Assembly (NCBI GenBank): GCA_029547805.1 | Contig: JAKPOP010000017.1 | Location: 248,001-312,000, forward strand | Length of the DNA: 64,000 nt | Source: Deltaproteobacteria bacterium | Lineage (GTDB): Bacteria; Myxococcota_A; UBA9042; DTJE01 | Direction: 5' to 3' | Shown here: piece after piece, positions 1 to 64,000 of the stretch | How the letters are laid out: every line of letters starts with the position of its first letter | Numbering within the stretch: position 1 is the first letter of the stretch | Program-made: the position numbers and the translations under genes | Notes under the pieces: model-generated | The model's database searches: none | What the model was told of the DNA's origin: nothing | What the model saw: only the letters and a program-made list of their open reading frames with translations

Positions 1-656
1 ACGGTCCCGCCGGAGGCCAGCCCGGGTGGCACGATCTGGACCGGAATCTCCGCAACGGCTGCGAGTGCCAGGGGGACTCCTGGGAGGTGCAGGGAGGCGC
101 CGCCTGCGACCAGGCCGTCAATCTGGGAGACCTGCCCGACGACGGGTCCTCCCGGACCGTCACGGGGAACCTCTCGGAGCCCGGGGCCTCGGACTGGTTC
201 CTGGTCAATGCGCAGGATGCCACCTGGAACCAGGAGACGAACTCCTGCGACCTCTTCAACCTCCGGGTCGCCTTCCTGACGAACCCCAACGGGGCCTTCG
301 CGGTGACGGTCCGCCGGGGATCCTGCCAGGCCAGCGCCCAGCTGTGCGACCCCAGCAACCTGTTCGAGTGGTCCACCCGCTTCTACAACCCCGATGCCGG
401 GGAGTGTCCGTGCAGCCCGACCATCACCCCCTACTGCGACCCCCCGGCACCCAGTTATGCGGTCTGCATGGCGAAGGAGAAGAACGTCTACAAGTGCGGG
501 ACCTGCCCGGGGTATGGAGCCCAGGGGGCCAACCTCTGCGAGGACAGCACCTCGACCTTCTTCATCGAGGTCCGCCGGCTTCCGAACAAGCCCGTCACCT
601 GCGACAGCTACCGGATCGAGATCTCCAACGGGAAATATGCCTTCTCCGGAGGCTGA
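1..656 (+). CDS. C-terminal fragment of a giant secreted Cys-repeat protein
   Basis: The frame is open from the left edge, so only about 217 C-terminal residues are visible and the true start lies outside the window. The fragment begins with a GCECQGDSW motif and continues as a Cys-containing domain of about 190 residues with no transmembrane segment. It matches the C-terminal domain of the giant protein at the right end (55122-64000): the same GCECQGD-W opening, an equivalent DWF turn, a GECPC segment, a CGTCPG motif and a closing VTC-SYR stretch. The family is therefore probably a secreted or surface repeat protein capped by this domain. The function of the cap is unknown. The homology is visible by eye; the surface location is inferred. 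Confidence 0.8.
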   Translation, partial: GPAGGQPGWHDLDRNLRNGCECQGDSWEVQGGAACDQAVNLGDLPDDGSSRTVTGNLSEPGASDWFLVNAQDATWNQETNSCDLFNLRVAFLTNPNGAFAVTVRRGSCQASAQLCDPSNLFEWSTRFYNPDAGECPCSPTITPYCDPPAPSYAVCMAKEKNVYKCGTCPGYGAQGANLCEDSTSTFFIEVRRLPNKPVTCDSYRIEISNGKYAFSGG

Positions 657-696
657 TCCCGGAGGGCCTCGGGGCGTTGCCCCAGAAAGGAACCTG

Positions 697-1125
697 ATGA
701 TGAACCGCTGTTCCTTCACAACGGCATGGTGGTTGCCACTCGTGTTCGGACTGCTGGCTGCCTGCCAGGGGCCGAGGCCGGAATACCGCATCGAGACGGG
801 TGCGGCGGGACCCCTGGTCGCCGGGTCCGAGGGTCGGGTCTCTCTGCGCTTCGTGCCCCGAGAGGGCTACCACTGGAACGAGGAATTCCCGGCGCGCCTC
901 CGGGTCCAGGAGGCCCAGGGAGTCCAGCCCCTGCGGGAGTCCTTTTCCGCCGCGGACCAGGACTTCCACTCCGAGGGGGGGGTCGGGGTCCTGGACGTGC
1001 CCGTTGCCGCCTCGAAGACCGGCGACGGCAAGGTGAAGGCCCTCGCGGACTTCAGCATCTGCAACGCCCAGGAGTGCCGGGTCTTCAAGCAGGTGCCCGT
1101 GGAGGTCCCGGTCCAGGTCCGGTGA
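697..1125 (+). CDS. Small lipoprotein, possible DsbD-alpha-like domain
   Basis: 142 residues starting at a double ATG (697 or 700), 40 bases after the preceding gene. The N-terminus is a lipoprotein signal with a hydrophobic stretch ending in LAAC, so it should be lipid-anchored. The mature part is mostly beta-strand-like and ends with a CNAQEC motif in an FSICNAQECRVFK context. This recalls the Cys pair of the periplasmic N-terminal domain of DsbD, which passes reducing power to other periplasmic proteins. The spacing is CX4C rather than the CX5C of E. coli DsbD, so the assignment is tentative. It is convergent with the response-regulator gene. Confidence 0.6.
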   Translation: MMNRCSFTTAWWLPLVFGLLAACQGPRPEYRIETGAAGPLVAGSEGRVSLRFVPREGYHWNEEFPARLRVQEAQGVQPLRESFSAADQDFHSEGGVGVLDVPVAASKTGDGKVKALADFSICNAQECRVFKQVPVEVPVQVR

Positions 1126-1192
1126 GGGGCCGCCTGTCGGGGATCCGTCCCGGGCACCTGGCGTGCCAGTCCTGGAGGGGCCGATCGGGGGA

Positions 1193-2605
1193 TCACTCCG
1201 GCTTCGGCGTGCCCGGCTCGTCCCGGGACCGGTGATCCCGAGGGTCCACCCCCAGGGCCCGGATGCGTCGATAGAAGGTCTTGGAAGGGACCTGGGCCTC
1301 CTTCAGCGCCGCGGTGACATTCCCTCGCTGACGGTCCAGCAGGTCTCTCCAGTATCGCCGCTCGGCCTCGACCAGGAACTCCCGCAACGGCATCCCCGAC
1401 GGCTCCGGACAGTCCGTCGCCTGGCGGCCTCGGGGCGGGCGGTCCCCCCGGGCGAGGTCCAGCCGCTCGATCACGGTCGTCTGGTTCAGCAGTACCGCCC
1501 GCTCCACGACATGGCGCAGTTCCCGGACGTTGCCCGGCCAGGAGTAGGCCAGCATCTGGTCCAGGGCCTCCCGGCCGAAGGCATCCACCGAGCGACCGAA
1601 CTGCCTCCGGAACTCCGCCAGGAAATGCAGCGCCAGCAGCGGGATGTCCTCCCGGCGCTCCCGCAGGGGAGGCACCTCCACGGGCACGACGTGAAGCCGG
1701 TAATAGAGGTCCTCCCGGAAGGCCCCGGTGGCCATCAGGGGCCGAAGGTCCCGGTTCGTCGCCGCAATGACCCGGACGTTGGCCCGGATCGTCTCGGTGC
1801 CGCCCACCCGCTCGTAGGTCCCCTCCTGGAGGACCCGCAGCAGCCGGACCTGCATCGCCGGAGACATCTCGGAGACCTCGTCCAGGAACAGGGTCCCCCG
1901 CTGGGCCAGATCGATCCGGCCCTCCCGGTGCCGGATGGCCCCCGTGAAGGCCCCCTTCTCGTGTCCGAACAACTCGGTCTCGAGCAGTGCCTCGGCCAGG
2001 GCCCCGCAGTTCACTGCCACGAAGGGACCGTCCTTCCGGAGGCTGTGGGCATGGATGGACCGGGCCACCAGTTCCTTGCCCACCCCGGTCTCCCCCTGGA
2101 TGAGCACCGTGGCGTCGGTCTCGGCCACCGCCCGGATCACCTCGAAGACCTTCAACATGCCGGGACTGCGGCCCAGGATCTGATCGAAGGAATACCGCCG
2201 GGAGACCTCGCTCCGGAGGCGGACCACCTCCCGTTGGAGGTCCTGCCTCTCCAGCACTCGGGCCAGGACCAGGCGTACCTGCTCGATCCCGAAGGGCTTC
2301 GCCAGGTAGTCCGCCGCGCCCTGCCCCATCGCCGAGACCGCGTTCTCGATGGTCGCATAGGCCGTCATGATCACCACCGGGGTCTCGGGGTGGTAGCGGC
2401 GCACCCAGCCCAGAAGTTCCATCCCGTCCATCCCCGGAAGTCTCCAGTCGCAGAGCACGCAGGAGACGTCCTCCTCGGTCAGGTGCCGGATGGCCTCCTC
2501 GGCCGACGGGACCGCCCGGACCTGGTAGCCCTCCTCCTGGAGGATCAGACGCAGGTGATTCCGGCTGATGGCCTCGTCCTCGACGATCAGGACCCTTCGT
2601 TCCAT
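1193..2605 (-). CDS. Sigma-54-dependent response regulator (NtrC family)
   Basis: 470 residues. An N-terminal receiver (1-120) has the expected phosphoacceptor D53 and K103. It is followed by a sigma-54 AAA+ domain with Walker A GETGVGKE (171-178), the sigma-54 contact loop GAFTGA (218-223) and Walker B LFLDEV (239-244), then a Fis-type helix-turn-helix near 425-450. All catalytic motifs are intact, so it should be a phosphorylation-controlled enhancer-binding activator. It overlaps the kinase gene upstream by 19 bases and is almost certainly its partner. Its position behind the cytochrome/porin genes suggests it controls them, although I did not find a -24/-12 promoter in front of that operon. 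Confidence 0.93.
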   Translation of the reverse strand: MERRVLIVEDEAISRNHLRLILQEEGYQVRAVPSAEEAIRHLTEEDVSCVLCDWRLPGMDGMELLGWVRRYHPETPVVIMTAYATIENAVSAMGQGAADYLAKPFGIEQVRLVLARVLERQDLQREVVRLRSEVSRRYSFDQILGRSPGMLKVFEVIRAVAETDATVLIQGETGVGKELVARSIHAHSLRKDGPFVAVNCGALAEALLETELFGHEKGAFTGAIRHREGRIDLAQRGTLFLDEVSEMSPAMQVRLLRVLQEGTYERVGGTETIRANVRVIAATNRDLRPLMATGAFREDLYYRLHVVPVEVPPLRERREDIPLLALHFLAEFRRQFGRSVDAFGREALDQMLAYSWPGNVRELRHVVERAVLLNQTTVIERLDLARGDRPPRGRQATDCPEPSGMPLREFLVEAERRYWRDLLDRQRGNVTAALKEAQVPSKTFYRRIRALGVDPRDHRSRDEPGTPKPE

Positions 2606-4335
2606 CTGGGCTCCCTCGTGTCTCCCCCTTCCACGGGAAGGATGACCCGGAAGGTCGTCCCCTCGCCGGGCCGGGACTGGACCTCCAGCCGGCCCCCATG
2701 CTCTCTCACGATGCGCTGGACCACCGCCAGTCCGAGTCCCGACCCGTGGGTCTTCGTGGTGAAGAAGGGCTCGAAGACCCGTTCCAGGACCTCGGGAGCG
2801 ATTCCCGGGCCGTCATCCTGCACCTCCAGGAAGATCGCGCCCTCGCCCCGTTCGACCCGGGTTCCCCCCCGAAGCACCACCCGTCCCGCCTTCCCGCCGT
2901 CGCGGATCGCCTCCCGGGCATTCTGCACCAGGTTCCACAGCACCTGGCGAATCTTCTCGACATCGACCACCACCTCGGGCAGGGTCTCGCCGCTGTCCCG
3001 GGTCACCGGGGGCCCATCCAGGTCCATGGACCGGGCCACGACATCGTCCAGCAGCGCGCCCAGGTCCACCCGGGTCCGATGAAGCCGCATCGGCCGGGAA
3101 AAATCCAGCAGTTCCTGCACGATGGCGTTGAGTGTCCGCATCCCGGTCCGAAGGTCCTCCACCAGGGACAGGCTCTCCTGGTCCCTCGCCCGGCGCCCCA
3201 GCAGTTCCAGGCCGGTTCCCATGTACTGGAGGGGATTCTTCACCTCGTGGGCGACCCGAGCGACCATCTGCCCCACGGTGGCCATGCGCCGGCTCTCCTC
3301 CAGGGCTGCCCGGAGGCGCTCCTGTTCCTCGACCAGCCGAAGGACGCGCTCCTGCTCGGCGACCCGTGCCTGGAGGCCCATCCGTTCGATCTGCTGCCGG
3401 CGAACGATGAGCCCCAGTCCCAGCAGCAGCAACAGCAACAGCAAGGTGAAGACCAGCAGCGAGATCTGCTGCTGGCTCAAGGGACGCAGCAGGTCCCGGG
3501 TCGGGGTGCTGGCCCAGAGCGTCCACGAACCCACCTGGAGGTCCACCGGGACCTGGACCACCAGTCGCTCGACGCCGGCCACCGGGTAGCGCAGCAGGGT
3601 TCGCCCCTCCGCTCCGCCGGATCGTGGCACCGGCTCGTGGCATCGCCGGCAGCCCTCCAGGCGACTCCCGGCGTCACGCATCCCGGTCCCGCTGTGGAGC
3701 AGCAGGTTTCCGCCGTCGTCCATCAACGTGAAGGAGACGTCCAGGTCCCGAGCCTCGATGCCGATCAGGCGCCGGAAGACGCTCGACAGGTCCACGACCA
3801 GGCAGATCGTCCCGGGACCGGACTCCCCGGGACCCGCCGCACCCATTCCCAGCACCCAGAGCAGCGGGTCCCCGGGCAGCACCACGCCCTCGGGGATCCC
3901 CGGGCGATCCCGGAGGCCCTGGAGGAAGGCCCCGGTCCGTTCCGCCCACGACTCCGGAAGGTCCCCCAGCACCACGATGCTCTGGCCGACCGGGTCCTGC
4001 ATCACGAGCCCCCGAACGGCGTGGAGCGGGTGGAGGGACTCCCAGGTGGCCTGCACCAGGAGGGCCGTGACCATTGACGAGGAGCCCTCCCGGGAAACGA
4101 TGCCGGCCAGTTTCCCCATCGCGCCGATCAGGTGCAGGTTCTCCTCCTGGAGCCAGGCCGAGACCCGTCTCCCCAGGAACTGGTGGCGTTCCACCTCGCG
4201 CTGGAGCAGCATCTCGGAGGTGAAGCGGTGGCTCGCGGTGGGTATCCAGGCGATGCCGACGAGCAGCAACGCAAAGGCGATCCAGGGCCCCCATCCCCGC
4301 TGGAACCGATTCCCGCGGTCGGACTGGGGCTCCAT
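2587..4335 (-). CDS. Membrane histidine kinase with a CXXCH motif in its periplasmic sensor
   Basis: 582 residues from the ATG at 4335; reading further upstream would run into the cytochrome gene. TM1 is at 16-33 and TM2 at 292-311, the latter a Leu run, framing a periplasmic domain of about 255 residues. That domain contains CRRCH (229-233), a c-type haem attachment motif. The cytoplasmic part has a coiled coil, the phosphoacceptor H363 in VAHEVKNPLQ, N-box N472, DDGPG (507-511) and GSGLG (531-535), so the kinase core is complete. It is encoded between the 13-haem cytochrome gene (25-base gap) and the response regulator (19-base overlap). I infer that it senses periplasmic redox state or haem loading. 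Confidence 0.9.
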   Translation of the reverse strand: MEPQSDRGNRFQRGWGPWIAFALLLVGIAWIPTASHRFTSEMLLQREVERHQFLGRRVSAWLQEENLHLIGAMGKLAGIVSREGSSSMVTALLVQATWESLHPLHAVRGLVMQDPVGQSIVVLGDLPESWAERTGAFLQGLRDRPGIPEGVVLPGDPLLWVLGMGAAGPGESGPGTICLVVDLSSVFRRLIGIEARDLDVSFTLMDDGGNLLLHSGTGMRDAGSRLEGCRRCHEPVPRSGGAEGRTLLRYPVAGVERLVVQVPVDLQVGSWTLWASTPTRDLLRPLSQQQISLLVFTLLLLLLLLGLGLIVRRQQIERMGLQARVAEQERVLRLVEEQERLRAALEESRRMATVGQMVARVAHEVKNPLQYMGTGLELLGRRARDQESLSLVEDLRTGMRTLNAIVQELLDFSRPMRLHRTRVDLGALLDDVVARSMDLDGPPVTRDSGETLPEVVVDVEKIRQVLWNLVQNAREAIRDGGKAGRVVLRGGTRVERGEGAIFLEVQDDGPGIAPEVLERVFEPFFTTKTHGSGLGLAVVQRIVREHGGRLEVQSRPGEGTTFRVILPVEGGDTREPRWNEGS

Positions 4336-4360
4336 CGGCGCCCTCCCGGCGTGGACCGGT

Positions 4361-5416
4361 CTAGCGATGGCAGCCTCGACAGGCCGGTCCATCCTTGGAA
4401 ACGGCAGGGTTCCAGCCCCTGGGATGGGGGCTGCGCCCCGCCTGTCCGCCGACCTTGTGGCAGGTGATGCAGTTCGACGACGCCCCCTGGTCATGGCAGG
4501 TGGCGCAGGCCGCGATGTCCCGGGAGGCGGCCTTTCCATGGAAGTCCGGCGAGGACCGGTTCATCGCGAAGCCCGGGGGATGGGGCGAGGCACGATCCCA
4601 GCCCCGCTCGCTCTGCCCGATGCCGCTTGCCTCGTGGCAGGCGACGCACTGACTGTCCACGTGGCAGGACCGGCAGGAGGTGGGGTCGGCCCGGGCCTCG
4701 ATGGGATGCCGGGTCAGGTAGTCCGCCCGGTGCACGAGGGACCTCCCGATCTGCTCGGAAAACCGCTCTGCGGGGGTCAGGGGATCGAACCGCTGGTGGC
4801 AGTCCGTGCAGTCCGAGGGCCGGTGGCAGTGCTCGCAGACCCGGGAGTCCCCCCGGGCCAGCGTCCCGTGACGCTTCAAGAAGTCTCCCTCGTGGGAGTA
4901 GAGACCCAGGGGTGAGGCCTCCGAATCCACGAGGTCCTCGTGGCAGCGACGGCACTCGATCTTGCGGAAGTCCTTTCGATGGCACGACATGCACTGCTCG
5001 TGACCCGCATCGTAGCGGGCCGGGGGCGCGGTCCGCTTCTCAACGCCCGAATGGCAGGTGGCACAGTTCCCCTTCGCAGGTTCCTGGTGCGCCTTGTGGC
5101 TGAACCGCAGCCCCGGCTCCCGGTCGATGGCCCAGGAACGGGGCCGGGCCGGATCCAGGTGGCAGAGCCCGCAGTTGTCGTCCTTCTTCTCATGGCACTC
5201 CAGGCAGGACTCCTCCCGGGGGAGCCCCGGGAGGCGATCCGACTGCATCACCTCCTGGTGGCAGTCCTTGCACTCGATTCCCTGGTCCTCCACGTGGAAC
5301 TTGTGGGAGAACCGGATGCGGTCCTCCCGCTGCACCAGGGTCCCGCAGGCGTGAACCGATGCCAGGCCGGTCACCAGTGCCATGCCCCATCGCACCCAAC
5401 GACGTCCGTCCGCCAT
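4361..5416 (-). CDS. 13-haem periplasmic c-type cytochrome
   Basis: 351 residues from the ATG at 5416, which has GAGGTG just upstream; a GTG at 5428 overlapping the porin stop is the alternative. A signal sequence is followed by 13 CXXCH motifs spread over the whole chain, plus many single His residues that could serve as distal ligands. No other fold is apparent. The last Cys before the mature region sits in a weak lipobox (SVHAC), so it may be a periplasmic protein or a lipoprotein. Located directly after a porin gene and a large lipoprotein cytochrome, it fits the periplasmic (OmaB/MtrA-like) partner of a porin-cytochrome conduit. It shares no extended motif with MtrA that I can recognise. 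Confidence 0.88.
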   Translation of the reverse strand: MADGRRWVRWGMALVTGLASVHACGTLVQREDRIRFSHKFHVEDQGIECKDCHQEVMQSDRLPGLPREESCLECHEKKDDNCGLCHLDPARPRSWAIDREPGLRFSHKAHQEPAKGNCATCHSGVEKRTAPPARYDAGHEQCMSCHRKDFRKIECRRCHEDLVDSEASPLGLYSHEGDFLKRHGTLARGDSRVCEHCHRPSDCTDCHQRFDPLTPAERFSEQIGRSLVHRADYLTRHPIEARADPTSCRSCHVDSQCVACHEASGIGQSERGWDRASPHPPGFAMNRSSPDFHGKAASRDIAACATCHDQGASSNCITCHKVGGQAGRSPHPRGWNPAVSKDGPACRGCHR

Positions 5417-5424
5417 GGCCCACC

Positions 5425-6777
5425 TCACTTCACGCGCCGATCAAAGGCGTAGCAGAACTTCAGCAGACCCGACCACTGCTGCAGGAAGTCGGGGGTCACT
5501 GCCACGCCGGCCTCGGCCAGCAGGGAGGCCCCCTGGAAGAGGTCCACCCCCACCTTGAGGCTGGTCACGTGACTGGTCCGGGTGCCACCCGCGCCGGTGT
5601 ACTGGTAGGGAGCGATGCCCCGAGGATCGGTCTGTCGCCAGGACTCCCAGCCCCGGATGGCGTGGTCATAGACGTAGAGGTCGTAGTCCAGCCCCACCTC
5701 CAACCGGGCAATCGGCCGCATCGATCCGAAGACCCGGGTCTCGAAGTAGCCGTTGTCCGGGCCCCGCAGATAGACCAGTTCCAGCCCCGTGAGGCCCCGG
5801 ACCCCCTTCCGCTCGCCGAAGCGGAGCATGGGCTTCCAGCCCACCTCGAAGCCGTGGTCCTCCCACCCGTAGGCGAAGTAGCGGCCCCGGACATGGGACG
5901 ACAGGGCCCCGTTGGAGGTGAAGTCCACCTCGGCCCCCGCCGAGAGGTTCCGGCGATTCGTGAAGACCCGGAAGATGGACGTGAGGGGGAGTCTGGCGAC
6001 CGGGTCGTAGTAGTTCACGTCAACCGCCAGGCGCCACTGTGGGTGGAAGCGCCAGGCCAGGGTGTTCCGGGTCTCCTGGAAGGCCCGGGTCTGGAGGTCC
6101 ACGGCCAGGAATCCCCCGAACTCCAGGTTCCGGACCGCCCGAACGCCGTAGTCGATTCCGATGGCCGACCGGGAGAGGATGCCCTGGTCGTGCTCCCCGG
6201 ACCACGAAAGGCCCAATCGTCCCCAGTCCCAGGGCTCCCAGGCCACCCGGGCCCCGAAGGCCGCCCGGTCCAGGGCGTGGTCGAACCGGGCATCGGGCAT
6301 CCAGCCCCCGTATGCCTCCAGCGACAGGTCGGCGCCGGGGCGCACCCGGACGAAGGCCCCGTCCAGCAGCAGCAGGTTTCCCGCTCCGGTGGTCCGCAAC
6401 TGGCGACCCAGGACCGCCTGGACCCGGCCCTTGGGATCCCGGTAGGAGAGGGTGCCGACCAGCAGGTCCCCGTCGAAGACCCGTTCGTCGGCCCGGTTCA
6501 GGGGATGGACCCGACCGAATCCCCGGACCTGGAGGGAGAGGCCCGGGACTCCCATGTCGTCTGCCCCCACGGTCAGGTATTCATAGATGGGCAACTGGAA
6601 GAGGCGGGAGGTCGGGTCCGCCGGGTCGAGCACCTGGCGGGTCACCAGCCAGGTCTCGGTGCTTCCGTAGACCCGGGCCTCGACCTCCTTCCCCCGGGCG
6701 CCCTCCGGAAACAGCGACCCCAGGAGCAGCAGGGCCAGGACGGCCCGCCCGATCCCCGGTCTCCGTGTCCTGTTCAT
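5425..6777 (-). CDS. Outer-membrane beta-barrel porin of a cytochrome conduit
   Basis: 450 residues with a clear signal peptide (hydrophobic 12-21, probable cleavage near EGARG-KEV). The mature protein is a series of alternating hydrophobic/polar strands rich in Gly, Tyr, Trp and Arg with short turns, typical of an outer-membrane barrel. The length is close to Geobacter OmbB-type porins and shorter than MtrB. It has an unusually strong purine-rich ribosome site (GGGAGGGAGGA) touching the ATG. Genes for a lipoprotein cytochrome lie upstream and for a 13-haem cytochrome downstream, so I infer that it forms the sheath through which haems cross the outer membrane. A generic porin cannot be excluded from sequence alone. 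Confidence 0.82.
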   Translation of the reverse strand: MNRTRRPGIGRAVLALLLLGSLFPEGARGKEVEARVYGSTETWLVTRQVLDPADPTSRLFQLPIYEYLTVGADDMGVPGLSLQVRGFGRVHPLNRADERVFDGDLLVGTLSYRDPKGRVQAVLGRQLRTTGAGNLLLLDGAFVRVRPGADLSLEAYGGWMPDARFDHALDRAAFGARVAWEPWDWGRLGLSWSGEHDQGILSRSAIGIDYGVRAVRNLEFGGFLAVDLQTRAFQETRNTLAWRFHPQWRLAVDVNYYDPVARLPLTSIFRVFTNRRNLSAGAEVDFTSNGALSSHVRGRYFAYGWEDHGFEVGWKPMLRFGERKGVRGLTGLELVYLRGPDNGYFETRVFGSMRPIARLEVGLDYDLYVYDHAIRGWESWRQTDPRGIAPYQYTGAGGTRTSHVTSLKVGVDLFQGASLLAEAGVAVTPDFLQQWSGLLKFCYAFDRRVK

Positions 6778-6797
6778 TCCTCCCTCCCCGCCGGCCC

Positions 6798-6811
6798 GAC
6801 GGCCGGCCGTC
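6798..6811. promoter_or_regulatory. Perfect 14-base palindrome between cytochrome and porin genes
   Basis: GACGGCCGGCCGTC lies in the 65-base gap between the lipoprotein cytochrome and the porin, flanked by further GC inverted stretches. It could form an mRNA hairpin that sets the expression ratio of the two genes. No U-tract follows it. Confidence 0.4.
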
Positions 6812-6842
6812 CCCTCGGGGGTCGTTCAGCGACGCTTCCGGC

Positions 6843-9167
6843 CTATCTCCAGGTCTCCGCCCCATGGCAGGCCGGGTCACAGGTCCTGGTCGCCGGGTTC
6901 CAGGTGCCCCCCAGTTTCAGTTGCACCCGGACCGTCCCGTCGATGTGCAGCGTCGGGTCCGTGATGGCCGTGGCCGTGGCGTTCGCCACGCCGTTGTGAC
7001 ACTGGTTGCAGTCCGTGATCGAGGAGTGCTTGTTGAAGACGCTGGGATGGCGCCCGGTGGGAGGCGACTTCCCGTGGCAGGAGGTGCAGGTGTCCTGGGT
7101 CCCGTCCACCCGGGTCCACAGCGGCGCCGTGGCGGTGCCGCCGGCATTGAGGGTCGTCCCGTGACAATAGGTCCCGGAACAGGTCCCGGTGGCCCGATTC
7201 CACTGGGGACTGGCCCCGCCAGCCCGGGCGCGGGGGCCGAAGACGACCTCCGCCGGTCGCAGGGTGTCGATGTGGCCTGCTGCCTCCAGCGATCCAGGCA
7301 TCTGGTGGCAATCCTCGCAGGCCAGCGCCGTCGAAAGGGCCGAGAGGGCCCGCAAGTGAGGCTGGTGGGCCCCCACCGTCACCCGGGTGGTCTGGTCCCC
7401 TCCCTCCAGGTCCCGAGGCGGGGCGGGATTGTCGGGTCCGCCATGGCAGGCATTGCAGGCGAAGTCGGTCCGGACGTCCAGGGTCCCGTCGATGTGCCGG
7501 GAGGCATCGCCGATGGCCCCATCAAGCGTCGCGTCCTGGTGGCACGTCCCGCAGATCGGTGAGGCGGGGTGCGGCGACGGCGGCGGCGCCCCGTGGCACG
7601 TCCCGCACGCCTTCTGGCTCCCGTCCACCACCGTCCATTTTGGCGCCGACAGGCTCCCGCCACTCAGCGTCGCCCCGTGGCAGTACGACCCCGCGCAGGT
7701 CGCCGTCCCACGGTCCCACGCCGGTGTTGCCCCGTCCTGCTCGGACAGCCCTCCGAACACCACCTCGGCATCAGGCGTCCCGTCCAGGTGCCCCGCCGCA
7801 TCCACCGTCGCCGGAACCTCGTGGCACGCCTCGCACCCCACCTCCTTCCCAAGCGTCGCCTGCAGGTGCGACTGGTGCGCACCCACCGTCACCTCCCCCG
7901 TCCCGCTCCGACCCGCCGTGTCCACCGGCGGCGCCGCGTTCGTCGCGTTCCCGTGGCACGAGTTGCACGCCCCGCCCGCCACCTGGACCTGCCCGTCGAT
8001 GTGCGTCGCCGCGTTCGCGATCGTCATCCCCGGACCCGCCGTCGGCCCGTGGCAGTTCTCGCATGTGCTCGCCTGGGGATGGGGGGCAGGCGGCGGAGCC
8101 CCATGGCACGTCCCACACGCCTTCTGGCTCCCGTCCACCACCGTCCACTTCGGCGCCGACAGGCTCCCGCCGCTCAGCGTCGCCCCGTGGCAGTACGACC
8201 CCGCACAGGTCGCCGCCCCACGGTCCCACGCCGGCGTCGCCCCGTCCTGCTCGGACAGTCCTCCGAACACCACCTCCGCACCAGGCGTCCCGTCCAGGTG
8301 CCCCGCCGCATCCACCGTCGCCGGAACCTCGTGGCACCCCTCGCACGCCACCACCTTCCCAAGCGTCGCCTGCAGGTGCGACTGGTGCGCACCCACCGTC
8401 ACCTCCCCCGTCCCGCTCCGGCCCGCCGTGTCCACCGGCGGCGCCGCGTTCGTCGCGTTCCCGTGGCACGAGTTGCACGCCCCGCCCGCCACCACCTCGA
8501 CGACCCCGTTCACGTGGAGGCTGGCATTCCGGAAGGTCCCGTCGGGTGCCACCACCTCGCCATGACAGCTGGCGCAGGCCTCGGAGGTCGGGTGGGCGGC
8601 GCCGCTCCGGATCCTGGCGGGAGGCATCCCGTGGCAGGCTCCACACTGTCGGAACCTCCCGGGTTCGTCGGAATTCCAGGACGGGGAGGTCCTGGTTCCC
8701 CCATCCAGGGAGGCGCCGTGGCAATACACGTTGCGGCAGGTCACCAGGGCCTGGGCCTGGTCGCCGTCTGCCTCCACCACCGGGTCCAGACCATCGGTGG
8801 TCCCGACCCCCGAAACGGTCACCTCGGCCGGCAGCGGCGAGTCCAGGTGTCCCGCCGCGTCCACCGTCGTCGGAACGACGTGGCACTCCCCGCAGGCCAC
8901 CTTGCGTCCCAGGCTCGCGTCCAGGTGGGCCAGGTGGGCCCCGACGCCCCGATAGGTCCCGTCCTGGTGGCCCCGAGTGTCCGGCGGCGGGGCCCAGGGG
9001 GCCTCGGTGCCATGACAGCCGGCGCATCGCAGCACCTCGCCATCCGGTCCCCCCAGTTCCCCAGTCCCGGGAATCGAGTCCCGCGAGCCGGGAGACCGCC
9101 CTTCGGAGCAGCCCAGACAGGCCAGCAGCATCGCCAGGATCAGCAGGCCACCTGCGCGAAGGCTCAT
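6843..9167 (-). CDS. Large multihaem lipoprotein cytochrome (CxxxxCH/CxxCH type, about 21 haems)
   Basis: 774 residues from the ATG at 9167. The signal ends in the lipobox LACLGC. I count 16 CXXCH, four CX4CH (CRNVYCH, CAGSYCH twice, CSGTYCH) and one CX3CH near the C-terminus, 21 potential haem sites. The repeating pattern CxxxxCH - about 20 residues - CGxCHGxPP is the Geobacter CxxxxCH/CxxCH domain of unknown function (TIGR01904 type). Two adjacent units are nearly identical at the DNA level (see the repeat entries). As the first gene of the conduit operon and a predicted lipoprotein it is the best candidate for the cell-surface terminal (OmcB-like) cytochrome. Surface exposure is inferred. 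Confidence 0.9.
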   Translation of the reverse strand: MSLRAGGLLILAMLLACLGCSEGRSPGSRDSIPGTGELGGPDGEVLRCAGCHGTEAPWAPPPDTRGHQDGTYRGVGAHLAHLDASLGRKVACGECHVVPTTVDAAGHLDSPLPAEVTVSGVGTTDGLDPVVEADGDQAQALVTCRNVYCHGASLDGGTRTSPSWNSDEPGRFRQCGACHGMPPARIRSGAAHPTSEACASCHGEVVAPDGTFRNASLHVNGVVEVVAGGACNSCHGNATNAAPPVDTAGRSGTGEVTVGAHQSHLQATLGKVVACEGCHEVPATVDAAGHLDGTPGAEVVFGGLSEQDGATPAWDRGAATCAGSYCHGATLSGGSLSAPKWTVVDGSQKACGTCHGAPPPAPHPQASTCENCHGPTAGPGMTIANAATHIDGQVQVAGGACNSCHGNATNAAPPVDTAGRSGTGEVTVGAHQSHLQATLGKEVGCEACHEVPATVDAAGHLDGTPDAEVVFGGLSEQDGATPAWDRGTATCAGSYCHGATLSGGSLSAPKWTVVDGSQKACGTCHGAPPPSPHPASPICGTCHQDATLDGAIGDASRHIDGTLDVRTDFACNACHGGPDNPAPPRDLEGGDQTTRVTVGAHQPHLRALSALSTALACEDCHQMPGSLEAAGHIDTLRPAEVVFGPRARAGGASPQWNRATGTCSGTYCHGTTLNAGGTATAPLWTRVDGTQDTCTSCHGKSPPTGRHPSVFNKHSSITDCNQCHNGVANATATAITDPTLHIDGTVRVQLKLGGTWNPATRTCDPACHGAETWR
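7581..7983. repeat. Direct repeat copy A inside the multihaem cytochrome gene
   Basis: A 403-base segment that recurs 510 bases away (8091-8493) with about 17 differences by my count, roughly 96% identity. It encodes one CX4CH/CXXCH haem module plus its flanks. Most differences are at third codon positions, so both copies are under coding constraint. Confidence 0.95.
8091..8493. repeat. Direct repeat copy B inside the multihaem cytochrome gene
   Basis: Partner of the 7581-7983 repeat, in the same orientation and the same reading frame. The 510-base offset is a multiple of three, so loss or gain of a unit keeps the frame open. Confidence 0.95.
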
Positions 9168-9215
9168 CGTTCTTCCCCCCGGATGAATCGGAGAAACAGG
9201 ACCAGGAACGACCGC

Positions 9216-9255
9216 ATTATATCGGCATGCCCCCCCGGGACGGAATCTTTTTTTT
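9216..9255 (-). promoter_or_regulatory. Candidate promoter of the conduit operon (TATAAT with upstream A-tract)
   Basis: On the minus strand a perfect TATAAT (9216-9221) lies about 45 bases before the cytochrome ATG. There is no good -35; TTCCGT at 18 bases is the best. Eight consecutive A (9248-9255) sit where an UP element would. This layout suggests weak basal recognition helped by an UP element or an activator. Confidence 0.45.
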
Positions 9256-9348
9256 CGTCCCGGCATCCCCTCGACGGAACCGAGTGCCCTTGCGTCAAGG
9301 GCTGGAGCCGGAGGGGGAGGGACCTGCCCGACAGAGGACGTCCCATCA

Positions 9349-9377
9349 TTGACCGAGGCTCCGGAAACCTCTAGCAT
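9349..9377 (+). promoter_or_regulatory. Sigma-70-like promoter before the ExbB-like gene
   Basis: TTGACC (9349-9354), a 17-base spacer, then TAGCAT (9372-9377), about 30 bases before the ATG at 9407. The region 9168-9406 is the divergent intergenic space shared with the cytochrome operon. Confidence 0.5.
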
Positions 9378-9406
9378 CCGCCCGAGGTACGCCGGGATGG
9401 GGAGCG

Positions 9407-10081
9407 ATGCTGACCGAACGCCTGCTCCAGGTGACCTTGCTCGGGACCGAGTGGGTCCTCTACCTGCTGATGGCCCTGTCGGTGGTCTCGGTGGCCCTGA
9501 TGGTCGAGCGGGCGATCCTGTTCTGGAACCTGGGACGCGGCTGGCAGCGTCTGGCGGAGCGCCTCGACCCCTTGATCCACGCCGGTGACCTCGACGGTGT
9601 CCGGGAAGTCCTCCGGGTCTGGCGGGGAATCGAGGCGGACGTGCCCCGGGCCTGCGTCGAGGCCCTTCCCCGGGGCATCGCCACCGCCGAACGGGAGACC
9701 CGGGCGGCCCTGATGACCTGGCAGCAGCGGCTGGATCGCCGGATGGCCTTCCTGGGAACCCTGGGGAACAACGCCCCCTTTCTGGGCCTCTTCGGAACCG
9801 TCCTGGGGATCATCCGGGCCTTCCACGACCTGTCCCTGGACGCGAAGGGCGGCGCGAACGTGGTCATGGCAGGCATCTCCGAGGCCCTGGTGGCGACCGC
9901 CGCGGGCCTCTTCGTCGCGATTCCCGCCGTGATCGCCTTCAATGCCTTCCAGAGGCAGATCTCCCGGAACGTGACCCGGTTGGAGGCCCTGACGGAACGC
10001 CTGATGGCCCAGGCGTCCCCCCGACCCTCGCGATCCGGGGCCGCCTCTCCCTCGGAGGGTTCCCAGCAATCGATTTCGTGA
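9407..10081 (+). CDS. MotA/TolQ/ExbB-type proton channel protein
   Basis: 224 residues with the ExbB/TolQ layout: TM1 near 15-37, a cytoplasmic domain, then two helices near 117-140 and 155-178. The signature G-NAPFLGLFGTVLGII and the ISEALVATAAGLFVAIPA block are intact. Family members use the proton gradient with an ExbD/TolR partner to energise TonB- or Tol-type systems. No ExbD, TolR or TonB gene follows; the next gene, a kinase, starts within 30 bases, so the partner must be elsewhere. It starts at an ATG with a GGGGAG site and has its own promoter. Naming it ExbB rather than TolQ is not possible from the sequence. Confidence 0.88.
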   Translation: MLTERLLQVTLLGTEWVLYLLMALSVVSVALMVERAILFWNLGRGWQRLAERLDPLIHAGDLDGVREVLRVWRGIEADVPRACVEALPRGIATAERETRAALMTWQQRLDRRMAFLGTLGNNAPFLGLFGTVLGIIRAFHDLSLDAKGGANVVMAGISEALVATAAGLFVAIPAVIAFNAFQRQISRNVTRLEALTERLMAQASPRPSRSGAASPSEGSQQSIS

Positions 10082-10109
10082 TAGCATGGGGCATGCAACG
10101 AGGTTTCCA

Positions 10110-11450
10110 ATGCCGGTGAAGGGAGACCCTTGCGCGGACCGTGACGAGATCATCGGGGCGGCGATGCTGCTGGCCCGGGCCTCGGCCCGCCTGGCCCGGG
10201 AGAAGACCCTCCAGGGGGTCCACGCGGCCCTCTGCGAGATCGGCCAGGACATCCCCGGACTGGTCATGGGCTGGGTGGGGCTCATCGACCCGGAGACCCG
10301 GCGGGTGGTCCCCGTGGTGTCCTGGGGAGACCGGACCGGGTACCTCTCCCGCATCCAGGTCACCTGGGACGACACCCCGACGGGACAGGGGCCCGTCGGA
10401 ACGGCCCTCCGGACCGGTCGGATCGCCGTGGCCCAGGACCTGGACGACCCCTCCCTGGCACCCTGGAGGGACCTGGCTCGAGGTCAGGGCTTCGAGTCGG
10501 TGGCGGCCCTGCCCCTCCGGATGCCCGACGGCCAGGTCCTCGGTGCCATGGTCGCCTACAGCGATCGCCGGGGCTTCTTCACCCCTGTCCGCCAGTCCCT
10601 GTTGATGGTCTTCTCCGAGGTGGCCTCGATGGCCGTCGAACACGCCTCGTTGGCCGAGGACCTGGCCGTTCGGACCCGAGAACGGGAGGACCATCTGAGG
10701 CGGCGACTGGAAGAGGAGGCCCGACAACGGGAATCCCTGGTACAGAGTTGCGAGCGTCTGGTGGAGGCCTCTCGATACAAGACGGAGTTCCTCTCGCACC
10801 TCTCCCACGAGCTCCGGACTCCCCTGACGGCCATCCTGGGGTTCGCCGAGGTCCTTGCCGACGAGGTGGCCGGCCCCCTGAACCCCAAGCAGAAGGAGAT
10901 GCTGGGGCACTGCGTCGCTGCGGGGCACCAGTTGATGGACCTGATCGACACGGTCGTGGACCTCTCCAGGGTCGAGTCGGGACGGGCGGAACTCCAGTTC
11001 GAGGACTGTTTCCCCTCGCAGATCCTGGAAGCCGCGACGCTGCAACTGGGGACCCTCGCTGGGTCCGCCCGCGTCGCCGTCGCCTGGTCCCTGGGGCCCG
11101 GGGCCGAGGGAGGCATCCGGGCCGATGCCCGGAAACTCCGCCAGGCCTTGATCCACCTGACGTCCCACGCGCTCCGGTCGGCGGGCCGCAACGGCAAGGT
11201 CTCCCTGGTCGCTGACGGCCGCGGTGACGAGGTCTGGTTCGACGTTGTCTGGAAGCGGGGAACCCCGACCCCGGGCGCCGCCGACCGGTCCGGGTCCCTG
11301 AAGTCCTCCTCCTTCGGCGTGATCCTGGCCCAGCGGCTTGCGGAGGTCGGGGGCGGTCACCTGGAACGCCTGGACTCCCCCGATGGCGGCACCTTCCGGT
11401 TGGTGGTCCCCCGGAAGGGGCCTGCGGCGCCGCCCCTGTCACCGGAGTGA
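10110..11450 (+). CDS. GAF-domain histidine kinase with a degenerate ATP-binding domain
   Basis: 446 residues from the ATG at 10110, preceded by CGAGG; an in-frame ATG at 10086 lacks a ribosome site. It is soluble. A GAF domain occupies about 15-180, then a coiled coil, then a HisKA domain with the phosphoacceptor H233 in LSHELRTPLT. The C-terminal catalytic domain looks decayed: the N-box reads LIHLTSHALRS, with His where the Asn residues should be, no DxGxG box is present, and the G2 region is only SFGVILAQ. It may therefore accept phosphate or act as a scaffold rather than phosphorylate itself. It lies four bases upstream of a receiver/HD-GYP gene, a likely partner. Confidence 0.85.
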   Translation: MPVKGDPCADRDEIIGAAMLLARASARLAREKTLQGVHAALCEIGQDIPGLVMGWVGLIDPETRRVVPVVSWGDRTGYLSRIQVTWDDTPTGQGPVGTALRTGRIAVAQDLDDPSLAPWRDLARGQGFESVAALPLRMPDGQVLGAMVAYSDRRGFFTPVRQSLLMVFSEVASMAVEHASLAEDLAVRTREREDHLRRRLEEEARQRESLVQSCERLVEASRYKTEFLSHLSHELRTPLTAILGFAEVLADEVAGPLNPKQKEMLGHCVAAGHQLMDLIDTVVDLSRVESGRAELQFEDCFPSQILEAATLQLGTLAGSARVAVAWSLGPGAEGGIRADARKLRQALIHLTSHALRSAGRNGKVSLVADGRGDEVWFDVVWKRGTPTPGAADRSGSLKSSSFGVILAQRLAEVGGGHLERLDSPDGGTFRLVVPRKGPAAPPLSPE

Positions 11451-11454
11451 CCCG

Positions 11455-13020
11455 ATGCCCAGACACAGCATCCTGCTCGTGGACGACACCGCCACGAACC
11501 GCGTGCTGCAGCGGACGGTGCTGGAGGCCGCGGGATACGAGGTGGAGGAGGCGACGACGGGCGCCGAGGCCCTCGAACGGCTGCAGGCCCGACCCTACGA
11601 CCTGATGATCCTGGACCTGCTGCTGCCCGAGATGGACGGCTTCGAGGTGCTGGAGGCCTGGAGAGGTCTGTCCCGGCCAGGGGAGATGCCGATCCTGGTG
11701 ATGAGCGCCCTGGGGGACGAGGAGGCCCGGATCCGGGCCCTGCGCCTGGGGGCCTCGGACTTCCTGCTGCGGCCGGCCGGAAGGGCCGAGTTGATGGCCC
11801 GGGTCGCGGGCCTGCTCCGGGCCAAGACCCTCCAGGAGCGCCTCGACGAGGCCTTCAACAAGTTGACGGCGATGGGCCGCGCGTCGGAGGTCCACCTGGC
11901 CGAACTGAACGCCCTGGGGGTCCTGTTGTCGGACCCGTTGCCGTCGCTGGTGGAGCAGATTCGCGCCGCCTCTCGACCGGGGCGGGATCCGGACGTCATC
12001 GCAGCGATGGAGCGGGTGGATGGGGCCTTCCGTGGATCAGTCTTTCTGGCGAACGGCCAGCGGATCGAGGTCCTGATGGACTGCGGAGCCGGCAGGGGGG
12101 GGCGGGTCCCGACCTACACCCAGCCGATCATCGGGGTCTGGAAGGCCGGCGACGAACGGGAGGCCCCTTGGGTCGCCTGCCTCCTCAAGGCCCTCGAACC
12201 GGCCGTATCGGAGGTCCGGAACCTGAGTTTCTGCATCACCCCAGGCATCGCCCTGGCCAGCGGCAACTATCCCGAGGAGCCCGACTCCCTGAATGCCGAG
12301 GTGGTCCGGGGCTTTGCCCTGCACTGGGAGTTCGTGAAGCGCATGTCGGCCCTGAACCGGGAGATCGAGGAGGCCTTCGAGTACACGATCTCGGCCCTCT
12401 CCCGGGCCGCCGAGGCCAACGACCCCGGCGTCGGGGCGCACCTCAAGCGGGTCAACGCCTACTGCCGGGAACTGGCCGAGGCCATCGGGATGCCCCCCCA
12501 CTTCGTCCGGACCATCGCGGTCCAGGCCCAGTTGCACGACGTCGGCAAGATCCAGATCAGCATGGACCTGCTGAAGAAGCCCAGCCGCCTGGACGCCGAC
12601 GAGTACGAGGTGATGAAGGCCCACACCTGGCACGGAGCCCATATCCTGGGGGACCACCCCCGGCTCCAGATGGCGGCCTCCATCGCCTTGAACCACCATG
12701 AGCACTGGGACGGCACCGGGTATCCGCGGGGGTTGCGTGGCGCCGAGATCCCCCTGGAGGGACGCATCGCGAAACTGGCCGACGTCTATGACGCCCTCCG
12801 GAGCGAGCGGCCCTACAAACCGTCGATGGCCCATCGTTTCGCCATCGAGGCCATCTTCCGGGGCGAGGGGCGCGTCGCGCCCGAGCACTTCGACCCGGAA
12901 CTGCTGGACGCCCTGCGGCGCATCGCGCCCCGGTTCAACGAGATCCACGAGGAGTTCGCGAAGATGAACGCCCCCGATGCGTCGCGGGAGGAACCGTCCG
13001 GCACCGACCCGTCGGCCTGA
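11455..13020 (+). CDS. Response regulator with HD-GYP domain (cyclic-di-GMP phosphodiesterase type)
   Basis: 521 residues. The N-terminal receiver has the expected D54 in DLLLPEMDG and is followed by a linker of about 180 residues with no recognised domain (about 125-300). The C-terminal HD-GYP domain is intact: HDVGK, the HHEHWDGTGYP block, and ADVYDAL. Such proteins hydrolyse cyclic di-GMP when phosphorylated. It starts four bases after the kinase gene, implying coupled translation. The kinase's damaged ATP site raises the question of who phosphorylates this receiver. No DNA-binding domain is present. Confidence 0.92.
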   Translation: MPRHSILLVDDTATNRVLQRTVLEAAGYEVEEATTGAEALERLQARPYDLMILDLLLPEMDGFEVLEAWRGLSRPGEMPILVMSALGDEEARIRALRLGASDFLLRPAGRAELMARVAGLLRAKTLQERLDEAFNKLTAMGRASEVHLAELNALGVLLSDPLPSLVEQIRAASRPGRDPDVIAAMERVDGAFRGSVFLANGQRIEVLMDCGAGRGGRVPTYTQPIIGVWKAGDEREAPWVACLLKALEPAVSEVRNLSFCITPGIALASGNYPEEPDSLNAEVVRGFALHWEFVKRMSALNREIEEAFEYTISALSRAAEANDPGVGAHLKRVNAYCRELAEAIGMPPHFVRTIAVQAQLHDVGKIQISMDLLKKPSRLDADEYEVMKAHTWHGAHILGDHPRLQMAASIALNHHEHWDGTGYPRGLRGAEIPLEGRIAKLADVYDALRSERPYKPSMAHRFAIEAIFRGEGRVAPEHFDPELLDALRRIAPRFNEIHEEFAKMNAPDASREEPSGTDPSA

Positions 13021-13070
13021 ACGCGGCACCGTCATCTACTCGGGCTGGTGGGGGACTCGCGGTCGAAGGT

Positions 13071-14252
13071 TCAGAAGGACAGGCGCCGGAGGCGTTCCGC
13101 AGCCTGCTCCACCCGGTCGGGCGACGGCACCAGGGCGAACCGGACGTGGTGTTCCCCGGGATGGGTGCCCCCGTCATCCGGGGGTTCCCCGAGGGCCAGC
13201 CCCGGCGTGCAGACCACCGCCACCGCCGGGTCCAGCAGGCGCCGGGCGAATTCCAGTCCGGTCATTCCCTCCGGCACCCGGGGCCACAGGTAGAGGGTCG
13301 CCTCGGGGGGGTCCACCCGGCACCCGATCTCCCGGAGGGCCGCCACCAGCCGGTCCCTCTTGGCGCGGTAGAGGTCCCGCATCTGTGCGACGTGGGACTC
13401 GTCCCGGAGGGCCGCGATGGCCCCGTCCTGGATGAAGGTCGGCGTGCCGCTGTCGATGTTGGTCTTCAAGCGCTGGAACAGGCCCACCACCGCCGGGTCT
13501 CCACAGACCCACCCCACCCGGTGGCCCGTCATGTTGCTGCGCTTCGAGAGCGACTGGAAGACTACCACCCCTTCCCGGGCGAACTCCAGGATCGTCCGGG
13601 GCCGACGATCGAACCAGACCTCCGAGTAGGCCTCGTCGCTGGCCACCACGATGCCCCGATCCGAGGCCCACCGGACCAGGCGGGGCCAGAAGTCGTCGGG
13701 CGCCACGCGACCCGTGGGGCTGTTGGGGGAATTCACCCAGATCAACCGGGCCCGTGCGGCCACTTCCTCGGGAATGGCGTCCAGATCCGGCAGAAAGCCC
13801 CGTTCGGCCCGCAGGGGGTAGAACCAGGGCACCCCGCCCGCGAAGAGGGTGCCACGATGGTAGGGGGGATAGCCCGGCGTGGGACAGAGCACCACGTCCC
13901 CCGGGTCGATCAGGCAGAGGGGGAAGTGGAACACCGCCTCCTTCGCCCCGACATTGGACGAGACCTCCCGGTCGGGGTCCAGGGAGACCCCGAACCGCCT
14001 CCGGTACCAGGCCGCGATCTCCTGCCGGAACTCCGGGGCCCCCACGTAAGAGGGATAGCCCTCGGCAGCCCGGCGGTCCACGGCCTCCTGGATGGCCCGA
14101 CGGACCACCTCCGGCGTCGGCTCCGTCGGGTCTCCGACCCCGAAGTCGATGGGGTCGTGCCCCCCCTCCCGAAGGCGGGCGACCTGCTGGTCGATCTCGG
14201 CGAAGGGGTATCCCGGCAAGGAGGCCAGACGCCTGCTGGGACGGATCTGCAT
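13071..14252 (-). CDS. PLP-dependent class I/II aminotransferase, DAP-aminotransferase-like
   Basis: 393 residues. Fold-type I aminotransferase with the PLP lysine K237 in SLSKRSNMTGHRVG, the NSPNSPTG motif (about 174-181) and the SDEAYSE motif. The combination of SKRSNMTG and an N-terminal PFAEI segment is typical of succinyl-/LL-diaminopimelate aminotransferases of lysine and peptidoglycan synthesis; alanine- or aspartate-type substrates remain possible. It follows rho by 19 bases on the same strand and may be read from the rho promoter. An aspartate kinase gene for the same pathway lies at 19403-20638. Confidence 0.85.
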   Translation of the reverse strand: MQIRPSRRLASLPGYPFAEIDQQVARLREGGHDPIDFGVGDPTEPTPEVVRRAIQEAVDRRAAEGYPSYVGAPEFRQEIAAWYRRRFGVSLDPDREVSSNVGAKEAVFHFPLCLIDPGDVVLCPTPGYPPYHRGTLFAGGVPWFYPLRAERGFLPDLDAIPEEVAARARLIWVNSPNSPTGRVAPDDFWPRLVRWASDRGIVVASDEAYSEVWFDRRPRTILEFAREGVVVFQSLSKRSNMTGHRVGWVCGDPAVVGLFQRLKTNIDSGTPTFIQDGAIAALRDESHVAQMRDLYRAKRDRLVAALREIGCRVDPPEATLYLWPRVPEGMTGLEFARRLLDPAVAVVCTPGLALGEPPDDGGTHPGEHHVRFALVPSPDRVEQAAERLRRLSF

Positions 14253-14271
14253 CGGAGTCTCCCGAGGGAAT

Positions 14272-15519
14272 TCACTGGTTCATGGAGTTCAGGAACTGCT
14301 TGTTCGTCTCGTAGCGGGACAGTTTGTCCAGCAGGAACTCCATCGCGTCCAGCACGTTCAGGGGATGGAGCAGCTGCCGGAGGATCCAGACCCGGTTCAG
14401 GGTCATCGGGTCCAGCAGCAGTTCCTCCTTCCGGGTTCCGGACTTGTTGATGTCCAGGGTCGGGAAGATCCGCTTCTCCATCAGTTTCCGGTCCAGGTGG
14501 AGCTCACAGTTGCCCGTTCCCTTGAACTCCTCGAAGATGACCTCGTCCATCCGGCTGCCGGTGTCGATCAGGGCCGTGCCGATGATCGTGAGGGAGCCGC
14601 CGTCCTCGATGTTCCGGGCCGCCCCGAAGAAGCGCTTCGGCTTGTGGAGGGCGTTGGAGTCCACGCCACCCGACAGGATCTTCCCCGAGGGGGGCACCAC
14701 CGTGTTGTATGCCCGGGCCAGACGGGTGATGGAGTCGATCAGGATCACGACGTCCCGCTTGTGTTCCACGAGGCGCTTGGCCTTCTCGATGACCATCTCG
14801 GCGACCTGGACGTGGCGGGCCGCCGGCTCGTCGAAGGTCGAGGAGATCACCTCCCCCTTCACCGACCGCTCCATGTCGGTCACCTCCTCGGGCCGCTCGT
14901 CGATCAGCAGCACGATGAGATAGACCTCCTTGTGGTTCGTCGCGATGGCGTGGGCCAGGTCCTGGAGCATCACGGTCTTGCCGGTCCGGGGCGCCGCGAC
15001 CACGAGCGTCCGCTGGCCCTTGCCCTGGGGCGCCAGCAGGTCGATGACCCGGGTGCTGTAGTTCTTCGGGTCGAACTCCAGCGTGAACTTCTGGTTCGGG
15101 TAGAGGGGCGTGAGGTTGTCGAAGAGGGTCTTGGTCTTGGCGACCTCGGGGTCCTCGTAGTTGATCGTCTCGACCTTCAGCAGCGCGAAGTACCGCTCGC
15201 CGTCCTTCGGTGGCCGGATCTGGCCCGTCACCGTGTCGCCGGTCCGCAGGTTGAAGCGCCGGATCTGGGAGGGGGACACGTAGATGTCGTCGGACCCCGG
15301 AAGGTAGGAGGTGTCCGGCGCCCGGAGGAAGCCGAAGCCCTCCGGCAGCACCTGGAGGACCCCCTCGCCGTAGATGGAGCCGTTCTGCTCGGTCTGGGCC
15401 TGCAGGATCGCGAAGATCAGTTCCTGCTTCCGCATGCCCCGGGCGCCTTCGATGTTCAGGTTCTTGGCGAGTTCCAGCAGCTCCGAGATCCGCATGTCCT
15501 TGAGTTCTTTGAGGTTCAC
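14272..15519 (-). CDS. rho: Transcription termination factor Rho
   Basis: 415 residues from a GTG with a GGGAGG site six bases ahead. Rho_N (1-45) has the [11 protein letters not shown] motif, the RNA-binding cold-shock domain (48-120) has GFGFLR, and the RecA-like ATPase follows with P-loop APRTGKT (176-182), [10 protein letters not shown] and the Q/R-loop region [21 protein letters not shown]. Length and motif order match E. coli Rho, with the P-loop reading APRTGKT where E. coli has PPKAGKT. Rho is a hexameric RNA helicase that ends transcription of untranslated RNA. The promoter is at 15670-15697, giving a leader of about 145 bases. Confidence 0.98.
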
Positions 15520-15669
15520 CTATTCCTCCCTTGCGAAGGTCTTGTCGGTGCGCCGACCGGCGGGGTCCCGTGGCCGCCTGGCGCGGGGAATCTCCTGTGA
15601 TCCTTCTTCAACCGGAACCTGGCGGATTCGCTCGCGGCAGGAAGTGCCGCGCCCGCGGAAAACGAGAGC

Positions 15670-15697
15670 ATTCTAGTCAGTCGTCAAGACAAGTCAA
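15670..15697 (-). promoter_or_regulatory. rho promoter
   Basis: Minus-strand TTGACT (15692-15697), 16-base spacer, TAGAAT (15670-15675). Transcription would begin about 145 bases before the rho start codon, leaving a leader of the kind rho uses for autoregulation in other bacteria. The rest of 15520-15804 shows no gene. Confidence 0.6.
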
Positions 15698-15804
15698 GAG
15701 AAATCGCCCGGACCGGGGGACAATCACCCGATTGCCACGGCCAACCATCGGAACCCATTTGGTTTTCCGTGAAGATCTGGCCCTTGCTGCCCGACCCGCG
15801 GGGA

Positions 15805-17280
15805 TCAGGCCTTCCGAACCACCGCCCGCCAGGTCGCCAGGCGGGCCTCCCGATCCCCAGCGGTCATCTTCGGCAGGAAGCGCCGATCCTGGGCCGCCAG
15901 TCGCGAGAGGTCCCCGAGGGTCCAGAGTCCCACGCCCAGGCCCGCAAGCATCCCGGCACCCAGGGCGGTGGTATCCACGTTGCGGGGACGGACCACCGGG
16001 ACCTGGGCGAGGTCGGCCTGGCACTGCATGAGCAGGTCGTTGGCGCTGGCCCCTCCGTCCACGCGGAGCTCGGCGATGGGCTGCCCGGCGTCCGAGGACA
16101 TCGCCTCCAGGAGGTCCGTCACCTGGAAGGCAATGCCCTCCAGGGTCGCCCGGGCGATGTGGGCCCGGGTGGTCCCCCGGGTGATGCCCCAGAGGACACC
16201 CCGGGCCTCGGGGCGCCAGTGGGGAGCCCCCAGGCCCGCCAGGGCCGGCACGAAGACGACGCCCCCCGAGTCCGGAACCGACGCGGCCAGGGCCTCGATC
16301 TCCGAGGCCTGCCCGATGAAGCCCAGGCCGTCCCGTATCCACTGCACCGCCGCACCGGCGATGAAGGCGCTCCCCTCCAGGGCGTAGTGGGTGACTCCCT
16401 GGACCTTCCAGGCCACCGTGGTCAGGAGGCCGTTCTGGGACGCCACAGGCCGGGAACCGGTGTTGACCAGCAGGAAGGCCCCGGTCCCGTAGGTGCACTT
16501 GGAAAGCCCCGGCTCAAAGCAGGCCTGTCCGAAGAGGGCTGCCTGCTGATCCCCGGCCATCCCGGCCACCGGGACCCCGTCGGGGAGGAAGTCCAGGCCG
16601 CGGGTGGTCCCCAGGACACCGGAAGAGGGTCGCACCTCCGGCAGAATCGCCATCGGGACGCCCAGGGCCTCGCAGATCTCCGGGTCCCAGGTCAGCGTCT
16701 CGAGGTTCAGCAGCAGGGTCCGGGAGGCATTCGAGACGTCGGTGACGTGGGCCTGTCCCCCGGTCAGCCGCCAGGTCAGGAAGGAGTCCACGGTGCCGAA
16801 GGCCACCTGCCCGGCCTCCGCATCCCGGCGGAGGCCCGGGACCTGGTCCAGCAACCAACGGACCTTCGTGCCGCTGAAGTAGGGGTCCAGCACCAGGCCC
16901 GTCCGCTGGCGAATCATCGGTTCCAGACCCCGGTTCTTGAGGTCGGCGCAGAGGTCGGCCGTCCGTCGGCACTGCCAGACGATGGCGTTGTGCCGGGGGG
17001 CCCCGCCCTTCCGGTCCCACAGAATCGAGGTCTCCCGCTGGTTCGTGATCCCGATGCCCAGGCAGTCCGAGGGAGCCACGCCGGCCCGGGCCATCGCCTC
17101 CCGAGCCGAGGTCACCGTGGCGCCCCAGATGGCCTCGGGAGAGTGCTCCACCCACCCCGGCTGGGGATAGATCTGGGGGATCTCGTTGGAGACCTTCGCA
17201 AGCACCGACAGGTCCTCCCCGAGGACGATGGCGGTGGTGGCCGTGGTCCCCTGGTCCAGGGCCAGGATGAATCGACCCAT
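15805..17280 (-). CDS. glpK: Glycerol kinase
   Basis: 491 residues, full length for GlpK. The FGGY-family pattern is complete: N-terminal [11 protein letters not shown] phosphate loop, [17 protein letters not shown], the [10 protein letters not shown] block and the [13 protein letters not shown] motif. It phosphorylates glycerol to sn-glycerol 3-phosphate in the cytoplasm. No glycerol facilitator, GlpD or regulator is adjacent; the upstream gene is an NCS2-like permease 84 bases away on the same strand, so this is a solitary glpK. The start is an ATG with a GGAGG-type site. Confidence 0.95.
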
Positions 17281-17364
17281 CTTCCCTCCTCGCGGGCGTC
17301 CGGGACGCGCCGGACCCCGTCAACTCCGTGTCGGCCGGAGTCTGCCCGAGGGATCCCAGGACTG

Positions 17365-18882
17365 TCAATCGGCGGTGCGAGGAGGGACGGCACGCTTCTC
17401 CCGGGCCAGGAGCCCTGCCAGCATCCCACCGGCGAGCAGGTAGGCCACGGCCAGTTCCCGGGAGACTCCCGACCCGGGGCCCCAGGGAACCGTCAGGCCC
17501 CCCGCCGGGTCGGTGGAGTGGATCACGCCGAAGAGGCTGAATGCCGACAGGACCAGGAAGGTCAGGACCAGGGCCCCGGGCCGCCGTTCCACCAGGAAGA
17601 CCACGGCGCTGCCCCAGAGCATCGCCGTGAGGATGAATCCCCGGCCCAGCAGTTCCATCACCCGGAGGGAATCCGCCAGGGAGGGCGGCGCCTGGACCCC
17701 GGCGGCCAGCAGTTGCCCGGCATGGACCATGACCAGGTAGGCCAGGGACGGCAGGATCGAGACCCCCACGGCGGGCCAGTGAGAACGCGGCGACTGACGG
17801 AACGCCTGCCCTGTCACCTCCAGGCCCACGAAGAGGAGGATCGGCGCCACCGCGACCTCGGGCAGGACCCCCACGACCGCCCCCAGCAGGCCCACGCAGG
17901 CCCCGACCCCCACCACCAGTCCCGTGGCCAGGGTGTAGCCGGACCGGGCCCCCATGGCCTTGTAGGCCGGGTGGCCGATGTAGGGCGTGGACTGGGCCAC
18001 CCCGCCGAAGACGGCGGCGACCAGCGTCGCCAGGGCCTCCACCAGCAGGATGTCCCGAGTCCGGTAGGAGTCCCCGGCCTCCCGGGCCGAGGCCGTGACG
18101 TCGATCCCGCCGACGATCGTCAGCAGCCCGAAGGGAATGCTCACCGGCAGGAAGTCCAGGGCCCGGGGCAGGCCCTCCCAGAGGTCCCCCAGGCGGGGCA
18201 GGGGCCAGTGGAGCCCGAGGGAGAGGGCCGGCCCCTCGCCGGAGGGCCGGAGCCCGAAGGCCACGAAGCCCAGGTGGATCAACGTGCCGACAATCACCGC
18301 CGCCAACGCCCCCGGGAACCTGCCCGGGAGGCGGAAGCCCGCCACCAGGGCGAACAGGACCAGGCCCAGGGCCGCGAGTCCCGCCACCGGCTCCGAGAAG
18401 ATCCGGACCATCGGGAAGAGGCCCAGCAGGGCCAGGCCCACCCCGGCCAGGGGCCCCAGCAGGCCTGCCGTGGGCACGACCCGGGCAATCCGATCGCCCA
18501 CGAAGGACAACAGGGTCTTCACCACCCCCATGCAGAACAGGGTGGCCATTCCCACCTGCCAGGCCGTCTGGGCGTCCCGGGTCTCCAGGAAGACCGGCCC
18601 GATGACCGCCATCGCCACCCCGATCGTCGAGGGCGTGTCGAGGCCCAGAGGCATCGCCGTGGACCCGGCCCCTTTCCGGATCGCCAGCCAGGAGTATGCC
18701 AGGTCCCCCAGCAGCACCCCCAGGGCGGTCCCGGGGATCATGCGGCCCATCACGAAGTCCAGGGGCATCCCGTAGGCCCCCGAGAGCAGCCCCCCCAGCA
18801 GGACCAGGTTCACCACGTTGTCCAGCAGCAGGGCGAAGAAGGCGTTCCAGTCGCCAGAGGACCACCAGGACGGGCGGTTCAC
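17365..18882 (-). CDS. NCS2-type permease (xanthine/uracil/AzgA-like)
   Basis: About 505 residues with 12-14 hydrophobic segments over nearly the whole chain. The DWNAFFALLLDNVVNL opening, the PLGLDTPSTIG stretch and the IPFGLLTIVGGIDVTASAREAGDSY segment resemble AzgA-like members of the nucleobase-cation symporter 2 family. The substrate is not predictable. I prefer the GTG at 18882, preceded by GAGAGG at six bases. An in-frame GTG at 18936 would add 18 residues and overlap the 3' end of ssb by 23 bases. It may be transcribed with ask and ssb upstream and glpK downstream. Confidence 0.8.
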   Translation of the reverse strand: MNRPSWWSSGDWNAFFALLLDNVVNLVLLGGLLSGAYGMPLDFVMGRMIPGTALGVLLGDLAYSWLAIRKGAGSTAMPLGLDTPSTIGVAMAVIGPVFLETRDAQTAWQVGMATLFCMGVVKTLLSFVGDRIARVVPTAGLLGPLAGVGLALLGLFPMVRIFSEPVAGLAALGLVLFALVAGFRLPGRFPGALAAVIVGTLIHLGFVAFGLRPSGEGPALSLGLHWPLPRLGDLWEGLPRALDFLPVSIPFGLLTIVGGIDVTASAREAGDSYRTRDILLVEALATLVAAVFGGVAQSTPYIGHPAYKAMGARSGYTLATGLVVGVGACVGLLGAVVGVLPEVAVAPILLFVGLEVTGQAFRQSPRSHWPAVGVSILPSLAYLVMVHAGQLLAAGVQAPPSLADSLRVMELLGRGFILTAMLWGSAVVFLVERRPGALVLTFLVLSAFSLFGVIHSTDPAGGLTVPWGPGSGVSRELAVAYLLAGGMLAGLLAREKRAVPPRTAD

Positions 18883-18913
18883 ATCGAACCTCTCGGCAGC
18901 ATCTCCCGGGGAA

Positions 18914-19345
18914 TCAGAAGGGGACGTCGTCGTCACCGATGGCCACGGGTCCGGCGTCCGCCGGGGCGGGGAGCGGCTCGACCACCGGCCCCTCCTCGGT
19001 CCCCCGGCTGCCGGTGGGCGCGCCGATGAACTGGACGTTCGAGGCGACGATCTCGGTGGTGTAGCGCTTCTGACCCTGCTTGTCCTCCCACTGCCGCGTC
19101 TGGAGGCGCCCCTCGACGAAGACCGTCCGTCCCTTCTTCAGGTAGGCATGGCAGTGCTCGGCCTGCCGTCCCCAGACCACGACGCGGTGCCACTCGGTCC
19201 GCTCGGTCCGATCGCCCCCTGCCGGCTTGAAGACCTCGGTGGTGGCCACCCGCAGTTCGGCCACCGCCTGACCGCCCTGGGTCATCCGGAAGTCCGGGTC
19301 CGCACCCAGGTTCCCGAGGATCAGGACCTTGTTCAACGAAGCCAT
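18914..19345 (-). CDS. ssb: Single-stranded DNA-binding protein
   Basis: 143 residues from the ATG at 19345, which follows a strong AGGAGGT site. The OB-fold opens with ASLNKVLILGNLGADPDFR, includes the EWHRVVVWGR block, and has a short Pro/Ala-rich linker leading to the acidic tip DDDVPF used to recruit partner proteins. Length and architecture are those of a replicative SSB. It sits 57 bases after the aspartate kinase gene and not next to rpsF/rpsR, so it may be a housekeeping or an additional SSB. Confidence 0.96.
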   Translation of the reverse strand: MASLNKVLILGNLGADPDFRMTQGGQAVAELRVATTEVFKPAGGDRTERTEWHRVVVWGRQAEHCHAYLKKGRTVFVEGRLQTRQWEDKQGQKRYTTEIVASNVQFIGAPTGSRGTEEGPVVEPLPAPADAGPVAIGDDDVPF

Positions 19346-19402
19346 CTGGTACCTCCTGGTTGTCGGCATCGGGCGCCCCGGGCCCCCGGGACCCCTCCCC
19401 TT

Positions 19403-20638
19403 CTATCGCATCCCGGGGACATTCGTTCCACCGCTCCCGTCCCGGACGGGGGGTACCCCCTCTCCGAGCAGCCACCGGTGTACCCGGCGCGTCACCAGGT
19501 CGGCCACTCCTCCCTCCACCAGCAGCGTGATCGCCACCGGGGACAGGAACATGGCCAGCACCTGCCCCCCCAGTTCCTCCAGGCACGGCAGCATCCGGGT
19601 CCGAAGGTCCTCGTGGGCGGCCACGTCCCCCACGGCGGTCACCGTCGCGAGCCCCGGCCGGACCCCGGCGCGGGTCCCGGCCAGCACCTCCCCGAGCACG
19701 GTCCCGAGGCCCGGATTGGCCGACTCGCTGAAGACCATCCAGGCGATCCCCGTGGCGGTCCCTGTGACGAAGTCCGGAACCAGGGCCCGCTCCCGCAGCA
19801 CCTCCTGCACCGCCTCGAGTCCTGCCCCATCCCCCGGGGGCCACTCCACCGCCGTCACCGGTCTCCGACAGGCCACTCCGGTCACGGCCCGGGGTTCCGC
19901 CGGTGGATTGGCGCGGATCACGGAGCCGGGAAGGGACGGGTCCACCGAGGACCGGGTGTAGATCACGATCCCGGCCCGCCTGGCGAACTCCACCGCCTCC
20001 GCATTGAGCACCTTGGCCCCGAATCGGGACAGGTCCAGCATCTCCTCGTAGGACAGTTCCTGCAGGCGCCCGGCGTCCAGCACGACCCTCGGGTCCGCCG
20101 TGTAGACCCCCTCAATGTCGCTCCAGATCTCGCACCGCTCGGCCCCCAGGGCCGCCGCCAGGGCCACCGCCGTGGTGTCGGACCCCCCGCGGCCCAACGT
20201 CGTGATCTCCCTCTTGTAGGAGGTCCCCTGGTAGCCCGCCACCACCACCACACGCCCCGCCTCCAGTTCATCCCAGACCCGGAAGGGCCGGATTTCGATG
20301 ATCCGGGCGTGACTGTGGGAGGCATTGGTCAGGATCCCGCACTGGGACCCCGTGAGGGAGACGGCCTCCTGCCCCAGTCGCTGGAGGGCCATGGCCATCA
20401 AGGCCGTGGTGGTCCGCTCCCCGACCGACAGCAGCATGTCCAGTTCGCGGGTGGAGGGATTGGGATTGATCTGCCGGGCCAGGTCCAGCAACTGGTCCGT
20501 GGTCCTTCCCATCGCCGAGACCACGACCACCACGTCGTGGCCCTCGCGGCGCCGCTGCACGACCACCTCCGCCACCCGCCCGATGCGCTCCGGGTCGGCA
20601 ACGGAGGACCCGCCGAACTTCAGCACCTGGATGGCCAT
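19403..20638 (-). CDS. Aspartate kinase
   Basis: 411 residues from the ATG at 20638. The N-terminal kinase domain has KFGGSSVAD (5-13), the [10 protein letters not shown] block and [15 protein letters not shown]. The C-terminal third is a tandem ACT regulatory region ([15 protein letters not shown] onward and [11 protein letters not shown]). It catalyses phosphorylation of aspartate at the head of lysine, threonine and methionine synthesis, normally under feedback by an end product. The length fits the monofunctional LysC type. It is the first gene of a minus-strand run (ask, ssb, permease, glpK) and divergent from the TGS GTPase. Confidence 0.95.
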
Positions 20639-20727
20639 CGACTCCCTCCGGCGTGGGGGAGATTCTAGCACGCCCTCCCGGAGACACCGGTACAATGAGG
20701 GCGCCCGCGGCACCAGGAGGGGCGACG

Positions 20728-21723
20728 ATGCCGGCAAACCTCACGCAGCAGTACCTGATGGCCGAGGAGCGCTTCCGGGCCGCCACGACCCACGAGGAGA
20801 AGGTCGCGGCCCTGGAGGAGATGATCCGGGAACTGCCGAAGCACAAGCACACCGAAAAGATGTACGCGGACCTGAAGGCCCGGCTGGCGCGACTGCGGAA
20901 GGAAGGCGAGTCCCAGGGAGGCCCGGCCCGCCGGAGCGATGCCCTGGTGATCCGCCGGGAGGGGGCCGGACAGGTCTTCCTGATCGGCGGGCCCAACAGC
21001 GGCAAGTCCTCGCTGATGGCCGCCCTGACCAACGCCCCGGTGGAGGTCACCGAATATCCCTTTGCCACCCGGCGCTGCCTCCCGGGCATGGCGGCCTTCG
21101 AGGACGTCCCGTTCCAGCTGGTGGACACCCCCTCGGTGGACCCGGCCTTCCTGGACCCGGCGCTGCTGCCGCTGATCCGGCAGGCCGACGCGGCGGTGGT
21201 CGTGGTGGACCCCGTGTCGCCGGAGGGCCTCGACCATCCGGCCTTCCTCTGGCGCACGCTTCAGGAGGCCCGCATCGACCTGGTGGCCGGGGACGTCCAC
21301 CGGGTGCCCCGGACGGCCGGACGCACGGTCCTGCCGGCCTTCCTGGCAGCCACCCATGCCGGGGATCCCGACTTCCCGACGGGGATCGAACTGCTGCGGG
21401 AGGTGCTGCCAGCGCCGTTGCCGATCGTCCCGGTGGACAGCCGGGACCCCTCCACCCTCCAGGGCTTCCTCCGGGCCTGCTTCGACCTCTTCGGCGTGGT
21501 CCGGGCCTACAGCAAGCAGCCGGGCCGGGAGCCGGACCGCACGGCCCCCTTCCTGCTTCCTCGGGGCAGCACGGTGCTGGACTTCGCCGGCAAGGTGCAC
21601 CGGGACCTCCAGGAACGGTTCGACTATGCCCGGGTCTGGGGTCCCGGCAAGTTCGAGGGCCAGCGGGTGCCCCGGGAGTACGAGGTCCAGGACGGCGACG
21701 TGATCGAGGTCCACGGGCGGTAG
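20728..21723 (+). CDS. OBG/DRG-type GTPase with C-terminal TGS domain
   Basis: 331 residues from the ATG at 20728, seven bases after AGGAGG. The N-terminal 65 residues are helical and charged. The G domain follows with P-loop GGPNSGKSS (87-95), a switch region with [11 protein letters not shown], and DTPSVD (133-138) where canonical members have DTPG. The last 75 residues form a TGS domain ([19 protein letters not shown]). This is the architecture of DRG-like translation- or ribosome-associated GTPases. A TACAAT hexamer at 20691-20696 could be its -10. It is convergent with the efflux operon, with five bases between the stops. Confidence 0.87.
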
Positions 21724-21728
21724 GTGCG

Positions 21729-24700
21729 TCAGCCCGTCACCGAGGGCTCCTGGTCCAGCAGGTCCTTCCGGGGACGGCGCCGAAGGACCGTGTAGAGGGT
21801 CGGGACCAGCACCAGCGTGAAGACCGTCGAGGCCAGCAGGCCCCCGACCACGGCTCGGGCCAGGGGAACGTTGGACTCGCTGCCCTCGCCGATGCCCACC
21901 GCCATCGGCAGAAGCCCCAGCAGCGTCGTCAACGTCGTCATGAGGATCGGCCGCAGGCGGACGCGACCAGCCTCGATCACCGCCATGATGGGGTCGAGAC
22001 CCTGCTCCAGGCCAAGGTTCGCGAACTCCACCAGCAGGATGCCGTTGGACACGACGATCCCGACCATCATGATGATCCCCATGAAGGCGTTCACCGACAG
22101 GGGGGTGCCCGTCAGGAAGAGGGCCCAGACGACCCCCACGAGGCCCATCGGGACCGAGAACATCACCACGAAGGGCTCCAGGAGCGATCGGAACTGGGAG
22201 GCCAGCACCATGTAGACCAGCATCAGGGCCAGCACCAGGGCCAGCAGCAGGCTCTGGAAGGACTCCTTCTGCTGGGCCCGCTGGCCCCCGAGGCGCACCT
22301 CGAAACCCTCAGGAAGGGGCAGGTTCCGCAGGCCCTTCTCGATGTCCGCCGCCACGTCGCCCACCGGGCGGCCCAGGACGTTCGCCGTGACGTGGACGAT
22401 GCGCTGCTGGTACTTCCGATCGATCTGGATCGGCCCCGTCGAGGCCTCGACCGTCGCGATGGTCCGCAGGGGAACGGTCCGTCCGGTCCGCAGGGAGACG
22501 GGCAGGTCCTCCAGGTCCTGGACGTCATTGCGATCCGCCTCGGCGAGCCGGACCACGATGTGGTACTCGTCGCCTGTCCTCGGGTCCGTGTAGATGCCCG
22601 GCTGGTTCAGGTTGCCCGCCATCGAGGTCAGCACGGTCTGGGCCACCTCCCGGGCCGTGACGCCCAGCAGGGCCCCGTGCTCCCGATCCACGCGAACGTC
22701 GAACTCGGGGTAGTCGTCCTCCCGGCTGAACCGGACGTCGGTGGTGCCCGGTGTCTCCTCCACGAGGCGGGTCACCTGTTCCGTCAGGCGCCGGGCGTCC
22801 TCGAGGTCGTAGCCGATCACCTCGACGTCGATGGGGGCCTCGGACCCGAAGTTCATGATGCGCCGCACGATGCCCCCGGCGTCCATGAAGACCCGGTAGC
22901 CGGCGAACTGCGTCCCGAGGGCTCCCCGGATGCGCTCGACGGCCTCCCGGTCGCTGAAGGGCCGCCGATCCGGTGGCACGAGCCGGACCCGGAGAGTCGC
23001 CGAGTGGGGGCCGCTGTTGCCCGACCAGAGGACCCCGCCCCCGGAGGTCCGGACCCCCGCATCGCCAATCACGGCCTGGATGTTTGCGTCTCCCAGGGCC
23101 TGTCGGATCACGGCCTCCATCCGGTCCATCGTCATGACGGTCCGCTCCACCCGGGTCCCGATGGGCCCCCGGAGGTTCACGATGACCTGGCTCTCGTCGG
23201 TGGCCGGGAAGAAGTCGGTCCCCAGGCGGGGAAACAGGGTCATGGAACCGGCAAACAGCCCCAGCAGACCCAGGATCGTGACCGCCCGGAGGCGCAGGAC
23301 CCGCTGCAGCACCGCTGCGTACCCGTCCTCCAGCGCCCCGAGCCCTCGGCCCCAGAGGCGCATCAGCCGGGCACGAGGTCCCCGATCCTCGGGCCCGGGC
23401 TCCTGCAGAGGCCGCACGAACCGCAAGGTGAGGGGGGGGATCACCCCCATCGAGACGAAGTAGGAGGACCCCAGGGCAAAGATGATGGCCAGCGTCAGGG
23501 GGATGAAGAGCATCTTCGCGATGCCCGCCAGGTAGATCACCGGGAAGAAGACGGCGATGGTGGCGATGGTCGAGGCCAGCACGGGCATCGCCACCTCCCG
23601 GGCCCCGTCCAGGGCCGCCTGGACCGCCGAGGCTCCCCGGGTCCGGTGACGGAAGATGTTCTCCAGCACCACGATCGAGTCGTCCACCAGTCGGCCGACC
23701 CCCAGGGCGAGGCCCCCCAGCGTGAAGGTGTTCAGGGATTGATTGCCGAGGAAGTAGAGCAGCACGAAGGTCGCCATCATCGACAGGGGAATCGAGAGGG
23801 CGATGACCAGGGTCGACCGAACGGACCGCAGGAACAGCAGCATCACCACCACGGCCAGCAGGGCCCCCATCAGGGCCTCCCGGACCAGACTGCGGATCGA
23901 GTTGCGGATGTAGGTCGCCTGGTCGAAGGCCGGCCTCACGGTGACCCCTGCCGGGAGTCCCCGAAGGCCCGGCAGCGCCGCGAGGACCCGGTCCACCACC
24001 GCGATGGTGTTGGCCCCAGGCTGCTTGCGGACCCAGAGGTTCACGCCATTCCTGCCGTTGATCCGGACCACGTTGGTCGCGTCCTCGGCCGCATCCTGGA
24101 TCGTGGCCACGTCGCGCAGGAAGACCGGAAGGCGACCCGGTGCTCCGACCTGGACCACCAGGTCCCCGAGGCGTTCGATGACGGGGATCTGGGTCTCCGT
24201 GAAGACGTTCCACTCCAGGGGCCCCAACCGGACCGTCCCCGATGGCATGAGGAAGTTGGCCTGGGCCAGCGTGTTCACGACGTCCTGCACCGTGAGCCCC
24301 CGGGCCATCAGGGCGTCCCGGGAGGCCTCGATGCGGATCTGCCGCACCAGCCCGCCGCTGATCGAGGCCGTGGAGACCCCGTCCAGGCGCTCGATCTGGG
24401 GCTGGATGACCTGGTAGGCCAGGTCGTAGATCGCCCGTTCATCGAGGTCCTCGGCCTCCACGGTGAGGCCCACCACCGCGATGTTCGAGAGGTCCATCTT
24501 GATCACGAAGGGCTGCTGGGTCCCCAGGGGCAGGGAGGCCATCACCTGCTGCACCCGCTGGATCGTGTCGCTGGCACCGACGTCCACGTCGGCGCCCCAG
24601 GCGAAGTTCGCCCGGATGATGGCGAGGCCCTGGCGGGAGGTGCTCTCCACGTCGGTCACGTTGGGGACCGCCGAGACCGCCCGCTCCAGGATCTTGGTGA

Positions 24701-24884
24701 TGCTGGCCTCGACGTCCTTGGGCCCTGCCCCCGGATAGGGCACGCCGACGACCACCACCGGGAAGGTGATGTCCGGGAAGAGGTCCACGGGGATGCGCTG
24801 GAGGGAGACCCAGCCGAGGACAATCACGGCGATGGAGATCATCGCCACGGCGACCCGGTTCCGGAGGGAGGCCCGCGTCAGCAT
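21729..24884 (-). CDS. RND-family inner-membrane efflux transporter
   Basis: 1051 residues, the usual length for AcrB/MexB-type pumps. It shows the internal two-fold repeat: TM1 near 12-30, a large periplasmic loop, a helix bundle near 335-540, and the same again in the second half. The TM4 motif GLALGVGRLVDDSIVVLEN carries the Asp pair used for proton relay, and the second-half NAFMGIIMMVGIVVSNGILLVE segment is also typical. It exports small molecules using the proton gradient in a tripartite complex with the adaptor and TolC-like proteins encoded upstream. HAE-type substrates are likelier than metals because no Met-rich metal site is visible. Confidence 0.94.
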   Translation of the reverse strand: MLTRASLRNRVAVAMISIAVIVLGWVSLQRIPVDLFPDITFPVVVVGVPYPGAGPKDVEASITKILERAVSAVPNVTDVESTSRQGLAIIRANFAWGADVDVGASDTIQRVQQVMASLPLGTQQPFVIKMDLSNIAVVGLTVEAEDLDERAIYDLAYQVIQPQIERLDGVSTASISGGLVRQIRIEASRDALMARGLTVQDVVNTLAQANFLMPSGTVRLGPLEWNVFTETQIPVIERLGDLVVQVGAPGRLPVFLRDVATIQDAAEDATNVVRINGRNGVNLWVRKQPGANTIAVVDRVLAALPGLRGLPAGVTVRPAFDQATYIRNSIRSLVREALMGALLAVVVMLLFLRSVRSTLVIALSIPLSMMATFVLLYFLGNQSLNTFTLGGLALGVGRLVDDSIVVLENIFRHRTRGASAVQAALDGAREVAMPVLASTIATIAVFFPVIYLAGIAKMLFIPLTLAIIFALGSSYFVSMGVIPPLTLRFVRPLQEPGPEDRGPRARLMRLWGRGLGALEDGYAAVLQRVLRLRAVTILGLLGLFAGSMTLFPRLGTDFFPATDESQVIVNLRGPIGTRVERTVMTMDRMEAVIRQALGDANIQAVIGDAGVRTSGGGVLWSGNSGPHSATLRVRLVPPDRRPFSDREAVERIRGALGTQFAGYRVFMDAGGIVRRIMNFGSEAPIDVEVIGYDLEDARRLTEQVTRLVEETPGTTDVRFSREDDYPEFDVRVDREHGALLGVTAREVAQTVLTSMAGNLNQPGIYTDPRTGDEYHIVVRLAEADRNDVQDLEDLPVSLRTGRTVPLRTIATVEASTGPIQIDRKYQQRIVHVTANVLGRPVGDVAADIEKGLRNLPLPEGFEVRLGGQRAQQKESFQSLLLALVLALMLVYMVLASQFRSLLEPFVVMFSVPMGLVGVVWALFLTGTPLSVNAFMGIIMMVGIVVSNGILLVEFANLGLEQGLDPIMAVIEAGRVRLRPILMTTLTTLLGLLPMAVGIGEGSESNVPLARAVVGGLLASTVFTLVLVPTLYTVLRRRPRKDLLDQEPSVTG

Positions 24885-24890
24885 CTCGTC

Positions 24891-25982
24891 CTACCTCCCT
24901 CCGGACGGGTCCATGGCGATGCGGACCGGCTGGCCGTCCCGGACCAGGTCCCGACCAGCAACCACGATCCGGTCCCCGGCCGAGAGACCCGAGAGGACCT
25001 CCACGGACCCATCGGCCAGCATGGACCCCAGGGTCACCTCGGTCCGGAGGGCCTTCCCGTCCACGACCCGGTAGACAATCCCCCGATCCCCCTTGCGCCC
25101 CACGGCCTGGGGCGGCACCACCAGGACGCCCTGCTGCTCCCGCAGCAGCAGCGTCACCCGGCCGAACATGCCCGGTCGCAGCAGCCCCGAGGGGTTCTCG
25201 AACTCCATCTCCACCACGAGCGTGCGGGTCATGGGGTCCAGGGCCGGGGCGAACCGCGCGACCCTCCCGGTGACGCCGCCCGAGTCCTCGAGGCCCTGGA
25301 TGTCCAGCCGCCCCTCCTGCCCGAGGGCGATCCGTCCCGCGTCGTTCTGGGGAACCGCCACGACCGCCTTGATCCGGGCGAGGGAGGCCAGCGTGAAGAG
25401 GGCCGGCCCCTGGGGGCTCACGAGGGTCCCGACGTCCACCCCTCGTTCCAGCACGACGCCGTCGAAGGGGGCCGTCACCTCGGTCCAGCCGGCCCGGGTG
25501 GCCAGGGTCTTCAGGGCCGCCTCCGCCGCCTGGACCTGGGCCTCGGCCACCCGCAGGGCGGCCTGGGCCTGGTCCCGCTCCTGTTCCGACACGAACTGCC
25601 GCTGGGCCAGGCGATCGATCCGGGTGGCGTTGTCCCGGGCCTGGACCCACGCGGCCTTCGCCGCCTCGAGCTGCGCTGCGGCCTGGCGCTGCTGGGCCGT
25701 CGCCTCCTCCCGCTCCACCGAGGCCAGGCGCTGCCCCCGGCGCACCGGATCCCCCCGGTCCACGTGCCAGGCCACCACATAGCCGCTGGCCCGGGAGAAG
25801 ACCTTCGCGGTCTCGGCCGCCTCCAGCGTCACAGGAAAGGCGCGGGTCCAGCGGACATCCCGGGGCGCCACCGTCTCCACCTGGACCAGGGGGGCCACGG
25901 GCCCCTTGCGTTCCTCGGCACCGGTCCTCGCCTGCCCGCAGGCCAGGACCCAGAGGGCGCCCGCCACGACGACGCGTCTCAT
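24891..25982 (-). CDS. Periplasmic adaptor (membrane fusion) lipoprotein of the RND pump
   Basis: 363 residues. The N-terminus is a lipoprotein signal (hydrophobic run ending VLAC), so it should be anchored in the inner membrane. The order is standard for the family: a first lipoyl half (YVVAWHVDRGDPVRRGQ), a helical hairpin of about 75 Ala/Gln/Arg-rich residues, a second lipoyl half (FDGVVLERGVDVGTLV), then beta-barrel and membrane-proximal domains. It joins the RND pump to the outer-membrane channel. Its ATG overlaps the tolC-like stop by four bases and it ends six bases before the pump gene. Confidence 0.93.
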   Translation of the reverse strand: MRRVVVAGALWVLACGQARTGAEERKGPVAPLVQVETVAPRDVRWTRAFPVTLEAAETAKVFSRASGYVVAWHVDRGDPVRRGQRLASVEREEATAQQRQAAAQLEAAKAAWVQARDNATRIDRLAQRQFVSEQERDQAQAALRVAEAQVQAAEAALKTLATRAGWTEVTAPFDGVVLERGVDVGTLVSPQGPALFTLASLARIKAVVAVPQNDAGRIALGQEGRLDIQGLEDSGGVTGRVARFAPALDPMTRTLVVEMEFENPSGLLRPGMFGRVTLLLREQQGVLVVPPQAVGRKGDRGIVYRVVDGKALRTEVTLGSMLADGSVEVLSGLSAGDRIVVAGRDLVRDGQPVRIAMDPSGGR

Positions 25983-27319
25983 TCCTCCCCTCCCGTCGGA
26001 CCGATCGGCACCCGACCGGAGACCCGGACCAGGTTCGCCTCGGCCACCGCCTGATCGAATCGCCCCTGGACCTCCTGGGCCTCGGCGTTCTCCAGGGCGG
26101 TCCGGGCATCGAGCAGTTCCACCAGGGTCCCGGCCCCCGCCTCGTAGCGCCCCTCGGCCAGGGCCAGGGCCTCCCGTCCCAGGGCCACCTGGGCCTCCAG
26201 GAACTCCAGTCGCTTGCGGGCATCCCGGGCCCGGCTGAGGGCCTGGCGCACCTCCATCCGGATCTGGAGGTCCATCGCCTCCCGCTGGGCCTCCAGGGCC
26301 GCCAGTCCCGCCCGGGCCTCCCGGACCTGTCCGGCGGTCCCCGGTGCCGCGAGCAGCGGCACCGTCAAGGTCGCACCGATGCCCCAGTTCCAGACCATCT
26401 CCCGCACCTGGAGCCCTGCGTCATTGAAAAAGGCGTTCCAGGACAGGATCGGCCAGTAGTTCCCCTGGACCGACTGCACCAGGGCCTTCTGGGCCCGAAT
26501 CCGGGACTCCAGGGCCGCCCGCTCCGGTCGGGACTCCCGGGCCGCCTGCCAGAGCGCCTCCGGTTCCGGCAGGTCACTGGAAACCGCCGACGGGGGAGTC
26601 ACCAGGGGACGGTCGGCCCAGTCGGGATGCCCCAGGACCGCCGCCAGGGCCTCCCGGGCCACTGCGACCCCGTTCTCGGCGGCCACCAGGGCCGCCCGGG
26701 CCCCCTCCAGTTCCGCCTGGGCCCGGACCCGATCGATGGGGGGCCGAGTGCCGGCCTCGACTCGGGCCTGGGCCAGTTCCAGGTGCCGTCGTGCCTGCTC
26801 CTCGCCCCGCTGGGCCACCCGCCGCATCTCCTCGGCGGCCAGGACGCCGTGAAAGCGCTCCACCACGGCGCCCCACAGGGAGATCCGGGCGGCCTGGAGG
26901 TCCTGGCGGGCGGCATCGATCCCCGCGCTGGCCTGGCGATGGGTTCCCAGCGTCCGGCCAAAGTCCCAGATGGTCTGCTGGAGCGACAGGCCCACCGAGA
27001 AGTAGTCGTAGGAATCGTTCACGCTCCGGTAGCGCACCGTGCTGCCGGAGGCGCCGAAGTTGGATGGCGACAGTCCCGGCCGTGGGGCGAAGTTGCCCGT
27101 CTGCCGGGTGTAGGACGCCGTCCCTGCCAGACTGGGGATCCACCGGGCCACCGCCTGGTCCTTCCGGCCCGCGGCGGCCTCGAGGCCCTCCCGGGCCGCC
27201 ACGACCTGGGGGTGGCGGGCCAGGGCCTCCCGGATGGCCTCCTCGAGGGTCAGGGGCTGGGCAAGGGCCGGATCCCCCAGCAGCAGGCCCAGCGCCAGGG
27301 CCGTGACCGTTCCCTTCAT
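25979..27319 (-). CDS. TolC-family outer-membrane efflux channel
   Basis: 446 residues from the ATG at 27319. The signal peptide ends near PALA-QPL and is followed by the family opening LTLEEAIREALARHPQV. Two OEP repeats are visible, each with long Ala/Arg/Glu-rich helices and the conserved strand region (YDYFSVGLSLQQTIWDFG in the first, NWGIGATLTVPLLA in the second). It supplies the outer-membrane exit duct of the tripartite pump. It starts eight bases after marR, so the operon order is marR, channel, adaptor, pump. Confidence 0.93.
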   Translation of the reverse strand: MKGTVTALALGLLLGDPALAQPLTLEEAIREALARHPQVVAAREGLEAAAGRKDQAVARWIPSLAGTASYTRQTGNFAPRPGLSPSNFGASGSTVRYRSVNDSYDYFSVGLSLQQTIWDFGRTLGTHRQASAGIDAARQDLQAARISLWGAVVERFHGVLAAEEMRRVAQRGEEQARRHLELAQARVEAGTRPPIDRVRAQAELEGARAALVAAENGVAVAREALAAVLGHPDWADRPLVTPPSAVSSDLPEPEALWQAARESRPERAALESRIRAQKALVQSVQGNYWPILSWNAFFNDAGLQVREMVWNWGIGATLTVPLLAAPGTAGQVREARAGLAALEAQREAMDLQIRMEVRQALSRARDARKRLEFLEAQVALGREALALAEGRYEAGAGTLVELLDARTALENAEAQEVQGRFDQAVAEANLVRVSGRVPIGPTGGEE

Positions 27320-27327
27320 GGTCGTCC

Positions 27328-27768
27328 TCACCTCCCGGTCTCCACCGACGGAAGGCTCTTCAGCCACCGGATCAGCAGTTCCCGCAACGTCTCCTGGTCC
27401 GCCTCGGTGAGCCCCTGGAGGGCCTGCTGACCGACGCTCCGGAACACCGCCTGGCCCCGGGCCAGCACCTCCTGGCCGCCCGGCTCCAGGACCAGAAGCC
27501 AGGATCGCTGATCCTGGTCCGACCGCTCCCGGCGGACCCAGCCCCGGGCCTCCATCTGCCGGACCATCCGGGAGAGGGCCGCCGGGTCCATGTCCAGCAT
27601 CCGCGCCATCTGCCGGTGGCAGAGGGATCCTTCCTCGTGGAGCGCCTTCAGCAGGCCATACTGGCGGGGCGTCACATGGATCGCCCGGAGCCCCCGACGC
27701 CTCGCCAGTTCCAGGTGCCGATGCACCATCGCCAGAAGGCGTCCGATCGGCATGTCCTGAAGTTCCAT
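27328..27768 (-). CDS. MarR-family transcriptional regulator of the efflux operon
   Basis: 146 residues from the ATG at 27768. Winged-helix MarR fold: N-terminal dimer helix, VTPRQYGLLKALHEEG, the recognition helix DPAALSRMVRQMEARGWVRRE, and the beta-wing RSDQDQRSWLLVLEPGG. As first gene of the operon it probably represses itself and the pump by binding the palindrome at 27780-27791, which covers the predicted transcription start. Ligand release would induce efflux. The operator match is seen in the sequence; the ligand is unknown. Confidence 0.92.
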   Translation of the reverse strand: MELQDMPIGRLLAMVHRHLELARRRGLRAIHVTPRQYGLLKALHEEGSLCHRQMARMLDMDPAALSRMVRQMEARGWVRRERSDQDQRSWLLVLEPGGQEVLARGQAVFRSVGQQALQGLTEADQETLRELLIRWLKSLPSVETGR

Positions 27769-27779
27769 GGAGGACTTCC

Positions 27780-27791
27780 TTGACAGGTCAA
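27780..27791. promoter_or_regulatory. Palindromic operator candidate for the MarR regulator
   Basis: TTGAC-AG-GTCAA, a perfect inverted repeat of five bases per arm, 11 bases upstream of the marR ATG and immediately downstream of the -10, so it spans the expected transcription start. Confidence 0.6.
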
Positions 27792-27794
27792 CGG

Positions 27795-27822
27795 ATGATA
27801 GGTCCACCGTCTGCCGTGTCAA
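27795..27822 (-). promoter_or_regulatory. Promoter of the marR-tolC-MFP-RND operon
   Basis: Minus strand: consensus TTGACA (27817-27822), 16-base spacer, TATCAT (27795-27800). It is the best sigma-70 match in the window. Confidence 0.75.
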
Positions 27823-27994
27823 GCGGGGCGTGGGCCCCGCGGCCCTGGTGGCGTGGGCCGTCCCGATCCGGGGGGGGAGAGTCCCTGGGGTTCGGGACTC
27901 AGAGCGGACATGAGCCGGGCGGGCCAGACGGATCGATGCCATGACCGGCAGGGTTCGCCGAGACCCGGGAAGAAACCACCAGGAGGACCGGACC

Positions 27995-28023
27995 TTGCAG
28001 TCCCAGGCGTTCCCCGTTACAAC
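27995..28023 (+). promoter_or_regulatory. argS promoter
   Basis: TTGCAG (27995-28000), 17-base spacer, TACAAC (28018-28023), about 24 bases before the argS ATG. Between this and the marR promoter (27823-27994) I see no gene. Confidence 0.5.
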
Positions 28024-28046
28024 TGGCCCCGCGGAGGTGCGGCCGG

Positions 28047-29756
28047 ATGGAACATCGAGTCGATGCGCTGCTGAAGAGGGCCCTGGAGAGACTGCGAGAT
28101 CGCGGAACCCTGCCCCCGGACCTGGAGGTGACCGGGCCCGTGGAGCGCCCCCGACGGGAGGAGTTTGGGGACTTCGGCACCGCCCTGCCCCTGGCGATGG
28201 CCAAGGCGCTGCGGATGCCCCCGGCCCGCTGCGCGGCGATGATCCAGGAGGTGCTGGATCCCCCGGAGGGCCTCTTTCAGGAGATCACCTTCGCGCCGCC
28301 GGGCTACCTGAACTTCCGGGTCCGCCCCGAGGCCTGGTGGGCGGCCCTGCAGGAGGCCACCACGCTGCCCCGGGTCGGCGGCCGGGAGCGGGTGCTGCTG
28401 GAGTTCGTATCGGCCAATCCGACGGGCCCCCTCCACGTCGGGCATGGCCGGGGCGCCGTGCTGGGGGATGCCCTGGCCCGGCTGATGCGGGCCACGGACT
28501 ACGCCGTCGAGACCGAGTACTACGTCAACGACGTGGGGAACCAGATGGCCATGCTGGGCCTCTCCCTCCATGCCAGGGGCCGGGAGGCGCTGGGGCTGTC
28601 CGACGGGTCCGACTTCCCCGAGAACGGCTACCGAGGTCAATACATCCGGGAGATCGCGGCCCGCTGGGTTGCGACCCCCGACGGCGAGGCGGCCTGCCGA
28701 CGGCCCTACGAGGACCTGGGCCCCCGGGATGACAATGTGGCCACGACGGTGGCCTCCCGGGAACTGCTGGGCTGGATCCGCCGCACCCTCGAAGACGCCC
28801 GGATCACCTTCGACCACTGGTTCCACGAGCGCCCGCTGCACCGGGACGGCGAGGTCCAGCGGATGCTGGACCTGCTGCTGCAGAACGGCAGGGCCTTCCG
28901 GGACGAGTCGGGGGCCATCCTCTTCCGGATGGAGGGCACCGAGGACAGCGAGGACCGGGTGCTGGTCCGGGGCAACGGGATGCCGACCTATTTCGCCGCC
29001 GACGTGGCCTACCATCACCACAAGTTCCGCCGGGGCTTCCAGCGCCTGATCAACATCTGGGGGGCCGACCACCACGGCTACATTCCTCGAGTCCGGGCCT
29101 CCCTGGAGGCCCTGGGGCACGACCCCGACGCGCTGCAGGTGCTGCTGGTCCAGATGGTGACGCTGACCCGGGGCGGGGTGGCCGTGCCGATGGGGAAGCG
29201 CAGCGGCGAGTTCGTGACCCTCCAGGACGTGCTGGACGAGGTGGGCACCGACGCGGTGCGCTTCCTGTTCCTGCTGCGACGACCCGACGCCCAGATGGAG
29301 TTCGATCTGGACCTGGCCCGGAGCCAGTCCCTGGAGAACCCGGTCTACTACGTCCAGTATGGCCATGCCCGGGTCGCCTCCATCGTCCGAAAGGCCGCCG
29401 CAGCCGGCATCGCCGTGCCGCCCTGGTCTCCGGACCTTCTCCAGGCCCTGGCGCTCCCGGAGGAGGCGGCCCTGACCCGGGACCTGGTGCGCTGGCCCGA
29501 CGTGGTGGGATCGGCGGCCCGGCGGTGCGAACCGCACCACGTGGCCTTCTACCTGCTGGACCTGGTGAAGGCCTTCCACGGCTACTACACGCGATATCGC
29601 CACACGGAGAAGGTCCTGTCGGCGGACCGGCAGAAGACCGCGGCCCGCCTGTATCTGGTCTCGCGAATCCGGGACGTCCTGCACCAGGGTCTCTCGTTGC
29701 TGGGCGTCCATGCCCCGGACGAGATGCGGTTGCCGGAGGACGATGAGACCCCCTGA
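28047..29756 (+). CDS. argS: Arginyl-tRNA synthetase
   Basis: 569 residues, normal length. The N-terminal Add-1 domain recognises the tRNA D-loop. The class I signature is SANPTGPLHVGHGRG (HIGH box, HVGH 130-133), the RFDSW-type region follows, and the KMSKS equivalent is MGKRSGEFVTL. The C-terminal DALR domain contains the anticodon-binding segment (FYLLDLVKAFHGYY) and ends near VLHQGLSLLGV. It charges tRNA-Arg. The ATG at 28047 has GGAGGTG seven bases ahead. The downstream SPOR gene starts within its last codons. Confidence 0.97.
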   Translation: MEHRVDALLKRALERLRDRGTLPPDLEVTGPVERPRREEFGDFGTALPLAMAKALRMPPARCAAMIQEVLDPPEGLFQEITFAPPGYLNFRVRPEAWWAALQEATTLPRVGGRERVLLEFVSANPTGPLHVGHGRGAVLGDALARLMRATDYAVETEYYVNDVGNQMAMLGLSLHARGREALGLSDGSDFPENGYRGQYIREIAARWVATPDGEAACRRPYEDLGPRDDNVATTVASRELLGWIRRTLEDARITFDHWFHERPLHRDGEVQRMLDLLLQNGRAFRDESGAILFRMEGTEDSEDRVLVRGNGMPTYFAADVAYHHHKFRRGFQRLINIWGADHHGYIPRVRASLEALGHDPDALQVLLVQMVTLTRGGVAVPMGKRSGEFVTLQDVLDEVGTDAVRFLFLLRRPDAQMEFDLDLARSQSLENPVYYVQYGHARVASIVRKAAAAGIAVPPWSPDLLQALALPEEAALTRDLVRWPDVVGSAARRCEPHHVAFYLLDLVKAFHGYYTRYRHTEKVLSADRQKTAARLYLVSRIRDVLHQGLSLLGVHAPDEMRLPEDDETP

Positions 29757-30624
29757 GGAACCGACACCGGATCGGACCTCCCCGGAACCCCCGGTGCAGG
29801 CCCGAGACCTGGAGAAGATCCAGGAGAAGCAGCCGATCTACCTGGAGCCACGACAGGTCTTCCGGTGGGCACTGCTCGGAATCGGAGGGCTGGCGGCGGC
29901 CTTCGGGGCAGGATGGTGGGCCCGGGGGACGCCGCCTCCCGCGACCCGGAGCGGCGAACCGCAGGCCTGCGCATGTCCGTCGGCCGTCCCGGGTCCTCAG
30001 GAGGTCCCGCCGGAACCCGAAGGAGCCCGGGTGGTTCGCTCCCAGGTGCTGCCTCAGCCGCCGGAGGTCACGCCCCGCCCCCCGGAACCCCTGGCCCTGG
30101 TGCCGGAACGCCGTTCGCCCGACGAGGCGCCGCCGCTCCCCCCACCAGCCAGGCCCCCGGTTCCGCAATCTCCCCCACCGGCGGAGGCCCCGGCCGGCCT
30201 CGCCTCCCTGGGCCCTCCGCCCCACCCGCCGACGGCCGAGGCCCACGGCGCGCCGGCCCCCGGGACCGGGACCCCGAGATCGTCGGATGCTCCTCCCTCG
30301 GAAGCGCCGGCCTCCGGGCACTCGGCTGCCGAGGGACCCGCGGCCCAGGGCGCCTCGACCCCCTCGACGACAGTCCCCCTCGCCCAACGGCGATGGAGCG
30401 TCCAGGTCCGGGCCTACCGGGATCCCCAACTGGCCCAGGAGTACGCCGCCACCTTGAAGAAAAGAGGGTATAGTGCCCGGGTGCTCACGGGGCGCGACCC
30501 GGAAGGCACGCCCTGGTACCGGATCCATGTCGGACGTTTCACCACGTCGGCCGAGGCCCAGCGATTCGCGGCGCGGTTCAACGTCCGGGAGGGGGAGAAG
30601 GCCATCGCCGTGGAGGGCCCATGA
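29743..30624 (+). CDS. Membrane-anchored SPOR-domain protein
   Basis: 293 residues from the ATG at 29743, which lies inside the 3' end of argS and has GGAGGA just ahead. A short cytoplasmic N-terminus is followed by one transmembrane helix (about 44-64), a very Pro/Ala/Glu-rich linker of about 140 residues, and a C-terminal SPOR domain of about 75 residues beginning RWSVQVRAYRDPQLAQ. SPOR domains bind denuded septal peptidoglycan, so a role at the division site is likely. The layout matches FtsN-like or DedD-like proteins without allowing either name. Its stop overlaps the cupin start by four bases. Confidence 0.88.
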   Translation: MRPPEEPTPDRTSPEPPVQARDLEKIQEKQPIYLEPRQVFRWALLGIGGLAAAFGAGWWARGTPPPATRSGEPQACACPSAVPGPQEVPPEPEGARVVRSQVLPQPPEVTPRPPEPLALVPERRSPDEAPPLPPPARPPVPQSPPPAEAPAGLASLGPPPHPPTAEAHGAPAPGTGTPRSSDAPPSEAPASGHSAAEGPAAQGASTPSTTVPLAQRRWSVQVRAYRDPQLAQEYAATLKKRGYSARVLTGRDPEGTPWYRIHVGRFTTSAEAQRFAARFNVREGEKAIAVEGP

Positions 30625-30998
30625 TCGACCTGACCGACCCGGTCCGCATCGAGAAGCCCTGGGGATACGAGCTCTGGCTCGCCCGGACGGATCGATACGT
30701 CGGCAAGATCCTCTTCATCCGGCGAGGGCACCGTCTCTCCCGGCAATACCACCGGGTGAAGGACGAGACCTTCTACGTGCTCCGAGGACGCCTGATCCTG
30801 GAGATCGGGGCCGGGGACTCCCTGGAGCGGGTGGAGGTGCCCCCGGGGAAGTGCTACCGGACCTTGCCGGGGACCGTGCACCGGTATGCCGCCCCGGTCG
30901 ACGAGGACTGCGAGTTGATCGAGACATCGACCCCGGAACTGGAGGACGTGGTCCGCCTGGAGGATGACTTCGGGCGGGAGGGGACGTCGCACTTCTGA
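30621..30998 (+). CDS. Cupin-domain protein, mannose-6-phosphate isomerase type II-like
   Basis: 125 residues forming a single cupin. It opens with EKPWGYELWLA, the hallmark of the C-terminal isomerase domain of ManC/type II PMI proteins, followed by the metal-binding His/Glu cluster (H at SRQYHRVKDETFYVLRG) and the second cupin motif PGTVHRYAAP. Without the nucleotidyltransferase half it may be a stand-alone isomerase or a small sugar-binding cupin. It overlaps the SPOR gene by ATGA and is followed 16 bases later by a RidA gene. Confidence 0.85.
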   Translation: MIDLTDPVRIEKPWGYELWLARTDRYVGKILFIRRGHRLSRQYHRVKDETFYVLRGRLILEIGAGDSLERVEVPPGKCYRTLPGTVHRYAAPVDEDCELIETSTPELEDVVRLEDDFGREGTSHF

Positions 30999-31014
30999 CG
31001 AATCGGGAGGCGCC

Positions 31015-31404
31015 ATGCCGAAGATGCTGCCCGTCGAGAGCCCCGATGCCCCGAAGGCCATCGGCCCCTACTCCCAGGCCATCGAGTGCCAGCCGACTCG
31101 CCTGCTCTTCCTGAGTGGTCAGATCGCCCTGGACCCGGTGACCGGCACCCTGGTCTCCGGAGGCATCGATCAGGAGACACGGCAGGTGCTGGCCAACCTC
31201 GAGGCGGTGCTGATCGCCGGGGGCATGGATCGCTGGAGCGTCGTGAAGACCACGATCTATCTGGTGGACATGCAGGACTTCGGGGCCGTCAACTCCCTCT
31301 ACGGGGAGTTCTTCGGAGACCACCGGCCGGCCCGAGCAACGGTGCAGGTGGCCGCGCTGCCCCGGGGCGCCCGGGTGGAGATCGAGGCCATCGCCGCCGA
31401 GTGA
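31015..31404 (+). CDS. RidA-family enamine/imine deaminase
   Basis: 129 residues from the ATG at 31015, with GGGAGG ahead. The family pattern is complete: AIGPYSQAI near the N-terminus, LFLSGQIALDP, the VLANLEAVL helix, and the C-terminal RATVQVAALPRGARVEIEAIA with the conserved Arg that holds the substrate carboxylate. RidA trimers hydrolyse reactive 2-aminoacrylate made by PLP enzymes. It ends the argS-SPOR-cupin-ridA run. Confidence 0.94.
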   Translation: MPKMLPVESPDAPKAIGPYSQAIECQPTRLLFLSGQIALDPVTGTLVSGGIDQETRQVLANLEAVLIAGGMDRWSVVKTTIYLVDMQDFGAVNSLYGEFFGDHRPARATVQVAALPRGARVEIEAIAAE

Positions 31405-31461
31405 TCCCCCGGTCCAGACAGTCCAGGGGACCCGTTGCGGCCTCCGAACCAGGAGAGGACG

Positions 31462-33699
31462 ATGCGCCATCGAGGTCAATCCGGGAAGGGAACCAGAGGG
31501 GGGCAAGGGATCCTGTTGCGGGGATGGACGTGGTGGGGACTGCTGGTCCTTCCCCTGGCGGCCCGGGCCCAGGGCCCGGACCTCGCACCCCTCGACGTGC
31601 GGTTCGAGCCGTCCACCAGGAAGGTCTTGAAGGGTCCCGTGCCCGAACATCCTGCCAGGTCCCTGGCCATCGAGGCGGTTCGCAACGAGTTCGTGGGATT
31701 CCAGGTGGTCCTGGCCGCCCAGGACTCCCCGGTGACCGGGGTCACCGTGACTCTGACCGACCTCTCAGGCCCCGAGGGAGCCGTGATCCCCTCGTCGCAG
31801 GCCACGGGCTACCGGGAGTACTACGTGGAGATCCGCGAGCCCTCGTGGTGCGAGACGCCGATGAGCACCGCCTGTGAGTCCTTTCCGGAATACCTCCGGA
31901 AACCAGGATGGTACCCCGACGCCCTGATTCCGTTCCAGGATCCCTATGCGCTCGACGGTCCCCCCAATCCGGTGGGGGCCCCCTTCGACGTGCCGGCGGA
32001 AGACCTCCAGACGGTCTGGGTGGACCTCCTGGTCCCCGAATCGGCCCCCCCGGGAGACTACGCTGGCGAGGTGATCGTGACCTCCTCGGAGGGGGAACGG
32101 GCCCGTCTGCCGCTGGCGTTGCATGTCTGGGACGTCACCCTTCCCCGGGAACGCTCCATCACGACGGCCTATGGATTCGGTTCCGGCCAGTTGTGGAAGT
32201 ACCACGGCGGACCCGATGGAGGGGACCCCGCCACCCGAGAACGGATCCTGCGAAACTACGAATGGGAGATGCACCGGCACCGGATCGACTTCACGAACCA
32301 GGACGCGCCGCTCCGGTTCGAGTTTGATGAGCAGGGTCACCTGCGGCCGCCTGACTTCAGCGCCTACGACGCGTGGCTCGGCCCGCGCATCGACGGGTCC
32401 TACTACCCGGACGGCGCCGGCATTCGCCGCTTCGACCTGGACTGGTTCCGCCCCGGGTCCGGCCTGGGGTCCTGGACCGCGGACCAGTGGAAGGAGGCCG
32501 CCGCAGCCCTTGCGGAACACCTCCAGGAGAAGGGCTGGATCGACCACATCTACCTCTATTCCAGCGACGAGCCCTGGCTGCCACAGAACCTGGCCTCCGG
32601 GACCATCCAGCGGATCCACGAGGACGTGCAACGACTCCGGGACGCATCGAGCCTCTACCGGGGCAAGGTGATGGTCACCGGCCCCCACTGGCCGGACCTG
32701 GACCAGGACGTGGACATCTGGTGCCCGGTCACCGCGATGTATGGCGATGCCTACTGGCCTGCGGGGGTCTGGTGGGGCCGGGACGAGTACCGGGGTCACC
32801 TGGACCGGGGCGGGGAACTCTGGTTCTACGTCTGCAATGCGAACTTCCCTGCCCTGATGGGCTACGACGTGGACACGGACATCGGGCACGAACCGCGCCT
32901 GGTGAAGTGGGGCGCCTGGCGCGAGCAGGCCACGGGATTCCTCTACTGGCGCATCACCTACTGGCAGGACCCGGACCCCTGGCATGACCTGGCCAACGTC
33001 GAGGGGTTCGGCCCGGAGTACGCCCGGAACGGCGACGGGATCTTGATCTACCCCGGGGACGGGAACGGGACGCTGGGAACGGGCGTGCCGCTCCCCTGGC
33101 GAGGCATCGACGGCCCCGTCGTCTCGTTCCGCCTCAAGCAGGTCCGGGACGGCCTGGAGGACTGGGAAATCCTCCGGATGGCCGAGGCCCTGGGGGGCGG
33201 CGACTACGCCCGGTCCCAGGTGGAGCTGGTGTACCGAGCGTTCGGGGCGCCCCTCGACGACTTCTTCGACCGGCAGCACCGCCCCTGGGAGATGGACGAC
33301 GGCCCGGTGCTGGCCGTCCGGGCCCGCATCGCGGCCAAGGTCCAGTACCTGCTCCACCCGGATCGCTACCCGGACCCCGAGGGCCCGCAGGTCGCCGATC
33401 CGACGGACACGGCCGAAGAGGCCGTTGCAGAGTCCCCCGGCGAGGCGGTTCCGGAAGCCCCGGACCTGCCGGAGGATCGCCCCGATATCCAGGTCTCCAG
33501 CGATCCGGGAGACTCCAAGGACAGCGGGGCCCCGGATCCGGGGTCCGACGACGCCGTGTTCGGACGCGACGTCGCCGGGGACCCCGGGGGACGATCCTCC
33601 GGGGGCGGTTGCGCGGCGGGACCACGACCCTGGGGAGTTTTCTGGGTGCCGTTGCTGCTCCTCGCCGCGGTTCCCCGGCGCACGCCTCGGCGGCGGTGA
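31462..33699 (+). CDS. Secreted DUF4091-type glycoside-hydrolase-like protein with a MYXO-CTERM-like tail
   Basis: 745 residues from the ATG at 31462, four bases after GGAGAGG. A signal peptide (cleavage near AARA-QGP) precedes an Ig-like N-terminal domain and a TIM-barrel-like region with IYLYSSDEPW and WRITYWQDPDPW, characteristic of DUF4091 proteins, which resemble glycosidases. From about residue 645 comes an acidic Pro/Asp/Glu linker, then a GGGC motif, a hydrophobic segment and a terminal Arg cluster (PRRTPRRR). That tail resembles the MYXO-CTERM sorting signal, so the protein is probably processed and displayed at the surface. The neighbouring gene encodes a similar tail. Confidence 0.82.
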   Translation: MRHRGQSGKGTRGGQGILLRGWTWWGLLVLPLAARAQGPDLAPLDVRFEPSTRKVLKGPVPEHPARSLAIEAVRNEFVGFQVVLAAQDSPVTGVTVTLTDLSGPEGAVIPSSQATGYREYYVEIREPSWCETPMSTACESFPEYLRKPGWYPDALIPFQDPYALDGPPNPVGAPFDVPAEDLQTVWVDLLVPESAPPGDYAGEVIVTSSEGERARLPLALHVWDVTLPRERSITTAYGFGSGQLWKYHGGPDGGDPATRERILRNYEWEMHRHRIDFTNQDAPLRFEFDEQGHLRPPDFSAYDAWLGPRIDGSYYPDGAGIRRFDLDWFRPGSGLGSWTADQWKEAAAALAEHLQEKGWIDHIYLYSSDEPWLPQNLASGTIQRIHEDVQRLRDASSLYRGKVMVTGPHWPDLDQDVDIWCPVTAMYGDAYWPAGVWWGRDEYRGHLDRGGELWFYVCNANFPALMGYDVDTDIGHEPRLVKWGAWREQATGFLYWRITYWQDPDPWHDLANVEGFGPEYARNGDGILIYPGDGNGTLGTGVPLPWRGIDGPVVSFRLKQVRDGLEDWEILRMAEALGGGDYARSQVELVYRAFGAPLDDFFDRQHRPWEMDDGPVLAVRARIAAKVQYLLHPDRYPDPEGPQVADPTDTAEEAVAESPGEAVPEAPDLPEDRPDIQVSSDPGDSKDSGAPDPGSDDAVFGRDVAGDPGGRSSGGGCAAGPRPWGVFWVPLLLLAAVPRRTPRRR

Positions 33700-33778
33700 C
33701 GGAGTCCTGGCGACCCGTCCCTTGCCCGAGAGCGGAGATCCGGCAGAGAATCCCCTGGAGACCCATTCGGAGACCTCC

Positions 33779-35731
33779 ATGGGACGACGCCTCCCGGGCT
33801 TCCTGCTGGCCACGGCCTGGATCGCCACCGTCCAGGCCGCACCCGCAATCCCGTCGCTGGTTGCCGACGTTCCCACGAGGGACGGGCAGGCCCTCCTGTC
33901 CACGGCGGTGTACCTGCCCCCCGGCGGCGGAGGTCCCTGGCCCGTGATCCTGCGCCGAACCCCCTACGGCAAGGATGTGGATGCAGGCCTCGTCAACGGC
34001 CTGAACGCCCTGGGCTACGCGGTGGTCTCCCAGGACGTCCGGGGGCGAGGCGGAAGCACCGGCAGGTTCCTGCCCTTCTTCCAGGACCGGGAGGACGCGG
34101 CGGAGACGCTGATCTGGGTTGCTGCCCAGGCCTGGTGCGACGGCAACATCGGGTCCTGGGGCGGGTCCGCCGAGGGCATCGTTCAACTGGTGGCCCTGCC
34201 CGATGCCCCCGCATCCTGGAAGTGCGCCTTCGCCCTGGCGGCCACCGAGGACGTCTACGAGGGGCTCTTCCCTGGCGGGGTCTGGCGAACCGAACTGACG
34301 ACCGCATGGCTGCAGGCCCTCGATGCCCTCGACGTGCTGGACGAGTGGCGGACCCACGAGGCCGGCGATGCCTACTGGGACCCGGCACGGGTGGACGCCC
34401 AGGAACGTCGCCAGGTCGATGTCCCGGTCCTCCTCGCCGGGGGTGTCTTCGACATCTTCGCGAAGGACATGCCACGGGTGCAGCGCACCTTCCAGGCCGA
34501 GGCGGGGCCCAGGGCTCGGGATCACACCTTCCTGGTCCTGGGGCCCTGGACCCACGGGGGATTCCTTTCGACCCCCGGTCAGGCCCTGCTGGAAGGGGAG
34601 GTCGTGTTTCCCGACGACGCCGCCTACCAGAGTCAGTGGCTCGACCTGATCCAGTGGTTCGACTGGTGCCTGAAGGGCGGCCCTCGCCCCCCCTGGCCTC
34701 GGGTCCGGTACTGGACCACCGCCTTTTCCGACGACGGGAGCGGCGCTTCGGGCTCCTGGCACGGCGCCGATGTCTGGCCCCCTCCGGCCACGACGGTGGA
34801 GGTCTTCCTGCACCCCGACGGCACCCTGGACGCCATTCCTCCGGGACCGGACGACCAGGCCGCCCTCCTTCCCTTCGACCCCGAAAGCCCCATCCCCTCG
34901 GTGGGTGGAGGCAACCTCACCACCGCCGCAGGGCCCCGAGACCAGTCCGCAGTGGATGATCTGGAGGGGGTGGTCATTGCCCAGACGCCGCCCGTCCAGG
35001 AGACGACCCGCCTGGTCGGAGACGCCGCAGCCCGGGTCTGGGCGGCGGCCAGTGGCACCGACGCCGACGTGGTGGTCCGGATCTCGGTGGTCACCCCCGG
35101 GGGCCGGGCGCTGCTGGTGGCCGACGGGGCCCGTCGCGGACGCTACGCCGACTCGATCGCCGAAGCGGTCCCCCTGGTTCCGGGACGACCCACCCGCTTC
35201 GACATCGACCTGGGGCCCCTGGCCCTGGACCTCCAGCCGGGACAGCGCCTGCGAGTCGCGGTCGCCCCCTCCAGCGCCCCCCGCTACGAGCCCAATCCGG
35301 GGTCGGCCCGACCCCTGGCGGCCCCTGCGGACCCGGTCCCGGGGACCCTGACCGTCTTCCGGGACGCCGCCCATCCCTCGTCGGTGACGCTTCCCATCGC
35401 CACCGCTCTGCCCTCCTGGGCCCGGACGCCTTCCATCGATGCCCGGGAAGAGACCCCGGAGACGACTTCGCAAGAAGCCGAGGTTCCAGGGGATGTGCCA
35501 GACCCGGGCGACGCCGACCAGGCACCGACCTCCCTGGATTCCTCCGCGGAAGACGCCCCTGCCGGGAATGGTTCCTGCGGATCGTCCTCCTGCGCCCTGG
35601 GGAACCTCGGGGGAGACGCCCCGGGAGGGCTGCCTGCGGGGCTGCTGGGGATCTGGTTCCTGCTTCGACAACACCGCCGAAGAACCCGCCCGAACCGAGA
35701 CGCGGGTCAGGGAGCCAGCAGGGCCTCGTAG
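33779..35731 (+). CDS. Secreted CocE/NonD (X-Pro dipeptidyl-peptidase-like) hydrolase with a sorting tail
   Basis: 650 residues from the ATG at 33779. A short signal peptide ends near VQA-APA. The alpha/beta-hydrolase core has the early RTPYGK motif, SQDVRGRGGS (about 84-93), nucleophile S130 in GGSAEG, D225 in VFDIFAKD and H259 in GPWTHGG. A jelly-roll C-terminal domain follows (VVRISVVTPGGRALLVADGARRGRY). After an acidic linker come SCGSSSC, a hydrophobic stretch and an Arg-rich end, like the preceding protein. Peptidase S15 relatives cleave esters, beta-lactams or X-Pro dipeptides; the substrate is unknown. The 3' end overlaps the convergent gene by 25 bases. Confidence 0.87.
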   Translation: MGRRLPGFLLATAWIATVQAAPAIPSLVADVPTRDGQALLSTAVYLPPGGGGPWPVILRRTPYGKDVDAGLVNGLNALGYAVVSQDVRGRGGSTGRFLPFFQDREDAAETLIWVAAQAWCDGNIGSWGGSAEGIVQLVALPDAPASWKCAFALAATEDVYEGLFPGGVWRTELTTAWLQALDALDVLDEWRTHEAGDAYWDPARVDAQERRQVDVPVLLAGGVFDIFAKDMPRVQRTFQAEAGPRARDHTFLVLGPWTHGGFLSTPGQALLEGEVVFPDDAAYQSQWLDLIQWFDWCLKGGPRPPWPRVRYWTTAFSDDGSGASGSWHGADVWPPPATTVEVFLHPDGTLDAIPPGPDDQAALLPFDPESPIPSVGGGNLTTAAGPRDQSAVDDLEGVVIAQTPPVQETTRLVGDAAARVWAAASGTDADVVVRISVVTPGGRALLVADGARRGRYADSIAEAVPLVPGRPTRFDIDLGPLALDLQPGQRLRVAVAPSSAPRYEPNPGSARPLAAPADPVPGTLTVFRDAAHPSSVTLPIATALPSWARTPSIDAREETPETTSQEAEVPGDVPDPGDADQAPTSLDSSAEDAPAGNGSCGSSSCALGNLGGDAPGGLPAGLLGIWFLLRQHRRRTRPNRDAGQGASRAS

Positions 35732-38625
35732 TAGGCCCGGGCCAGGTCCCCGTCGGGTCCGGTCAGCCCCTGTTCCAGGCGCCTGTGGACCTCGGCGGCC
35801 CAGGACTGGACCGCCGGCCGCCCGGGAGCCGTCTCCGGCATCCGAACGTCGTCCCAGAACCGTGCCGGCTCCGATCCCCGGAAGGAGTCCAGTTCCCGTC
35901 GCGACAGCAGGGTCCGGAAGCGGGCCAGGTCCTCCAGGGCCTTCTGCTGGTGGGCCTCGGCCGCCGTCACGTCCTGCCGGACCAGACGGTCGACCGCCTC
36001 CCGCATCGAGCCGCGGATCGTCTGGGCCAGCGCGACCACCTCCGACCCCTCGATCCCGGGAATCCGGCGCAGAAGGTCCGGAACCCTCCCGAAGACCCGC
36101 GCCGCTTCCCGCTGGGTCCCGACCTGGCCGGCCACCTCCGCTCGATCCTCCGGGGACAACAGGTCGCTCCGGGATGCCACGACCTCCTGGAGGGATCGGT
36201 GGACCGCCCGCACCTCCTCGATGGCCTTCCCGATTCCCTGAAGGGCCCTCCGGCTGGCCCCGATGTCCCAGTCGTCGGCCTCCAGCGCCCCGGATGACAG
36301 GTCCGCCTGGATCGATTCTGCCAGGCGATTCATCAGGCCCAGGACCTTGCGACCCGAGACCGAGGCCCGGTCGACGTCCCCCGCCTCCAACAGGTCTGCC
36401 AGGAACCGTACCTGCCGCTCCAGGGCCTTCAGGTCCTCCAGGTCGTAGGGATTCATCCGGGGTTGTTCCGCCTGTCGCAGCAGGGACCCCGCCCCCTCCA
36501 GCCGGGACTGCCACTCCAGGATCCTCTCGGGTGGCAAGGCCTCCCGCTGCTCCATGCGGGCCCGGACCCTGGCCGCCACCGCCTCGGTCCGGGTTGCCAC
36601 CCGCTGCTGGAGGGCGTAGGCCGCCCGGAGGTCCTCCCGGACCGAGGTGGGCAGCAGGATGTCTCGGACGTGGGTCAGGGCCCCCTCGGCGAAGAGACTC
36701 CTCCATCGGCGAGCCACCTCTCGGGCCGTCTCGCGGGCCCGCCGGACCTCCTCCTGGTCCCCCGAGGCCGCCCGGGACAGGTGGTCCCGGACCTGCCAGT
36801 GGAGGCCCCCAAGGGTCTCCAGGGCCATGCGTCTCCCCGTGGCCTCGACCGGGGTCCGCCGCAGGAACGACACCCGGATGGCCTCCAGACCGGCGACCTG
36901 CCAGCGACCCATTCGCAGGTGGAGGGACCGGTCCCGTTCCGATGGCCCCGATTGACGAGGCGATGCCAGTCGGTCGGCATACCGGTCCAGTTCGCCGACC
37001 TGCTCCGCCAGCAGGGTGACCCTCTCCCGGTCCAGGACGTCCTCCAGCAGCGAGACCGCCGTCTCGAGCGCCCGGGAGGCCCGCTGCCGCGACGGGACCT
37101 CCTGCAACACCTCCTCCAGCATCCCCGCCACCTTCTCCATCGTTCCCCGGAGAATCACTGCGCCGGGCTGCGTCCCCAGGCGGGTGACCTCGGCCCGGGC
37201 CTCTCGACCGAGATCCTGGAACCGGGCCTGCAGTCGCTCCGGGAGCATCGGGTCCCCCGGTCCCGGGACGTCCGCCACATCCCCGAAGAGTCCCGCCATG
37301 CGGTCCAGGATGTCCTCGGTGCGGTCCAGCAGGGCCAGTTGCCGAACCAGGGGAACGTCCAGAGAGAGATGCAGCGTCTCCGATCGCCCTCGGAGCCGGT
37401 CCTTCTGGAAGATCCCGCTGGCCTCCACCCAGAGGCTCATCCGCCCCCCCCGTTCCAGGAGGTCCTCCCCGAGGATGACCGGAAAGACGCCCTGGGCCTG
37501 GCGGTCCCCCTCCCGGGCATGGCGCAGGGAGACGCCCGTGGACCCGGCCTCCTCGGTCCAGGGATACCGGAATCGGGCCTCCACCTCCCCGAGGGCATGT
37601 GGAGCCGATGCCCACCAGGAGACCATCACGGTCTCCCCAAGGCCTCCAGAGGCCCATCCCGAGGGTCGCATCTCCAGGGAGGGGGGCGCCGGCGGCGCGA
37701 CGCGAAACCGGCGCCGGGCCAACTCCTGGACCACCTCACCCGGAGGGGCCCACGCCGAAAGGAACCACGTGGCCTCCCCTTCGGGACGCACCAGCACGGC
37801 GAAACGGCCATCCCCCTCCACCGGCACGGGAACCCGCCGCAATCCGCCCTCCCGAGGCAGAATGACCAGTTCCAGGGCCCCGACCGGGGAGAACAGGCGG
37901 CCCGTGACCTCGACGATGCCCCCCTCGGGCACGTTCGCGTCGGCCACATCCCCGAGCCATGGAACCAGATCCCCCGAGGATGCGTCCCCGGAACCGATCC
38001 GCAGGCCCAGGTCATGGGCAATCCCGTCCAGGGTCCGAGGTGGCCCCGCCCACCAGGCTCCCCCGGGGCCGCCGGGAAGTCCCAGGAGGGTCCCCAGGGC
38101 CCGGGAGACTCCCCAGAAATCCCGGATGGCAACGACCGCCAGGACCATCCCGATCACGACCCAGGCCCTTGGAGGCCATGCCCGGGAGGCCGGGAGGGGG
38201 AACCAGCCTGGCTGAATCTGTCGCAGCAGGTTCGCACCGCGCCGGGCCTCGGCGGCCAGGAGCCCCGGGGAGGCTCCTGAGACGAACCGGCCCAGGGAGG
38301 GGTCCACCTGGGACAGGGTCTCGACGGCATGCCGGATGCCCGGGAGGTGTCTGCGCAGGAGTCGACCCATCCGGTCGGGACGACCCAGGCGCCGGAAGGT
38401 CCAGGTCAGGTCCGCGACCACCCAGGCGATCCCCGCCAGGGCACCCAGTTCCGCACCCCACCGAACCCGATCGGGCGGAATGCCGTTCCCGACGGCCCAG
38501 AGGGACACCCCGATCAGGCCGGCCATCGCCACCGCCCACCAGGCCGCCCCGGTCCGGAGGCGATCCCGTAGCAGGATGCGGCGAATCCGGGCGATCTCTC
38601 GAAGGAAGTCCCGAACCTCCTCCAT
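35707..38625 (-). CDS. Large membrane protein with long coiled coil (DUF4175-like)
   Basis: 972 residues. The first 190 residues hold three or four hydrophobic segments (about 26-48, 60-72, 152-170). A beta-rich region follows (about 210-400), then roughly 550 residues of charged, Arg/Glu-rich helix with coiled-coil character and many ALE/LLE heptads. The overall plan recalls the DUF4175 family of large membrane proteins with periplasmic helical domains, but I cannot show homology and give no function. It stands at the head of a run of minus-strand genes with endonuclease III downstream in genome coordinates but upstream in transcription. Confidence 0.6.
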   Translation of the reverse strand: MEEVRDFLREIARIRRILLRDRLRTGAAWWAVAMAGLIGVSLWAVGNGIPPDRVRWGAELGALAGIAWVVADLTWTFRRLGRPDRMGRLLRRHLPGIRHAVETLSQVDPSLGRFVSGASPGLLAAEARRGANLLRQIQPGWFPLPASRAWPPRAWVVIGMVLAVVAIRDFWGVSRALGTLLGLPGGPGGAWWAGPPRTLDGIAHDLGLRIGSGDASSGDLVPWLGDVADANVPEGGIVEVTGRLFSPVGALELVILPREGGLRRVPVPVEGDGRFAVLVRPEGEATWFLSAWAPPGEVVQELARRRFRVAPPAPPSLEMRPSGWASGGLGETVMVSWWASAPHALGEVEARFRYPWTEEAGSTGVSLRHAREGDRQAQGVFPVILGEDLLERGGRMSLWVEASGIFQKDRLRGRSETLHLSLDVPLVRQLALLDRTEDILDRMAGLFGDVADVPGPGDPMLPERLQARFQDLGREARAEVTRLGTQPGAVILRGTMEKVAGMLEEVLQEVPSRQRASRALETAVSLLEDVLDRERVTLLAEQVGELDRYADRLASPRQSGPSERDRSLHLRMGRWQVAGLEAIRVSFLRRTPVEATGRRMALETLGGLHWQVRDHLSRAASGDQEEVRRARETAREVARRWRSLFAEGALTHVRDILLPTSVREDLRAAYALQQRVATRTEAVAARVRARMEQREALPPERILEWQSRLEGAGSLLRQAEQPRMNPYDLEDLKALERQVRFLADLLEAGDVDRASVSGRKVLGLMNRLAESIQADLSSGALEADDWDIGASRRALQGIGKAIEEVRAVHRSLQEVVASRSDLLSPEDRAEVAGQVGTQREAARVFGRVPDLLRRIPGIEGSEVVALAQTIRGSMREAVDRLVRQDVTAAEAHQQKALEDLARFRTLLSRRELDSFRGSEPARFWDDVRMPETAPGRPAVQSWAAEVHRRLEQGLTGPDGDLARAYYEALLAP

Positions 38626-38640
38626 CGATCCTCCCGGCCC

Positions 38641-39300
38641 TCAGGGTCCTGGGCGCTCCGACTGCAGGAAGGGGCAGAGGGATGCCAGCCGACACCCCTC
38701 GCAGTGTGGACGCCTCGCGACGCACCGTTCCCGGCCGAACCAGGTCACCCGGTGACAGAAGGCGGTCCACCGCCCGGGAGGCAGCAGCCCGCACAGCACC
38801 GATTCCACCTCGTCCGCATCCCGGCCCCTGGCCAGACCCAGGCGGTCCGAGACCCGCAGCACGTGGGTGTCCACCACCATCGCCGGGATCCCGAAGCAGT
38901 TCCCCAGGACGACGTTGGCGGTCTTGCGGCCCACGCCCGGCAGGGCCACCAGTTCCTCGATGGTCCGGGGGACGTCTCCCCCGTGCCGCTCCACCAGGGC
39001 CTGACAGCATTCCTGCACCAGACGAGCCTTGTTGCGGTAGAACCCCGTGGAATGGATCACGGCCTCGATGTCCTCCCGGGGTGCCCGTGCCAGAGCCGCC
39101 GCATCGGGATACCGGGCGGCCAGGACCGGCATCACCTGATTCACGGTATCATCCTTGGCCTGTGCCGCCAGGATCGTGGCGATCAGGAGGTCCAGGGGGG
39201 TCTTCCAGTGGAGCGGCGTCCGGGTGGCGTCGGGGTACCACTCCTCCAGGATCCGGTCCACCTCGACCGCCCGCTGCTCGGCGTCGTCCCGATTCCCCAT
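38641..39300 (-). CDS. nth: Endonuclease III (DNA glycosylase/AP lyase)
   Basis: 219 residues from the ATG at 39300; the same frame stays open far upstream through the SDR gene, but homology begins here. The helix-hairpin-helix LPGVGRKTANVV carries the catalytic K126 and is followed by D144 in VVDTHVLR. The [4Fe-4S] cluster motif CX6CX2CX5C is intact at residues 193, 200, 203 and 209. It removes oxidised pyrimidines and nicks the resulting abasic site. It lies 11 bases after the SDR gene and 15 bases before the DUF4175-like gene. Confidence 0.96.
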   Translation of the reverse strand: MGNRDDAEQRAVEVDRILEEWYPDATRTPLHWKTPLDLLIATILAAQAKDDTVNQVMPVLAARYPDAAALARAPREDIEAVIHSTGFYRNKARLVQECCQALVERHGGDVPRTIEELVALPGVGRKTANVVLGNCFGIPAMVVDTHVLRVSDRLGLARGRDADEVESVLCGLLPPGRWTAFCHRVTWFGRERCVARRPHCEGCRLASLCPFLQSERPGP

Positions 39301-39311
39301 GGCGCCTCCTC

Positions 39312-40082
39312 TCAGTCCTGCCTCCGGTGCACCTTGTGCATTGCCGCCTGGTCCAGGGGACGGACCAGGATCCGGTCCACGTTCACGTGATCCGGGGCCG
39401 CCAGGGCCCACCGGACGCACTCGGCAATGTCCTCGGCCCGAAGAGGGGTCATGCCTCGATAGACCTGATCCGCCCGTTCCCGGGACCCCAGGCGGACGAG
39501 GCTGAACTCCGTCTCGACCATGCCCGGATCCACGCTGGTCACTCGGATGGGCTCCCCGCACAACTCCAGGCGGAGGGTCTCGGTCAGGGCCCGGACGGCG
39601 TGCTTCGTGGCACAGTAGACTCCGCCCCCCTCGTAGACCGCGTGGGAGGCCGTGCTCCCCAGAAAGACCAGGTGCCCCCAGCCGGCCCGTCGCAGGTGGG
39701 GCAGGCAGGCCTGGGTCACCCGCAGGACCCCCTCGACGTTGGTCCGAAGCATCTCGGACCACTCCTCCTCGGAGACCCGGTCCACCGTTGCCACGCCTCG
39801 GGCCAGTCCGGCATTGTTCACCACCACGTGGAGGGCCCCGAACCGATTGGCGGCCCGATCGACGAAGTCCTCCACCGAGGCCCCGTCGCGGACGTCCATC
39901 GCCCCTGCGAAGACCTCGGCGCCGGTCCCATCCTGGATTGCGCCCGCCAAGGCCCTGAGCCGGTCCGCCCGACGGGCCCCCAGGGCCAGGCGATACCCCT
40001 CCCGGGCCAGGGCCCAGGCCACCGCCTCCCCGATCCCCGCCGAGGCCCCGGTCACGAGGACCACCGGATGTTCTGGTCGCAT
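39312..40082 (-). CDS. SDR-family oxidoreductase, YdfG-like
   Basis: 256 residues from the ATG at 40082, which has a GGAGGA site; a GTG 15 bases earlier is less likely. Classical short-chain dehydrogenase: TGASAGIGEAVA cofactor motif, NNAG, active-site Ser in LGSTAS and the YCATK pair. An Arg after the second strand (GARRADRL) indicates NADP(H) preference. The C-terminal HVNVDRILVRPLDQA resembles YdfG, a 3-hydroxy acid (malonic semialdehyde/serine) dehydrogenase. The substrate is inferred only. Confidence 0.9.
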   Translation of the reverse strand: MRPEHPVVLVTGASAGIGEAVAWALAREGYRLALGARRADRLRALAGAIQDGTGAEVFAGAMDVRDGASVEDFVDRAANRFGALHVVVNNAGLARGVATVDRVSEEEWSEMLRTNVEGVLRVTQACLPHLRRAGWGHLVFLGSTASHAVYEGGGVYCATKHAVRALTETLRLELCGEPIRVTSVDPGMVETEFSLVRLGSRERADQVYRGMTPLRAEDIAECVRWALAAPDHVNVDRILVRPLDQAAMHKVHRRQD

Positions 40083-40128
40083 CTCCGCTCCTCCCACGAA
40101 TCATTCCGCGCCCGATGATGCCGTTTTT

Positions 40129-41088
40129 TCAGGACCCGCGCACCCCCCTGGGCGAACCGATCCATGGGATGCGCCCCCGGCTCCGGCGATCCATCGCCGC
40201 CTGCATCGCCGACTCCACCTCCCGGTAGCACCGGCGCACCGTCTCCGGGTCCTGGGCCGCCTCCGGAGGAAGGTGGGGCCACCGGATGGGGTCCAGGAAG
40301 TCGGTCGTGATCTGGGTCGGCATCGGCCAGTAGGGAAAGACCCCCAGCGTGACCCCCCAGGGCCAGGCATAGAGGATGGGGACCAGGTTCGTCCCGAGGC
40401 GTCGCTTGAGCCCCAGCCAGGAGGCGATCCGTTCCCCGCGGGTCAGCACCACGAATTGTTCGTGGGCGCCGGTCGTGACGACGGGAACCAGGGGCACCCC
40501 CTCTTCCAGGGCCACTCGGACGAAGCCCATCCGCCCGCCCAGCACGACCCGGTTGCGATCCCGGAAAGGGCGGAACACGTCCCGGTCGGACCCTGGGTAG
40601 GCGGCCGCGATGGCCCCGGCCCGGAGGATCCGCCGGGCGCTCTCCGGGGAGGCCGGGAAGGCCCCGATCTTCCGGGCGTAGCGGGCCACCAGGGGGTCCC
40701 GATGCACGAACCAGTGGGCCAGGGGATGGACCGCCCGGTCCGGTCCGTGGTGGTCCCAGATGGCCAGCATCGCGAGGATCCCGTCGAAGACCATCAGCCC
40801 GCCGCTGTGGTTGCCCACCAGCAGGACGGGTCCCTTCGCCGGGATCTTCTCGACCCCCTCGCAGTGCCATCGGAACCAGATTCGGGCCACCTGGCGGAAG
40901 AAGGGCATCAAGCGGGCCAGGAAGGCCGGGTCCCGGTCCTCGGGACGAACAGGGGTCGGAACCAGCCGTTCCCCCAGGAGGGCCAGGCGCAGGGCCCGGG
41001 CGATCACGCCGGGGGGCGAGAGTTGCAGCAGGTCCTCCGGGGGGATGGCCCTCAGGAATTCCCCCAGATCCCGCGGCAGTGTCGTCAC
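40129..41088 (-). CDS. 1-acyl-glycerol-3-phosphate acyltransferase-like protein
   Basis: 319 residues from a GTG start. The LPLAT/PlsC-type core begins near residue 65: NHSGGLMVFD carries the catalytic H94, with D102 eight residues further instead of the usual HX4D, and a YPGSDRDVFRPF block replaces the EGTR motif. This variant is typical of diacylglycerol-acyltransferase-like or phospholipid-acyltransferase relatives. It probably acylates a lipid intermediate at the inner membrane. It lies 46 bases upstream of the SDR gene and 15 bases after a small cytochrome gene, all on one strand. Confidence 0.85.
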   Translation of the reverse strand: MTTLPRDLGEFLRAIPPEDLLQLSPPGVIARALRLALLGERLVPTPVRPEDRDPAFLARLMPFFRQVARIWFRWHCEGVEKIPAKGPVLLVGNHSGGLMVFDGILAMLAIWDHHGPDRAVHPLAHWFVHRDPLVARYARKIGAFPASPESARRILRAGAIAAAYPGSDRDVFRPFRDRNRVVLGGRMGFVRVALEEGVPLVPVVTTGAHEQFVVLTRGERIASWLGLKRRLGTNLVPILYAWPWGVTLGVFPYWPMPTQITTDFLDPIRWPHLPPEAAQDPETVRRCYREVESAMQAAMDRRSRGRIPWIGSPRGVRGS

Positions 41089-41103
41089 AGAGGTCCCCCG
41101 AGG

Positions 41104-41460
41104 TCAGGGATTCGCGTCCGGCAACTCCCGGACGGCCAGGATGAAGCGCTGCACCAGGTTCCGTTCCTCGGCATTCAGGCCCGCCTTCGGGGCCATCTTG
41201 TCCAGGATCCCGGGCCACCGTTCGGCGCTGCGGCTCTTCGGGGTCGGCAGTTTGTGGCAGAAGCCCCCCCGACCGCAGGACTGCACGAAAAGTTCCCGTC
41301 CCTGGCGCAACTCCTCCTCGGACGAGGGGGGCTGTGCGGAGGCGCCGATGGAGACCAGTCGAGAGTCCACCTCGGGTGCCACGAAGGCCGCTCCGCAGGC
41401 CAGGGCGACCAGGCTGCCGGCAACGACGAGGGCCCAGGTCCAGTTCGTTCGGGACTGCAT
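41104..41460 (-). CDS. Small cytochrome c-like lipoprotein with an extended CX5CH motif
   Basis: 118 residues. A hydrophobic N-terminus ends in VALAC (Cys22), a possible lipobox. The mature part looks like a small class I cytochrome: a helix, a Cys pair, a P-rich loop, then ERWPGILDKM with Met89 as potential sixth ligand and a final helix (LNAEERNLVQRFI). The haem motif is unusual: C62-GRGGF-C68-H69, that is CX5CH instead of CXXCH. Either the Cys spacing is genuinely expanded or the protein no longer binds haem covalently. It is close to the acyltransferase and HEAT-protein genes and far from the main cytochrome cluster. Confidence 0.7.
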   Translation of the reverse strand: MQSRTNWTWALVVAGSLVALACGAAFVAPEVDSRLVSIGASAQPPSSEEELRQGRELFVQSCGRGGFCHKLPTPKSRSAERWPGILDKMAPKAGLNAEERNLVQRFILAVRELPDANP

Positions 41461-41500
41461 CACGTCTCCTCCGGATGACGACTCCATTGAATCGACCGGT

Positions 41501-42208
41501 TCACCGCCTGTCAAGCCCGGCCGCGGGAATCCCCAGCAGGGTCCTCGCATGCTCCTCCTGCGGCGCCGAGACCGAGACCCGAAGCGTGGCCATCTGCCCC
41601 GGGAGGTCCCCGCCGCAGACCGAGACGGTGGCACGGTACACGTCCCGGAGGAAGACGCCTCCCCAGGGGTTCCGGCAGCGAGGAGGGACCTCCTCCGGAG
41701 CCAGGTCCCGGTCCTGCTGCCATCCCAGGTCCTCCATCGCCGCCTGGAGATTCCGCCGAACCGCCAGGGCTCCGTCCCGGCTGACGAAGGACCACTGCAC
41801 CCGCCCACCCTTCCGGGTCTCCTGGTCCAGGTCCGCCCCGGGCCACACCACGCTCCGCAGGGGTCGATCCCCTCCCCCCAGGCCCAGTTGCCGGAGGGCC
41901 AGACGGCTCGCCATGGCCACTCCCGGGCTCCGTCCCCCGGAGAGTTCCCGGAGGAGGTCCACGGCCCAGAGGGCCCCTGTCTCTCCGGCCCGGATCGCCC
42001 CGGCGATGCGCACCCGCTTCTCGGTGCTGCGCAGGGCCGCCTCCAGCAGCGGCCGGGAGGGGACCTCTCGCCAGAGAACCTCCACCGCCTCGACCTGGCC
42101 CTCCCGCAGTCGACGGGCCCAGAGGTCCGGCCCCTCGACCTCCCGGGCGGTGCCCGGTGCCGCCAGCACGCACAGCGCCATCCACGCCCCTGTGGCCGTT
42201 CGTCCCAT
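41501..42208 (-). CDS. Secreted HEAT-like repeat protein of unknown function
   Basis: 235 residues from the ATG at 42208; the frame continues far upstream antisense to pckA, but a signal peptide (MGRTATGAWMALCVLAAPGTA) starts here. The first half consists of short helical repeats of HEAT type (PLLEAALRSTEKRVRIAGAIRAGE). The second half is beta-rich with several Cys/Arg residues (PPRCRNPWGGVFLRDVYRATVSVCGG). I do not recognise a family. It is probably periplasmic and stands 40 bases before the small cytochrome gene on the same strand. Confidence 0.62.
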   Translation of the reverse strand: MGRTATGAWMALCVLAAPGTAREVEGPDLWARRLREGQVEAVEVLWREVPSRPLLEAALRSTEKRVRIAGAIRAGETGALWAVDLLRELSGGRSPGVAMASRLALRQLGLGGGDRPLRSVVWPGADLDQETRKGGRVQWSFVSRDGALAVRRNLQAAMEDLGWQQDRDLAPEEVPPRCRNPWGGVFLRDVYRATVSVCGGDLPGQMATLRVSVSAPQEEHARTLLGIPAAGLDRR

Positions 42209-42358
42209 TCCCGTTCCTCCAGGGGTGACCACGGGCAAGTGTAACCCTCCGGGAGGGGTCCTCCCCAACCAGACGCCAGGCGGAGGTTCCCAGGTCAGGT
42301 CCACCGGCCCCTGGTTCCATGATAGAAACAGCATGCCAGCGGAGAGGAGGTCCCTCCG

Positions 42359-44014
42359 ATGCCGTCCCTGTCCACCCTCGTTCACCGCACCCTCGAGTCC
42401 CTGGGCCGTCGGGTGGTCTTCGACGCACCCCGGGAGACCCTGGTCCGGGAAGCCATCGCCCGGAAGGAGGTCTTCGTGGCCGCCTGCGGCGCCCTGGCCA
42501 CCTGGGGCCCCCCCGAATCGACCGGGCGCAATCCCAAGGACACGGTGACGGTCCGACGCCCGGCCAGCGAGGAGACGATCGACTGGGACTCCCCGAACAA
42601 CCTTCCCATCTCCCCGGAGACCTTCGACCTGCTGGTCGCCGATGCCCTGGAGCACCTCTCCCGCCGGGATCGCGTCTACGTGACGCGGCGGTGTCTCGGG
42701 GCGGACCCCCGATGGGCGATGCCGATCACCACGGTGACCGACCGGGCCCTGACGGCCCTGTTCACCGTGAACATGTTCCGGCCGATCCCCGAGGACCTGT
42801 CCCGATCCCCCTTCTCCCAGAGCCCCTTCCTGATGCTGGCCGTTCCCTGGGAGCGACTGGACCCCGATCGCTACGAGGGACGCCTCCGGATCCGCCCAGA
42901 GACCGGACGGACCACGACGCTGGCCGTGGCCATGGACTACGACCGGCACATGGGGGTCATCCTGGGCACGGCCTACCTGGGAGCCGTCAAGAAGATGGCC
43001 TTCACGGCCATGAACTACTACCTGCCACCGGTCGGGGTCCTGCCCCTCCACGCCTCGGCCAACGTGGGAGCGGAGGGGGACACTGCGGTGCTGTTGGGCC
43101 TCTCGGGCACCGGCAAGACGACGCTCTCGGCGGCTCCCGGCCGCCGGTTGCTGGGGGACGACGAGCACGGATGGGGCCCCGAGGGAATCGCCAACTTCGA
43201 GAACGGATGCTACGCCAAGCTCCTCCACCTGGACCCGGAGCGGGAACCCGGCATCCACCGGGCGGTCTTTCACCACGCCCCTCCCGAGGAGCAAGGGGCC
43301 ATCATCGAAAACGCCTTCATGCTCCCCTGGGGGGCCTTCGACCTCGACGATGACCGTCTGACCCCCAACAGCCGGGCCTCCTACCCCCTCACATCGCTGG
43401 CCGACGTGGATCCTTCCTCTCGGGGAGGACACCCCCGGACGATCCTGTTTCTGACCGCGGACGCCCACGGCGTCCTGCCCCCCGTCGCCAGACTGACGCC
43501 CCCCCAGGCGATGTTGTGGTTCCTCATGGGCTACACCAGCAAACTGGCCGGGACCGAGACGGGAGTCTCGGAGCCCCGGACCACCTTCAGTCGCTTCTTC
43601 GGGGAGCCCTTCATGCCCCGGCTCCCGACGGTCTATGCATCGATGCTCGGGGAGCGACTCCGACATCACGGCACCGACGTCTACCTGATCAACACCGGGT
43701 GGAGCGGGGGACCTTTCGGCATCGGCCACCGGATGGACATCGGGCTGACCCGGATCCTGGTCGATGCGGCCATGTCCGGCAGACTCCGGGCCGTGCCCTT
43801 CCAGGAAGACCGCCGGTTCCACCTCCAGGTGCCGCTCGCCTGTCCCGGAATCCCGGACCCCGGCATTCTCCAGCCCCGGACCACCTGGCCTGCCCCGGAG
43901 GAATACGACGCCCGGGCCGACCGACTCGCCGCCGAGTTCGCCCGGCACTTCCGCGAGGCCTACGGCACGAAGGGCATCGACCCGGAGATCGCCAGCCAGT
44001 GCCCTGGATCCTGA
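42359..44014 (+). CDS. pckA: Phosphoenolpyruvate carboxykinase (ATP)
   Basis: 551 residues, normal for the ATP-dependent type. It shows the nucleotide loop GLSGTGKTT (247-255), the preceding LPLHASANVG stretch, LLGDDEHGW kinase-2 metal site, ANFENGCYAK and NTGWSGGPFG. It converts oxaloacetate and ATP to PEP and CO2, the gateway of gluconeogenesis. AGGAGG lies eight bases before the ATG. The -10-like TAGAAA at 42323-42328 has no clear -35. It is divergent from the HEAT-protein gene with 150 bases between, and is followed by a Spy-like lipoprotein gene with its own promoter. Confidence 0.96.
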   Translation: MPSLSTLVHRTLESLGRRVVFDAPRETLVREAIARKEVFVAACGALATWGPPESTGRNPKDTVTVRRPASEETIDWDSPNNLPISPETFDLLVADALEHLSRRDRVYVTRRCLGADPRWAMPITTVTDRALTALFTVNMFRPIPEDLSRSPFSQSPFLMLAVPWERLDPDRYEGRLRIRPETGRTTTLAVAMDYDRHMGVILGTAYLGAVKKMAFTAMNYYLPPVGVLPLHASANVGAEGDTAVLLGLSGTGKTTLSAAPGRRLLGDDEHGWGPEGIANFENGCYAKLLHLDPEREPGIHRAVFHHAPPEEQGAIIENAFMLPWGAFDLDDDRLTPNSRASYPLTSLADVDPSSRGGHPRTILFLTADAHGVLPPVARLTPPQAMLWFLMGYTSKLAGTETGVSEPRTTFSRFFGEPFMPRLPTVYASMLGERLRHHGTDVYLINTGWSGGPFGIGHRMDIGLTRILVDAAMSGRLRAVPFQEDRRFHLQVPLACPGIPDPGILQPRTTWPAPEEYDARADRLAAEFARHFREAYGTKGIDPEIASQCPGS

Positions 44015-44107
44015 TGAAGTCCCGACGGTGCCCGATCGGCCTGACGATCCGCTGACGCCGCCGAAGAAGACCACTGGACCCGACGCTGCCGGTTCTGCTG
44101 GACCCCG

Positions 44108-44137
44108 TTGACCCGACCCTGCCAACCGGACTAGACT
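44108..44137 (+). promoter_or_regulatory. Promoter before the Spy/CpxP-like lipoprotein gene
   Basis: TTGACC (44108-44113), 18-base spacer, TAGACT (44132-44137), 26 bases before the ATG at 44164. Confidence 0.55.
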
Positions 44138-44163
44138 CGTCTGGAACACAGGGAGGAACCGCC

Positions 44164-45003
44164 ATGAAACACCGGACATGGATTCTGGCCGGGGTCGCTG
44201 GACTGCTGGTGGCGTGCACCAGCGCCCGTTCGTCCCCCTCGGCGACGGACTGGGACTTCCTGGGAATCAAGAACCTCTCCCCCGAACAGCGGGCCGAGAT
44301 CGACACCCTCCGGAGGGACTGGCAGCGGGAGGCCTTGCCCAAGATGGCCCGGGTCCGGGCCCTCAACGTCGAGATCCATGCGCTGGTCGCCGCCGACAAT
44401 CCGGACGTGAAGGCGATCCAGGAGCGCCTGGACCAGGTCGCGGGCCTGCTGACCGAGGTCCAGAAGGCCGGGTTGGAGATGGTGATCCGGATGAAGAAGG
44501 TGCTGACCCCGACCCAGAATCGGGAACTGCAGGACGCCCTCCTGCGCCAGGGGGAGGCCCTCTTCGCCCTGGAGGGGCTCCCGGGCTTCCTCTCGCCGAC
44601 CCAGCCACTGCCGACGGCGGCAGCCCCCGGGGCTCCCCAACAAGGCCCGGGGATGGCGGCTCCCGCGGGAACCCCTCCGGGACCGACCGCAGGGGCTCCG
44701 GGTCCCGGCGGCCCGACTCCGCAGGCAGGCACCCCGAATCCTCCCGGGCCTCCCTCGGGCGTGATGCCGATGGCCGGGATGCCAGGAGGACCTGCGATGC
44801 CTTCCCAGCCGGGACCCCAGGCCGGTGGTCCCGGCGGCGGGCCGGAGCCCAGGGCCTCCGGGGCAGACCCCTGGATGGCCTCGCGGGAGGCGAGTCCCGA
44901 TCGGCTGCGTCCCTGCGACGGGACTCCCGGTCCCTGCCGCGCGGCCTGCGAGGCCGGTCCAACGGAAACCGCCGGAACCCGGGACACCGGGAAGAAGAAG
45001 TGA
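44164..45003 (+). CDS. Spy/CpxP-like lipoprotein with Pro/Gly-rich tail
   Basis: 279 residues. Lipoprotein signal with LLVAC (Cys18). Residues 35-125 form a helical domain with two LTxxQ-type motifs, NLSPEQRAEI and VLTPTQNREL, as in periplasmic chaperones of the Spy/CpxP/ZraP group that respond to envelope or metal stress. The remaining 150 residues are low-complexity Pro, Gly and Ala ending in a Lys cluster, absent from Spy and CpxP. The strong site GGGAGGAA precedes the ATG. The tail may reach through the periplasm or bind peptidoglycan, but that is only a guess. Confidence 0.75.
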   Translation: MKHRTWILAGVAGLLVACTSARSSPSATDWDFLGIKNLSPEQRAEIDTLRRDWQREALPKMARVRALNVEIHALVAADNPDVKAIQERLDQVAGLLTEVQKAGLEMVIRMKKVLTPTQNRELQDALLRQGEALFALEGLPGFLSPTQPLPTAAAPGAPQQGPGMAAPAGTPPGPTAGAPGPGGPTPQAGTPNPPGPPSGVMPMAGMPGGPAMPSQPGPQAGGPGGGPEPRASGADPWMASREASPDRLRPCDGTPGPCRAACEAGPTETAGTRDTGKKK

Positions 45004-45015
45004 CCGAGTCGCAGG

Positions 45016-47457
45016 TCACCCGTCTCCACGCCTCACGATGACCCCGTGGAGGCCCTCCCCCTCGGGGGCCACGCACACGATCAAGAACCGCGCCCCTTCC
45101 CGATGGATTCGCTCCAGGGCCGGCTGTCGAATCGCCTCCTGGAGCCCCCGTTCCATCGCCGGGGCCACCGGGTCCTTCGGGTCCCGCGATTCCAGCAGTG
45201 CCTGCAACGCCTGCGGTTCCACGTGCAGCAGGCAGCCGTGTTCCCGCTGGAGGTCCTCCCGAACCCGCTCCACCAGGAGGGCCAGCAGTTCCCGGGTCTC
45301 GTCCCCGGTCACGGCGGGGAAGGGCAGCCGCAGGTCCAGGGCGTTCCAGAGGTCGGCGCTGAGACGGCTCGAGGCCTCGGGGATCCACCCGGACCCGGCC
45401 GGGGCCTCGGTCCCTCCACGACCGAACCCAACGGTCCCCGTGGGCCCCGTCCCGGGTTCCATCGCCAGTACGTGCACGCTGTTGCGGAAATCGAGGCGCC
45501 GGCCCCGGCGATCCGTGATGGTCCCCTCGGCGAGAACCTGGGCCAGGAAGGACTGGATCAATGGATGGGCCCGTTCCGGACGGTTCCAGAAGAAGACCCG
45601 GAAGGGCCGACGGGTCAGGACGTTGGACAGCAGGCCGCTGTCCTCGTAGCCCACGAATCCAGGCGGCGACCCGGCCAGCAGGGAGAGGGTATGGGGCTCG
45701 GCGTATTCCGAGAGTTCGACCTCCACCAGGGCCTCCGGGCTGCCAAACAGGAACTCGGCGGTGGCCCGGGCGAGGGTCCGCCTCCCCGATCGAGGAGGTC
45801 CGACCAGCAGCAGGGCGGCCAGCGGGCGCCGACTTCCGAATCGATTCCAGTTCCGGGACAGCACCTGGACCAGGGACTCGATCACCTCCCGGTGGCCCAC
45901 GACGCGCCGTTCCAGGAAGTCCTGCATCCGGCTCCATCGGGCCTGGGGATCCGCCAGTTGCTCCACGGGGATGTCCACGAGGTCCGACAAGACCTGGACC
46001 ACGTCCCGGACCCCGACCTCCCCCTTCCCCTCCCTCCGGGCCCGGGCCCCGGCCCGGTCCAGGAGGTCCACGGCCTTGGCCGGAAGGCATCGGTCCGGGA
46101 TCAGGCGGTCGGTGAGGCGCACGGCCGCCCGCAGGGCCTCCGCCTGGAACTCCACGCGGTGCCATTGGGCATAGCGGGGGGCCACGCCAGCCAGGATGCG
46201 CTCGGCCTCCTCCAGGGAGGGCTCCCGCAGGTGGACCGGCTCGAATCGCCGGTTCAAGGCGGGGTCGTTCTGGATGGTCCTCGTGTACTCCCCGAAGGTG
46301 GTGGCGCCGATACAGGGGAGTTCCCCCCGGGCCAGGGCCCCCTTCAGGTCGTTGGAGGCATCGGCTCCCCCGTCCCCGGCCCCGGCGCCGATCAGGGTGT
46401 GGATCTCGTCGATGAAGAGGATGATCCGCCCCTGGGAGGCCATCACCTCGTCCTTGAGAGCCCGGAGTCGGGCGGCAAAGGCGCCCCGCATCTCGGTTCC
46501 CGCCACCAGGTCCGCCACCGACACGGAGATCAGGACCCGCCCCTCCAGGCCGGGAATGCCTCCGCCCCGGCGCACCATCCAGTCTGCGACGCCCTCCACC
46601 AGGGCGGTCTTGCCCACGCCCGGGTCCCCCAGCAGGAGGGGATTGTTGCCCCGCCGCTTGCAGAGGATGTCCACGACGCGGTTCAGTTCCTGCTCCCGGC
46701 CGACGAGGGGGTCGATCCGCCCCGCCAACGCGTCCTCGCACAGGTTCCGGCCCAGGGTCGCCAGGGTGGGATGGCGGGTCGGGTCCAGACGGAAGGGGCT
46801 TCCCTCGGGGGAGGCCCAGCATCGCTCCTCGGTCGCAGCCTCGGGCTCCCGCTCTTCGGCGTCGGTCCCGACCTCCTCGATCAGGAACTCCACCGGGAGG
46901 TCGTCGTCGCTCTGGACCCGGGGTGCGGACCGCACGGGAACCTGGACCACCGGCGACGGACCGGGCCAGGAGACCGGGGGCACCGGGGCCCGGGGCGGAT
47001 TTCCCCGGACGGCCACCGTGACCCGGTCCCTCGCCTGCCTTCGGAGGTAGGGATCCATCAGGTGGGCCATGGCCTTGGTCCGGAGTTCGTAGAGCGACGC
47101 CCCGGAGGCCTGGAGCAGCCGGGCGGCCCGAGAATCCCCCAGGCGGGCGAAGGCCAGCAGCATGTGCACCGTGGTGGCCTGCCGGGACCCCACGTTGCGG
47201 GCGATTCGGAGGGCCTGCCACGGAACCGCATCGCCCATCTCCGGGGCCTCCTGGGGCACCTGTCGCAGGCGGTCCGCCAGGGCCTCCGGTTCCAGCCGCA
47301 TCTCCATCAGCACCGACTGGGCCTCGCAGGGCACCAGGAAGATCCCCAGCACCAGGAAGCCGCTGTCCATCGATTCCCGTCGCGCAGCGGCCAGTTCCTC
47401 GGCGCTTTCCAGGACCTTTTGAAACTCCTGGGAGAACGGGATGACTTCTTCCACCAT
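45016..47457 (-). CDS. ClpA-like AAA+ unfoldase with degenerate second ATPase domain
   Basis: 813 residues in Clp order: N-domain (1-140), an acidic linker, D1 (245-475), D2 (515-800), no middle coiled coil, hence ClpA-type. D1 is intact: GDPGVGKT (277-284), FIDE (348-351), LNRRF. D2 has lost its key residues: the P-loop reads GPPRSGRRT (553-561) with Arg for the essential Lys, Walker B is replaced by RVFFWNRPERAHP, and the Arg-finger region reads WNALD instead of RNRLD. Yet the D2 pore loop GFVG and a VGF tripeptide (676-678), where the ClpP-docking loop should be, remain. No clpS or clpP is adjacent. Confidence 0.88.
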   Translation of the reverse strand: MVEEVIPFSQEFQKVLESAEELAAARRESMDSGFLVLGIFLVPCEAQSVLMEMRLEPEALADRLRQVPQEAPEMGDAVPWQALRIARNVGSRQATTVHMLLAFARLGDSRAARLLQASGASLYELRTKAMAHLMDPYLRRQARDRVTVAVRGNPPRAPVPPVSWPGPSPVVQVPVRSAPRVQSDDDLPVEFLIEEVGTDAEEREPEAATEERCWASPEGSPFRLDPTRHPTLATLGRNLCEDALAGRIDPLVGREQELNRVVDILCKRRGNNPLLLGDPGVGKTALVEGVADWMVRRGGGIPGLEGRVLISVSVADLVAGTEMRGAFAARLRALKDEVMASQGRIILFIDEIHTLIGAGAGDGGADASNDLKGALARGELPCIGATTFGEYTRTIQNDPALNRRFEPVHLREPSLEEAERILAGVAPRYAQWHRVEFQAEALRAAVRLTDRLIPDRCLPAKAVDLLDRAGARARREGKGEVGVRDVVQVLSDLVDIPVEQLADPQARWSRMQDFLERRVVGHREVIESLVQVLSRNWNRFGSRRPLAALLLVGPPRSGRRTLARATAEFLFGSPEALVEVELSEYAEPHTLSLLAGSPPGFVGYEDSGLLSNVLTRRPFRVFFWNRPERAHPLIQSFLAQVLAEGTITDRRGRRLDFRNSVHVLAMEPGTGPTGTVGFGRGGTEAPAGSGWIPEASSRLSADLWNALDLRLPFPAVTGDETRELLALLVERVREDLQREHGCLLHVEPQALQALLESRDPKDPVAPAMERGLQEAIRQPALERIHREGARFLIVCVAPEGEGLHGVIVRRGDG

Positions 47458-47490
47458 GTCTTCCGGAAATCAGGATGCGACCCGGAAGCA

Positions 47491-47519
47491 GCAATAGCCT
47501 TCCGGCGCAACCGTGTCAA
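47491..47519 (-). promoter_or_regulatory. Promoter of the ClpA-like gene
   Basis: Minus strand TTGACA (47514-47519), 17-base spacer, TATTGC (47491-47496). It is back to back with the promoter of the MepA-like gene within a 211-base divergent region that contains no other gene. Confidence 0.5.
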
Positions 47520-47617
47520 GGCTTCCGCGAGTGCCTGGGTCCCCTCGGCGAGGGGAAGGACTCCGCCCGTCCGGGCGGTCCGGATCGCAAGGTCCCGTGG
47601 TCGGCCTGGACACGGAC

Positions 47618-47646
47618 TTGGCAGGGGGCCCGGCCTTCGGCACAAT
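47618..47646 (+). promoter_or_regulatory. Promoter of the MepA-like lipoprotein gene
   Basis: TTGGCA (47618-47623), 17-base spacer, CACAAT (47641-47646), 23 bases before the ATG. Confidence 0.45.
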
Positions 47647-47668
47647 GCTTCCTGGAAGGGGACGCACC

Positions 47669-49264
47669 ATGCGGGTTGTCGCCGGAGTGTGGCTGGTGAC
47701 CCTGGCCGGCTGTCTCTCGGGCAGCCGGGGTCCCGCCGGTCCGGGAGACTTCGCGGACCCGGTCCCCGCGACCCGGATCGATCCCTCCGCCCCGGGACTG
47801 GCCCGACGCCCTCCCACGCTGCAACTGGATGCCCCTCCGATGGTGGCCATCCCCCGGTCCCATCCGAAGGTCGGGACACCAATGGGCAAGGGGTCCCTCT
47901 CGATCGGAACTCCCACGACCGGCTTCGTGGTCTCCTGCCGAATGCTCCCGGAGGAGGGCCCCGGGCACTATGTGCTTCCTGAGCACCGGCAGCGGAGAAC
48001 CCGATGCGCCACCGACGACCTCGTGGAGGCCCTGCTCCGGGCCGCCGACCGCGTCGGCCGGGATCACCCCGGGGCCCGGCTGGCGGTGGGAAACCTGGGC
48101 CGCGATGGAGGGGGGGACCTGCCCTGGAGCGTCTCCCACAACTCGGGACGGGACGCGGACCTGGGGTTCTACCTGATGGACGACGCCGGCCGGCCCTACG
48201 AGGCCCGATCCCTGATACCCCTGGATGCCCGAGGGGAGGGAACCGAGGACGGGCGGCCCGTCCGCTTCGACGTGCCCCGAAACTGGGCCCTGGTGAAGGC
48301 CCTCCTGACCGACCCGACGATCCAGGTCCAGTGGCTGTTCCTGTCGAATCCCCTCAAGAAGCGCCTGCTCGCCCATGCCCGGTCCCGCAAGGAGCGGCCG
48401 GACCTGGTGGCCCGGGCCGAGGAGGCCCTGGCCCAGCCCCGGCGGTCGGGGCCCCACAATGACCACCTGCACCTTCGAATCTCCTGTCCGCCCGACGACG
48501 TCCTGGAGGGTTGCCGGGACATCGGAACGGCACGGTCCTGGTTCCGGGACCCGACGCCGCGCATCGAGGCCCGGGTGCGGCAGTTGCAGACCCTGGCCCG
48601 CCGGGGGAGCCCCCGGGTCCGGTCCGATGCCCTGACGGTGCTGGGGCGCATCGGGACCTCGGAGGCCGTCTCAACCGTGCTCCGGGGTCTCGGGGACCCG
48701 GAGGTGGAGGTCCGCCGGACTGCGGCCCGATCCCTGTTCGAGGGAGGAATCCCCGAGGGAGAAAAGGAGGTGGTGCGGCACCTCCGGGGCGAGCCGGACG
48801 ACGAGGTCTGCTGGACCCTGATCCGGGCGCTGGAAAGGCACCTGAATCCCTGGCGGCGGGCGGCCATCCTGCCGGACCTGCTGGACCTGGATCGCGAGGT
48901 CGTCCGGGACCTCGGCCTCTTTCGACTCACCACCTCGATCCGGTCGGAGGCCCTGGAGATGGCCGGTCGACTGCCGTTGGCCCTGGTCCCGCTCCAGGTC
49001 CGCAAGGCCATCGCGGAGGAGGGCGTCTCGAAGGACCAAATTGCGGCGATCTGGCGGGGAGCCGACGCGGGTCCCAAGGGGTCTGGCGACCTGAAGCAGG
49101 ACCGCCGGCTGCAGGTCCTCGAGGAGAGCCGGGACCTCCGGGGCGTACTGCTGTGGTGGATCCGGTCCTGGCCCCCGGACCCCACCGCCGTGACGGGTCC
49201 TCCCGTCGCCCTGCCGGTGCCGGACCCCGAGACGGCACCTTCCGATGCGGCGGCCGCCGATTGA
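47669..49264 (+). CDS. MepA-like murein endopeptidase fused to HEAT repeats, lipoprotein
   Basis: 531 residues from the ATG at 47669. Lipobox LAGC (Cys15). Residues 70-275 match the penicillin-insensitive murein endopeptidase (M74) fold: H157 and D164 in SHNSGRDADLGF and H263, H266, H268 in GPHNDHLHLRI, the zinc-binding set of LAS peptidases. This class cleaves D,D cross-links between murein stem peptides. The C-terminal half (about 295-440) consists of HEAT-type repeats such as SEAVSTVLRGLGDPEVEVRRTAARSLF, not found in E. coli MepA. It probably acts in the periplasm attached to a membrane. Its stop codon overlaps the promoter of the FHA gene. Confidence 0.85.
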   Translation: MRVVAGVWLVTLAGCLSGSRGPAGPGDFADPVPATRIDPSAPGLARRPPTLQLDAPPMVAIPRSHPKVGTPMGKGSLSIGTPTTGFVVSCRMLPEEGPGHYVLPEHRQRRTRCATDDLVEALLRAADRVGRDHPGARLAVGNLGRDGGGDLPWSVSHNSGRDADLGFYLMDDAGRPYEARSLIPLDARGEGTEDGRPVRFDVPRNWALVKALLTDPTIQVQWLFLSNPLKKRLLAHARSRKERPDLVARAEEALAQPRRSGPHNDHLHLRISCPPDDVLEGCRDIGTARSWFRDPTPRIEARVRQLQTLARRGSPRVRSDALTVLGRIGTSEAVSTVLRGLGDPEVEVRRTAARSLFEGGIPEGEKEVVRHLRGEPDDEVCWTLIRALERHLNPWRRAAILPDLLDLDREVVRDLGLFRLTTSIRSEALEMAGRLPLALVPLQVRKAIAEEGVSKDQIAAIWRGADAGPKGSGDLKQDRRLQVLEESRDLRGVLLWWIRSWPPDPTAVTGPPVALPVPDPETAPSDAAAAD

Positions 49265-49288
49265 CGGGGTCAGGGCGGGTGCTATACT
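49261..49288 (+). promoter_or_regulatory. Promoter of the FHA-domain gene
   Basis: TTGACG (49261-49266), 16-base spacer, TATACT (49283-49288). The -35 coincides with the stop codon of the upstream gene. The ATG at 49308 follows a GAGGTG site. Confidence 0.65.
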
Positions 49289-49307
49289 GCCTCCACGAGG
49301 TGTACTC

Positions 49308-50423
49308 ATGAAGCGCCTTTCCCTGGAGGACGAGGCCGGAAACGTCCGGGTCGTGCCCCTGCAGCAGGGCGTGCTGACCATCGGCCGGGCACCCGACAAC
49401 GACCTCGTGCTGGGCGATCGGAACGTCAGCCGACACCACGCCCGGATCCGGTGCGTGAACGGCCGCTGCGTGCTGGAGGACGCCGGGTCCCGCTACGGGA
49501 TCCGGGGGGCCCAGGGGAGGGTCGCGGGAGAGACCGAGATCCGCCCGGGACAGGTCTTCCAGATCGGGGACTTCCGGCTCAAGCTGCTGCCGGAGGACGA
49601 TGCCTTGACGGAGGAACCGGCCCCCGAGGAGGACGTCACTCCCCTCGCCACCCCCGTCGTCTCCCGGGAGACGGAGGCCCTGGAGCCGCTTCGGGAACCC
49701 CTCAAGGGGGACAGCCTCCAGAGCATCCGGCAACTGGAGGAGGTCGCCCGACAGGGCTGGACCTCGGATTTCGGGGTCGACGAGCCTGCGGAGAAGCGGC
49801 AGGCCGGACGCTACCTGGCGGCGGTGCTGGTGCTGCTGGTGGTGGCGGCCGGGCTGGGATTCGCCTACTACCGGCTCACCGAGGAAGAACCGTTGGTGGG
49901 TGTGGCCCCGACGACCTCGTCGCCGGCGAGGCCCGAACCGCCCCTGCGACAGGAACAGCCGGCTCCTTCGAGAGACATCGAAGCCGCCACCCAGCCCGAA
50001 GCCGCCACCCGGGAGGAGGCACCCCTCTCCCAGACGAGGTCCGGGAAGGAGGAGGTCTCGGCCACAGGAACCCGTCTCGAAGCCGCCGCTCGTGGGACCG
50101 CCGGATCGGTCCCGGCGTCGGAACGGCCGAGCGCCGCTGCGTCGGGCCCCCGCCCTGCCAGGACCGCCCCGGGTCCCGACCGCTCGACCACCAAGGCGGC
50201 CGCCCCGGCCGTGGCCCCGAGTCCCGTGGCCGCGTCGGAGACCCCGCCCGCCGAGAACGACGCCTACACCCGAGCCAAGAGGCGGGGGGATGAGTGCAAG
50301 GGGAGTGGCGACAAGGCCTGCGCCATCGATGCCTACCGGGAAGCCATGCGCCTGACCTCGGACCCGTACCAGAAGGAGAAGCTCCGGTGGACGATCTTGG
50401 GGCTCGGGGGAACCGCCGAGTGA
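49308..50423 (+). CDS. FHA-domain single-pass membrane protein
   Basis: 371 residues from the ATG at 49308. The N-terminal FHA domain (about 15-95) has the phosphothreonine-binding set IGR, SRHHA and the GI/G near SRYGIRG. A cytoplasmic linker follows, then one transmembrane helix (about 165-188). A disordered Ala/Pro/Thr-rich region of about 130 residues leads to a short TPR-like end (DAYTRAKRRGDECKGSGDKACAIDAYREAM). It probably reads Thr phosphorylation by a kinase encoded elsewhere and passes it to the periplasm. It is coupled to nagZ by a GTGA overlap. Confidence 0.88.
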   Translation: MKRLSLEDEAGNVRVVPLQQGVLTIGRAPDNDLVLGDRNVSRHHARIRCVNGRCVLEDAGSRYGIRGAQGRVAGETEIRPGQVFQIGDFRLKLLPEDDALTEEPAPEEDVTPLATPVVSRETEALEPLREPLKGDSLQSIRQLEEVARQGWTSDFGVDEPAEKRQAGRYLAAVLVLLVVAAGLGFAYYRLTEEEPLVGVAPTTSSPARPEPPLRQEQPAPSRDIEAATQPEAATREEAPLSQTRSGKEEVSATGTRLEAAARGTAGSVPASERPSAAASGPRPARTAPGPDRSTTKAAAPAVAPSPVAASETPPAENDAYTRAKRRGDECKGSGDKACAIDAYREAMRLTSDPYQKEKLRWTILGLGGTAE

Positions 50424-51412
50424 CCCCGCCTGACGAGACGCTGACCCTGCTCGTACTGGGATTCGAGGGCCCCGATCTGCCCCCCTGGCTGGCCGACCTG
50501 CTGGGTCGTGGACTCGGTGGCGTGGCCCTCTTTGCCAGGAACCTCGTCGATCAGGACCAGGTCCGCCGACTGACCCGGGAGGTCCGCCGGGCGGCTCGGG
50601 ACTGGCCTCCGCCGTTGATCGCCGTGGACCAGGAGGGGGGGAGGGTCCAGCGCCTGAGGCGCCTGTGCCCGCTACGCCCCCCCGCTCGGGAGGTGGGGGC
50701 CCGGGGGCCCGAGGCCGCCCGGGAGACGGCGAGATCCATCGCCCGGGACCTCCGGGACCTGGGGTGCAACACCGACTTCGCCCCGGTGCTGGACCTGGAC
50801 ACCCACCCGGCCAATCCCATCATCGGCGACCGGGCCTTCGGCGCAACCCCGGAGGATGCGATCCCTCCGGCGCTGGCGTTCCTGGAAGGCCTGCGGGATG
50901 CGGGGATCCAGCCCTGCGGCAAGCACTTCCCGGGACACGGCCATGCCCAGGCCGACAGCCACCGGGAACTGCCACTGATCGAGGTCCCGGAGGAAGAACT
51001 GGCACGCCGGGAACTGGTCCCCTTCCAGGCGGCCTTCCGGGCGGGCCTCGACCTGGTGATGACGGCCCACTGCCTCTATCCGGCCCTGGACCCCGACCTG
51101 CCTGCGACCCTGTCCAGGAAGATCCTGGGAGGCTGGCTCCGGGGGCGCCTGGGCTACCAGGGCTGCGTGATCTCCGACGACCTGGCCATGAAGGCCATCG
51201 CGGACCATCACCCGGCGGACGTCGTGGTGCGCGAGGGCCTCCAGGCCGGCCTGGACCTGTTGCTCCACTGCGGCACCGACCCCGAGGCCGATGGTCTGCT
51301 GGGGGCCCTCGTGCAGGCGGCGACGGAACCGCGAATCCGCGACCGGGTCCAGGAGGCGGTCGGCAGGGTCCTCGCCCTGCGGTGCCGGCTGGCCGATCCC
51401 CTTCGGGAGTGA
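50420..51412 (+). CDS. Beta-N-acetylhexosaminidase, NagZ-like (GH3)
   Basis: 330 residues from a GTG overlapping the stop of the FHA gene. GH3 signatures: AVDQEGGRVQRL, the catalytic His loop KHFPGHGHAQADSH and the nucleophile Asp in VISDDLAMKAI. NagZ removes N-acetylglucosamine from anhydromuropeptides in the cytoplasm during murein recycling. I see no signal peptide. Translational coupling to an FHA membrane protein and nearness to a MepA-like endopeptidase suggest a cell-wall turnover neighbourhood. Confidence 0.92.
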   Translation: MTPPDETLTLLVLGFEGPDLPPWLADLLGRGLGGVALFARNLVDQDQVRRLTREVRRAARDWPPPLIAVDQEGGRVQRLRRLCPLRPPAREVGARGPEAARETARSIARDLRDLGCNTDFAPVLDLDTHPANPIIGDRAFGATPEDAIPPALAFLEGLRDAGIQPCGKHFPGHGHAQADSHRELPLIEVPEEELARRELVPFQAAFRAGLDLVMTAHCLYPALDPDLPATLSRKILGGWLRGRLGYQGCVISDDLAMKAIADHHPADVVVREGLQAGLDLLLHCGTDPEADGLLGALVQAATEPRIRDRVQEAVGRVLALRCRLADPLRE

Positions 51413-51414
51413 GC

Positions 51415-52320
51415 CTACGGGAGGGAGTCCGTCTCCCGGTCTTCCTCCGAGGGGGCCTCGGCCGGGGACAGGGGCTCGGCATGCACGGTGACCCGGGCCT
51501 CCGGGTATCCCTCCTTCACCGCCGCCTCGACCCGATCGGTGACGTCATGGGCCCAGGTCAGGGGGCGGCCACCATCGAGCCGCACCACCACCTCCGCGTG
51601 GAGGTCCGGCCCGGAGGTCCGCACCCGGACCGAGTCCACCTCCTCGACCCCCGTCACGGCCTGAACGCGCTTCCGGACGTCGTCGGCCACTCCTTCCGGG
51701 GCCCGGTCCAGCAAGGCGTGGACGCTCCGTCGGATCAGGCCCCAGGCCACGTGGAGCACCACCAGCGCCACCACCACGGCCGCGATGGGATCCGCCTGGG
51801 GAAGGCCCAGTGCCGCGCCCCCGAGCCCCAGCAGCACCGCCGCCGACGACAGGATGTCGCTCTGGAAGTGCAGGGCATCGGCCTCCAGGGCCTGGCTCCC
51901 GGTCTCCCGGGCCACTCTTGCCAGGGCCCGGGACCGATGCCAGTCCACCCAGATGGCAAACCCGATCACGAGGAAGCCCCAGACCGAGGTCCGAGGACCG
52001 GCAAAGGCCGGGTCCCGCAGGCGTTCCTGGGCCTCCCAGAGGATCCAGACCGAGGTGAGCACGAGCAGCAGGGTCTCGACGAAGGCCGAGAAGTTCTCGA
52101 ACTTGCCGTGACCGAAGGGATGGTCCCGATCGGCCGGCCGGGCCGACTGCCGCACGGCGTAGAGAGTCACCCCGGCCGCCAGCAGGTCCAGGGCCGAGTG
52201 GAGGGCCTCCGCCAGGATCCCCAGAGACCCCGTAAAGAGACCGACTATCAACTTCGTGGCGGTCAGGACGACGGCCCAGAGCAGCGAGGACCCTGCGACC
52301 TGGACCTTCCGGTCGCTCAA
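51415..52320 (-). CDS. Cation diffusion facilitator (CDF) family transporter
   Basis: 301 residues if it starts at the TTG at 52320; no ATG or GTG lies between there and the first helix, and reading further upstream enters the tRNA-Ser gene. Six transmembrane segments, with the metal-site pairs HSALD in TM2 and HFQSD in TM5, and HPFGHGKFE in the loop. The C-terminal 80 residues form the cytoplasmic ferredoxin-like domain. It exports Zn, Fe, Co or Mn against protons; the HSALD/HFQSD pattern does not settle which. It lies within 55 bases of the tRNA genes and may be transcribed with them. Confidence 0.9.
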   Translation of the reverse strand: MSDRKVQVAGSSLLWAVVLTATKLIVGLFTGSLGILAEALHSALDLLAAGVTLYAVRQSARPADRDHPFGHGKFENFSAFVETLLLVLTSVWILWEAQERLRDPAFAGPRTSVWGFLVIGFAIWVDWHRSRALARVARETGSQALEADALHFQSDILSSAAVLLGLGGAALGLPQADPIAAVVVALVVLHVAWGLIRRSVHALLDRAPEGVADDVRKRVQAVTGVEEVDSVRVRTSGPDLHAEVVVRLDGGRPLTWAHDVTDRVEAAVKEGYPEARVTVHAEPLSPAEAPSEEDRETDSLP

Positions 52321-52340
52321 GACGCCCCCGTCCTGGAGAG

Positions 52341-52364
52341 GGGCCCCCGGGGGCCAACCCCCGG
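52341..52364. other. GC-rich inverted repeat after the tRNA-Ser genes
   Basis: GGGCCCCCGGGGG... forms a strong hairpin between the tRNA 3' end and the CDF start. It could help 3' processing of the tRNA transcript. There is no T-run, so it is not a classical terminator. Confidence 0.35.
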
Positions 52365-52373
52365 CGGACACGG

Positions 52374-52464
52374 CGGAGAGAGCGGGATTCGAACCCGCGA
52401 CACGAGTCAACCCCGTGTACTCGCTTAGCAGGCGAGCGCCTTCGACCTACTCGGCCATCTCTCC
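52374..52464 (-). tRNA. tRNA-Ser (anticodon GCU)
   Basis: A 91-base cloverleaf on the minus strand. The acceptor stem is GGAGAGA/TCTCTCC with discriminator G, the anticodon stem CTCGC/GCGAG encloses the loop CTGCTAA, a long variable arm is typical of class II serine tRNAs, and the T-loop is GTTCGAATC. CCA is not encoded. It reads AGC/AGU codons. Confidence 0.95.
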
Positions 52465-52493
52465 CTCGGCGAACGGCCGGACCGGGTCCCTGG

Positions 52494-52579
<86 letters not shown>

Positions 52580-52599
52580 TTGTCAACGAACAGCACGGC

Positions 52600-52628
52600 T
52601 TTCTACCCTGAACCGGCCCCGATGTAAA
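52600..52628 (-). promoter_or_regulatory. Promoter of the tandem tRNA-Ser transcript
   Basis: Minus strand TTTACA (52623-52628), 17-base spacer, TAGAAA (52600-52605), about 20 bases before the first tRNA. Confidence 0.55.
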
Positions 52629-52666
52629 GCCCCGGAACAAGGAAACGGGCCACGGCACCAGGAATG

Positions 52667-55099
52667 TCAGGGCTCCCGGGCCAACACCCGGAAGCCGATC
52701 CGGGGCACCTCGATGGACAGGCTGCCGTCAATCACGGGGACCTGCCCTCCTCCGAGACCATCTACCCAGGTCCCCGAGGCCCCGGACCACCCCCCCAGGG
52801 GCACCTGGAGAGTCCGCACCTCCCCCCGGTTCAGCACCACGAGCACCGGGTCGTCGGCCCCGAGGGAGACCCCATAGGCCTGCCAGTCGGCCCCGCCGGC
52901 CAGCACCGTCACGGTCCCTCGACGGGTCGAGGGGTGCCTGGCCCGGAAGGCCGCCAGCGACCCCACCGTGTCGCGCACGGCCATCCGGTCCGCCGGGAGG
53001 CCCTCGAACACCATCGGCCTCCGGTTGTCCGGGTCCCCCCCGCCGGCCATGCCCACCTCGTCCCCGTAATAGATCAGGGGCACCCCGGGGATCGTCATCA
53101 GGAAGGCGAAGGCCTGCTGCAACCGCAGGTAGGGGTCCGGCGACGTGGGCTGGGGCGGCGGATTGCGGCAGAGGTCCTTGGACCCGTTGCCCCACAGGTC
53201 CGCGATGCGCCCCGGGTCCGCGTGGGTCACGAAGCGAGGGATGTCATGGTTGCCCAGGAAGGTGGACATCACCGCCCCGGACCACCCCGCCAGCCACCAG
53301 GCCTGGGAGTCCCGGGCAACCTCCACCATCCGCTGGAGCGACGACTCGCCCCGGGCCAGGGCCGACACGATGGCCCAGTAGAGGGGGAAGTGGAACTGCC
53401 CGGTCAGTTCCCAGTCCGACACGTACTCCCGGACCTTCGCCTCTCCGGACCCCGGGGACCCGCCGGACCACTCCCCGACGAAGGTCTCCCCCACGAGCCA
53501 GAAGGGGGTCACTCCATGCTCCAGGCGATCCCGGACCTTCGCCCGGAGGTGCCGCCCGAAGGAGTGGTCCATGTGCTTCACGGCATCCACTCGGAAGCCG
53601 TCCAGATCGGCCCGGATCGCCCACTGGATCGCCGCGTCGGTCACGGCTTCGACCGCCTCGTCCACCCGATAGTCCAGGTCCGGGAGATAGGGCTGGAACC
53701 AGCAGTCCTCCGGGTGCTGGTTCCAGTTGTCGTCCTGACCGCAGAGAAGCGGGGTCCGGTGAAACCACTCGGGGCGTTCCTTCCAGAGCGGCGAGTCCTC
53801 GTGGACATGGTTCGCATCGAGGTCCATGAGCACCCGGATGCCCCGGGCGTGGGCCGCCTGGACCATTCGCTGGAGGTCCTCGAGCGTGCCGAAGTGGTTC
53901 TCCGGGGCGTCCAGGAGGAGGGGGAAATAGGCGTGGTAGGCGGTGTATTGGACTCCCGACAGGTCGCCCGCCATGCAGCCGTCGGGGTTGTCGTTCGCAG
54001 CGCTGATCCAGATGGCCGTCACGCCGATCCGGTCGAACCAGCCATCCTCGATCCGCTGGCGAATCCCCTCCCAGTCGCCCCCGACCCATCCCGTGTCCCG
54101 ACAGGCCTGGTCCCTGGGCACGCAGGAGTTCCGGTCATCGTTGGTCTGGTCGCCGTTGGCGAAGCGATCCGTCATCGCGAAGTAGAGCACGGCGTCCCGC
54201 CAGTCGAAGGGGCGCTCCTCCAGCCAGATCGGCACGAACAGCGGCACCGCCGGCCCCCGGGAGGTGGACGCCCGGAAGGTCAGGGAGTGCTTGCCGGGGT
54301 CCTGGTTCGCCAGGCGCACCCGGATCACCTGGCGATCGGCATCCCACTGGAAGGGCACGGCCCGCCCCCGGTGCTCGACCTGGATCGCGTCCCGGATCAG
54401 GTCCTCGCCCCCGATCCCCGTCCGCACCTCCACGTCGGCCTCCACGGTCCGGCGACTCCAGTCCGACCGTGCCGACACGAGTCGCAGTTCCGGCAGGCGG
54501 CAGTCCGGCACCACCAGTTTGGAGTTCTGGATGGTTCCGGTGGGATCCCAGGCGGTCAGGGGGTTCGCCGGATCGATGCGCCAGTCGGTCCCGTCGATCA
54601 GGATCTTGTACTGGTGGGTCCCCGGTGTCATCGAGGACAGGTCGATGCGGACCTCCCAGTCCTCGCCGGTCCCCTGGCGCGCCATGGGATAAGCCGTCAC
54701 GTCCCATTGGTTCCAGTCGCCCGGGACCGTCACCGACGTCGCCGACCCGCTCCACGTCAGCCTGGCCTCGCAGGACCTCGGAATCGGGGCCCCCAGGACC
54801 TCCGGCAGGACGTCTCCCGGTCCACTCCCCGGGTCATCCTGGCCGATCTCGGCGCCGTCTCCGCCCTCGATTCCATCCTCCCCGGAAGCCTCCTCGCCGG
54901 CCTCCGGAGCCGGGTCCCGCACCGCCGGGTCCCCTCCGGACAGGTCCTCCCGGACCTCCCATGGAAGGTCGCCCCCCCGGTCGTCACCGGGAGGCGCGAC
55001 GGCATCCCAGGCAGGCCCCGAGGAGTCCTCCCGACCCATCGGAGAAGGGCTGGAGCATGCCAGCCCCAGCGCCAGGATGGCCCCCAGAACCCGTCTCAT
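52667..55099 (-). CDS. GH13 alpha-amylase-family lipoprotein
   Basis: 810 residues. Hydrophobic N-terminus ending in LGLACSS, a probable lipobox, then an Asp/Glu/Gly/Pro-rich linker to about 100. A starch-binding/early-set beta-sandwich (about 108-200) contains VPGDWNQWDVTAYPM, and a second beta domain follows. The (beta/alpha)8 catalytic barrel runs from about 300, with nucleophile D505 in DGFRVDAVKHM, acid/base E538 in VGETF and D619 in GNHD; a C-terminal beta domain closes it. It likely hydrolyses alpha-glucans outside the inner membrane. The gene starts 22 bases after the giant Cys-rich protein, so the two may be co-transcribed. Confidence 0.92.
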   Translation of the reverse strand: MRRVLGAILALGLACSSPSPMGREDSSGPAWDAVAPPGDDRGGDLPWEVREDLSGGDPAVRDPAPEAGEEASGEDGIEGGDGAEIGQDDPGSGPGDVLPEVLGAPIPRSCEARLTWSGSATSVTVPGDWNQWDVTAYPMARQGTGEDWEVRIDLSSMTPGTHQYKILIDGTDWRIDPANPLTAWDPTGTIQNSKLVVPDCRLPELRLVSARSDWSRRTVEADVEVRTGIGGEDLIRDAIQVEHRGRAVPFQWDADRQVIRVRLANQDPGKHSLTFRASTSRGPAVPLFVPIWLEERPFDWRDAVLYFAMTDRFANGDQTNDDRNSCVPRDQACRDTGWVGGDWEGIRQRIEDGWFDRIGVTAIWISAANDNPDGCMAGDLSGVQYTAYHAYFPLLLDAPENHFGTLEDLQRMVQAAHARGIRVLMDLDANHVHEDSPLWKERPEWFHRTPLLCGQDDNWNQHPEDCWFQPYLPDLDYRVDEAVEAVTDAAIQWAIRADLDGFRVDAVKHMDHSFGRHLRAKVRDRLEHGVTPFWLVGETFVGEWSGGSPGSGEAKVREYVSDWELTGQFHFPLYWAIVSALARGESSLQRMVEVARDSQAWWLAGWSGAVMSTFLGNHDIPRFVTHADPGRIADLWGNGSKDLCRNPPPQPTSPDPYLRLQQAFAFLMTIPGVPLIYYGDEVGMAGGGDPDNRRPMVFEGLPADRMAVRDTVGSLAAFRARHPSTRRGTVTVLAGGADWQAYGVSLGADDPVLVVLNRGEVRTLQVPLGGWSGASGTWVDGLGGGQVPVIDGSLSIEVPRIGFRVLAREP

Positions 55100-55121
55100 C
55101 GTCGCTCCTCTCTCCTGGCCA

Positions 55122-58100
55122 TCAGGGGATTCCGTTGGTCAACACGAGCCGGTAGGACTGGCAGGTCACCGGTGCCGACGGCTCTCGATAGACCCGGATC
55201 AGGAAGGCATTGCCGTTGTCGATGCACCGATGCGTCCCCGGCGAGGCCTCCCCGGGACACGTCCCGCACCGGTCCATGGTCCCGTGGCGGGCCAGGCAGG
55301 CGGCCAGGCTGGTCGGTTTCGCGCAGGTCGGCAGGTAGGACTGGTTGCAGGGGCACTCGCCCAGCGTGTCGGTGTAGAAGTCCACCCGCTTCTCCCACGC
55401 CGTGACGCCCCGACAGAAGGACTGGTCGTCGCAGGCCGCCGTGTAGACGTCCAGTCGGAAGGTGTCCTGAGGATTCGTGGCCAGCACGAACCGGGCGTGG
55501 AAGCGGTCGCATCCGTCCAGGAGCCCGAGGGGGTCCAGGTCGGCGGCGGTGACCCGGAACCAGTCCTCGTCACCGTAGGAGGTCAGGTTCCCGATGACCT
55601 CCAGGGTCTGCCCCGAGTCCCCGAGGGTCCCCAGGTCCAGGGCGTGGGCGCAGTCCTGGCCTCCCAGGTGCTCCCAGGCGTCGCCCTGGCACTCGCAGCC
55701 GTCGGCGCCGCTCTCGTTGAGGTCGTACCAGGCGGGCTGGTCCCCGGTTCGAGGGTCGCACTGGTAGAGGCAGCGACCCGCCGCGGTGCAGGAGACGAGA
55801 GTCCCGTGGGGAATCGCCCCGGGGTCGAGGGGACACAGGGCCGACAGACTCCCCTCGTCCGTGAGGCCGTTGCAGTCGTCGTCCCGGGCGTTGCACCGCT
55901 CCGGTGCCCCGGGATGAACCGAGGCCCGCTGGTCGTCGCAGTCGCCGCCCAGGGTGGTCGTGTAGCCGTCCCCGGGCCCGCACCGGCAGAGGGTCGTCGA
56001 CCCACCGAAGCCGTCCCCGTCCTGGTCCTTGTACCAGGCGACGCACTCGGTCGTCCCCGGTGGGTCCGTGGCCCCGTCGCAGTTGTTGTCCTTGCCGTCG
56101 CAGACCTCCTGGGCGACGGGGTTCACTGCGGCGTCGGTGTCGTCGCAATCCCCGGCACCGAGGCCGCGGTAATTCCCGGAGGCACTGCACAGACACTGGC
56201 TCAAGCCCGTCTTTCCGAAGCCATCGCCATCGAAGTCGTAGTACCGGGTCACGCAGCCCGTGGTCCCGGCGGGGTCCGTGAAGCCGTCGCAGTCGTTGTC
56301 CTTGCCGTCGCAGACCTCGAGCCCCCCTGGCCGCACCGCCGGGTCCTGGTCGTTGCAGTCCCCGGGCACCTGGGCCCGGTAGACCCCCACCGGTCCACAG
56401 AGGCACTCGGAGTCGTCGGTCCGTCCCGTGCCGTCCCCGTCATCGTCCCGGTACCAGGTCTCGCACCCCGGGGTCCCGGGGGGGTCGGCAACGCCGTCGC
56501 AGTCGTCGTCCACCCCGTTGCAGACCTCGACCTGGCCCCCGACTGCGGTCCATCCGTAGCGATCCCGGGTCACGTCGCAGGTCCGGCAGGCGTGCTGCGG
56601 GTCCATGGACCCATGGAAGTAGCAGCGCCCCTCGATCAGGCACCAGGACTCGGCCAGGGGGTTCGCGCATCCGCCCTCCCCGTCGCAGACGTCGTAGGTG
56701 CAGGAAAGACCGTCACTGCACGAGTAGAGGCTCCCCAGGCACACGCCGTCCTGGCAGAGGTCCCCGCTGGAACAGGCATTCCCATCGTTGCAGGCCATCC
56801 CCGTGAGGGGAGTCCAGGCCCCGGGCACCGTCTCGGGCCGGCACTCCTGGCAGGAGTTCGCCGGATTGCGATCCCCCGGATTCCAGCACGCCCCGTCCAC
56901 CAGGCAGAACCCCGGCAGCAGGTCGAAGCGGCAGGTCCCATCCCCGTTGCAGGAGTCCGCGGTGCAAGACCGGCCGTCATCGCACCCATAGGGAATCCCC
57001 AGGCACTGCCCCCCCTGGCAGAGGTCCGTGGAGGTGCAGGCATTGCCATCGTTGCAGGGCAGTCCGTCGAGGGGGCTGTAGGCGCCCTGGTCCTCGGCCG
57101 GCAGGCATCCCAGGCAGGGATTGCCGGGTGCGGGGGTCCCCTGGGCCACGCAGGCCCCGGCGATCAGGCACCACTCCGAGTCCACCAGGTGGCGGCAGAG
57201 GCCCTGGGGGTCGCAGAAGTCGGTGGTGCACGACAGTCCGTCGTCGCACCCGGTGGAGAGTCCCACGCACTGCCCGTCCTGGCAGACATCCCCGGTCGTG
57301 CAGGGGTTCCCGTCGTCGCAGGAGACGCCGCTCCGGGGGGTCCAGGCCTCCGGCTGGACCTGGGAGTCGCAGACCAGGCAGGGCGTGTCGGGGGACGCCT
57401 CCTGGTCGGTCACGCACCGATCTCCGATCCGGCAGAAGCCCGGCACCACCTGGTGCAGGCAGCCCCCCTGGCCGTCGCACGCATCGGTGGTGCAGGCAAT
57501 GGCGTCATCGCAGGAATAGGGAGACCCCTGGCAGGCCCCGGCGGTGCAGTGGTCCCCTTCGGTGCAGGCGATCCCGTCGTCGCAGGGGGCCTGGTCCAGG
57601 TAGGTCCACCGGAGGGCATCCTGGTTCGGGTCACAGACGTTGCAGGGATTGCGGGGGTCCACGGCACCCTGGAGATGGCAGGCCCCCTCGATGGCGCACC
57701 ACCCTGTCGCGACGCCATGGCGACAGGTGCCCGCGAGGCAGTAGTCCTCGGTGCAGGCCAGGTCGTCGGTGCAGTCCCGGAGGATGCCGCCGCCGCAGAC
57801 CCCGTCCAGGCAGATCTCCCCGACGGTGCAGAGGTCCCCGTCGTCGCAGAGGGCCCCGTTCCGGGAGGTCCACTGGGAGTTTGAGACCCCCGGCTGGCAC
57901 CAGAGGCAGGCATTCTGGGGCCGGGTCATCCCGACGGCCCAGCACTGGCCGTCGATCAGGCACCAGCCCTCCCGGAGGGTGTGGACGCACTGCCCCTCGA
58001 GGTCGCAGGAGTCCGCCGTGCAGGGCAGGTCGTCGGCGCAGGCCTGCCCCAGGCCCACGCAGAATCCCCCCTGGCACTGGTCCTGGGCCGTGCAGGGATT

Positions 58101-61100
58101 GCCGTCATCGCAGGTCCACCCGTCGTCCCGGGGCGTGAAGTCCTCGGGGGTCGTCGCCGGGTCGCAGAAGCGGCAGGGCTCCGTGGGGTCCGCCGCCCCG
58201 GTCTCGAAGCACTGGTTCCACACCAGACACCAGCCCTCCTGGAGCAGGTGCTCGCACTCCCCGGTGCCCAGGCAGCGGTCCGCCGTGCAGGCCAGACCAT
58301 CGTCGCAGGAATAGGGAATCCCCCCGCAGACCCCGTCCACACACCGGTCGTCCCGGGTGCAGGACTGGCCATCGTCGCACTCGCCCCCCTGGGTGGTGGG
58401 CGTCCAGCCCGTGGTGCTGTAGAGGGTGCGACACCGCTGGCAGGGATTGCCCGGATCCGCGGCCCCCTCGGGGTGACAGACGCGATCGATCAGGCAGAAG
58501 CCGGGGATCAGGGAGTGCCGGCACCCGCCCTGGCCGTCGCAGGCGTCCTCGGTGCAGGCGATGCCATCGTCACAGGTCAGCGAAGTCCCGCGACAGGCCC
58601 CCTCGTGACAGGCGTCCCCGAAGGTGCAGGGGTCGTTGTCCTGGCAGGAGGCACCCTCCCGGGAGGACCAGACATCGGTGGCGACGTCGGCCAGACAGGC
58701 CAGGCAGGGATTCGAGGGATGGGGCAGGCGATTGGGGCGACAGGCCCCGTCGATGAGGCACCACCCCGGAAGCAAGGAGTAGTCGCAGGTCCCGTCGCCA
58801 CGACAGGCATCGGCGGTGCACAGCAGACCATCGGAGCAGCCATAGGACTGTCCTTCGCAGACCCCCTGGTTGCAGGTGTCCCCGAAGGTGCAGGCGTTCC
58901 CGTCCTCGCAGGAGGCCCCATCGGTCTTGGGAACCGCCTGGCAGAGCCCCGAGACCGGGTTGCAGAGGCCCGGGTCATGACAGGGGGTCGGGGGCGGACA
59001 GAAGACCGGCGCCCCCTCGCAGAGGCCCTGGTGACACGCATCCATCGTGGTGCAGGGATTGCGGTCGTTGCAGGGGGTCCCCTCGGGGGCCAGGGGGGCC
59101 GAGCAGGCCCCCGTCTGCGGGTCGCAGACCCCCGGGAGGTGGCAGTCATCGATGGCCGGACAGGGGATCGGGCTCGCCCCGGTGCAGACCCCCGCCTGAC
59201 AGGAGTCGACCCGGGTGCAGGGGTTCCCGTCGTCGCAGGCGGCCCCATCGGGCTTCCGGGGCGTCGTGCACTCGCCGGTCGCAGGGTAGCAGACCCCTGC
59301 CAGATGGCACGGATCGACGGCCTCGCAGGTCTTGGGGTCCGTCCCCACGCAGGCCCCGGCGACGCACCTGTCGGTCTGGGTGCAGAGATTGCCATCGTCG
59401 CAGGGGCTCCAGTCGCCCTTGACCGGAGGAACGCACAGACCGGTGGCCGGGTCGCAGGTCCCGTCCAGGTGGCACGAGTCCGGAGCCGGGCAGGTCACCA
59501 GGGAACCGCCGGTGCAGGCCCCCTGCACACAGGAGTCGTTCCGGGTGCAGGGGTTCCCGTCGTTGCAGAAGGAACCGTCCACCTTCGGAGGATGCCCGCA
59601 GGCACCCCCCTGGCAGACGTCGTTGGTACAGGGATTCGTGTCCGGGGTGCAGGCGGACCCGTCGGGTCGGGGCGTCGGGATGCAGCCCCCCTGTCCGTCG
59701 CAGGTGTTTCGGGAGAGGCACTCGGTGATGGGGCAGACGTAGGGGGTTCCCTGGCAGGTGCCCGTGGCGCAGGTGTCGCCAGAGGTGCACGGATTGCCGT
59801 CATCGCAGGCCCCCGTGACGGGCTCGTGATGGCAGCCGTCCAGGGCACAGGAGTCCTGGGTACAGGGGTCCCCGTCATCGCAACTGATGGGGGTCGACGG
59901 CTGGCAGACCTTGTCCCCGCAGACCCGGGCCGGGCGATAGACGAGCCCGGTACAGGAAGCCGGCTGGCACTCGGCCTGGTTCGCCGTGAAGACGCAGCCC
60001 CCCTGCCGTGCATCGCAGGTGTCGTCGGTGCACACGTTGCCGTCGTCGCACTGCCTCGGCAGCCCCGCCCCGCAGGCCCCGCCCTGACAGGAGTCCATCA
60101 CCGTGCAGGGATTCCCGTCATCGCACGGAATCCCGTCATGGTCCGACCAGTCGGTCGGGTTCCCCGGAGCGCACCACCGGCAGGGATTGTCCGGCTGGGC
60201 CTGTCCCCCCTGCCAGCACTGCCCGGCAATGGCGCACCATCCCGGTGCCACGGTGAAGTGGCACCCTCCGTCCCCGTCGCAGGAGTCCGCCGTGCAGGCA
60301 AGCCCATCGTTGCAGGCGTAGGAGACGCCCTGGCACCGGCCCCCCAGACACTGGCCCCCATAGGTGCAGGGGAGCCCGTCATCGCACGACGCCCCATCCC
60401 GGTCGGACCAGGAGACCCAGGACCGGGCCGGATCACAGACGCGGCAGGGATTGTCGGGATGCAGCGTCCCGCCGGCCTGGCAGACCCCCAGGATCAGGCA
60501 GAAGCCGGCCTCGATCACGTGGGTGCACGTTCCCATGCCGTCGCAGGCATCGGCGGTGCATCCGATCCCGTCGTCACAGGAGTACGGCGTCCCCTGGCAG
60601 GCCCCCTCCCGGCATCGGTCCGAGTAGGTGCAGGGGTCTCCATCGTTGCAGGGCGTGGTCAGGTACTGCGTCACGCAGCCCTGGTCGGGCAGGCAGAGGT
60701 CCTGGGTGCAGGGATTGCCGTCATCGCAGGATCGCGGGGTTCCCCCGAAACAGCGCCCCAGCAGGCAGGAGTCCTGGAGCGTGCAGGCGTTGCCGTCGTC
60801 GCAGGGCGCGGTGTTGGGCGTGAACCGACACCCCGATGCCGGGTCGCAGGTGTCGTCGGTGCAGGGGTTCCCGTCGTCGCAGGTCACGGGGTTCGACCCG
60901 ATGCAGGACCCTTCCTGGCACTGGTCGGTCCGGGTGCAGGCCGACCCGTCGTCGCAGGGCCGGGTGTTCGGGACGTGATAGCACCCGACCAGCGGGTCAT
61001 CACAGCGGTCGTCCGTGCAGGGATTGTGGTCGTCGCAGTCCGGTCCCTGGCCGACGCAGCGTCCCGCCTGGCAGGAATCGCCGGTGGTGCACCCATTGCC

Positions 61101-64000
61101 GTCGTCGCAGGGCCAGTTGTCGGTCATCCGGACGTGGAAACAGCCCCCGGCCTCCGGAAGGCAGTTGTCCTCGGTGCAGGGATTCCCGTCGTCGCAGGGG
61201 TCCGGGGAGCCCGGCTGGCAGGTCCCGTTCACGCAGAAGTCACCCCGGGTACAGGGGTCCCCGTCGCTGCACGGGATCTCCAGGGCCAGGTGACGGCAGC
61301 CGGACACCGGCAGGCAGTCATCCGCCGTGCAGGGATTGCGGTCGTCGCAGTCCGCCGAGGCACCCGGGACGCAGGTCCCCTGGTAGCAGTGGTCGTTCAC
61401 CGTGCAGAGATTGCCGTCCTCGCAGGAGGCCTGGTTCGGCGAGTGGACGCACCCGATCCCCGCCACGCAGAGGTCGTCGGTGCAGGGATTCCGGTCGTCG
61501 CAGTCCAGGGCCGTCCCGACACAGATCCCGTCCTGGCAGGAATCCTCGAGGGTGCAGGAGTCGCCGTCGTCGCAAGGCACCGGTCCTCGGGGCGACCAGC
61601 CCCGAGGGTCCCGCAACGGGTCGCAGACCAGGCAGGGATGTTGGGGGTTCTCCTGGCCAGCCCCCAGGCAGGCCCCGGAGATCAGGCAGGTCCCTTCCAC
61701 CACCTGGACCTGGCATCCCCCGATGCCGTCGCAGGACTCCCGCGTGCAGTCCAGTCCGTCGTCGCAACGGTAGGGAAGACCGGCGCATCCACCACCTGGC
61801 TGGCAGACGTCCCCAGCCGTGCAGGGATCGCCGTCGTCGCAGGCCCCCTCTCCGGGGACCGACTCGCAGCCCCGAGCGGGATGGCACCGCTCCCGGGTGC
61901 AGGGATCGCCATCATCGGGGCAGAGGCCATCGTCCGGGACGTTCTGGCAGCCGTCGGGGGTGCACAGGTCCCGGGTGCAGGCCACCGCGTCGGTGCAGTA
62001 GACGCGAACGGGGTCCGGGCATCGGCCCTCGGCGCAGTTCCGGGCGGGATAGAACACGCCCCCGTCGCACTGGGCCTCGGCGCAGGGCAGGGTGTGGAAG
62101 GAGTGCACACAACCCTGAATCTGGTCGCAGGAGTCGCTGGTGCAGTAGTTGCCGTCGTCGCAGGAGATGGTCTCCCCGGCCAGGCAGAGGCCATCCTGGC
62201 ACCGGTCGTTCCGGGTGCAGGGACTTCCGTCCTCGCAGGGAAGCGTATTGTTCCGGTGGTAGCACCCCTGGGCCGGGTCGTCGCAGAGGTCGTCGGTGCA
62301 GGGATTCCCGTCGTCGCAGTCGAGACCGTCCCCGGAGCACCGCCCCCGCTGGCACCGGTCGTTCTCCGTGCACTGGTTGCCGTCGTTGCAGGGGAAGCCA
62401 TCGGCGACGGCCTGGAAGTAGCAGCCCTGGAGAGGGTCGCAGTGATCCGTCGTGCAGGGGTTGTCGTCGTCGCAGACCCGCCGGGGCCCTCCAACGCAGC
62501 GTCCGTCCACGCAGACATCCCCGGTGGTGCAGAGGTCCCCGTCATCGCAGGCGCCGACGACAGGCTCGTGAACGCATCCCAGGCCGGAGACGCAGGAGTC
62601 CCGGGTGCAGGCCTCCCGGTCGTCGCAGTCGGCGGAGGCGCCCGCCAGGCAGACGCCCGAGAGACAGGCATCCCCGACGGAGCAGGGGTCCCCGTCATCG
62701 CAGGGCGCCCCATCGCGCACCTGGAAGCGGCACCGCCCCATCACGCAGGTCCCCGGGGCGGTGTAGCAGGGGTTCGGGGCCACCGAGCAGTCGATCCCCT
62801 CGCAGGGGTCCCCGATGCAGGCGGTCCCGGAGCACCCGTAGGTGCAGATCCACTCCTGTCGCTGGTACTGGCACTCCCCGGCCACGCAGGTTCCTTGCTG
62901 GCTGTAGGAGATGATCACCCCGTCATCCTCGAGGCAGACGTTCGGCGGCGGGGTCTCGCAGGAGACGGGCCGTCCCCGGCATCGCCCCTGGTCGCAGGCA
63001 TCGTTCCGGGTGCAGGCGTTCCCGTCATCGCAGGCATCGCCCGAGACCGGCTGGTGCACGCACCCCTGCCCCCTCTGGCACAGGTCCGCGGTGCACGGGT
63101 CGCCATCGTTGCAGTCCACCGCCGTTCCCCGGCAGGTCCCCGCGGTGCACCGGTCCCCCACGGTGCAGTCGTTTCCGTCCTCGCAGGCCAGGCCGTCGAG
63201 CGGGAGGTACTCGCAGGCCCCGGCGTTGCAGCGATCCTCGGTGCAGGGGTTCTGGTCGTTGCAGAGGGGACTTCCCAGGCACTCCCCGGCCACACAGACG
63301 TCGTTCTGGGTGCAGGGGTCCCCGTCGTCGCATCGCGAGCCACTGGACGGTTCCGACACGCATCCGAACCCCGCCTCGCACCGATCGGCGGTGCAGGGGT
63401 CCCCGTCGTCGCAGGTCCGAGGGGACCCGCTCCGACACGCCCCGGAATCGCAGAAATCCCCCTCGGTGCAGGGGTCTCCATCCTCGCAGTCCCCCGAACG
63501 GGGCTCGTGGTAACAGCCCACCAGGGGGTCGTCGCACAGGTCCACCGTGCAGGGGTTGCCATCATTGCAGTCCAGGCCCTCGCCCCGGCACTGCCCCCCA
63601 AGGCAGCGGTCCCCGGCGGTGCACCCGTTCCCATCATCGCAGGATTGCCCTTCGTTGGTCGGGTCATGGCGGCATCCCTGGCCCGGCTGGCACCAGTCCC
63701 GGGTGCAGGGGTTGCCATCGTCGCAGGGGTCCACCTCCCCCCCGACGCAGGCCCCCTCGTTGCAGTGGTCCCCGAGCGTGCAGGGTTCCCCGTCACTGCA
63801 AAGGCCCGCCACCGCCGTGTGCTCGCAATTCCGGAGCGTCGAACTGCACGCATCGGCCGTGCAGGAATTCCCATCGTCACAGGAACGCTCCACGCCCCGA
63901 TGACAGGTCCCGCCGGCGCAGAAGTCCCCCACGGTGCACCAGTCCCCGTCCTCGCAGGAGGCGCCATCGGCGACCGGGTATTCGCACAGGCCGTCGCGGC
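55122..64000 (-). CDS. Giant secreted Cys-rich DDGNPCT/MopE repeat protein, 5' end outside the window
   Basis: At least 2958 residues; the frame stays open through the right edge, so the N-terminus is missing. Most of the chain is a string of several dozen short units around CDDGNPCT-x-D-x-C-x(3-6)-GxCxG, resembling slime-mould CTDC repeats. Interspersed are 12 copies of a second module, CLIxGxC-x10-NPCxxC. Near the C-terminus four MopE-type repeats (CNGVDDDCDG...DGDG...GDCNDQDP) suggest calcium or metal binding. A 190-residue cap ends the protein and matches the fragment at 1-656. No transmembrane or sorting tail is present. It is probably a disulfide-rich secreted fibre or adhesin, by inference. 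Confidence 0.9.
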   Translation of the reverse strand, partial: RDGLCEYPVADGASCEDGDWCTVGDFCAGGTCHRGVERSCDDGNSCTADACSSTLRNCEHTAVAGLCSDGEPCTLGDHCNEGACVGGEVDPCDDGNPCTRDWCQPGQGCRHDPTNEGQSCDDGNGCTAGDRCLGGQCRGEGLDCNDGNPCTVDLCDDPLVGCYHEPRSGDCEDGDPCTEGDFCDSGACRSGSPRTCDDGDPCTADRCEAGFGCVSEPSSGSRCDDGDPCTQNDVCVAGECLGSPLCNDQNPCTEDRCNAGACEYLPLDGLACEDGNDCTVGDRCTAGTCRGTAVDCNDGDPCTADLCQRGQGCVHQPVSGDACDDGNACTRNDACDQGRCRGRPVSCETPPPNVCLEDDGVIISYSQQGTCVAGECQYQRQEWICTYGCSGTACIGDPCEGIDCSVAPNPCYTAPGTCVMGRCRFQVRDGAPCDDGDPCSVGDACLSGVCLAGASADCDDREACTRDSCVSGLGCVHEPVVGACDDGDLCTTGDVCVDGRCVGGPRRVCDDDNPCTTDHCDPLQGCYFQAVADGFPCNDGNQCTENDRCQRGRCSGDGLDCDDGNPCTDDLCDDPAQGCYHRNNTLPCEDGSPCTRNDRCQDGLCLAGETISCDDGNYCTSDSCDQIQGCVHSFHTLPCAEAQCDGGVFYPARNCAEGRCPDPVRVYCTDAVACTRDLCTPDGCQNVPDDGLCPDDGDPCTRERCHPARGCESVPGEGACDDGDPCTAGDVCQPGGGCAGLPYRCDDGLDCTRESCDGIGGCQVQVVEGTCLISGACLGAGQENPQHPCLVCDPLRDPRGWSPRGPVPCDDGDSCTLEDSCQDGICVGTALDCDDRNPCTDDLCVAGIGCVHSPNQASCEDGNLCTVNDHCYQGTCVPGASADCDDRNPCTADDCLPVSGCRHLALEIPCSDGDPCTRGDFCVNGTCQPGSPDPCDDGNPCTEDNCLPEAGGCFHVRMTDNWPCDDGNGCTTGDSCQAGRCVGQGPDCDDHNPCTDDRCDDPLVGCYHVPNTRPCDDGSACTRTDQCQEGSCIGSNPVTCDDGNPCTDDTCDPASGCRFTPNTAPCDDGNACTLQDSCLLGRCFGGTPRSCDDGNPCTQDLCLPDQGCVTQYLTTPCNDGDPCTYSDRCREGACQGTPYSCDDGIGCTADACDGMGTCTHVIEAGFCLILGVCQAGGTLHPDNPCRVCDPARSWVSWSDRDGASCDDGLPCTYGGQCLGGRCQGVSYACNDGLACTADSCDGDGGCHFTVAPGWCAIAGQCWQGGQAQPDNPCRWCAPGNPTDWSDHDGIPCDDGNPCTVMDSCQGGACGAGLPRQCDDGNVCTDDTCDARQGGCVFTANQAECQPASCTGLVYRPARVCGDKVCQPSTPISCDDGDPCTQDSCALDGCHHEPVTGACDDGNPCTSGDTCATGTCQGTPYVCPITECLSRNTCDGQGGCIPTPRPDGSACTPDTNPCTNDVCQGGACGHPPKVDGSFCNDGNPCTRNDSCVQGACTGGSLVTCPAPDSCHLDGTCDPATGLCVPPVKGDWSPCDDGNLCTQTDRCVAGACVGTDPKTCEAVDPCHLAGVCYPATGECTTPRKPDGAACDDGNPCTRVDSCQAGVCTGASPIPCPAIDDCHLPGVCDPQTGACSAPLAPEGTPCNDRNPCTTMDACHQGLCEGAPVFCPPPTPCHDPGLCNPVSGLCQAVPKTDGASCEDGNACTFGDTCNQGVCEGQSYGCSDGLLCTADACRGDGTCDYSLLPGWCLIDGACRPNRLPHPSNPCLACLADVATDVWSSREGASCQDNDPCTFGDACHEGACRGTSLTCDDGIACTEDACDGQGGCRHSLIPGFCLIDRVCHPEGAADPGNPCQRCRTLYSTTGWTPTTQGGECDDGQSCTRDDRCVDGVCGGIPYSCDDGLACTADRCLGTGECEHLLQEGWCLVWNQCFETGAADPTEPCRFCDPATTPEDFTPRDDGWTCDDGNPCTAQDQCQGGFCVGLGQACADDLPCTADSCDLEGQCVHTLREGWCLIDGQCWAVGMTRPQNACLWCQPGVSNSQWTSRNGALCDDGDLCTVGEICLDGVCGGGILRDCTDDLACTEDYCLAGTCRHGVATGWCAIEGACHLQGAVDPRNPCNVCDPNQDALRWTYLDQAPCDDGIACTEGDHCTAGACQGSPYSCDDAIACTTDACDGQGGCLHQVVPGFCRIGDRCVTDQEASPDTPCLVCDSQVQPEAWTPRSGVSCDDGNPCTTGDVCQDGQCVGLSTGCDDGLSCTTDFCDPQGLCRHLVDSEWCLIAGACVAQGTPAPGNPCLGCLPAEDQGAYSPLDGLPCNDGNACTSTDLCQGGQCLGIPYGCDDGRSCTADSCNGDGTCRFDLLPGFCLVDGACWNPGDRNPANSCQECRPETVPGAWTPLTGMACNDGNACSSGDLCQDGVCLGSLYSCSDGLSCTYDVCDGEGGCANPLAESWCLIEGRCYFHGSMDPQHACRTCDVTRDRYGWTAVGGQVEVCNGVDDDCDGVADPPGTPGCETWYRDDDGDGTGRTDDSECLCGPVGVYRAQVPGDCNDQDPAVRPGGLEVCDGKDNDCDGFTDPAGTTGCVTRYYDFDGDGFGKTGLSQCLCSASGNYRGLGAGDCDDTDAAVNPVAQEVCDGKDNNCDGATDPPGTTECVAWYKDQDGDGFGGSTTLCRCGPGDGYTTTLGGDCDDQRASVHPGAPERCNARDDDCNGLTDEGSLSALCPLDPGAIPHGTLVSCTAAGRCLYQCDPRTGDQPAWYDLNESGADGCECQGDAWEHLGGQDCAHALDLGTLGDSGQTLEVIGNLTSYGDEDWFRVTAADLDPLGLLDGCDRFHARFVLATNPQDTFRLDVYTAACDDQSFCRGVTAWEKRVDFYTDTLGECPCNQSYLPTCAKPTSLAACLARHGTMDRCGTCPGEASPGTHRCIDNGNAFLIRVYREPSAPVTCQSYRLVLTNGIP
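55845..56540. repeat. Four tandem MopE-type (Asp-rich) repeats
   Basis: Coding repeats of about 55 codons, each with a C-G-DDDCDG or DNDCDG core followed by YxDxDGDGFG and GDCxDxD. Spacing and acidic residues suggest calcium-binding loops. Confidence 0.85.
56560..64000. repeat. Long array of DDGNPCT-type coding repeats
   Basis: About 7.4 kb of degenerate in-frame repeats, unit length mostly 25-45 codons with a conserved Cys-Asp-Asp-Gly core. The array continues past the window. Units differ too much to be a CRISPR or a simple satellite, and the pattern is only regular at the protein level. Confidence 0.9.

Follow-up and report, generated by a model that had tools for sequence, protein, structure and literature searches.

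A Myxococcota-specific Clp protein with a catalytically degenerate D2 ring, probably driven by D1 alone

Background

The roles of the two rings in double-ring Clp unfoldases have been probed mainly through engineered Walker mutants. Among natural machines with a weakened ring, NSF resembles the protein described here in that D1 drives and D2 is nearly inactive, but the D2 of NSF still binds nucleotide to support assembly, and NSF belongs to the classic AAA clade and has no ClpP. Pex1/Pex6 is likewise a double-ring AAA+ assembly, and one of its rings has degenerate Walker B and Arg-finger sites, although there it is D1 that is dead and D2 that drives, and the complex is eukaryotic and heterohexameric and has no protease partner (PMC10518020). 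ClpI of Actinomycetota offers a different likeness, as a lineage-restricted third class of double-ring Clp protein found by sequence, but it is reported with intact ATPase modules and an M-domain, and some of its subclasses lose the ClpP motif instead (PMC10149685). D2 of ClpA is reported to supply the main motor activity, with D1 as an auxiliary motor that can step in upon D2 failure (PMC9663308).

Here we describe a Clp protein encoded in the window, that is, the whole stretch of 64,000 nucleotides that was analysed. Degenerate rings are already known from Pex1/Pex6 and NSF, and a dead D2 in a Clp partner of ClpP would be a new variant; searches of a library of open-access papers, which includes few subscription ones, found none.

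Gene layout and group identity

The gene (45016..47457, minus strand, as are all of its features given below) starts with ATG and encodes a double-AAA+ Clp protein of 813 aa. Its N-domain (aa 1-136, 47050..47457), which the predicted model shows as helical with high confidence and which carries a weak Pfam Clp_N match at 82-131, is followed by a fast-evolving low-complexity linker of low pLDDT (aa 137-228, 46774..47049) and by a D1 AAA+ module with its small domain and without an M-domain (aa 229-500, 45958..46773; Pfam and alignment). The D2 AAA+ module (aa 508-813, 45019..45936) is, from the alignment and the predicted structure, folded and catalytically dead. The Pfam matches (the weak Clp_N, AAA with AAA_lid_9, and AAA_2) give the layout of Clp/Hsp100 class 1, with the N domain followed by D1 and D2 in the ClpABC order.

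All NCBIfam scores lie far below their cut-offs [ClpB 437 bits (cut-off 1232), ClpV 424 (885), ClpA TIGR02639 420 (993)], which places this double-ring Clp protein outside the named families. In the D1 tree, E. coli ClpA joins further ClpAs and the canonical ones of the class itself in one clade with 100% SH-aLRT support, and the window's group falls outside it, forming with two further sequences from Myxococcota metagenome-assembled genomes a 100% clade of its own; this Myxococcota-only group sits nearer ClpC, with weak support (80). Those relatives that carry names assign the source organism to Myxococcota. A pattern scan of genome contigs yielded chiefly ClpC of other phyla, its patterns being generic, and these sequences served only as outgroups.

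The first-pass annotation had called the protein ClpA-like, which describes its architecture well (N domain, D1, D2, no M-domain, a ClpP docking loop) but not its D1 phylogeny. It also differs from ClpA in its dead D2, in the loss of the D1 pore-1 Tyr and in a genome that lacks the partner ClpS. Similarly, ClpC provides the best PDB sequence and fold matches and shares the VGF loop, but the window protein has a dead D2, a D1 pore-1 loop that is not KYR/RYR, and no M-domain; neither the M-domain that marks ClpC nor the long one that marks ClpB is present in any group member inspected. By these comparisons, the protein belongs to a Myxococcota-specific Clp group that is distinct from ClpA.

Loss of catalytic residues in D2

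To compare the two modules we used a homology-anchored alignment of the window protein, 33 further group members, 16 canonical ClpA-type proteins and ClpB. Judged by its motifs, the window D2 is CATALYTICALLY dead, while the catalytic motifs of D1 are intact. In D1 the alignment places a Walker A motif GDPGVGKT (aa 277-284, 46606..46629), a Walker B motif FIDEIH (aa 348-353, 46399..46416) and, within NRRF, the Arg fingers R403 and R404 (46246..46251). D1 had been described as complete, which holds for catalysis but not for the pore, because the pore-1 loop (aa 320-325, 46483..46500) reads GTEMRG instead of GTKYRG, with Met in place of the KYR Tyr. This tyrosine is missing in every group member, where xMR, xLR or xFR replaces KYR, and it is likewise absent from the ClpE/ClpL-like sequences of the set.

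In D2, the Walker A remnant GPPRSGRRT (aa 553-561, 45775..45801) stands opposite GPTGVGKTE, with Arg for Lys, and VFFWNRPERAH stands opposite VILLDEIEKAH, so that both Walker B acids are gone (remnant FFWNR, aa 622-626, 45580..45594; Asp to Asn and Glu to Arg). The sensor-1 segment LAMEPG faces MTSNLG, with Glu for Asn at aa 667 (45457..45459); LWNALD faces EF.NRLD, with Ala for the Arg finger (WNALD, aa 704-708, 45334..45348); and APAMERG faces GARPL.R, with loss of the sensor-2 Arg. Two loops are retained, the pore-1 loop GFVG (aa 600-603, 45649..45660) within SPPGFVGYE and the tripeptide VGF (aa 676-678, 45424..45432), which fits the [ILV]GF/L pattern of the docking loop of ClpP-docking unfoldases. 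Class 1 of Clp/Hsp100 is characterised by two active ATPase sites per subunit, and in the window protein the D1 site is intact whereas the catalytic residues of D2 are all lost. These losses (Walker A Lys, Walker B acids, Arg finger) and the two retained loops had been proposed from the single sequence, and the alignment bears them out, the loops being conserved across the dead clade described below. Shifted or misaligned motifs, which the first-pass annotation had named as grounds for abandoning its reading, are rejected, as the alignment reveals no displaced intact motif within D2.

An AlphaFold2 model built with 51 sequences has a mean pLDDT of 84.8. D2 in this model reaches a mean pLDDT near 90 and has the standard AAA+ order of strands and helices, the VGF loop (673-683) and the linker are flexible, and the closest solved structures are those of ClpC in ClpC-ClpP complexes. 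The AAA+ fold of D2 is thus predicted to be retained, and the model supports the fold alone and is silent on nucleotide binding, because its alignment is dominated by homologues with a live D2.

Distribution and origin of the dead D2

Relatives came from the window's family f1 (13 genomes), from a single order-mate (f2) and from 38 other members of the class. Every f1 member with a readable D2, together with f2, lacks the Walker B Asp and Glu, the sensor-1 Asn, the Arg finger and the sensor-2 Arg. Across the ten sequences of this dead clade each of these five residues is kept in 0/10 and the Walker A Lys in 5/10, while the pore-loop aromatic and the docking Gly-Phe are each present in 10/10. 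The order-mate, on a long branch, shows the same state with its P-loop gone altogether, and W624, immediately before the Walker B site, never varies within f1 and f2. Interrupted copies in two genomes, G001 (two contig ends) and G004 (a run of N), are assembly breaks and were rejected as signs of gene decay; a pseudogene or sequencing error was likewise rejected, given the intact frame, the dN/dS values and the occurrence of this state throughout the family.

Orthologues with a normal D2, which had been named as a possible refutation, do occur at the level of the class (families f3-f8, f10 and f12), but within the family all orthologues readable in D2 are dead. Because most other families of the class have a normal D2, the dead D2 is, on these sequences, a derived state fixed in f1. 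A second degenerate pair was found in family f9 (genomes G020 and G033; loci L040 and L032), where the Walker B Asp-Glu has become His-Asn or Arg-Asp and the Arg finger is lost but the Walker A Lys is kept. The tree of D1 alone recovers f1 and f2 as one clade (99/98) and places f9 elsewhere, implying two changes by parsimony, and f9 may represent an independent loss; a single clade of all dead-D2 members (f1, f2 and f9) is not rejected as a topology (p-AU 0.40), so that two losses are a parsimony count and not a proof.

To describe the pattern of erosion, we took the 58 D2 columns with at least 90% conservation among live relatives and assigned them to classes by known function. In the dead clade, retention is 0.09 for the 7 catalytic columns, 0.95 for the 6 pore and docking columns and 0.59 for the rest [permutation P = 0.0002 for the catalytic and P = 0.005 for the pore and docking columns; because the ten sequences are related, these values describe columns and not independent events]. 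The erosion of D2 is selective and exceeds chance decay. Nei-Gojobori dN/dS is 0.03-0.10 for D1 and 0.13-0.25 for D2, indicating purifying selection on D2 that is relaxed in comparison with D1; the D2 value reaches 0.445 in the last 133 residues within the window's own genus. The constraint is strongest on D1, and all readable members retain its catalytic set, including the Walker B Glu and the Arg fingers.

ClpA, ClpS and ClpP in the same genomes

The first-pass annotation had proposed a search for a second intact clpA and for clpP. The window's genome encodes ClpB, two ClpX-type proteins, HslU and two ClpPs, and a profile search at the TIGR02639 cut-off found no canonical ClpA in it, so that a second intact ClpA is rejected. 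No TIGR02639 match over the cut-off was found in any f1 genome, and ClpS was not found in the genome, its family or its order, whereas ClpP genes are present in 53/53 genomes searched. Families f1, f2, f3 and f9 all lack both ClpS and a TIGR02639 match over the cut-off, and families with ClpA-ClpS have a live D2. D2 is dead in three of the four families without ClpA, f3 being the exception, and in none of the seven with ClpA, which is suggestive of a link between D2 death and the absence of ClpA, although the association rests on one or two events.

The two ClpPs of the genome differ at the active site. ClpP2 keeps Ser, His and Asp, and ClpP1 (L041:1501-2040, contig C4) reads GQASGF where a sister species has GQASSF, which makes its catalytic Ser a Gly. 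ClpP1 of two other family members (G002 and G008) also lacks this Ser (GQAAGL), the remaining members keep it, and the Ser-less form resembles ClpR of cyanobacteria and plastids. ClpP1 adjoins the second ClpX (L003:1312-2442, plus strand, contig C4), which has no zinc-binding domain; the ClpX with the zinc domain lies on contig C19.

Mechanism

Our preferred reading, to which we give a probability of about 0.55, is that the protein is a ClpP-docking double-ring unfoldase in which ATP hydrolysis would be confined to the D1 ring. Since the residues for D2 hydrolysis are lost and the loops for gripping and docking are kept, the machine probably runs on the weaker D1 ring alone. D1 would bind and hydrolyse ATP, as its motifs suggest, and D2, having lost all catalytic residues, would be unable to hydrolyse it while still forming the predicted AAA+ ring, a passive one whose pore-1 loops would still border the channel and take hold of the polypeptide. 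D1 would move this ring through the covalent linkage within each subunit, and the VGF tripeptides in their flexible loops would dock ClpP. Such a machine would feed ClpP more weakly, at a pace set by D1, with substrates that are loosely folded or unfolded, and would act without the ClpS N-degron adaptor. Several points speak against this reading: in E. coli ClpA the main motor is D2 (PMC9663308), a D1 motor lacking the pore-1 tyrosine, as in this group, would have a poor grip, D2 loops may fail to move productively in the absence of nucleotide, and the docking of ClpP is read from a tripeptide in a flexible loop.

A more specific picture can be offered only tentatively, namely a ClpP unfoldase, occurring in nature, with hydrolysis and grip split between its rings, the only working ATPase being a D1 without its pore aromatic and the only aromatic pore loops lying in a dead D2, fixed across a Myxococcota order and possibly evolved twice, in lineages that have lost ClpA-ClpS, and running in some genomes on a ClpP pair with a Ser-less member. 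A natural, conserved machine with D2 switched off would show whether a D1 ring can sustain ClpP-dependent proteolysis in a living lineage and whether a ring that does not hydrolyse ATP can have working pore loops, and the distinct Myxococcota Clp group marked out here includes sisters with a normal D2 as matched controls.

It is possible, though we think it unlikely, that the protein is instead an adaptor or holdase that sits on ClpP and opens its gate, so that unfolded polypeptide enters or is held, with ATP at D1 serving hexamer assembly or an on/off switch and no pulling. The loss of the principal motor residues and of the D1 pore-1 aromatic would fit, as would the invariant docking Gly-Phe, but a pure clamp has no need of hydrolysis and the D1 catalytic set is kept in all readable members at dN/dS 0.03-0.10; the 0.95 retention that includes the D2 pore loop argues in the same direction.

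Less probable still is a remodeller or weak disaggregase that works without ClpP, its VGF loop being an ancestral leftover. Neither ClpP gene is near the Clp locus, both being on other contigs, and ClpI is a precedent for related unfoldases losing their ClpP motifs (PMC10149685), but an unused loop would be expected to erode like the catalytic residues, and the docking Gly-Phe stands at 10/10 amid diverging D2 columns. We also consider it improbable that D2 binds nucleotide without hydrolysing it, as a static assembly ring comparable to that of NSF or to the D1 of Pex1/Pex6, and does no gripping; the dead ring of Pex1/Pex6 does bind ATP and mediate assembly (PMC10518020), and half of the dead clade keeps the Walker A Lys, but the window protein lacks it, G013 has no recognisable P-loop, and conservation of the pore loop would be needless. 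A gene decaying after loss of the ClpA-ClpS pathway would explain why D2 evolves 2-4 times faster than D1, the 0.445 in the last part of D2 and the occurrence of D2 loss in lineages without canonical ClpA and ClpS, but it is very hard to reconcile with a frame kept open across the family, dN/dS well below 1, selectively retained pore and docking loops, the invariant W624 and a long-branch order-mate in the same state.

Neighbouring genes and other observations

No conserved functional neighbour of the Clp gene was found among the loci of relatives. A single-TM protein of unknown family lies 3' of the gene in most relatives and was set aside as an operon partner, since it is about 18 kb away in the window's genome, and a link to a defence system was also rejected, the matches being weak generic AAA ones only. 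A divergent gene conserved beside the Clp gene in the family (47513-49264 in the window, plus strand) encodes a Murein endopeptidase M74 domain with HEAT repeats. Further along, a frame of 2936 aa (55122-63932, minus strand) carries many Dicty_CTDC repeats and MopE-type metal-binding motifs, and its product is probably a giant repetitive secreted protein. Elsewhere in the genome, a 1133-aa frame (L064:3235-6636, minus strand, contig C29) joins a Clp-like AAA_2 domain, a receiver resembling that of response regulators, an FtsH-like AAA domain and an M41 peptidase (HEAGH); full-length relatives occur in G001 and G008, whereas G013 has a shorter match and G048 has two fragments.
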